Of a DNA stretch of 32,181 nucleotides, positions 1-32,181 are shown piece by piece. A model generated the notes under the pieces. The model did not search any database. It saw only the letters and a program-made list of their open reading frames with translations, and was not told the DNA's origin. The stretch is from the NCBI GenBank assembly GCA_030696505.1, contig JAUYSD010000202.1, forward strand, positions 1 through 32,181, written 5' to 3'. This DNA comes from Sulfuritalea sp. GTDB lineage: Bacteria; Pseudomonadota; Gammaproteobacteria; Burkholderiales; Rhodocyclaceae. The translations under genes and the position numbers were made by a program. Every line of letters starts with the position of its first letter. The stretch's first letter is position 1.

Positions 1-358
1 CACCGTGATCCTCCAATGCCGGATCGCCGCCATCCGGCAGCGGTGCCGGCCCCGAAGACATGACGGCAAACTTGGCGTAGGCGTTGCAGCTGGGGCACGC
101 CGCCTGCCCGCCAAGCCGCTCCGCAACTTCCAGCATCAAACGATAACGTTTCCAGCTGTACAGGGTGACGGCCAGCCCGCCCAACAGCAAGAGCAGCCCC
201 GGCGTGCGCGAAGCGACTTTCTCTCCAAGCAGTTCCATTCCGCTGACCAGGACGATGACGCCAAGAAACCAGCTGACCAGCCAGGCATGGCACTCAATCA
301 GTTGGCGCTCGTACCAGCGCCGGAAACCATCCGTTCGTATGCGATCAAGCGACGCCAC
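1..358 (-). CDS. Hypothetical membrane protein with CxxC motif (3' end outside window)
   Basis: This minus-strand reading frame starts with GTG at 358 and stays open to the window edge, giving about 119 residues without the C-terminus. The start is supported by a strong ribosome site (AGGGGAGG, 362-369). The N-terminus is a short basic/aromatic amphipathic stretch (RWYERQLIE). Two hydrophobic segments follow (about residues 27-43 and 55-70), then a CPSC pair (about residues 91-94) that looks like half of a zinc ribbon. Short proteins of this layout occur in betaproteobacteria as uncharacterised membrane proteins. I cannot name a function. It is divergent from the BI-1 gene at 584, with about 225 bp between them. 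Confidence 0.72.
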   Translation of the reverse strand, partial: MASLDRIRTDGFRRWYERQLIECHAWLVSWFLGVIVLVSGMELLGEKVASRTPGLLLLLGGLAVTLYSWKRYRLMLEVAERLGGQAACPSCNAYAKFAVMSSGPAPLPDGGDPALEDHG

Positions 359-482
359 GACGCCTCCCCTGACTTGTTGTGGTCAGCTTAGACTTCCCAA
401 AGCACCAGCGCAACCGAATTCCGCGGACGACCAATGCCGCGGTATTCGGCAAAGACCACCGATCTGCGCAATAATCCGCGGC

Positions 483-488
483 TATAAT
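483..488 (+). promoter_or_regulatory. Candidate -10 element (TATAAT) upstream of the BI-1 gene
   Basis: A perfect TATAAT lies 95 bp before the BI-1 start codon, in a locally AT-rich patch of a GC-rich region. No convincing -35 hexamer is seen 16-18 bp upstream, so the promoter is only a candidate. Confidence 0.4.
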
Positions 489-583
489 TTTCGGCGCATT
501 GTCGCTGGACAAGCGCCTGGAACTCGGCCATCCCATGGCTGTCCAATGTGCTGGAATCATCTTGAAGGAGGGTTTCAAAGACT

Positions 584-1276
584 ATGGAAAACATTCGCAG
601 CTATCCACAAACCACTACGCTGGACCGCACGCAAGGGCAGCATCGGGTTCTGCGCAATACCTATGCCTTGCTCGCACTGTCGATGGCACCGACGATTGCC
701 GGAGCCTTGCTCGGCGTGCAGTTGAAGTTCAGCTTCCTGGCCGGCAACCCGTTTATCGCCTTCATGCTGTTCCTTGGCGTGGCCTTCGGCTTCATGTGGG
801 GCATTGAGCGCACCAAGAACAGCGGCATGGGAGTTGCACTGCTGCTGGGTTTCACTTTCTTTATGGGACTGATGCTTTCGCGCATCCTGCAAGCCGCGCT
901 CGGTTTTTCCAACGGCGGCACGCTGATCGCCATGGCGGCGGGCGGTACCGGCGCGATCTTCGTTTCGCTGGCGGGGGTTGCAGCCACCACCAAGCGCGAT
1001 TTTTCCAATCTCGGCAAGTTCCTGTTTTCCGGCGTGATCCTGCTGCTGGTCGCCATCGTGGCGAACATCTTCTTCCAGGTTCCGGCGCTGGCGCTGGCAA
1101 TTTCCGCCGTTGCGGTAGTCCTCTTCTCTGCCTACATCCTCTATGACATCAACCGGATCGTGCAGGGCGGCGAGACCAACTACATCACGGCGACCCTGGC
1201 CGTATATCTGGATATCTACAACGTCTTTGTCAGCCTGCTGAATCTGCTGATGGCGTTCACCGGTGACCGCGACTGA
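584..1276 (+). CDS. Bax inhibitor-1 / YccA family membrane protein
   Basis: 230 residues, about the usual length of the bacterial BI-1/YccA family. These are seven-helix inner-membrane proteins related to pH-sensitive calcium leak channels; the E. coli member YccA modulates FtsH. Nearly the whole chain after residue 25 is hydrophobic helices. The family signature is near the C-terminus, DINRIVQGGETNYITAT followed by YLDIYNVF, including the conserved acidic residues of the last helices. The start is well supported: AAGGAGG (564-570) precedes the ATG by 13 bases. A 12-bp-stem terminator follows the stop codon, so the gene is probably monocistronic. A copy of a short dispersed repeat (1278-1302) starts just after the stop. 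Confidence 0.93.
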   Translation: MENIRSYPQTTTLDRTQGQHRVLRNTYALLALSMAPTIAGALLGVQLKFSFLAGNPFIAFMLFLGVAFGFMWGIERTKNSGMGVALLLGFTFFMGLMLSRILQAALGFSNGGTLIAMAAGGTGAIFVSLAGVAATTKRDFSNLGKFLFSGVILLLVAIVANIFFQVPALALAISAVAVVLFSAYILYDINRIVQGGETNYITATLAVYLDIYNVFVSLLNLLMAFTGDRD

Positions 1277-1277
1277 G

Positions 1278-1302
1278 GAAAGTTGGCGCTGACGCAACGG
1301 CG
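1278..1302 (+). repeat. Dispersed ~25-bp repeat, copy 1
   Basis: The sequence GAAAGTTGGCGCTGACG followed by CAACGGCG is almost the same as three other sites (12544, 16360, 21828). This copy is intergenic, two bases after the BI-1 stop codon and just before the terminator. Confidence 0.6.
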
Positions 1303-1312
1303 ATCCAGGTGT

Positions 1313-1340
1313 AAAAACGGCGACTTCGGTCGCCGTTTTT
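1313..1340. terminator. Bidirectional rho-independent terminator between the BI-1 gene and rlmD
   Basis: A perfect 12-bp inverted repeat (AAAAACGGCGAC / GTCGCCGTTTTT) with a TTCG tetraloop. It has a T run on the plus strand and, by symmetry, on the minus strand, so it can serve both convergent genes. Confidence 0.9.
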
Positions 1341-1354
1341 CATTCAGCCACAGG

Positions 1355-2653
1355 TCATTTCCCGAACAAAGCGATCGACTCCAGATGCGAGGTATGCGGG
1401 AACATGTTGGCAATGCCGGCAGCCAGCAAGCGGTAACCTTTTTCGTGCACCAGCACCGCCGCGTCACGCGCGAGCGTGGCAGGGCTGCAGGATACGTAAA
1501 CGATGCTGCGCGGACCGCCTTCTGCGGGCAGCGCCTTGACCAGCGCGATCGCACCTTCGCGCGGCGGATCGATCAGCAGTTTGTCGAAAGCGCCCAGCGC
1601 GGCAAAGCTTTCCTCGGTCGCCGCGAACAGGTTGGCAACGGCAAATTCGCAGCGCGATGCGAGGCCGTTGTGGGTGGCGTTTTGCCGGGCCCGGCTGACC
1701 AGTGCGGCGCTGCCCTCGACGCCGAGGACGCGCGCGCCCAGCCTGGCAATGGGCAGCGTGAAGTTGCCCAGACCGCAAAACATGTCCGCAATCCTCTCTC
1801 CGGGCTGCGGCTTTAACAGAGCCATGGCGCGGCGCACCAGCATGCGGTTAACGCCGTGATTGACCTGGGTGAATTCAGTCGGATGGAACTGCAACTCAAG
1901 GCCAAAGTCCGGCAGCTCGTAGCTCAGCAGGCTCGCGTCGGCCGGATGGAACAACACCACGGTATCCGGGCCTCCAGCCTGCAAATACCAGATGATCCCG
2001 TGCTCCTCGGCAAACCGCCTCAATCGATCCAGATCGTCGGACGTCAATGGCTCCAGATGGCGCAACAACAACACCGTGCGCGAACCGCCCACGGCGACTT
2101 CGATCTGCGGCATGCGGTCCGGTTGCGACATGCCCTCGACCAGGACCTTGAGCGCAGGGATCAAATCGGATACATGCGGCGGCAAGACGGGGCAGGAATC
2201 CATCAACGCCACATAGCTGCTGTGCTTTTCGCGAAAGCCGATCAGTGCGCCGCCTTTGCTTGCCACGTAGCGCACCGAGAGGCGGGCGCGCAGCCGGTAG
2301 CCCCAGCCGGTACCGGAGATCGGCGGCAAGAGTTGTTCCGGCTTGATGCGGGCGATATGCCAAAGCGCATCCTCCAGCACGCGCTGCTTGGCGGCGGTCT
2401 GGCCGGCCAGGTGCAGGTGCTGCATCGAGCAGCCGCCGCAGGTGCCGAAGTGCGGACAGGGTGGCACCACGCGCTGGCTCGACGCGCGCAGTACGCGCAG
2501 AACATGAGCCTTTTCGTAACTCGGCTTGCGCCTGTAGCTGGCGTAGTCGACCGCTTCGCCGGGTAACGCGCCTTCGATGAAAACCACCTTGCCATCAACG
2601 TGCGCGACGCCGCGTCCTTCGTGATCCAGGGATTCGATAGCTGCTAGCGGCAT
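1355..2653 (-). CDS. rlmD: 23S rRNA (uracil-1939-C5)-methyltransferase RlmD
   Basis: 432 residues, full length for RlmD/RumA, which makes m5U1939 in 23S rRNA using S-adenosylmethionine. The N-terminal ~60 residues form the TRAM domain. The iron-sulfur cluster cysteines are in [10 protein letters not shown] (about residues 66-75), with the fourth in DSCPVL. The methyltransferase fold contains [15 protein letters not shown] (SAM binding), the IDPPREG motif and the catalytic cysteine in [12 protein letters not shown]. These features separate it from RlmC and TrmA. It is transcribed from the region shared with the DUF7931 gene and ends at a bidirectional terminator. Confidence 0.95.
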
Positions 2654-2687
2654 GATGAAGTCCGAGCCTGTTCAGCAAAAGGGGGCG

Positions 2688-2695
2688 ATTATAAT
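2688..2695. promoter_or_regulatory. Symmetric -10 core shared by rlmD and the DUF7931 gene
   Basis: GATTATAATC (2687-2696) is a perfect 10-bp palindrome containing a TATAAT in both directions. It lies 35 bp from the rlmD start and about 120 bp from the DUF7931 start. No strong -35 box is seen on either side, so a bidirectional promoter is plausible but unproven. Confidence 0.4.
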
Positions 2696-2817
2696 CGGCG
2701 CCTGAATCCTGGTCTTGTCGCTTTGTCCGGCAGAACGATGTCCGCGTCTGCTGCCGCAACCCGCGACAGTCCGGGACATTCCGGCATAGGCGATCAGGAG
2801 ATTCGAGCAGCTTCGTC

Positions 2818-3300
2818 ATGGATCCCAACTATCAATTGCTGACCAGCGAAGCCGATTACCGCCAGGCCTGCGATGCGATTCTGAGCAGGGCGGAACGTGA
2901 AATCCTGATTTTCGACCGCGACCTCGTCGCGCTCAAGTTCGAGGACACGGCACGCCTTGCGGCGCTGACCAATTTTCTGCGAGCCGGCGGCACAAGCGGC
3001 ATCCGCATGGTGCTGCACGATCCTGGTCCGCTGGAGCGCAATTCGCCCCGCCTGACGCGACTCATTTTCCGTTTTTCGCATGCGATCGAGGTGCGTCAGA
3101 GCCCGGACAATCTACGCCATCTGGCCGACACTCACATACTTGCGGACGAAAGCAACGGCGTCCGCCGGTTTCACATCGATCAACCGCGTAGCGCGGTGAT
3201 CCTCGACGACCCCACCTACATCAATCCCTGGCGGCAACGCTTCGAGGAACTTTGGGAACTCTCCCATCCCTGCCTGCAGCTCAATACGACCGGCCTTTGA
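2818..3300 (+). CDS. DUF7931 domain protein (PLD-like fold, no HKD motif)
   Basis: 160 residues matching the domain now called DUF7931, which I know as a stand-alone protein or as a tail fused to GNAT acetyltransferases in betaproteobacteria. Features shared with that family are the early FDRDL motif, then SPRLTRLIFRFSHAIEVR, then RHLADTHILAD and the C-terminal RFEELWELS. The layout recalls phospholipase-D-type folds, but the HxKxxxxD catalytic motif is missing, so a binding role is more likely than catalysis. There is no signal peptide. The nearest AGGAG lies well upstream of the ATG and spacing is poor, so the start is moderately certain. Function unknown. Confidence 0.75.
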   Translation: MDPNYQLLTSEADYRQACDAILSRAEREILIFDRDLVALKFEDTARLAALTNFLRAGGTSGIRMVLHDPGPLERNSPRLTRLIFRFSHAIEVRQSPDNLRHLADTHILADESNGVRRFHIDQPRSAVILDDPTYINPWRQRFEELWELSHPCLQLNTTGL

Positions 3301-3370
3301 GGGCACAAATTATTATCTCGTCGATCCCGCACCGCACAATGCACCGTTTGTTAATGTGATATGATTATCC

Positions 3371-3400
3371 GTTGACTGAAACGGCAACGTTGCAGTCAAC
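3371..3400. promoter_or_regulatory. Nested inverted repeats upstream of the Ala/Pro lipoprotein gene (candidate operator)
   Basis: GTTGACTG (3371-3378) and CAGTCAAC (3393-3400) are exact inverted arms. Between them lies a perfect 10-bp palindrome GCAACGTTGC (3384-3393). A further TAACGTTA palindrome is at 3421-3428. The arrangement looks like a protein-binding site 40-70 bp before the start codon; the regulator is unknown. Confidence 0.4.
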
Positions 3401-3442
3401 CAATTGGCCAAGTACCTCCATAACGTTAAGGATCTCACTAAA

Positions 3443-3715
<273 letters not shown>

Positions 3716-3737
3716 ATCTTCACCTGCCTTCGGGCAT

Positions 3738-3769
3738 GAAAAAGCCAGCCTTCGGGCTGGCTTTTTTTT
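3738..3769 (+). terminator. Rho-independent terminator after the Ala/Pro lipoprotein gene
   Basis: AAAAGCCAGCC, a TTCG loop and GGCTGGC are followed by eight T residues. It lies 22 bp after the stop codon. Confidence 0.92.
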
Positions 3770-3794
3770 GCCAAAAATCACCGCCGTGTTCAGT

Positions 3795-4556
3795 TCACAG
3801 ATCGCGCCAGGCAAATCCTTGGTCCTGGGTCGCGACCCCGATCCAATCCTGCTTGCATTCCAGTGCCGCGGACAATGCCGCCTGCGCAAGTGCAGGGCGA
3901 TTGTTCTCCTCGGAGAGATGGGCTGCCACCACATGACGCAGCCGGGAGCGCCCAATCCGCGACAACAACGAGGCGGCCGCCGCATTGTCGAGATGACCCC
4001 ACGGGCCGCCGACCCGGCGCTTCAATGCCCGCGGATAGCGTCCCTGCTCCAGCATCCCGGCATCGTGGTTGCATTCCAGCACAAGCGCGTCGCAGGCCTC
4101 CAGCATGGCGACCATGTGCGGCGTCACATGTCCAGCATCGGTCAACACGCCAAGTCGCCGGGCGCCATCGGCAAGAACAAATTGAACGGGCTCGCGGGCA
4201 TCGTGCGGAACGGGAAAAGGCTGCACGCAAATATCGCCGACTGACAGCGACTCGTGGCTGTCGATGATCGTGATACGCGTATCGGCGCCGGCATCGGCAC
4301 ACGCGGCCAGCGTGCCATGCGTCAGCAGCACGGCCCAATCAAAACGTCGGGCACAGGCAAAAACCCCTCCGATGTGATCGGAATGCTCATGGGTAACCAG
4401 CACCGCATCGACGGCTTCGGCCGTGAGGCCAAGGCGTTCCAGCCGCCGCGACATTTCGCGCGGACCGAATCCGGCGTCGACCAGCAAACGAGTGTTGCCG
4501 GCCTCGACCAGCAGGGCGTTGCCCCGGCTACCGCTGCCGAGCGACGCAAAACGCAC
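3795..4556 (-). CDS. MBL-fold metallo-hydrolase, YycJ/WalJ type
   Basis: 253 residues of a metallo-beta-lactamase fold. The opening SLGSGSRGNALLVE is typical of the YycJ/WalJ group. The metal ligands are in THEHSDH (His56, His58, Asp60, His61), with further ligands in TDAGHVT and the C-terminal AAHLSEENN. Members of this group are reported or proposed exonucleases; the substrate here is not shown by the sequence. The start is GTG at 4556, five bases after the bamC stop codon, with AGG a few bases upstream. It is therefore the last gene of the dapA-bamC-MBL operon, an arrangement also common in other betaproteobacteria. Confidence 0.9.
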   Translation of the reverse strand: MRFASLGSGSRGNALLVEAGNTRLLVDAGFGPREMSRRLERLGLTAEAVDAVLVTHEHSDHIGGVFACARRFDWAVLLTHGTLAACADAGADTRITIIDSHESLSVGDICVQPFPVPHDAREPVQFVLADGARRLGVLTDAGHVTPHMVAMLEACDALVLECNHDAGMLEQGRYPRALKRRVGGPWGHLDNAAAASLLSRIGRSRLRHVVAAHLSEENNRPALAQAALSAALECKQDWIGVATQDQGFAWRDL

Positions 4557-4561
4557 AGCGC

Positions 4562-5710
4562 CTACTTCAACTGTTCGTGCAGCAGGCCCAGAATGCGTCG
4601 GGAAGTATCCGACCGATCAACACCCCCTTCACGCGTCAGTACTTGCACGCTCGTCGATTCGCCGGCGGTCTTGAGGTAAATGCGGTATTGGGCCTGGTTC
4701 GGCTTGTCACCGGCACCGCCCTTCCAGAACATCAGCTTGGACAGGAAGCCCTTATCGTCATCCTTTTTCTTGCTGTCCGCGTCGGGGTCCACATAGCGCA
4801 CGAAGTACAGACCCTGCGAGCGGTCGCGATCCTCGACCGTGAATCCGACGCGATCCAGGGCGAGGCCGACGCGCCGCCACGCCCGATCGAACGCTTCTTC
4901 CAGCAGCAATGCGCCTGCTCCATCGGTCGCGCGCGAAAGCTTGGCGCGATCCTGTCGCTGCTCTGCGGCCACCATTGTCTTGGCACGGGTTTCGTCAACA
5001 CCCAGGCGGACCATCAGGCGCCGCAGCATCTCGGCTTCCAGTTCCGGATCAGCTGGACGCGGCTGCCAACGCGTCTCGCTCTTGCCCTCATTGGTATAGA
5101 TCTCGTACATGCCGCGATGGCTGATGTAGATCTCGACCGTGCCGGGTTCCGCGCCCTTCTCCAGACGGGTACGGAACTTGTCCCGTTCCGCCGTCGAATA
5201 GAGGCTGTCGAAGACTTTTCCGATGGTGCCCCGAATGATATCCTGCGGAATCTTGGCACGGTTCTCGGCCCAGTCGGTTTCGATGATCCCGGCTTCGGGC
5301 AATTCCACATTCACCAGGAAACCCAGCTCCTGCCAGAACTCCTTGACGCCGGGCCAGAGCTTCTCCGGAGAGCCGCCGACCACCAGCCAGCGCTGGGTAC
5401 CCGCGCGCTCGATGCGCATCTTGTCCACCTGCGGCAGCAGGTCCTGGGCCGTCGTGGTGCGCGCCTGCCCGGCGCGTTCGCTCGAATACGCCGAGTAAGT
5501 GGCGGAACCCTTGCTGGAAGAAACGTCCGGCACCGCGTATCGTTCATCGCGGCTTTGCTGCGTCAGGTCGGGTGGAATTTCCAGCGGCGGCAGCTTGCCG
5601 GCTGACTTGTACTCGATCTTCTTGGATTCCGGAAGGATGTTGCCGCTGCAGCCGGCAAGCACGCCGACCAGCAACAGCGACACGGACAGCAGCGAGATTG
5701 GACGGTTCAT
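4562..5710 (-). CDS. bamC: Outer membrane protein assembly factor BamC
   Basis: 382 residues. A lipoprotein signal peptide ends at Cys21 (VLAGC). BamC (NlpB) is a lipoprotein of the BAM complex that inserts beta-barrel proteins into the outer membrane. The N-terminal unstructured stretch with LPPLEIPPDLT matches the segment that contacts BamD in E. coli. Two helix-grip domains follow: about residues 100-230, containing GTQRWLVVGG, and about 255-380, containing LEEAFDRAWRRVGLALDRVG. Its position after dapA is the same as in E. coli, where the gene was first called dapX. The gap to dapA is 18 bp, so co-transcription is likely. Confidence 0.93.
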   Translation of the reverse strand: MNRPISLLSVSLLLVGVLAGCSGNILPESKKIEYKSAGKLPPLEIPPDLTQQSRDERYAVPDVSSSKGSATYSAYSSERAGQARTTTAQDLLPQVDKMRIERAGTQRWLVVGGSPEKLWPGVKEFWQELGFLVNVELPEAGIIETDWAENRAKIPQDIIRGTIGKVFDSLYSTAERDKFRTRLEKGAEPGTVEIYISHRGMYEIYTNEGKSETRWQPRPADPELEAEMLRRLMVRLGVDETRAKTMVAAEQRQDRAKLSRATDGAGALLLEEAFDRAWRRVGLALDRVGFTVEDRDRSQGLYFVRYVDPDADSKKKDDDKGFLSKLMFWKGGAGDKPNQAQYRIYLKTAGESTSVQVLTREGGVDRSDTSRRILGLLHEQLK

Positions 5711-5728
5711 TGAATATCAGTTTCCTGG

Positions 5729-6613
<885 letters not shown>

Positions 6614-6715
6614 GAACGTATCCGAAACTGCATGCCGCAAGCGGCAGCCAGGTAAGTGCAAAAAAGAATGAATTCTAACTGATGGCCATCCTGCGGCGCA
6701 CCCTGCAAAACCAGC

Positions 6716-7642
6716 TTACAAATCGGCCAGCACCTTGATGTGGGTGGTAACGCTGCGTGCCAGCGCGGAAAGCACGTAGCCGCCCTCCAGCACGGACACG
6801 ATGCGCCCCTTGGAGAACTCGCCGGCGACCTGCTTGATCTGTTGGGTGACCCAGGCATAGTCGGATTCGACCAGGCCCAGCGAAGCCATGTCATCCTCGT
6901 AATGGGCATCGAAGCCCGCCGAGATGAAGATCATTTCCGGCCGGAATTTCCGCAGCCGAGGCAGCCATATATCGTAGACCACCTGACGAAAGTCTTCGCC
7001 GCGGGTTCCCGCCGGCAGCGGAACGTTGCACATGTTGGATGCCGGATTCTCGGTTCCGCAATACGGGTAGAACGGATGCTGAAAAATCCCCGTCATCAGC
7101 ACCCGCGGGTCGCCGGCAAAGATGTCCTCGGTACCGTTGCCGTGATGCACGTCGAAATCGACGATCGCCACACGCGAAAGCCCCCACGCCTCAAGTGCAT
7201 GGCGTGCGGCGACGGCGACGTTGTTGAAGAAACAGAAACCCATCGCCTTCGCCCGCTCGGCGTGATGGCCGGGCGGACGCACGGCACAGAAAGCGTTCTG
7301 CACTTGTCCGCGCATCACCAGATCGGTGGCGTAGCAGCCCGCCCCGGCCGAACGCAGGGCCGCCTGCAGGGTACCCGGCGACATCGCGGTATCGGGATCC
7401 AGATGGACGATGCCGTGTGCCGGACTGCTGTCATGCACATGATCTATGTAGGAGCGCGAATGCACGCGCAACAACTGATCCATCTCCGCCAGCGGTGCAT
7501 CATGGAACTGTAGGTAGACATCAAGGCCGGACGCGATCAGGCGATCGCTGATGGCACCAAGGCGATCCGGGCATTCCGGATGGTGGGCGCCCATGTCGTG
7601 CTGCCGGCAGTCGCGATGGGAAATAAAGGCGGTAATTGTCAT
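6716..7642 (-). CDS. Histone deacetylase family protein (class II-like deacetylase)
   Basis: 308 residues of the arginase/deacetylase fold. Zinc and active-site motifs are all present: RPPGHHAE (tandem His), GFCFFNNVA, VAIVDFDVHHGNGTED (Asp and His zinc ligands) and ISAGFDAHYEDD (second Asp), then the late LEGGYVL with the substrate loop. Bacterial members remove acetyl groups from polyamines, acetoin-like compounds or protein lysines; the substrate cannot be told from the sequence. There is no signal peptide, so it is cytoplasmic. It is divergent from moxR, with 74 bp between the starts, and separated from dapA by about 100 bp. Confidence 0.9.
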   Translation of the reverse strand: MTITAFISHRDCRQHDMGAHHPECPDRLGAISDRLIASGLDVYLQFHDAPLAEMDQLLRVHSRSYIDHVHDSSPAHGIVHLDPDTAMSPGTLQAALRSAGAGCYATDLVMRGQVQNAFCAVRPPGHHAERAKAMGFCFFNNVAVAARHALEAWGLSRVAIVDFDVHHGNGTEDIFAGDPRVLMTGIFQHPFYPYCGTENPASNMCNVPLPAGTRGEDFRQVVYDIWLPRLRKFRPEMIFISAGFDAHYEDDMASLGLVESDYAWVTQQIKQVAGEFSKGRIVSVLEGGYVLSALARSVTTHIKVLADL

Positions 7643-7716
7643 GACGGGCGTCTTGGCTGATGACTTACAATGAAGCGCAAAAACATATTATCCATCAAAG
7701 TCTGCGCCCCGACCCC

Positions 7717-8637
7717 ATGCGACTCCCCGAACTCGAAGCCGTCCTGGCAGATATCAACCGCATCATCCTCGGCAAGGAACGGCCGATCCGACTCTCCGTA
7801 GCCTGCTTGCTGGCGCGCGGCCACCTGCTGATCGAGGATTTGCCGGGGGTAGGCAAGACCACCCTGGCCCATGTGCTGGCACGCGTGCTGGGCCTGGATT
7901 TTCAACGCATCCAGTTCACCAGCGACATGCTGCCGGCGGACATTCTCGGCGTTTCGATCTTCGACCGGGGCAGCGGCGCATTCCATTTTCATCCGGGACC
8001 GATCTTCACCCAGGTCGTCCTGGCCGACGAGATCAACCGCGCCACACCCAAGGCGCAGAGTGCCTTGCTGGAAGCCATGGAAGAGCGACAGGTGACGGCG
8101 GAGGGAGAGACCCGTGCCCTGCCCCAGCCGTTCTTCGTCATCGCCACGCAGAACCCGACACACCAGATCGGCACCTTTCCGCTGCCCGAATCCCAGCTCG
8201 ACCGCTTCCTGCTCAAGATCGAACTCGGCTATCCCGATGCCGCCGCAGAACGCGAGTTGCTGGCCGGTGCCGATCGCCATGAAATGGTCGCCAATCTGCG
8301 CCCGCGCATAGCGCCGCAGCAACTGATCGATCTGCAGAACAAAGTGCGTGCGGTGCATGCCTCCGCCGCCCTGATCGATTACGTGCAGGCGCTGGCCGCG
8401 CACACCCGTACCACGCCGCGCTGGCAGGCCGGTTTGTCGCCGCGTGCCTGTCTCGCGCTGCTGGCGGTGGCGCGCGCCTGGGCCTTGCTCGAAGGCCGCG
8501 ACCATGTACTGCCGGAAGACGTGCAGGCGGTGCTGCCCGGAGTCATCGCCCATCGGCTGAGGCCCGCCGACGACGTCGCCCACACCGATTCCCATGCGGT
8601 TGCCGCCGCTCTCATCGAAGCCGTGCCGCTGCCCTAA
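7717..8637 (+). CDS. MoxR-family AAA+ ATPase
   Basis: 306 residues from the ATG at 7717; an in-frame ATG at 7660 would add 19 residues that do not look like the family N-terminus. Neither start has a good ribosome site. The Walker A motif is GVGKTTLAH, Walker B is VVLADEINRA, sensor 1 is ATQNP, and the MoxR signature QFTSDMLPADILG is present. MoxR ATPases act as chaperones, usually with DUF58 proteins and often with a transglutaminase encoded next to them. That exact set follows here. The C-terminal AAA lid is complete. Confidence 0.92.
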   Translation: MRLPELEAVLADINRIILGKERPIRLSVACLLARGHLLIEDLPGVGKTTLAHVLARVLGLDFQRIQFTSDMLPADILGVSIFDRGSGAFHFHPGPIFTQVVLADEINRATPKAQSALLEAMEERQVTAEGETRALPQPFFVIATQNPTHQIGTFPLPESQLDRFLLKIELGYPDAAAERELLAGADRHEMVANLRPRIAPQQLIDLQNKVRAVHASAALIDYVQALAAHTRTTPRWQAGLSPRACLALLAVARAWALLEGRDHVLPEDVQAVLPGVIAHRLRPADDVAHTDSHAVAAALIEAVPLP

Positions 8638-8717
8638 CGCTCACGGCTTCGATGAACCACCCCACATAATGAAATACCGTGACGTCGTAATGCCTCAAGC
8701 TGGCAAGTGGGCCCGCC

Positions 8718-8770
8718 CCTCCCGTCCTCCCCTCGCGGGGAGGCTATCAGTTGGCTCGCTACGCTCGAAC
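8718..8770. repeat. GC-rich hairpin element between moxR and the DUF58 gene
   Basis: CCTCCCC (8726-8732) and GGGGAGG (8737-8743) form a perfect hairpin, followed by TTGGCTCGCTACGCTCGAAC. The composition and layout resemble short palindromic elements scattered in betaproteobacterial genomes. It accounts for the unusually long (192 bp) gap in an otherwise tight operon. Whether it is the same family as the element at 15258 is uncertain. Confidence 0.5.
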
Positions 8771-8829
8771 ATGACACTGCGCGCTTGGCGACGTGTTTCA
8801 CGCTAAGCGCCTGCAGGAACGACCGCTCG

Positions 8830-9810
8830 ATGCTCGCCGCCTTGCGCCACCGGATGCACGAAACATTCGTCCGCTGGGCCTTGCGTGTGCGCCCGCCCGA
8901 GCCGGCGCCGATCATCCTCACCCAGCGTCGCGTCTATGTCCTGCCGACGCGGGCCGGACTGGCTTACGCCACTGCGCTGGGGGTCATCCTGCTCGGCGCG
9001 ATGAACTACAACCTGAGCCTCGGTCACGCGCTGGTGTTTCTCCTGGCCGGACTGGGCGTCGTCACCATACTTCACACCTTCCGCAATCTCGCCCTGCTCG
9101 AAATCCGGCCGGGCCGTTGCGAGCCGGTATTCGTCGGCGATGTGGCCCGGTTTGCGCTGGTACTGAAAAGCCAGCGCCCCGATGCCCGCACCAGCCTGCG
9201 TTTGTTCGTCAACGCCGATGCGCCGCTCGAAGTCGATGTCGGGCCGCAGGCGAGCACCCTTGCCACGCTGGGAGTCGCCGCCACAAAACGCGGCTGGCTG
9301 CCCATGCCGCGCGCCACCATCGAAACCACCTGGCCGCTGGGGCTGGTGCGCGCCTGGAGCTATGCCGTTCCCGATTTCAACTGTCTGGTCTATCCGGCCC
9401 CGGCCGCCACCGCGCCCCCCCTGCCCTGGGGGGGCGAGGCAGCGCGAGGCGCGACCAGGGACGGCCGCGGCGCGGATGATTTTTCCGGCCTGCGCAAGCA
9501 CCAGGTGGCCGATGCGCCGCGTCATGTCGCGTGGAAGGCCGTCGCCCGTCAGCAGGATGGACCGCTGCTGACCAAGCTGTTCTCGGGGGCGAGCGCAGAA
9601 CAGATCTGGCTCGACTGGAATACCTTGCCCGACGCGATCGCCAGCGAACAGCGGCTGGCCATCCTCGCCCGCTGGATGCTCGATGCCGATGCCGCCGGTC
9701 TGGCCTGGGGCTTGCGGCTGCCTGCGTTGCAGCTGGCTCCGGACAACGGCCCGGAACAACTCGCCGCCGGCCTGCGCGCCCTGGCGCTGTACCAGGATGG
9801 CAAGGGCTAA
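8830..9810 (+). CDS. DUF58 domain-containing protein
   Basis: 326 residues from the ATG at 8830; a GTG at 8707 would extend it through the palindromic element and is rejected. Two hydrophobic helices lie at about residues 42-78, giving a membrane-anchored protein. The DUF58 signature is FSGLRKHQVADAPRHVAWKA, where the Arg and Trp are highly conserved, followed by a von Willebrand-like C-terminal part. It partners with MoxR in the conserved MoxR-DUF58-transglutaminase module. The linker just before the signature is encoded by a GC-rich inverted repeat (9413-9436) and reads PPLPWGGEAARGATRDGRG, probably derived from a repeat element. The end overlaps the next gene by 14 bp. Confidence 0.88.
   Translation: MLAALRHRMHETFVRWALRVRPPEPAPIILTQRRVYVLPTRAGLAYATALGVILLGAMNYNLSLGHALVFLLAGLGVVTILHTFRNLALLEIRPGRCEPVFVGDVARFALVLKSQRPDARTSLRLFVNADAPLEVDVGPQASTLATLGVAATKRGWLPMPRATIETTWPLGLVRAWSYAVPDFNCLVYPAPAATAPPLPWGGEAARGATRDGRGADDFSGLRKHQVADAPRHVAWKAVARQQDGPLLTKLFSGASAEQIWLDWNTLPDAIASEQRLAILARWMLDADAAGLAWGLRLPALQLAPDNGPEQLAAGLRALALYQDGKG
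9413..9436. repeat. GC-rich inverted repeat inside the DUF58 gene
   Basis: CGCCCCCCC (9413-9421) and GGGGGGGCG (9428-9436) form a perfect 9-bp hairpin with a 6-base loop. It is followed by GAGGCAGCGCGAGGCGCG, similar in style to the element at 15291-15337. It lies in frame in the variable linker before the conserved DUF58 motif. Confidence 0.55.
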
Positions 9811-11743
9811 CCGTCCCGTCAGCGGCCGCCAGGCCTGGTGGCTGCTGGCGACGGCGCTTGCCGCCAGTGCGCCGCTGGCGCAGCAGGTTCCGCTGTGGCT
9901 TTCGCTTGCCGCGACAAGCGCGTTCGCCTGGCGCGCCGCGCTGACCTGGCGCCAGTGGCACTTGCCGCCGCGCTGGCTGCTGGTGCTGCTGGTCATGGCG
10001 GGTACAGTCGGCGTCTTCCTTCAATACCGCACGATCATGGGCCGCACACCGGGTATCGCGCTGCTGGTGGTGTTTCTGGCGCTGAAACTGCTCGAACTGC
10101 GTGCGGCGCGCGATGCCGTGGCTACCGCGCTGCTGTGTTACTTCCTGGTCCTCGGCCAGTTCCTGTTCACCCAGACGATAGCCACCGCCTTGCTGGCCGG
10201 GCTCACGGTGCTGATCACCACTGCCGCCCTGCTCGCCGCCAGCGACGACCGCCCGCAGCCGTGGCAACAGCTGCGGCGTGCCGCGTTGATGCTGGCGCAG
10301 GCAATGCCTTTCATGCTGCTGCTGTTCGTCTTGTTTCCGCGCGTGCAGGGTCCGCTCTGGGGCCTGCCGCAGGACCGCTTTTCGGCCGTGTCGGGTTTGT
10401 CCGACACCATGGCGCCCGGCACCATCGCCCAGCTCTCGCAGTCGGATGCGATCGCCTTCCGGGTGCGCTTCCAGGGCGCGGTACCGGCGCAATCGCAGCT
10501 TTACTGGCGCGGCCCGGTGATGCCTGCGTTCGATGGACGCAGTTGGCGGGTTGCGCAAACCCGCGGAGCGTATCCGGCAGTTCCGTACGCCGGATCGGGA
10601 ACCCCGGTGGACTACGAAGTGACCCTGGAGCCGCACGGAAAATTCTGGCTGTTTGCGCTGGAAATGCCGGCCACCTTGCCGGCGGACAGCGCCTTGACCA
10701 TCGACTACCAGCCGATCGCCCGCCAGGCGGTGCGCAATCGCCTGCGCTATACGCAAAGCGCCTGGCCCGCGGCGATCGCCGGCGAGAAGGAATCTCCCGC
10801 CGTATTGCGTGCGGCGCTGGCCCTGCCGGAGGCCGGCAATCCCCGCACCCGCGCCGTCGGTGCCACCTGGCGCGCCCAGCACGGCGACGATGGTGCGGCC
10901 ATCCTGGCAGCGGCGGAGAGCCTGTTCAACCAGCAGCTCCTGATCTACACCCTGAATCCACCACTGCTGGGCGCCGACATGGTCGATGAGTTTTTGTTCG
11001 ATACCAAGCGCGGCTTTTGCGAGCACTTCGCCGCCGCCTTTGTTTTCAGCCTGCGCAGCGCGGGCGTCCCGGCCAGGGTGGTGGCGGGCTATCAGGGCGG
11101 CGAAGTCAATCCGGTGGACGGCTATCTGGAGGTGCGCCAATACGATGCCCACGCCTGGGCGGAAGCCTGGGTTGCCGGGCGCGGCTGGGTGCGTATCGAC
11201 CCGACGGCGATTTCCGCGCCGAGCCGCATCAACAGCAACCTGGCGGCGGCCATTCCTGCCGGCGAAGGCCTGCCCTTCCTGGCCCGCGCCGCCTGGCTCA
11301 AGGACTTGCGCTACCGACTGGATGCGGTGACCAATGGCTGGAATCAATGGGTGCTCGGCTACAACCCGCAGCGCCAGCGCGACCTGCTGGCCAGCCTCGG
11401 CATGAGCGCGCCGGACTGGCGCAGCATGACCGCGATGCTGTCGGTTCTCTGCGGCGCGGTGATGCTCGGGCTGACCGCCTGGATACTGCGCAATCGCCTG
11501 CGCGTCGATCCGGCGCTGGCGGCATGGCGGCGCTTCACCCGCCGCCTGGCCAAGCGCGGCATTGCCTGGCAATCCTGGGAAGGACCGCTGGCTTTTGCCG
11601 AACGCGCGGCCGCCCAGGCGCCGCTCCATGCCGCGGGAATTCGCGAAATCGCCATGCTGTATGCAGGCCTGCGCTACGGTCCCGCGCCGCAGGGCAGCGA
11701 CCTGGAGCGGCTCAGGCGCCGCATCGCCGCATTCAAGCCATGA
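9797..11743 (+). CDS. TgpA-like membrane transglutaminase (DUF3488 + transglutaminase domain)
   Basis: 648 residues. The N-terminal ~200 residues hold several hydrophobic helices (DUF3488 region). A periplasmic transglutaminase-like domain follows, and a single helix at about residues 540-562 precedes a DUF4129-like tail. The catalytic triad is visible: Cys408 in GFCEHFA, His452 in YDAHAWAEAW and Asp468 in RIDPTA. The Pseudomonas homologue TgpA is essential and thought to act in the cell envelope; the real substrate is unknown. The ATG at 9797 overlaps the DUF58 gene, and the stop codon overlaps the mltB start in an ATGA, so translation is probably coupled along the operon. Confidence 0.9.
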   Translation: MARANRPVSGRQAWWLLATALAASAPLAQQVPLWLSLAATSAFAWRAALTWRQWHLPPRWLLVLLVMAGTVGVFLQYRTIMGRTPGIALLVVFLALKLLELRAARDAVATALLCYFLVLGQFLFTQTIATALLAGLTVLITTAALLAASDDRPQPWQQLRRAALMLAQAMPFMLLLFVLFPRVQGPLWGLPQDRFSAVSGLSDTMAPGTIAQLSQSDAIAFRVRFQGAVPAQSQLYWRGPVMPAFDGRSWRVAQTRGAYPAVPYAGSGTPVDYEVTLEPHGKFWLFALEMPATLPADSALTIDYQPIARQAVRNRLRYTQSAWPAAIAGEKESPAVLRAALALPEAGNPRTRAVGATWRAQHGDDGAAILAAAESLFNQQLLIYTLNPPLLGADMVDEFLFDTKRGFCEHFAAAFVFSLRSAGVPARVVAGYQGGEVNPVDGYLEVRQYDAHAWAEAWVAGRGWVRIDPTAISAPSRINSNLAAAIPAGEGLPFLARAAWLKDLRYRLDAVTNGWNQWVLGYNPQRQRDLLASLGMSAPDWRSMTAMLSVLCGAVMLGLTAWILRNRLRVDPALAAWRRFTRRLAKRGIAWQSWEGPLAFAERAAAQAPLHAAGIREIAMLYAGLRYGPAPQGSDLERLRRRIAAFKP

Positions 11744-12753
11744 GGCGTCTGCTTCTCCTCATCGTGCTGGCCGTCTTCAGCGCGCAAGCGCGCGCCGGGA
11801 CTTACGCGCAACGCGCCGACGTGCAAGCCTTCGTCGAGCACATGCAGCGGCAGCACGATTTCGATGCGGAATCGCTCAATGGGCTGTTTCGCCGGACCCA
11901 GCCGATCGCCGCCGTGATCAAGGCCATCATGCCGCCCAAGGATCCCGGCGTGCGCTCCTGGCAGGCCTACCGCGGGCGCTTTGTCGAGCCGAAACGCATC
12001 GCCGCGGGGCGGCACTTCATGCAGCTCCATGCCGCGCAACTGGCCACCGCCGAAACGCGCTTCGGCGTGCCGGCCGAGATCATCGCCGCCATCATCGGCA
12101 TCGAAACTTTCTACGGCAAACACCCGGGCCGCTTCGAAACCTTTGCCGCACTGACCACCCTGGCCTTCGACTACCCGCCACGGGCCGAGCTGTTTCGCCG
12201 CGAGCTCGAAGAACTGCTGCTGTTGGCGCGCGAGGAAAACCGCAGCCCGCTGTCCTACACCGGTTCCTACGCCGGCGCCCTGGGTCTGCCGCAGTTCCTG
12301 CCGTCCTCCCGCCGCCGCTTCGCCATCGATTTCGACGATGACGGCCGCATCGATCTGGATGCCAGCCCGGCCGACGCCATCGGCAGCGTCGCCAATTTTC
12401 TGGCCGGCCACGGCTGGGAACGCGATGCGCCGATCGCCGTCGTCGTCGGTATCACCGGCGACGGCGTGCAGGCGCTGATCGACGAGGGTATTGCGCCGCA
12501 ACGCGCGCCGCGGCAGATGGCCGCGGCCAATGTGCAACTGACAAGAGTTGGCGCTGACGACACGGCGACGGATGCCGCCAGCGAGGCGTTTGCCGACCGG
12601 CCGGCGGCCCTGATTGATCTGATCACGCCCAACGCGGCCACCGAGTACCGCCTCGGCTTTCGCAACTTCTACGTGATCACGCGCTACAACCGCAGCAGCT
12701 TCTACGCGGCAGCCGTGATGGACCTGGCGACCGCACTGCTGACGTCAAAGTAG
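11740..12753 (+). CDS. mltB: Lytic murein transglycosylase B
   Basis: 337 residues with a signal peptide (about residues 1-19, ending ARA-G). There is no lipobox cysteine, so unlike E. coli MltB it should be a soluble periplasmic enzyme. MltB cleaves the glycan strands of peptidoglycan to 1,6-anhydromuropeptides. The catalytic glutamate is Glu122 in IIGIETFYGKHPGRF. The motif SYAGALGLPQFLPSS and the FDDDGRIDL segment are family hallmarks. It overlaps tgpA by four bases and overlaps the end of convergent rpoS by nine. A copy of the dispersed 25-bp repeat (12544-12567) encodes TRVGADDTA in the C-terminal third. Confidence 0.93.
   Translation: MRRLLLLIVLAVFSAQARAGTYAQRADVQAFVEHMQRQHDFDAESLNGLFRRTQPIAAVIKAIMPPKDPGVRSWQAYRGRFVEPKRIAAGRHFMQLHAAQLATAETRFGVPAEIIAAIIGIETFYGKHPGRFETFAALTTLAFDYPPRAELFRRELEELLLLAREENRSPLSYTGSYAGALGLPQFLPSSRRRFAIDFDDDGRIDLDASPADAIGSVANFLAGHGWERDAPIAVVVGITGDGVQALIDEGIAPQRAPRQMAAANVQLTRVGADDTATDAASEAFADRPAALIDLITPNAATEYRLGFRNFYVITRYNRSSFYAAAVMDLATALLTSK
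12544..12567 (+). repeat. Dispersed ~25-bp repeat, copy 2 (inside mltB)
   Basis: AGAGTTGGCGCTGACG followed by ACACGGCG. It is in frame in mltB and encodes RVGADDTA, the same frame used by copy 3. Confidence 0.55.
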
Positions 12754-13674
12754 CGCATCGGGCGTCAGCCCGTCGCGGGCGATGCGTTTCCTCAGCTTGG
12801 ACAGGGCTTCCATCTGGATCTGCCGCACCCGTTCGCGCGTCAGGCCCAGGTCGCCGGCGATGACTTCGAGCGTCGTCGCGTCGTTGCCGCCCAGGCCGTA
12901 GCGCCGCTCGACAACCAGGCGCTGACGCTCGGTGAGTTGTGCCACCCAGTCCGCCACCAGCAACTCGGCCTCGTGCTGGGCCAGATGGTCCGCCGGATCT
13001 TCGCTGGCCTCGTCGGCCATCGAATCGGCCATCGACAAGTCGGGATCGATGTCGAGCGGCGAATCGAGCGAGGCGGAGCGCTCGTTGAGCAGCAGCAACT
13101 GGCGGATTTCCGCGACGGGACGATCCAGCAGACGGGCGACGCCTTCCAGCATGGTACCGGGCGTCTCCTCGTCCGCGCCGCGCTCGCGATCGAGCCGGCG
13201 CATGGCGCGCAGGACGATATTGAGTTCCTTGATCACGTAGATCGGCAGGCGTACAGTGCGCGACTGGTTCATGATCGCGCGTTCGACGTTTTGCCGTATC
13301 CACCAGGTGGCGTAGGTCGAAAAACGAAAGCCGCGTTCCGGATCGAACTTTTCCAGCGCATGGATCAGGCCCAGGTTGCCCTCCTCGATCAAATCATCGA
13401 GCGGCAAGCCGCGGTGCAGATAGTGGCGCGCGATGCTGACCACCAGCCGCAGATTGGCCTCGATCATGTGCTGCCGCGCCAGGAAGTCGCCGGCGCGCAC
13501 GGCACGTGCCAGCCTGATTTCCTCGGCCGCGGTCAACAGCGGCGTCGCGCCGATCTCGTGCAGGTAGAACTGGGTGATGTCTTCGATGAAGCCGGATTCG
13601 TGCGATTCCGCAATCGCCTCGGCGGCCGAGGTGGCGTCGGCGTCGTGTTCCGGAAGCAGGGCGTCGTCGTTCAT
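12745..13674 (-). CDS. rpoS: RNA polymerase sigma factor RpoS
   Basis: 309 residues, slightly shorter than the 330 of E. coli. Sigma-70 regions are in order: 1.2 (DITQFYLHEIGATPLLTAAEE), 2 (LIEEGNLGLIHALEKFDPERG, then FSTYATWWIRQNVERAIMNQ), 3 (LPIYVIKELN) and 4 with the helix-turn-helix GLTRERVRQIQMEALSKLR. The N-terminus is acidic and short, and lacks the extended region 1.1 of RpoD. RpoS directs stationary-phase and general stress transcription. The gene follows nlpD by only six bases, the classic nlpD-rpoS arrangement. In E. coli the main rpoS promoter lies inside nlpD. Confidence 0.96.
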   Translation of the reverse strand: MNDDALLPEHDADATSAAEAIAESHESGFIEDITQFYLHEIGATPLLTAAEEIRLARAVRAGDFLARQHMIEANLRLVVSIARHYLHRGLPLDDLIEEGNLGLIHALEKFDPERGFRFSTYATWWIRQNVERAIMNQSRTVRLPIYVIKELNIVLRAMRRLDRERGADEETPGTMLEGVARLLDRPVAEIRQLLLLNERSASLDSPLDIDPDLSMADSMADEASEDPADHLAQHEAELLVADWVAQLTERQRLVVERRYGLGGNDATTLEVIAGDLGLTRERVRQIQMEALSKLRKRIARDGLTPDALL

Positions 13675-13680
13675 CGTCCC

Positions 13681-14604
13681 TCAGCGCGCCGGGAGAAACT
13701 TCTGCGGATCGGCCGGTTTGCCTTGGCGGCGAATCTCGAAATGCAGGCGCGGGCTTTCGGTATCGGTGCTGCCCATTTCGGCAATCTTCTGGCCGCGGGC
13801 GACGGTGTCCTTTTCCTTGACCAGCAGTTTGCTGTTGTGGGCATACACCGAGAGATAAGTCGCGTTGTGGCGCAACACCACGAGGTTGCCATAGCCGCGC
13901 AAACCCGCACCGGCATAGGAGACCACGCCGCCGGCCGCCGCCAGCACCGGATCACCCGCCTTGCCGGCGATATCGACCCCCTTGCTGCTGCCTTCGGCAA
14001 ACGGAGCAATCAGCTTGCCGTTGGCCGGCCACATCCAATCCACCTCGTCGCCGGTGATGGCAGGCTTGTCTGCAGGTTTGGGTTCCGCCGGACGCAACTC
14101 GGGCTTGACCTCCGCCGGCACCCCGGCTTTTTCTGCCTGCTGCGCCTTGGCCAGCGCCGCATCCGACCAGGCCAGCTTGCCGCCCTTGGGCTCGCGCTTC
14201 AGGCTTGCGCTGTTGCTGCCGCCAGTCGCTGCGCCCGGTGCCGGCTTGACCTCGATCGGCGTGCTGGAAGTCACCGGCTTCGCCACCGCGACCGGCGCGG
14301 CATTGTCCGGCGGCGTGACGCGCAGCTGCTGGCCGATCTTGAGCAGATTGGGATTGTCGAGATTGTTCCAGGCCGCCACATCCTTGTGATCCTGGCCTTG
14401 ATCGAGCGCGATGCTGTAAAGCGTTTCGCCCTTCTTGACCGTGTGATATCGGACGCCGGGATCGCTTGCCGCCGCCGGCTCGGCCGGTTGCGCCGCTGCC
14501 GGCTGCGTTGCCGCGCCGCGCTCTTCCACCGGCGCCGGCGCGTGGCTGGCGCAACCGCCGAGGATAGGCAGCAGCACAGCCAGAATCAGACGTGTAACGC
14601 TCAT
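13681..14604 (-). CDS. nlpD: NlpD: LysM/M23 lipoprotein, amidase activator type
   Basis: 307 residues. The lipobox ends at Cys18 (ILGGC). A Pro/Ala-rich spacer is followed by a LysM peptidoglycan-binding domain (about 51-96), a low-complexity linker and a C-terminal M23/LytM domain (about 188-304). The LytM metal-site residues are degenerate: [11 protein letters not shown] stands where active enzymes have HxGxD, as in E. coli NlpD, which does not cut peptidoglycan but activates amidase AmiC. The same role is therefore expected. The conserved [14 protein letters not shown] and RLHFEIR are present. It overlaps pcm by four bases (ATGA) and leads directly into rpoS. Confidence 0.93.
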
Positions 14605-15260
14605 TCGACTCCCGGCAACAACGGTACGAAGCGCACCGCGTCAAATCTGGTTTCGACAAAGCCGCTTGCGCTGCGTTCGACGAGGCTGATCACCTGTTCG
14701 GCGCTGCCCAGCGGCATGATCAGCCGCCCCCCCGGAGCCAGCTGCGCCAGCAGAGTCTGCGGCACCGCGGCCGCGGCGGCGGCCAAAATGATGGTATCAA
14801 AGGGCGCCGCCTCCGGCAGCCCCAGGTTGCCGTCGGCGTGTTTCAGGCGAATATGCGACAGCTTGATCTGCTTCAGATTGTCGCGTGCCCGCGCCAAGAG
14901 CGGCGCAATGCGCTCCACCGCGAATACCTGCTTCGACAGCACGCCGAGAATCGCCGCCTGATAGCCGCAGCCGGCGCCGATCTCCAGCGTCTTGCCCAGT
15001 TGGCGGCCGGCGATCAGCAGCTCGATCATGCGCGCCACCACGTAAGGCTGCGATATGGTCTGGCCGAATCCCAAGGGCAGCGCCGTGTCGTCGTAGGCAC
15101 GGTTCGCCAGCGCCTGCTCGATGAATATATGGCGCGGCACCAGTCCCATTGCATGCAACACGCGCGCATCGCCGATGCCCTGCGCGCGCAGGCGCTCGAC
15201 CATGCGCGTCCGGGTGCGCTGCGAGGTCATGCCGATGCCGGTCAGTGCGGCGGTATTCAT
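14601..15260 (-). CDS. pcm: Protein-L-isoaspartate O-methyltransferase
   Basis: 219 residues. The enzyme methylates isoaspartyl residues in damaged proteins using S-adenosylmethionine. Family motifs are [32 protein letters not shown] and the SAM-binding [14 protein letters not shown]. The ATG at 15260 gives [17 protein letters not shown], matching homologues; the open frame continues upstream only through a palindromic element. That start codon has no properly spaced Shine-Dalgarno site and is paired in a predicted 9-bp hairpin (arms 15258-15266 and 15282-15290), so translation may depend on ribosomes coming from surE. An alternative start is the ATG at 15230. Confidence 0.93.
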
Positions 15261-15341
15261 GCTTCCGCCGGGCCGCCCCAAGGAAGCATGCGCCCCCCTC
15301 GGGGGGGCAGCGAGCCGAGTTTGCGAGCGTGGGGGGCCATC
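15258..15341. repeat. GC-rich palindromic element between surE and pcm
   Basis: Two structured parts are seen. The first is a 9-bp inverted repeat CATGCTTCC / GGAAGCATG (15258-15266 and 15282-15290) that includes the pcm start codon. The second is CCCCCC-TC-GGGGGGG (15293-15307), followed by CAGCGAGC...GCGAGCGTGGGGGG. Elements of this C-run/G-run plus GCGAGCGTGGGGG style are widely scattered in betaproteobacteria. It fills the whole gap between surE and pcm. Confidence 0.65.
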
Positions 15342-16089
15342 ATCGGTCCGGCGTGAGCCAGTTGCGCACGCTGGCCATTTGCGCGGCATGGGTGAGATCG
15401 ATTTGCAGCGGCGTGACCGACACCCAGCCGTGTTCCACGGCGTAGAAATCCGTGCCTTCGCCGGCGTCCGCCGCCGGACCGGCAGCGCCGATCCAGTACA
15501 GTGTCTCGCCGCGCGGACTGACCGATTTCACGGCGGGCTCGGCCTTGTGGCGGCGTCCCAGGCGCGTGACCTGGATGCCGCGCAATTCCTCGTAGGGCAG
15601 GTCCGGCACGTTGACATTGAGCAGCACGGGTTCGGCAAACGGCGTCGCGCTGAAGCGCTGCACCAGTTCGCGCGCGACGCGGCCGGCGGTATCGAAATGC
15701 TTGCCCGCGAAACTGCCCAGCGAGATCGCGATCGACGGCACGCCGAGCAGATAGCCTTCGGTCGCCGCGGCCACGGTGCCGGAGTAGATCGTGTCGTCGC
15801 CCATGTTGGCGCCGAGATTGATGCCCGACACCACCATGTCCGGCTGGTGATCGAGCAAGCCGGTGACCGCCAGATGCACGCAATCCGACGGTGTGCCGCT
15901 AACGTACATGTAGCCATTGGTCGCACGGCGCAGGTGCATCGGACGATCCAGCGTCAATGAATTGCTGGCACCGCTGCGGTTGAGTTCCGGCGCCACCACC
16001 GTGATGTCGCCGAGATCGGCGAGGCTGGTCGCAAGCTGGGCGAGCCCCGGCGCGAAATAGCCGTCGTCGTTGCTGAGCAGAATGCGCAT
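15340..16089 (-). CDS. surE: 5'/3'-nucleotidase SurE
   Basis: 249 residues, the standard size. SurE is a metal-dependent phosphatase of nucleoside monophosphates and short polyphosphate, linked to stationary-phase survival. The N-terminal [15 protein letters not shown] carries the metal-binding Asp pair. [15 protein letters not shown] and [24 protein letters not shown] are the other diagnostic motifs, including the Ser and Asn ligands. I took the ATG at 16089; an upstream start would add 12 residues outside the family. A TAAAAT at 16126-16131 (minus strand) may be the -10 box of the surE-pcm-nlpD-rpoS operon. Confidence 0.95.
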
Positions 16090-16249
16090 GGAGGTCAGAG
16101 CCGGGATGATGAAAATCCAGCGCATATTTTAACTTATCGCGGCATGCGCCCTAAGACCGGAACAGAAAGGGACTATGGCGCCAAGCCGCCCGGCCGCAAA
16201 AGCCGATCGCGTGCGCTTCGGGCCGGCGGCGCGGGTTAGGATTGCCTTC

Positions 16250-17386
16250 ATGAGAACCGTGCTGCACGAAACCGCCACCGCCATCCCGGATGAGGACTGG
16301 GCCCTGCTCGACCATGGCGACGATCCGTTCGTCAGCCGCGCCTTCCTCGGCACGGCCGAGAAAGTTGGCGCTGGCGGCCCGGCGATGGGCTGGCAGGCCC
16401 GGCATCTGGCGCTGTACGACGGCAAGCGGCTGGCGGGTCTGTTGCCGCTGTACCTGCGCAGCCATTCCTTCGGCGATTTCTCGCGCGACTGGAACTGGGC
16501 ATCGGCCTGGCAACGCGCCGGACTCGACTACTATCCGAAGCTGGTCAGCGGCATGCCCTACACGCCCTCGCCCGGCCCGCGCCTGCTGGTGCGGCGGGAC
16601 ATGGCAAGGGAAAGCGTGGCGCCGGCGCTGATCGAGGCGGCGCTGGACCTCACGCGCCAACTCGGCGCGTCCTCCTGGCAATGCCTGTTCGTCGAAGAGG
16701 AGGATCGCGCCCGGCTGGCCGCGGCCGGCCTCCTGATGCGGCGCGGCGTGCAGTTCCACTGGTTCAACCGGGGCTACCGCGACTTCAACGACTTCCTCGC
16801 CGGCTTCACCGCCGACAAGCGCAAGAAACTCAAGCGCGAACGCCGCGCCGTCGCCGAATCCGGCCTCAGGCTCGAGGCCAGGCATGGCGACGAAATCGAT
16901 GCCGAACTCTGGCAGGCGATCCACCGCCAGTATCGCGACACCTTTGCCCGCTACGGCAACCACCCGGCCTTCCCGCTGGAATTCTTCATCGAGGCCGGCG
17001 CCCTGCTCGCCAGGCGCCTGGTCGTCTTCGTGGCATTTCATGGGCAGACCGCGGTCGCCTCGGCCATCTGCTACCGCGATGCCGACACGCTGTATGGCCG
17101 CCATTGGGGCAGCGAAATCGAATTGCCCGGCCTGCATTTCGAGCTGTGCTATTACCAGGGCATCGACTACTGCATCCGCCACGGCCTGCAAAGCTTCGAG
17201 CCCGGCGCGCAGGGCGAGCACAAACTCGCCCGCGGCTTCGAACCGGTCACCACCTGGTCAGCGTTCTGGATCGCCCATCCCGGCATGCGCCGCGCAGTGG
17301 CCGACTTCATCGTCCGCGAAGACTCGGCGATGCAGGACTACGAAGCGGAAACCGCGAACCACCTGCCCTTCAAGCAGGCAGGCTGA
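16250..17386 (+). CDS. GNAT / FemAB-like acyltransferase (PF04339 family)
   Basis: 378 residues from the ATG at 16250, giving a family-like N-terminus with DPFVSRAFL. The upstream in-frame ATG at 16175 would add 25 residues of arginine/alanine-rich sequence without family character. The protein belongs to the group annotated as peptidoglycan biosynthesis protein or GNAT acetyltransferase, with two tandem GNAT-like folds as in FemAB. Typical motifs are GMPYTPSPGPRLL, HWFNRGYRDFNDFLAGFTADKRKKLKRERR (read in parts) and the late YYQGIDYCI with EPGAQGEHKLARGF. Substrate unknown. A dispersed 25-bp repeat copy (16360-16384) encodes EKVGAGGPA in a surface-loop position. It is divergent from surE. Confidence 0.85.
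   Translation: MRTVLHETATAIPDEDWALLDHGDDPFVSRAFLGTAEKVGAGGPAMGWQARHLALYDGKRLAGLLPLYLRSHSFGDFSRDWNWASAWQRAGLDYYPKLVSGMPYTPSPGPRLLVRRDMARESVAPALIEAALDLTRQLGASSWQCLFVEEEDRARLAAAGLLMRRGVQFHWFNRGYRDFNDFLAGFTADKRKKLKRERRAVAESGLRLEARHGDEIDAELWQAIHRQYRDTFARYGNHPAFPLEFFIEAGALLARRLVVFVAFHGQTAVASAICYRDADTLYGRHWGSEIELPGLHFELCYYQGIDYCIRHGLQSFEPGAQGEHKLARGFEPVTTWSAFWIAHPGMRRAVADFIVREDSAMQDYEAETANHLPFKQAG
16360..16384 (+). repeat. Dispersed ~25-bp repeat, copy 3 (inside the GNAT gene)
   Basis: GAAAGTTGGCGCTGGCG followed by GCCCGGCG. It is in frame, encoding KVGAGGPA, the same frame as copy 2. Confidence 0.55.
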
Positions 17387-17404
17387 ACACGGCCCTCGAA
17401 AGCC

Positions 17405-17623
17405 TCAATGATTACCCGAGGCGATGGCGAACATCCGTTCGTTGCGCCGTTTGCGCGCCTCATCCACGGTCAGTCCGACCAGGCTCTCGGGCGGCAAGGG
17501 CACGTCCCAGTGCTGCTGGAACAAATCCATGTCCTCGCCGGTATCGAGGTGGGCACGGTAGACCTTCTCCTGCCAGGTCGGGGCGTTGGGCAGGGCAACC
17601 AGTTCGACGGATTCGATGCGCAT
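17405..17623 (-). CDS. Hypothetical 72-residue protein
   Basis: A small soluble protein starting MRIESVELVALPNAPTWQ, then acidic (HLDTGEDMDLFQQHWD) and ending in a basic helix (VDEARKRRNERMF). The ATG at 17623 has a good ribosome site (AAGAGGAA just upstream), which supports it over the longer open frame that reaches 17728. It has no cysteines, signal peptide or membrane helix. I do not recognise the family. It is convergent with the GNAT gene, with 18 bp between stops. About 165 bp of apparently non-coding DNA separates it from the DUF3820 gene upstream. Confidence 0.6.
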   Translation of the reverse strand: MRIESVELVALPNAPTWQEKVYRAHLDTGEDMDLFQQHWDVPLPPESLVGLTVDEARKRRNERMFAIASGNH

Positions 17624-17789
17624 GGACGTTTCCTCTTGAGGCTTGGGTTTTCCATCATCCTGCGCCCCCGGCCGGTACCCCGTAATCCGGAAATTGAACG
17701 GGAATCGCCCCTTGTTTCCGCTTCCCATGCAGGCCGCATCGCGATCAAGACGAAAGTTGCCGCTGGCAGCACGGCGCGGCCGGAGCCCG

Positions 17790-18029
17790 CTAGTCCTTGC
17801 GCCGCGCGGAAACAGGCTTTTCGCGCAGCGGATCGAGCAGGCTCGTCAGTCCGTTGTGGTCAAGCTCATGCATCAGCGCCAGCAGGCGACCGATCTCGCC
17901 CGGCGGAAAGCCTTCGCGGGCAAACCAGTTCAGGTAGTTTCCGGGCAGATCGGCGATCAGTCGCCCCTTGTGCTTGCCGAAGGGCATGGTTCGGGTGACC
18001 AGCAGCTCCAGGAATTCGGCGCCCGCCAT
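17790..18029 (-). CDS. DUF3820 family protein
   Basis: 79 residues matching the short DUF3820 family. The core is MPFGKHKGRLIADLPGNYL followed by NWFAREGFPPGEIGRLLALM and the conserved HNGLTSLLDPLR. Some members have been described as putative quorum-sensing-regulated virulence factors in Pseudomonas, but the molecular role is not established. The start at 18029 keeps the family-like FLELLVTRT lead; an internal ATG at 17987 is possible. Neither has a clear ribosome site. It lies six bases after the marC stop, so translation is probably coupled to marC. Confidence 0.85.
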   Translation of the reverse strand: MAGAEFLELLVTRTMPFGKHKGRLIADLPGNYLNWFAREGFPPGEIGRLLALMHELDHNGLTSLLDPLREKPVSARRKD

Positions 18030-18035
18030 CAGGTT

Positions 18036-18677
18036 TCAGCCGGCGCCGGGAACCAGTATCGGGAACAGGCCGCGCAAGCCCGTAGCCATCATTTCCACCG
18101 CCATCGCCGCGAGGATGAAGCCGCCGACGCGCTCGACGACATCCAGCGTCGCCTGGCGAATTCTCCTGTGCGCCCGGGCCGCGACGCGAAAAGTCACCCA
18201 GCAGGAGATGCCGACGATGAATATCGGCAGGACCACATGGATCAAATCGGCATAGTCATGCCAGACGCTGTTGCCCATGACATAACTGAAAGCCGCCGGA
18301 CCGGCCAGCAGGGGCACCGCCAGCGGCACGATCGAGGCGCTGTGGACCTCCTGGCTGTCGGCCACCGGCGGCGAACCCTTGAAGCTGGTTTCCTTGCCCA
18401 GCACCATGGCGATCGCCAGCAGCAGCACGATGACGCCGCCGCCCACCTGCATTGCGCCCAGCGTGACGCCGAGCAGGCCCAGCAGCGGCATGCCGAGAAA
18501 GGTGGCGACCAGCAAAGCGACGGTGACGCTGATCGCGATGGTGCGCGCAAAGCGGGCTTTCCCCGCGGAATCCAGACCGGCCGCCGCGGCGAGAAAGATC
18601 GGGATCATCGACACCGGCCCCACCAGGGCGAACAGCGCGACGGCTTTTTTCAGAGTGAGGGCGATGACGACTAGCAT
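18036..18677 (-). CDS. MarC family (UPF0056) inner-membrane protein
   Basis: 213 residues from the ATG at 18677; a TTG at 18686 with a nearer GAGGT site would add three residues. Six hydrophobic helices cover the chain. The family features are [15 protein letters not shown] near the N-terminus, [17 protein letters not shown] in the middle, [20 protein letters not shown], and a final [19 protein letters not shown]. MarC proteins were once linked to multiple antibiotic resistance, but the link was not confirmed and their transported substrate is unknown. It is co-directional with DUF3820. Confidence 0.9.
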
Positions 18678-18733
18678 GGCTGGCAAGCTTACCTCAAGGG
18701 CTCAGACAGCCATGGCGATCGCCGCCGCAAATG

Positions 18734-18766
18734 AAAAGGGTTCCCGGCGATTAACCGGAAACCCTT
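18734..18766 (-). terminator. Terminator after tRNA-Pro
   Basis: On the minus strand AAGGGTTTCCGG, a 7-base loop and CCGGGAACCCTT form a stem with one mismatch and a short T run. It lies nine bases beyond the tRNA 3' end. Confidence 0.75.
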
Positions 18767-18774
18767 GGTATTAC

Positions 18775-18851
18775 TGGTCGGGGCGGCGGGATTCGAACTC
18801 GCGACCCCTTGCACCCCATGCAAGTGCGCTACCAGGCTGCGCCACGCCCCG
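18775..18851 (-). tRNA. tRNA-Pro (anticodon GGG)
   Basis: The acceptor stem CGGGGCG / CGCCCCG is a perfect 7 bp. The D arm is GCGCAGCCTGGTAGCGC. The anticodon stem CTTGC / GCAAG closes the loop ATGGGGT, whose anticodon is GGG. The T arm is GCGGG / CCCGC-type with TTCGAAT. The discriminator A and the terminal CCA are encoded (77 nt). It lies at the end of the ihfA-merR transcript, a frequent arrangement in betaproteobacteria. Confidence 0.97.
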
Positions 18852-18888
18852 ACTGCACGAATTATAACAAAGGAAATGCGCGGCGGCG

Positions 18889-19260
18889 TCAGGCGGCGCG
18901 CAGGAATTCGATGATGGCTGCGAGTTCGGCGCGCACCGACGCCTGCGACGCGTTGCCCTGCGCCTCGGCGGCGTCCTGCAACTTGCCCGGAGCATCTTCG
19001 AGGCGGTTGCGTGCGCCGCTGATGGTGAAGCCTTCCTGATACAGCAGTTCGCGGATGCGCCGCACCAGCAGGACTTCGTGGTGCTGGTAGTAGCGGCGGT
19101 TGCCGCGCCGCTTGACGGGACGCAGTTGGGTGAACTCCTGCTCCCAATAGCGCAGGACGTGCGGCTTGACGCCGCAAAGTTCGCTCACTTCACCGATGGT
19201 GAAGTAGCGCTTGGCCGGTATCGGCGGCAGTTCGTCCCGGCTATTGCTGGGCGTTGCCAC
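18889..19260 (-). CDS. MerR family transcriptional regulator
   Basis: 123 residues starting with GTG at 19260 ([13 protein letters not shown]), which overlaps the end of ihfA by 20 bp; GAGG lies a few bases upstream. The N-terminal winged helix is clear: [19 protein letters not shown], then RYWEQEF, then KRRGNRRYY. The remainder is a helical dimerisation region. There is no cysteine-rich metal-binding C-terminus, so a metal sensor role is unlikely. The gene regularly follows ihfA in this lineage and precedes tRNA-Pro. The effector and targets are unknown. Confidence 0.9.
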
Positions 19261-19546
19261 GCGGGAATGCCTCGACCGCCGCCTTGAGTTTCTGGCTGGC
19301 GTGGAAGGTGACGACGCGACGCGCCGTGATCGGGATTTCCTCGCCCGTCTTGGGATTGCGCCCCGGCCGTTGCGGCTTTTCGCGCAACTGGAAATTGCCA
19401 AAGCCGGAAAGCTTGACGCTGTCGCCCTTCTCGAGCGCCAGACGCACCTCGTCGAAAAAGGCTTCGACCATGTCCTTGGCTTCGCGCTTGTTGAGGCCAA
19501 CTTTCTCGAACAACAGGTCGGCGAGTTCCGCCTTGGTCAATGTCAT
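19241..19546 (-). CDS. ihfA: Integration host factor subunit alpha
   Basis: 101 residues of the HU/IHF family. The N-terminal [18 protein letters not shown] is typical of the alpha subunit. The DNA-bending arm holds [19 protein letters not shown] with the conserved RNP motif and intercalating Pro, and the tail is [15 protein letters not shown] (with IhfB, not in this window) bends DNA in nucleoid organisation, replication and sigma-54 promoters. It is placed after pheT as in E. coli, with a 17-bp gap and a start codon in good context. Confidence 0.96.
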
Positions 19547-19563
19547 ATAAGCTCCGACTGCGT

Positions 19564-21954
19564 TTATCCGCGCAAGGACGCATGGAAGTCCCGGCTGGCG
19601 ACTGCCAGCAGATCGGCGATTACCGCCTCCACTTCCGCATCCTCGAGAGTACGTTGAGTATCTTGCATAACTATACGAAAGGCAAGGCTCTTTTCGTTTT
19701 CGGCCAGGCCCTTACCCTGATATACGTCGAACAGGGCAACATCGCGCACGATGGCCGGCGCCGCGGCGCGCAGGGCGGCCAGCAGGGGCGCCAGGGCCTG
19801 GCTATGCGGCACCACCAGGGCCAGATCCCGGATCACCGCGGGGAAACGGGAAACTTCCTCATAGCAGGAGAAGGGTGTCGCCAGCAGGGCGGCCAATTCG
19901 AGTTCGAACACCACCGGGGCGGTGCCCAGTTCGTACTTCTGCACCCAGCGCGGATGCAGTTCGCCAAGTATGCCCACCGGCTGGCCATCGAGAATGATCG
20001 TGGCACAGCGGCCCGGATGCAGCGCCGGATGCGCGGCCTTGACGCATTCGAGGCGACGCGGTGCGAAGAGCGCTTCAACGTCGGCCTTGACGTCGTAGAA
20101 ATCGACCCGGCTGGCGGGCGCACCCCATTGCTCGGGCAGCGCCGAACCAGCGGCAAGCCCGGCCAGACGCAACGGCTGATCGAATCCTGCGACCGGACCG
20201 GCGCCGGCGTCGCGCATAAAGCAGCGCCCCAGTTCGAAAATACGCACCCGCTCCGTCTGCCGCTTGCGGTTGGCGACCAGGGCTCCGACCAGGCCGCCGA
20301 TCAGCGTCGAGCGCATCACACCCATCTGGCTGGCGATCGGATTGGCCAGCACGATAGGCGCCGCACCCTCTGCCTGGGCGACGGAGAAGTCGGCTTCCCA
20401 GGCGGCTTCGACGAAGCTGTAGGTCACCACTTCGTGATAGTCGCGTTCGGCCGCCAGACGGCGCAGGCTCATGGCCGTGCGGCTGTGCTCGGTGGCCGGC
20501 ATCATGGCCATCTGCGCCACCGGCGGCGGGGACGGGATGTTGTCGTAACCGTGGATGCGCGCGATCTCCTCGATCAGGTCTTCCTCGATTTCGATGTCGA
20601 AACGGAAGGACGGCGGCGTGACGAGGAAGTCCTCGCCCTGCCGCTCGACGCCGAGGCCGAGGCCCTTGAGTATGCTTTCGATGCGCTCGGTACCGAGTCG
20701 AATGCCGATCACCTTGGCGGCACGCGCCGTGCGCAGGCGCACTGGTTTGCGTGTGGGCAGGTGCGCGGCCGAGACCGCCTCGACCACCGGGCCGGGCTGA
20801 CCGCCGCAGGTGTCGACGATGAGTTGCGTCGCGCGTTCGATGGCCTTGCGCTGCAACTCGAAATCGACGCCGCGCTCGTAGCGATGCGAGGCGTCCGAAC
20901 TGAAGCCCAGCGCGCGGGCCTTGCCGGCGATGGCGGCGGGCGGGAAGAAGGCGCTTTCGAGAAACAGGTCGCGAGTAGCTTCGCCGATGCCCGAATGCTC
21001 GCCACCCATGACGCCGGCCATCGCCAGCGGTTTCTCATCGTCGGCGATCAATGCGGTGTCGGCCGACGGCGTCACGGTCTGTTCGTTCAGCAGCAGCAGT
21101 TGCTCGCCGGGATTGGGCAGGCGCACATGGATCGCGCCCGAGAGTTCGGCATCGTCGAAGGCATGCAGCGGCTGGCCGAGTTCGAGCATCACGTAGTTGG
21201 TGACGTCGACCAGGAAGGAAATCGCGCGGATGCCGCTGCGCTCGATGCGCCGCTTCATCCATTCCGGCGTCGCGGCGCGGGCATCGACGCCGCGAATGAT
21301 GCGGCCGCAGTAGCGCGAGCACGACGCGGGGGCATCAAGCACCACCTGGCGCGTGTCGGCGACGCTTGCCGCGACCGGCTCGACCTCGGGCGCCAGTAGC
21401 GGCGCGCGTGTCAGCGCCGAGAGTTCGCGCGCGATGCCGAGCAGGGACAGGCAGTCGGCCCGGTTCGGCGTCAGCTTGAGCGTGATCAGGTGATCGTCGA
21501 GATCCAGGTGACGGCGGATGTCCTCGCCGACCGGCGCATCGGCGGCCAACGGCAGCAGGCCGCCGTGGTCGTCGGAAAGTCCGAGTTCGCGCGCCGAGCA
21601 GAGCATGCCGAAACTCTCGATGCCGCGCACCTTGGCGCGTTTGATTTCGATGCCGGGCAGCCTGGCGCCGACGCGTGCGCACGGCACCTTCATGCCGGCG
21701 GCGACATTCGGCGCGCCGCAGACGATCTGCAGCGGCGCGGCTTCGCCGACATCGACGGCGCAGAGCTTGAGCTTGTCGGCGTCAGGGTGCTTGTCGACGC
21801 TCAGCACCTGCGCCACGACGACATTCGAAAAGTTGGCGCTGGCGGCACGGCGTTCCTCGACTTCGAGGCCGGCCATGGTCAGCACATGGCAGAGTTCCTC
21901 GCTCGACAACGAGGGATTGCAAAGGCTGCGCAGCCAGGATTCGGAAAATTGCAT
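19564..21954 (-). CDS. pheT: Phenylalanine-tRNA ligase beta subunit
   Basis: 796 residues, full length. PheT forms an alpha2-beta2 enzyme with PheS that charges tRNA-Phe. In order: N-terminal B1 region, tRNA-binding OB fold (about residues 40-150, [16 protein letters not shown], then [16 protein letters not shown]), B3/B4 editing domain, B5 domain, the catalytic-like core and a C-terminal ferredoxin-like anticodon-binding domain ([12 protein letters not shown]). The N-terminal segment at residues ~36-44 (RRAASANFS) is antisense to a dispersed repeat copy at 21828-21852; the segment has the same length as in E. coli PheT, so it looks like a substitution and not an insertion. Confidence 0.97.
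21828..21852 (+). repeat. Dispersed ~25-bp repeat, copy 4 (antisense inside pheT)
   Basis: AAAAGTTGGCGCTGGCG followed by GCACGGCG. The orientation is opposite to pheT; the pheT residues here are RRAASANF, in the tract before the OB-fold strands. Confidence 0.55.
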
Positions 21955-21979
21955 GACGGTTCAGACTCGCACGTAGCGC

Positions 21980-23029
<1,050 letters not shown>

Positions 23030-23050
23030 TCAAGACAAAATGACAGCAAT

Positions 23051-23085
23051 AAAAAAGGAGACCCCCAACAACCCTGGGCCTCCTT
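23051..23085 (-). terminator. Terminator/attenuator between rplT and pheS
   Basis: On the minus strand AAGGAG-G-CCC pairs with GGG-T-CTCCTT and is followed by TTTTTT. It is in the same place as the E. coli pheM attenuator, but I find no leader peptide with a run of Phe codons. Read-through or partial termination would set pheST expression. Confidence 0.75.
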
Positions 23086-23103
23086 CTCCGGGTACAGGCA
23101 GAC

Positions 23104-23463
23104 TCAGGCCGTCAGCTGGGCCTTGGCCTTTTCGGCCAGGGCGGCGAATGCCGGCTTGTCGAACACCGCGAGGTCGGACAGCACCTTGCGATCGACTTCG
23201 ATCGACGCCTTCTTCAGGCCGTTCATGAAGGTGCTGTACTTCATGCCCAGTTCGCGGGCCGCCGCGTTGATACGGGCGATCCACAGCACACGGAACTGCC
23301 GCTTCCGCTGACGACGGTCGCGGTAGGCATATTGTCCGGCCTTCATCACCGCCTCTTTGGCGATGCGATAGACCTTGCTGCGCCGGCCGCGGTAACCCTT
23401 GGCCAGGTCGAGAACCTGCGTGTGGCGCGCGCGCGCCGTTACACCACGTTTTACTCTTGGCAT
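23104..23463 (-). CDS. rplT: 50S ribosomal protein L20
   Basis: 119 residues, the usual length. The basic N-terminus [18 protein letters not shown] and the [20 protein letters not shown] segment are the rRNA-binding regions. The compact C-terminal half, which in E. coli binds the rpmI leader for autoregulation, is present. A strong AAGGAG site precedes the ATG, and the gene follows rpmI by 11 bp. Confidence 0.98.
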
Positions 23464-23474
23464 GGTGTCTCTCC

Positions 23475-23672
23475 TTAACCGTTAGGCAGCATGGCGCGAA
23501 CCGACTTGACGTCGGAGGCGTGCACGGTGTGCACACCGCGCAACTGGCGCTTGCTCTTGGTGGTTTTCTTGGTCAGGATGTGGCGCTTGAACGCACTCCC
23601 GCGCTTGATGCCGCCGGAAGCGCGCACGACAAAGCGCTTCTTGGCACCGCTCTTGGTCTTCATCTTCGGCAT
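23475..23672 (-). CDS. rpmI: 50S ribosomal protein L35
   Basis: 65 residues. [20 protein letters not shown] is the family N-terminus, followed by [28 protein letters not shown] precedes the ATG at 23672. The longer open frame upstream is rejected because it runs through the structured leader. Confidence 0.97.
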
Positions 23673-23800
23673 CGAAGATCTCCCTATTACATGGCTGCCA
23701 GGTGTTTCCCGCCTCGGGAATGCTTGGTGACCTGCAACCACTTCTTGTTTCCGCATGCATTGCATGCGGAACAAATTCTCTTACTTGCTAAATGCGTTGC
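23673..23800 (-). promoter_or_regulatory. Structured infC-rpmI leader, candidate L20 autoregulatory site
   Basis: The 128-nt gap holds a near-perfect palindrome TTCCGCATGCA / TGCATGCGGAA (23749-23771) and a second small hairpin around CCCGCCTCGGG (23708-23718). Neither is followed by T residues on the minus strand, so they are not terminators. In E. coli L20 represses rpmI-rplT by binding structured RNA at this position. The same role is inferred here. Confidence 0.45.
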
Positions 23801-24328
23801 TCAATGCGGCTTTTTCTTGGAAGCGGCCAGCACCATGATGAGCTGGCGCCCTTCCATTTTCGGCCACTGCTCCACCATCGCCTGCTGCTCCAGATCGACC
23901 TTGATTCGCTCCAGCATGCGCATGCCGATTTCCTGGTGCGCCATTTCACGTCCGCGGAAACGCAGGGTGATCTTTGCCTTGTCGCCTTCGCTCAGAAACT
24001 TGATCACATTGCGCAGCTTGATCTGGTAATCGTTCTCGTCGGTACCGGGGCGGAACTTGACTTCCTTCACCACCACCTGCTTCTGCTTCAGCTTGGCCTC
24101 GTGCTGACGCTTGGCTTCCTGGTACTTGAACTTGCCGATGTCCATGATCTTGCAGACGGGCGGCACGGCCGTGGGAGCGATTTCCACCAGATCCACGCCG
24201 GCCTCTTCGGCCAGCGCCAGCGCCTGACGAATCGGGACGATGCCCAGTTGCTCTCCGTCTTCCCCGACCAGACGAACTTCGGGGGTGGTGATCTCTTCGT
24301 TGAGACGCTGCGATTTATCCTGAGCGAT
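23801..24328 (-). CDS. infC: Translation initiation factor IF-3 (ATC start codon)
   Basis: 175 residues starting with ATC at 24328 ([13 protein letters not shown]), preceded by GGAG nine bases upstream. No ATG exists in frame until residue 45, inside the conserved N-domain, so the rare start is needed to give the full protein. E. coli infC uses AUU, and IF-3 represses its own translation by rejecting non-standard start codons; the same logic is expected here. The N-domain has [14 protein letters not shown] and [12 protein letters not shown]. The linker and C-domain have [16 protein letters not shown] and [15 protein letters not shown]-3 binds 30S subunits and checks initiator tRNA. The gene sits 28 bp after thrS. 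Confidence 0.96.
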
Positions 24329-24356
24329 GGTTCAAATCTCCAAAAAATTCAAAAAA

Positions 24357-26273
24357 TCAGACCGTTGCGCCTCTGTTGCACTGTTCATGCAGCAGACGCT
24401 CGATCAAGGCCTGGGGGGACATCTGCCCGAGATCCTGATTGCCGCGGGCACGTAAAGCAACCAACCCTGCAGCCTTTTCCTTGTCACCGACAACAACGAT
24501 ATAAGGCCGCTTCAACAAGCTATGTTCGCGGATTTTATAGTTTATTTTCTCTCCGCGCAAATCGCTGTCGACGCGCAGACCGGCATCGCGCAGCATTTTT
24601 GCCACATTTTCCGCGTAATCCGTCTGCGCTTCGGAGATATTCGTGACCACCACCTGCATCGGCGCCAGCCAGAGCGGGAGGGCGCCGGCGTGGTTTTCGA
24701 TCAGGATGCCGATGAAACGCTCCAGCGAACCGAGGATCGCACGATGCAGCATCACCGGCGTATGGCGGCTGTTGTCCTCGCCGACATATTCGGCACCGAG
24801 ACGCCCCGGCATCGAGAAATCGACCTGCACGGTGCCGCATTGCCAGGAGCGGCCAATGGCGTCCTTGATGTGGAATTCGATCTTGGGACCGTAAAAAGCC
24901 CCTTCGCCGGGAAGTTCGTCCCATGCCAGGTTGCTGGCGGTCAGCGCCGCGCGCAAGGCGTTTTCGGCCTTGTCCCAGAGATGATCCTCACCGACCCGGC
25001 TAGCGGGGCGCAGGGCCAGCTTGACGGCCACGTCGTGAAAGCCGAAGTCGGCATAAACCTTGCGCAACAGGTCATTGAAGGCCGTGACCTCGGACTGGAT
25101 CTGGTCTTCGGTGCAGAAAATATGTCCGTCGTCCTGGGTAAAGGCACGCACGCGCATCACGCCGTGCAGCGCCCCCGACGGCTCGTTGCGATGGCAGGAG
25201 CCGAATTCGCCGTAGCGCAGCGGCAGTTCGCGGTAGGAGCGCACGTCGGTATTGAAAATCTGCACATGGCCCGGGCAGTTCATCGGCTTCACCGCGTAAT
25301 CGCGGTTCTCCGACTCGGTGGTGAACATGTTGTGCTTGAAATGCTCCCAGTGGCCGGAGCGCTCCCACAGGCTGCGATCGAGTATCTGCGGGCAGCGGAC
25401 TTCCTTGTAGCCGTTGTCGCGATAGACGCGGCGCATGTATTGTTCGACCTCCTGCCACACGGCCCAGCCGTGCGGATGCCAGAACACCATGCCGGGCGCT
25501 TCCTCCTGCAGGTGGAACAGGTCGAGTTGGCGGCCGAGCTTGCGGTGATCGCGTTTCTCGGCTTCCTCCAGCATGTGCAGGTAGGCGTCGAGTTCGTCCT
25601 TCTTGGCCCAGGCCGTGCCATAGATGCGCTGCAACTGCTCGTTGTTCTGGTCGCCGCGCCAATACGCGCCGGCCACCTTCATCAGCTTGAATACCTTGAG
25701 CCTGCCGGTCGAGGGCACGTGCGGGCCGCGGCAAAGATCGATGAAGTCGCCCTCGCGATACAGCGAGACGTCCTCGCCCTGCGGAATTGCCGCGATCAGT
25801 TCCGCCTTGTAGTGCTCGCCGATGGACTTGAAGAATTCCACCGCCTTGTCGCGCGACCAGACTTCGCGGGTGACCGGAAAATCCTTCTTCGCCAGTTCCG
25901 CCATGCGTTTTTCGATGGCTTCCAGGTCTTCCGGCGTGAACGGTCGCTTGTAGGCGAAGTCGTAGTAGAAGCCGTTTTCGATGACCGGACCGATGGTCAC
26001 CTGGGCTTCGGGAAACAGCTCCTTGACCGCGTAGGCCAGCAGATGCGAGGTCGAATGGCGAATGATATCTACGCCGTCGGCATCCTTGTCGGTGACGATG
26101 GCCAGTTGGGCATCGCGCTCGATCAGGAAGGAGGTATCGACCAGCACGCCGTCGACGCGCCCGGCCAGCGCCGCCTTGGCCAGGCCGGCGCCGATCGAGG
26201 CGGCAACGGCGGCCACCGTCAGCGCTTGCGGGTATTCGCGTTTCGATCCATCAGGCAGGGTGATCACCGGCAT
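24357..26273 (-). CDS. thrS: Threonine-tRNA ligase
   Basis: 638 residues, full length. N-terminal TGS-type domain ([15 protein letters not shown] to about residue 60), editing domain (about 65-225, with the HxxxH motif in [10 protein letters not shown] and the later [10 protein letters not shown]), class II catalytic core ([10 protein letters not shown], then [15 protein letters not shown] and a motif 3 with [13 protein letters not shown]) and the C-terminal anticodon-binding domain. I chose the ATG at 26273, with TGGAG upstream; the open frame continues 13 residues further without family character. It heads the thrS-infC-rpmI-rplT-pheS-pheT-ihfA cluster. Confidence 0.97.
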
Positions 26274-26358
26274 AGTCGCAGCTCCAGAAATGCAACAGGG
26301 CGCACGGTTCACGCGGAAATCACGCGGTGCGCCCCTCGTTCGATTTTGCGAAATTTTA
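26274..26358 (-). promoter_or_regulatory. thrS leader with hairpin and candidate -10 box
   Basis: The minus-strand leader has TGTGATAAAAT (-10-like, TAAAAT at 26353-26358). A two-tier hairpin follows: outer arms GGGCGCAC / GTGCGCCC (26298-26305 and 26327-26334) and an inner CGCG / CGCG with a 7-base loop. It ends about 25 bases before the start codon. E. coli ThrRS represses its own mRNA through leader hairpins; the analogy is suggestive only. Confidence 0.4.
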
Positions 26359-26421
26359 TCACAGCGCCTGCCAGCCTTACGGCATCATTCCGCTCTCGCC
26401 ACAGGCTCAGGGAGGCAAGCT

Positions 26422-26847
26422 ATGGATATCGACGGATTCATGCAGAACTACCAGCGCGCCTGGGAAACCAGCGACGAAAACCTGCTGGCATCGCTGTTCA
26501 CAGCCGACGCTTGCTACCGCAATACGCCTTTCGCCGTGCAGCAGGGTCATGAGGCGATCAAGCAGTACTGGCAGCGCACCAAGCTGCAGACCGACATCCG
26601 GCTTAGCTATGAGGTGCTGCAGCGCCACGCCACGGGCGGCATCGCCCACTGGCACACCACCTACCAGGTGACCTCGGAAGACATGTTCAAGATGTGGGCC
26701 GCCTCGACCGGCACCAACATGCTGGCGCGCCAGCCCGGCGACCCGTTGCCGCGCCTGGCGCTCGATGGCATCGCCAGCGTCGAATTCGGCCAGGACGGGC
26801 TGTGCCGCGAATTGCGCCTCTGGTGGCATAGCCGGATCGACGACTGA
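26422..26847 (+). CDS. NTF2-like / SnoaL-like family protein
   Basis: 141 residues with the cone-shaped NTF2-like fold pattern: an N-terminal helix (FMQNYQRAWETSDENLLASLF), then TADACYRNTPFAVQQGHEAI, followed by beta strands including GIAHWHTTYQV and a final LCRELRLWWHS. There is no signal peptide. GGGAGG (26410-26415) precedes the ATG. Such domains include isomerases, dehydratases and binding proteins, and nothing here identifies a ligand. It stands alone between the divergent thrS and the convergent GGDEF-EAL gene. Confidence 0.85.
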   Translation: MDIDGFMQNYQRAWETSDENLLASLFTADACYRNTPFAVQQGHEAIKQYWQRTKLQTDIRLSYEVLQRHATGGIAHWHTTYQVTSEDMFKMWAASTGTNMLARQPGDPLPRLALDGIASVEFGQDGLCRELRLWWHSRIDD

Positions 26848-26855
26848 AGAGCTTG

Positions 26856-26880
26856 CGGCCCGGGCACGGTGCCCGGGCCG
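26856..26880. terminator. GC-rich hairpin between convergent genes
   Basis: CGGCCCGGGC, a 5-base loop and GCCCGGGCCG form a perfect 10-bp stem between the NTF2-like gene and the end of the GGDEF-EAL gene. There is no T run, so it may act weakly or as a transcript-end protector. Confidence 0.5.
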
Positions 26881-26890
26881 GGAGATGCGC

Positions 26891-29491
26891 TCAGCTTCCC
26901 GCCGCTGCTGCCATTTCCGATCCCTGGCGACCCCGCATCGCTTCCGCCATCGAAATGTTCGGTCGATGGATGTAGAAGCCCTGCGCCAGATCGATGCCTT
27001 GCGCGACGACCTGGTCGAGCACCTCCTGATCCTCGACGTACTCGGCCACGGTGCGGATTCCCAGGTCCTTGCTCAGGGTGACGATGCTGCGCACCAGCGC
27101 CCTGTCCTTCTCGCTGCTCTTCATGCCGAGGATGAAGTCGCCTTCGATCTTGAGGAAATCGATGGGGAAGCGCTTGACGTAATGAAACGACGAGAAACCG
27201 GAACCGAAATCGTCGATCGCCAGCTTGAAACCTTCGCTGCGCAGGGTGCCGATGAAACGCTCGAGCAACGCCATGTTCTTGATCGTTTCGCGTTCCGTGA
27301 TCTCGAACACCAGGCGCGTCGGATCGATCCTGAACCGGCTCGCAATGCGCCGGGTTTCCTGCACGAAATCATTCAGCACCAGGGCCCGCGGTGACATGTT
27401 GATGAACAGGTAGCCGCCGTAGCCGGTGGTTTCCACCGCCTCCAGGGTTTTCTCCAGCTGTATGAAATCCAGCTTGTGCATAACGCCCATTTTTTCCGCG
27501 ATGGCGACATATTCTTCGGCGATGATGTAACGCCCATCCTCCATGCGTATCCGCGACAGCACCTCGATTGCCTCGACCTCGCCGCTGACGACATTGATGA
27601 TCGGCTGGAAGAAGGGCACCACGCTGCGCTTCTCGACCGCGTTCAGGATCAGCATGCTCTTCTCGCCAAGGGTGCGGAACACGTCGATCACGTCCTGGGC
27701 ATCGGGCACCACCACGCGATTCTTGCCCTCGGCCTTGGCGCGATACATCATGTTGTCGGCAAACAGGAAGAGATCCTTCATCGCCACGGCATGGTCGGGA
27801 TAGGTGGCCATGCCGATCGACACCGAACCGGTGACGACGGCGCCGTCCGGCACGCCCATGGTCACGCCGCCCACCGCGTCGATGATCCGCCGCGCCACCA
27901 CCGCGGCGGCCTCCAGGTCGGTTTCCGGCAGGATCGCGACGAATTCGTCGCCACCGTAGCGCGACAGCAGGTCGTCGTCGCGAATCGCCGACTTGATGCC
28001 GCCGACCAGCAACTGCAGCAGCTTGTCGCCGACACCGTGGCCGTAGGAATCGTTGATCGACTTGAAGTTGTCGGCATCGATCACCAGCAGCGTGAACTTC
28101 TTGCCGTGCCGCGAGGAGCGGATCACCTCGTTCTCGATCAGTTCCCAGAACACCCGCTGGTTAAACAGATTGGTCAGCGGATCGCGCGTGGCGTAATACT
28201 CGAGATCCTTGGTGTATTTGTCGATGGCCTTGACCGAGCCGACGACGTTGAGCAGGGTGGCGAGAATGCTCTGCACCACCAGCAGGCGCATCGGGTCGGT
28301 TTCGTCCTGCGGTTGCATGCCGATGCCGACGATGCCGCCGATCTTCGGCGCATCGACCAGCAGCGACTTGATCTGCACGTCGATGTCCGCCGCCTTGAGT
28401 TCCGGCGTCATGGTGCCGACGTCGGCAATATTGTGTTTGACGCGGATCGAATAGCCCGTATCGAAATACTCGGTACGCTGCAGGATCTGGTACAGGCAGT
28501 TTTCGAACACCCGCTTGGTCGCATCGGACGGACGTCGGCGCCAGAAGATCTCCAGGTCGTAGGCCTCGTCGCCGATCTTGAACACCGAAAACATCAGGTA
28601 GGCCGGCATCACCGCATCGATATCGATGATCAGGCGGCTGACGTACTCGCGCCAGTCCTTGATGACTTCCGTGGTGAGAATGAATTTTTCGAGCAGGCGA
28701 ATCTCGAATTCGAGCATGTCCTTGTCCACCGCGATCGCCCGGATGCGCTCGGTCAATTGCCTGACTTCGCTGGCCACCGCGTTGAATTCGGAAAAACCCA
28801 GGTCGATCTGCCTGGCTTCCAGCGCGCGCAGGTCGGAGATGCGGTTGACCGCCCTGATGTCGCCGGCCAGGGTGTCGATCGATTTTTCCAGGCGGCGTCG
28901 TATGTACAGCACCATGACCAGGGTCACCACCAGGACCACCGGAACGATGGGCGCGAAGGCATAGGTGAAGCGCGTCTGGTGCGATTCGATGGCGGGCGCC
29001 ACGTTCTGCCGCACGTCGATCACGCCCAGCACATCGCCGACCGCCGCATTGACATGGCACTTGAGGCAGACGTCTTGAGCCTGCAGGGGATAGACGACGC
29101 GGATGATGTCGCCGGCATCGATGCGCTGACGATTGCCTTCCCTCAGCGCACGCTCGATTGCGGCATCGGGTGTCTTCTGCGCAATCTCGCCGAACAATGC
29201 GCTGACCTTGGGTCCGCGATAGATGTCGATCTGGCGCTCGCTGCGGTCCACGGATTTCTGTATCGCTCCCAGGAAGCCTTCCAGTTGCCGGCGATTCCAG
29301 CCGGTGCTCATCAACTCGAACATGGCGTTGAAGGTCAGCTCGGCAAAGGCGGTGGCGTCCTGCACGGCATCGTCGCGCACCGAGCGGTCGTAAATTCCGC
29401 GCACCACGAACAGCGTGGTGGCGAAGATCGCGACCGCGAATACCGCGCCGGCGGCGAGCAGCAGACCCTTGATGCTGCGCACGGGATTCAT
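26891..29491 (-). CDS. Heme-binding sensor diguanylate cyclase/phosphodiesterase (CxxCH-GGDEF-EAL)
   Basis: 866 residues from the ATG at 29491 (no clear ribosome site). A first helix (about 10-31) and second helix (about 177-197) frame a periplasmic domain of ~145 residues with a c-type heme motif CLKCH (142-146), similar to the DUF3365/Tll0287-like heme sensors. A linker region and a GAF-like part (about 285-420) follow. The GGDEF domain (about 430-600) has an intact RYGGDEF (513-517) and an inhibitory I-site RxxD (504-507). The EAL domain (about 620-850) keeps ExL at 643-645, Asn698, Glu730, Asp760-Asp761, Lys781 and Glu817, so both c-di-GMP synthesis and breakdown look possible. The final motif is LKIE where LKID is usual. 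Redox or a gaseous ligand may be the input. Confidence 0.88.
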   Translation of the reverse strand: MNPVRSIKGLLLAAGAVFAVAIFATTLFVVRGIYDRSVRDDAVQDATAFAELTFNAMFELMSTGWNRRQLEGFLGAIQKSVDRSERQIDIYRGPKVSALFGEIAQKTPDAAIERALREGNRQRIDAGDIIRVVYPLQAQDVCLKCHVNAAVGDVLGVIDVRQNVAPAIESHQTRFTYAFAPIVPVVLVVTLVMVLYIRRRLEKSIDTLAGDIRAVNRISDLRALEARQIDLGFSEFNAVASEVRQLTERIRAIAVDKDMLEFEIRLLEKFILTTEVIKDWREYVSRLIIDIDAVMPAYLMFSVFKIGDEAYDLEIFWRRRPSDATKRVFENCLYQILQRTEYFDTGYSIRVKHNIADVGTMTPELKAADIDVQIKSLLVDAPKIGGIVGIGMQPQDETDPMRLLVVQSILATLLNVVGSVKAIDKYTKDLEYYATRDPLTNLFNQRVFWELIENEVIRSSRHGKKFTLLVIDADNFKSINDSYGHGVGDKLLQLLVGGIKSAIRDDDLLSRYGGDEFVAILPETDLEAAAVVARRIIDAVGGVTMGVPDGAVVTGSVSIGMATYPDHAVAMKDLFLFADNMMYRAKAEGKNRVVVPDAQDVIDVFRTLGEKSMLILNAVEKRSVVPFFQPIINVVSGEVEAIEVLSRIRMEDGRYIIAEEYVAIAEKMGVMHKLDFIQLEKTLEAVETTGYGGYLFINMSPRALVLNDFVQETRRIASRFRIDPTRLVFEITERETIKNMALLERFIGTLRSEGFKLAIDDFGSGFSSFHYVKRFPIDFLKIEGDFILGMKSSEKDRALVRSIVTLSKDLGIRTVAEYVEDQEVLDQVVAQGIDLAQGFYIHRPNISMAEAMRGRQGSEMAAAAGS

Positions 29492-29567
29492 GAGTGCCGG
29501 CAGCACGCGCAGAGTACCGGCCCGGTTCCGTGACGCAGCTTCCTGACGGCAACAGGCTGCAGCGCGA

Positions 29568-29912
29568 TCACGCCTGTTCCTCGCGGACGGCCAGGCAATC
29601 GGAGGCCATGCCGCCGGTGGCATAGATGTTGAGGAATTTCAGGCTGATCACGCGCAGGCAGGATGACAGGTTCTTGTCGTTGGCCACCAGGCAGCCGTCG
29701 AGCACCCGCTCGATCAGGCGCGGCACGGTGAGGCCGCATTCATCGGCCATGGCGTCGATGACGTTCCAGAACGCGCGCTCCAGCGCAACCGTGGTGCTGT
29801 GCCCATGAATGCGGAAACCGCGCTTTTCGGGAATGAACTCGCTGATCTGCGCCGTCGAGCAGGAGTCGAACATGTGATCGAGCAGATCCAGCGATTCACG
29901 ATATATGGTCAT
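29568..29912 (-). CDS. Ribbon-helix-helix domain protein
   Basis: 114 residues from the ATG at 29912, with a strong GGAGG site. The middle matches the RHH_4 family (PF13467): FRIHGHSTTVALERAFWNV (basic strand and first helix), then IDAMADECGLTVPRLIERVL and NLSSCLRVISLKFL. These proteins bind DNA as dimers through the strand. An N-terminal ~30-residue acidic lead with one Cys precedes it. It is the first gene of a likely two-gene unit with the GGDEF-EAL protein (76-bp gap) and is divergent from the YeeE operon, so it is the natural candidate to regulate both sides. Confidence 0.82.
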   Translation of the reverse strand: MTIYRESLDLLDHMFDSCSTAQISEFIPEKRGFRIHGHSTTVALERAFWNVIDAMADECGLTVPRLIERVLDGCLVANDKNLSSCLRVISLKFLNIYATGGMASDCLAVREEQA

Positions 29913-30054
29913 CTTGCCTCCTCCGGACGGGCCGCAGTTCCGCGGCGAATTCTTGTTTGCAATAAATACTACCCGAGCCGCGTCCCCTTCCATAAAATTC
30001 TTTCACAGCGTCGGCCGGCCAAGCCGAAACGCAACAACAAGGAGGAGAACCGGC
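29913..30054. promoter_or_regulatory. Divergent control region of the RHH gene and the YeeE operon
   Basis: The 142 bp contain an AT-rich patch (29949-30002) in an otherwise GC-rich area, with TAGTAT on the minus strand and TAAAAT (29993-29998) on the plus strand as possible -10 boxes. A GAATTC lies at 29947-29952. No certain -35 boxes or operator repeats could be defined by eye. Confidence 0.4.
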
Positions 30055-30552
30055 ATGGAGTTTTTCCGCAAGACTCTCGATCCCATCATCGCGCTTGCGG
30101 CCATCGCGGTACTCGACATTTTCATGTTCCTGCTGATGGGCGCGTGGACGGTGGGCGGCGGCGAGACCATGATGACCGGACTGATGGCCCAGGCCGTGCT
30201 CGGCGACGAACTCGACCGCATCCCCTTCTGGAGCATCGTCTTTCCGCCGCATGCGGACTACTGGAAGATCTACATCAGCCTCGGCATGCTGTTCGGCGCC
30301 TTCGTCGGCGCGGTGGCGAGCAAGGAGTTCTACCTGCGCGTGCCGCGCCATCTTTCCGAATGGGTCCTGATCACCATCGGCGGCCTGCTGATGGGCTTCG
30401 GCATCCGGCTGGCCTACATCTGCAACGTCTCGACCTTCTTCGGCCTGATGCCGGAAATGAACCTCGGCGGCTACCTGGCCATGTCCGGCATCATCGCCGG
30501 CGCCTGGGTCGGTTCGCTGATCTACAAGAAACTTCTGGAGCGCGACACATGA
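30055..30552 (+). CDS. YeeE/YedE family half-transporter, subunit 1
   Basis: 165 residues, four or five membrane helices. The family motif sits near the C-terminus: IGGLLMGFGIRLAYICN with Cys123, then GGYLAMSGIIAGAWVGSL. This matches the C-terminal half of a full-length YeeE/YedE (TsuA) thiosulfate transporter, where a Cys in this motif helps hand the substrate through the membrane. A strong GGAGGA ribosome site precedes the ATG. A four-base ATGA overlap leads into the second half-transporter, so the two are very likely made together as one complex. Confidence 0.88.
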   Translation: MEFFRKTLDPIIALAAIAVLDIFMFLLMGAWTVGGGETMMTGLMAQAVLGDELDRIPFWSIVFPPHADYWKIYISLGMLFGAFVGAVASKEFYLRVPRHLSEWVLITIGGLLMGFGIRLAYICNVSTFFGLMPEMNLGGYLAMSGIIAGAWVGSLIYKKLLERDT

Positions 30553-31199
30553 CACCCATCGTCGAATGCCTGGTGGCCTTCCTGTTCGGCTCCGTCGCCG
30601 GCCTGTTGATGCAGCGCTCGCGCTTCTGCAACACCGCCGCGCTGCGCGACGCGATCATGTTCAAGACCTATCGCAACACCAAGGCCATGCTGGTGGCGAT
30701 GATGATCCTCACCGTCGGCTTCACCGGCTTCATGAGCGTCGGCGCCGGCCATCCGCTGCAGTTCGACGTCGGCCTCAATACCTTCGCCGGGCTGTTCCTG
30801 TTCGGCATCGGCATGGTGCTGGCCGGGGCCTGCACGGTGTCTACCTGGGTCAAGGCCGGTGAAGGCAACATCGGCGCGCTGTGGGCGCTGATTTTCACTT
30901 TCGTCGGCATGTTCCTCTTCTCGCTGGTGTGGTCGGCGAGCTGGTGGCCGCCCGCGCCGCAGACCATGACCGGCCAGATCAATGCCCCTGCCCTGCAGCT
31001 CGGCTTCGCCAATGCGCAGACGCTGCAGGACAAGTTCGGCATACCCGCGATCGTCTTCGGCCTGGCGCAGACGGCCTTCCTGGGCCTGCTCTATCGCGGC
31101 ATCCTGCGCCGCGAGCGCGCCCAGCATGCCGAACACGAGAAGCACCAGAAGGAGCATCAAAAGAAAAAGGCGGCCGCGGCCGCCGCTGTCGAAGCCTGA
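30549..31199 (+). CDS. YeeE/YedE family half-transporter, subunit 2
   Basis: 216 residues. It matches the N-terminal half of YeeE/YedE transporters: GLLMQRSRFCNTAALRD with Cys27 and GIGMVLAGACTVSTWVKAGE with Cys95. With Cys123 of the first subunit, the pair supplies three conserved cysteines comparable to those of TsuA, but encoded in swapped order. The C-terminus is a cytoplasmic tail rich in His, Lys and Glu (QHAEHEKHQKEHQKKK then an Ala run), which is unusual and could dock the TusA-like protein encoded next. Thiosulfate or another sulfur compound is the likely cargo, by family only. Confidence 0.88.
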   Translation: MTPIVECLVAFLFGSVAGLLMQRSRFCNTAALRDAIMFKTYRNTKAMLVAMMILTVGFTGFMSVGAGHPLQFDVGLNTFAGLFLFGIGMVLAGACTVSTWVKAGEGNIGALWALIFTFVGMFLFSLVWSASWWPPAPQTMTGQINAPALQLGFANAQTLQDKFGIPAIVFGLAQTAFLGLLYRGILRRERAQHAEHEKHQKEHQKKKAAAAAAVEA

Positions 31200-31215
31200 T
31201 CGGGAGAAAAAGAAA

Positions 31216-31521
31216 ATGGGATTGTTCGGATCGAAAAAGAAAGTCGAGGAAAGCGTTTCCGGTGGCGTGGCGGTACTCGCGGACGGCACCAAAATCGGCA
31301 TCGCGCGCCGCGTCGACTGCCTCGGCGTGTCCTGTCCACGGCCGCAGCTGATGACCAAGAAAGCGGTCAACGAGGTCGCCGTCGGCGACATCATCGAAGT
31401 GCTGGCCGACAACCCGTCCTCGGTCGAGGCCCTGCCGCCGCTGTGCGACGAACTGGACGCCACGCATCTGGAGACGGTCAAGGCGTCCAATTGCTGGCAC
31501 ATCTACATCCGCAAGGACTGA
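31216..31521 (+). CDS. TusA-family sulfur carrier protein
   Basis: 101 residues. The two-layer TusA fold is preceded by a ~30-residue lead (MGLFGSKKKVEESVSGG). The catalytic Cys is in CPRP (Cys40), and a second Cys precedes it (Cys35, DCLGVSCPRP). Two more are at 77 and 93. The C-terminal strand is WHIYIRKD. TusA proteins carry persulfide sulfur between enzymes in the cytoplasm; YeeE transporters are commonly paired with them. It is 16 bp after the YeeE subunit 2 gene with a GGGAG site, so the imported sulfur is probably passed to this protein. It differs from housekeeping TusA in having four cysteines and the extension. Confidence 0.9.
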   Translation: MGLFGSKKKVEESVSGGVAVLADGTKIGIARRVDCLGVSCPRPQLMTKKAVNEVAVGDIIEVLADNPSSVEALPPLCDELDATHLETVKASNCWHIYIRKD

Positions 31522-31525
31522 TGCC

Positions 31526-31735
31526 ATGTGGCAAAGACTGCTCCTGCGCTTCCTCGTGGCGCTCTCGGCGATAGCCAGCATCGGCGGCCTGCTCTGGATG
31601 ACTTTCGCGCCGCCGCCGGGCATGAAGGCGACCGCGGATGGCGTGCCCTATTTCACGCCGCCGGTGGTGCATCCGGTCAGCGGCGAAGCCGTGCCGACGG
31701 AAACCTTGGTGCGCCATTACAAGGGAGGCAAATGA
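31526..31735 (+). CDS. Small single-helix membrane protein (69 residues)
   Basis: It has a basic N-terminus (MWQRLLLRFLV), one membrane helix (about 5-27) and a ~40-residue outward tail rich in Pro (APPPGM, FTPPVVHPVSGE). It has no cysteines. AAGGA precedes the ATG, four bases after the TusA stop codon. It overlaps the next small gene by four bases. I do not recognise the family. Confidence 0.7.
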   Translation: MWQRLLLRFLVALSAIASIGGLLWMTFAPPPGMKATADGVPYFTPPVVHPVSGEAVPTETLVRHYKGGK

Positions 31736-31827
31736 TGGGTATCGACGCGCAAACCATTGCCCACGGCCTGCTGTTCTGCCTGGCCTTCGGCATGATGTAC
31801 CTGGCATTTTTCAGCGACTCGCTGTGA
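31732..31827 (+). CDS. Tiny membrane protein (31 residues)
   Basis: Two consecutive ATG codons at 31732 and 31735 follow a strong GGGAGG site. The product is one hydrophobic helix (IAHGLLFCLAFGMMYLAFF) with a Cys in its middle, and ends SDSL. The gene overlaps the previous one by four bases. It is too short to show by codon statistics, but the ribosome site, overlap and context support translation. Family unknown. Confidence 0.6.
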   Translation: MMGIDAQTIAHGLLFCLAFGMMYLAFFSDSL

Positions 31828-31852
31828 GCCTGACCTTTCTCGGGAGAGCCGT

Positions 31853-32125
31853 ATGCTGAATCGCACCGGCGTAATTTTCTGTTCCGTGAGCCTGGTGCTG
31901 ACCGTCGCCGTGTGCACCGTCGGCTTCTCGCTGGCCGCCCTGCCGCGCGAGACCATCGCGGCCTCGAAACGGCCCGCGCCGCCGGAAACCCTGCCCGAGA
32001 TCGACCTGCCCGGCTTCGGCAAGGTGACGGTAATCGACCTGATGGGCTATTACATCGACAATCCGCCGGCGCCGGTGGCCGCGGGCGCTGCGCCGGCCGC
32101 GGCGAAGCGCTTCGGCGGCTGCTGA
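31853..32125 (+). CDS. Small membrane-anchored protein ending in Gly-Gly-Cys (90 residues)
   Basis: One membrane helix (about residues 7-29) follows a short positive start (MLNRT), which predicts the C-terminal ~60 residues outside the cytoplasm. The tail has LPEIDLPGFGKVTVIDLMGYY, a Pro/Ala linker and ends KRFGGC. Apart from Cys10 and Cys21 in the helix, the terminal Cys is the only cysteine. GGGAGAG precedes the ATG. A free C-terminal Cys on a flexible arm recalls sulfur-carrying arms such as that of DsrC, but no homology is claimed. Function unknown. Confidence 0.7.
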   Translation: MLNRTGVIFCSVSLVLTVAVCTVGFSLAALPRETIAASKRPAPPETLPEIDLPGFGKVTVIDLMGYYIDNPPAPVAAGAAPAAAKRFGGC

Positions 32126-32127
32126 CG

Positions 32128-32181
32128 ATGCGTACTGCGCTGGTCGCCCTGGCCCTGATTGCCGCGCCTGTGTGGGCGGCG
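32128..32181 (+). CDS. Secreted or periplasmic protein, 5' end only
   Basis: An ATG two bases after the previous stop codon opens MRTALVALALIAAPVWAA, a textbook signal peptide with an AxA-type cleavage site, and the frame is open to the window end. Only 18 residues are visible, so the product cannot be named. It continues the operon. Confidence 0.6.
   Translation, partial: MRTALVALALIAAPVWAA

Follow-up and report, generated by a model that had tools for sequence, protein, structure and literature searches.

What does the dense group of sulfur-related genes at the 3' end of this Sulfuritalea contig do, and does it belong to a known system? The window, by which we mean the whole 32,181-nucleotide stretch analysed, had been read in a first-pass annotation as ending in a tight operon for sulfur transport and cytoplasmic relay with a secreted protein. 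Pfam matches and junctions of -4 to 25 bp confirm the genes and their packing, and the gene families support the proposed function. From yeeE-C onward, the junctions read off the sequence are a 4-bp overlap, 16 bp, 4 bp, a 1-bp overlap, 25 bp and 2 bp. The genes recognised at first are real, but they form only about half of the set: the 3' end of the window cuts through the seventh gene of a conserved operon with about 12 members, in the order yeeE-C, yeeE-N, tusA, s69, s30, s90, a secreted rhodanese-like gene, a DsrE/DsrF/DsrH-like trio, a periplasmic rhodanese and a cytochrome c. The remaining genes lie on a second contig of the same genome (G000:C137, here L123), which joins by an exact 141-bp overlap (window positions 32041-32181 are identical to L123:1-141).

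With the contig extended and co-occurrence examined, as had been suggested, the families recur together and the downstream genes are sulfur-like. Among 58 relatives, counted as loci with enough sequence room for the whole operon, all twelve families are present in 38, eleven in 14 and ten in 6. Homologous loci with the same gene order occur in alpha-, beta- and gammaproteobacteria, and 9 of 31 genus genomes carry the operon. A plasmid origin was considered and rejected: a tblastn search of plasmids with the YeeE N-half gave 29 records, all below 60% identity and none covering 80%.

The transporter is encoded by two forward-strand genes. The first (30055-30552, 165 aa, PmpA-like) corresponds to the C-terminal half of YeeE and matches positions 171-310 of PF04143 (E 9.7e-21), and the second (30549-31199, 216 aa, PmpB-like) corresponds to the N-terminal half and matches positions 1-167 (E 9.2e-26). 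Of 80 loci, 72 have a separately called YeeE-C gene; in the remaining 8 this part is truncated or the gene was miscalled. Cys123 of the C-half, which falls on TsuA position 293 in NF052577 model coordinates, is kept in all 74 homologues. The N-half has three conserved cysteines; in ungapped alignment rows, Cys27 is kept in 77/77 and Cys95 in 80/80. The TusA-family sulfur carrier that follows (31216-31521, forward strand, 101 aa; PF01206 E 5.3e-19) bears the motif SCPRPQ, and CPRP occurs in 82 of 83 homologues. Could the substrate be another chalcogen, such as selenium or tellurium? With scores far below the curated cut-offs, the YeeE halves also match YedE/FdhT (E 5.7e-17 and 4.2e-18) and the rhodanese is similar to ExtH (E 2.9e-19); one carrier of the operon is named Sedimenticola selenatireducens. 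We regard this as highly improbable, given that the window's carrier protein gets a higher score for TusA than for YedF and that the operon co-occurs with sox and dsr.

Three small forward-strand genes come next. s69 (31526-31735) and s30 (31735-31827) encode single-TM proteins of 69 and 30 aa, and s90 (31853-32125) encodes a membrane-anchored protein of 90 aa ending in RFGGC. All three are genuine, as first annotated, because their median dN/dS is low (0.20, 0.17 and 0.16, respectively, over nine Sulfuritalea-group loci) and homologues stand in the same order across proteobacterial loci. Hydropathy (KD, 19 residues) reaches at least 1.6 in 74 of 75 s69 homologues and 75 of 77 s30 homologues. 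For s90, there is no match in Pfam or NCBIfam and the topology prediction is weak. Its final residue is cysteine in 78/78 homologues, the C-terminus reads FxGC in 77/78, and a Pro/Ala-rich tail precedes the terminal cysteine. Cysteines of this last-residue type behind such a tail are typical of sulfur-carrying arms, e.g., those of SoxY and DsrC, and by analogy the s90 cysteine would fit such an arm. Alternatively, s90 could be a structural or assembly subunit whose cysteine serves in redox sensing or as a disulfide tether. It could also face the cytoplasm and there hand sulfur on from YeeE to TusA. The weak topology prediction is in keeping with this, and small TM proteins commonly have a stabilising role in membrane complexes; the invariant last-residue cysteine behind a carrier-type tail speaks against it. 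We find this alternative rather doubtful; it is a variant of our preferred explanation and compatible with the other readings. Compared by hhalign for paralogy, s69 and s90 align with a probability of 34% (E 4e-4). At locus L131, s69 carries the same Cys-ending tail as s90.

The secreted rhodanese-like protein (214 aa) starts within the window (32128-32181, forward strand) and continues at L123:88-732. It is followed on the continuation contig by DsrE-like D96 (L123:732-1022), DsrF-like D92 (L123:1019-1306) and DsrH-like H61 (L123:1314-1499), of 96, 92-95 and 61 aa, and by the periplasmic rhodanese (L123:1549-2481) and cytochrome c (L123:2488-3093). PDB profiles and Pfam were insufficient to recognise the DsrE/F/H folds by sequence alone. 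PDB profile searches produced no useful hit for either D96 or H61, and for D92 only a weak DsrF match (E 0.72) ranked below a match to SspA (0.014). In the D96 family, Pfam DsrE matches 22 of 53 proteins (best 4.7e-4), in the D92 family 1 of 56, and D96 has no NCBIfam match, so it is without the TIGR03012-type DsrE signature. When predicted as single chains, D96 and D92 adopt DsrE- and DsrF-like folds, as in DsrEFH type I (2HY5). D96 possesses the functional cysteine (Cys60), and the DsrH-like family has no conserved cysteine.

The operon keeps consistent genomic company. dsrA was detected in 48 of 50 operon-bearing genomes, with a model that does not separate the reductive from the oxidative type, soxB in 46 of 50 and a separate canonical DsrE (TIGR03012) in 48 of 50. 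In 47 of the 50, the canonical DsrE lies about 1-2 kb or less from dsrA, which is the oxidative arrangement. The window's own genome gave no dsrA match at E <= 1e-30; its contig C67 carries a canonical DsrE beside a weak match to the dsrA model, and the missing dsrA is probably a contig gap. By name, the carriers are mostly what we take to be sulfur oxidisers. Such carriers, with sox and dsr, make quite improbable a role in sulfur disproportionation or a different anaerobic sulfur process, the function first proposed for the YTD cluster (yeeE-tusA-dsrEFH type II). That proposal draws on the reported upregulation of a homologous YTD in thiosulfate disproportionation, and a canonical, unsplit YTD is present in a congener; the paper that reports the upregulation also argues that disproportionation is not what YTD clusters have in common (PMC13293266).

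The operon also appears to have its own regulator. An RHH_4 protein with conserved cysteines is encoded divergently (29568-29912, reverse strand; PF13467 E 9.7e-18), and the 19-bp element GTTTGCAATAAATACTACC (29955-29973, forward strand) is its candidate operator/promoter element. Four cysteine columns are kept at 100, 100, 100 and 94% among 52 homologues; the window's copy has serine at the last. At up to 3 mismatches, the element accompanies the RHH gene in 58 of 60 loci and is absent from all 20 loci that lack the gene (7 of these are truncated in or ahead of yeeE-C); the reversed pattern had no hits. This threshold was used because chance hits begin at up to 4 mismatches, where there are 65 hits in 59 loci, 4 for the reversed pattern and 1 to 16 for twenty permuted patterns. 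Of 31 genus genomes, the 9 that bear the operon each have a single copy of the element and the others have none; a control with the element read backwards gave one hit, in G008. The RHH gene and the element are linked, and judging from sequence the protein may bind the element and act as a sensor. A wide regulon was set aside, since at up to 2 mismatches the element was found in the genus only at the sulfur operon. At locus L076 the element is present twice, and the additional copy starts 116 bp before a second rhodanese gene. Of 13 uncut loci lacking both RHH gene and element, 11 have a two-component cassette (PhnD-like protein, histidine kinase and sigma-54 activator) with a sigma-54-like site, a candidate regulator in another lineage.

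A divergent, cysteine-rich regulator would suit a signal, and roles in uptake or signalling are reported for YeeE-TusA pairs of E. coli and, together with SoxT1B, of Hyphomicrobium (PMC11582611). The operon could serve assimilatory or signalling thiosulfate uptake of the TsuA/TsuB or SoxT1B kind, with sulfur as nutrient or signal and not as electron donor. We judge this unlikely: the DsrE/F/H-like trio, periplasmic rhodanese and cytochrome c are more than uptake requires, and nearly all bearing genomes have dsrA and soxB. The first-pass annotation had also tied the operon to c-di-GMP through a heme GGDEF-EAL sensor. The gene (26891-29491, reverse strand) and its domains (EAL 8.6e-60, GGDEF 1.5e-41) hold, and it is a likely heme sensor: one CxxCH suggests the haem part, as does, below the Pfam cut-off, a match to Tll0287-like (E 0.0054). 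It lies outside the conserved module and adjoins the operon in 3 of 9 Sulfuritalea-group genomes (the window, L043 and L064), so the link is unsupported.

We consider it reasonably probable that the operon is a dedicated system for sulfane-sulfur import and relay feeding the pathway of reverse dissimilatory sulfite reductase (rDsr), as a variant of YTD. The gene set and order, the predicted folds of D96 and D92, the cysteines, the dsr co-occurrence and the linkage of element and RHH gene are established from sequence, and from them we infer the transfer steps, substrate, direction, sensing and DNA binding. The two-domain periplasmic rhodanese, the second, secreted rhodanese-like protein and the cytochrome c would charge the terminal cysteine of s90 with sulfur taken from thiosulfate, polysulfide or SoxYZ, and this arm would offer the sulfur to the two-part YeeE channel, assisted by s69 and s30. 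In the cytoplasm, TusA would accept the sulfur and pass it to the DsrE/F/H-like complex, which may deliver it to DsrC/DsrAB directly or via canonical DsrEFH. The cysteine-rich RHH protein on the 19-bp element would control the operon, a role presumably taken by the sigma-54 cassette in the other lineage. Only tentatively do we suggest a translocation complex of new design, combining the two-part YeeE, s90 (with s69) as a new membrane-tethered carrier family that would bear sulfur on its final cysteine, a second DsrEFH-like complex for imported sulfur in rDsr organisms, and a new persulfide-sensing RHH with a 19-bp operator, swapped for a sigma-54 two-component circuit in one lineage.

How sulfur oxidisers bring sulfur into their cytoplasm has been called poorly understood (PMC11582611). 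The operon is a compact, widely conserved candidate for this task, mostly in genomes with sox and dsr, and it offers residues to mutate (the s90 terminal cysteine, YeeE Cys27/95 and Cys123, and DsrE-like Cys60) as well as a specific regulator to test together with its candidate site. It also presents the yeeE-tusA-dsrEFH-like module as an add-on in organisms with canonical DsrE, in addition to the association with reductive Dsr reported for type II.

The gene set first seemed unrecognised, but its core belongs to YTD, which explains part of it and not all; the operon is a Pseudomonadota variant of that cluster. YTD is described from cable bacteria, Desulfobacterota and Nitrospirota (PMC13293266, PMC13047784, PMC12998232), with yeeE, tusA, dsrE-like, chp1 and chp2 as its named core (PMC13293266). 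Both share, in the same order, a YeeE-family (yedE-related) transporter with tusA beside it, a DsrE-like protein with one functional cysteine and two small DsrF/DsrH-like proteins (chp1 and chp2). Against nine canonical-kind gammaproteobacterial loci, including L131, the D96 model scores E 1e-19 to 4e-9 and the D92 model 3e-20 to 4e-9. The H61 model finds a counterpart in only three (2e-4, 3e-4 and 7e-5), so chp2 equivalence is the weaker case. Whereas YTD has one full-length YeeE gene (477-491 aa in the canonical clusters L124, L130, L132, L133 and L134), the window's transporter is split, and in a DsrE+DsrF tree eight canonical-kind loci and L131 are set apart from the remaining 63 loci (support 1.0). 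Beyond YTD, the operon adds s69, s90, the secreted protein, the periplasmic rhodanese and the cytochrome c, and has the RHH gene and 19-bp element. Its genomes carry dsrA and canonical DsrE, while published type II genomes are given as 73.9% reductive and 4.7% oxidative for dsrAB (PMC13293266). A literature search, chiefly of open-access main texts, found no description that combines the split transporter with the small proteins, the rhodaneses, the cytochrome or the RHH element. PmpA/PmpB likewise match the C- and N-half of YeeE with two genes, but these are reported as proteins of about 130 aa with one conserved cysteine each (PMC11582611), whereas the window's halves have 165 and 216 residues and the N-half three conserved cysteines. 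SoxT1A and TsuA-TsuB share the YeeE fold family, cysteines and a TusA-family partner; the operon's transporter is instead two genes with other partners, and its halves score 58.7 and 57 against the TsuA cut-off of 400 (NF052577). SoxY ends in a GGCGG-type motif, and s90 by analogy has a carrier-type cysteine at a flexible Gly-rich C-terminus, but it is membrane-anchored, has cysteine as its last residue and lacks a SoxY family match. Finally, D96 and D92 share their predicted fold and the conserved DsrE cysteine with DsrEFH type I of Allochromatium vinosum, from which the trio differs in its shorter proteins and a DsrH-like family without the conserved cysteine.

The window, which spans the entire contig C222 of a 4.4 Mb genome in 398 contigs, contains all of the genes named in the first-pass annotation, and its closest relatives are Sulfuritalea and Rhodocyclales records. 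The contig end falls 54 bp inside the gene after s90, the 90-residue small membrane protein. The DsrF-like protein, used as query against the genus including the own genome, matched own-genome contig C137, whose first 141 bases are identical to window 32041-32181 and on which the operon continues. It encodes there a secreted rhodanese-like protein (214 aa, start ATG at window 32128, remainder on C137), DsrE-like (96 aa), DsrF-like (95 aa) and DsrH-like (61 aa) proteins, a two-domain periplasmic rhodanese (310 aa) and a cytochrome c (201 aa). The rhodanese (PF00581, E 1.1e-24) and cytochrome (CBB3-type, E 8e-6, slightly below its cut-off, with CxxCH present in the sequence) were identified on a close relative, L043. 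The secreted protein is rhodanese-like at 1.5e-8 in the Thiobacillus locus L113 and faintly so (0.22) in L043.

A TusA query found 113 relatives among genome contigs. The best 80 of these were annotated with a purpose-written simple gene caller and clustered, and most of them share the gene order. In 58 loci the sequence extends at least 1.3 kb to the left and at least 4.3 kb to the right of tusA; 38 of these carry all 12 families, 14 carry 11 and six carry 10. TusA, YeeE-N and the DsrF- and DsrH-like proteins occur in 58/58 and the cytochrome, the lowest, in 49/58; since TusA was the query, these counts measure the completeness of the set given the presence of that TusA. Of the 31 genomes of the genus, counting the own, 9 encode a TusA orthologue (86-100% identity). 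A few kb downstream of the operon, a complete congener genome encodes a Tat-type oxidoreductase with membrane and FeS subunits and a chaperone-like gene, as judged by eye (L035:12631-17851); relatives of this set lie likewise in L040/L048 and L039.

The small membrane proteins s69, s30 and s90 are under purifying selection (dN/dS 0.16-0.20). Cysteine is the C-terminal residue of s90 in 78/78 homologues, most commonly within the endings RFGGC (n=35), RFQGC (n=12) and QFGGC (n=10). In the divergent locus L131, the final twelve residues of the s90 and s69 homologues are identical, and the tails share 38/39 nucleotides, stop included, and 25/60 immediately upstream. This likeness is a recent tail copy at one locus, which suggests that the tail is a module. 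A K/R ahead of the hydrophobic core in 77/78 s90 and 67/75 s69 proteins favours an outside C-terminus for both. The net-charge rule gives 45 for and 10 against this orientation for s69 (n=75), but disagrees with the K/R pattern for s90 (25 for, 34 against, n=78).

Between the operon and the divergent cysteine-rich RHH gene lies a 19-bp element, GTTTGCAATAAATACTACC (29955-29973). When no more than 3 mismatches to GTTKGCAATAAATACYACC are allowed, the element occurs in 58 of the 60 loci with the RHH gene, the exceptions being L070 (4 mismatches) and L077 (absent), and in 0/20 loci lacking that gene, 7 of which are truncated inside or ahead of yeeE-C; the reversed-pattern control gave 0 matches. 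Where a rhodanese gene directly precedes yeeE-C (L091, L092, L093, L109, L116), the element precedes the rhodanese gene. In L085 it stands before yeeE-C nonetheless, with the RHH gene kilobases downstream. Each of the 9 operon genomes of the genus has one element, and the remaining 22 have none. The RHH protein would bind this element and may sense sulfur through its cysteines. A second copy in L076 (7189-8267) starts 116 bp ahead of a second periplasmic rhodanese gene. On the strand of the RHH gene, the GGDEF-EAL gene (26891-29491) follows 76 bp further downstream; its product has a CxxCH within the presumed periplasmic part and is possibly a c-haem sensor.

In 11 loci, the place of the RHH gene is taken by an upstream cassette for a PhnD-like protein, histidine kinase and sigma-54 activator (in L112 only kinase and activator were called). 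Neither the RHH gene nor the element is found in any of these 11 loci, and L095 and L107 lack both regulatory systems. A -24/-12-like site precedes yeeE-C in 11/11 cassette loci, 0/3 loci with an activator elsewhere and 2/60 without one. The domains were assigned on the Thiobacillus cassette (L113:4952-8633; PhnD-like protein, HAMP histidine kinase, sigma-54 activator), which we take to resemble TtrS and which is possibly a split sulfur-oxyanion sensor. Sedimenticola and Sulfuriferula loci hold comparable cassettes.

Fifty operon-bearing genomes were drawn from the best 80 of the 113 relatives. Of these, 48 have dsrA at E <= 1e-30 (45 above cut-off), 46 soxB at E <= 1e-60 (44 above cut-off) and 48 canonical DsrE (all above cut-off), the last lying ~1-2 kb from dsrA on the same contig in 47. 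In a class sample of 274 genomes, 19 have the DsrF-like gene (canonical forms counted), 93 dsrA and 15 both (p 4e-5). At E <= 1e-30, dsrA was not found in G093 and G095 of the bearing sample, in G373, a genome rated complete with a full operon (L129), in G136 and G346 (canonical form) or in the own genome, there probably owing to a contig gap; these genomes count against a tie between operon and dsr. The operon is best read as a sulfane-sulfur import route supplying reverse dissimilatory sulfite reductase.

Clusters of the canonical yeeE-tusA-dsrEFH type II (YTD) kind were found in Gammaproteobacteria, the window's GTDB class, and in congener G016. Five have a single YeeE of 477-491 aa (L124, L130, L132-L134), L137 has a 358-aa YeeE piece, and L135 and L136 have DsrE/F(/H) genes with no transporter within the stretch fetched. 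In the congener cluster (L124:5470-8454, G016:C6), a 488-aa YeeE takes the place of the split version, accompanied by DsrE/F/H-like genes, two TusA-like genes and a gene for a 43-aa TM-like protein. A DsrE+DsrF tree sets eight canonical-kind loci and L131 apart from 63 others (support 1.0). By this grouping, L131 (8629-13090) is a hybrid joining the split transporter and s69/s90 with canonical-type DsrEF; it includes a 377-aa rhodanese-like protein.

One published study gives reductive dsrAB in 73.9% and oxidative dsrAB in 4.7% of dsrEFH type II genomes, a set that may cover the split variant, and includes Pseudomonadota in type II subtype 1, where oxidative dsrAB is more frequent (PMC13293266). 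Another reports complete YTD, within its own data, from Desulfobacterota and Nitrospirota only (PMC12998232). The novelty centres on s90 with its terminal cysteine, on the split transporter and its helpers, and on an RHH/element circuit that has a sigma-54 replacement. We conclude that the gene set is no new kind of system; it is a well-delimited new variant of a known module.
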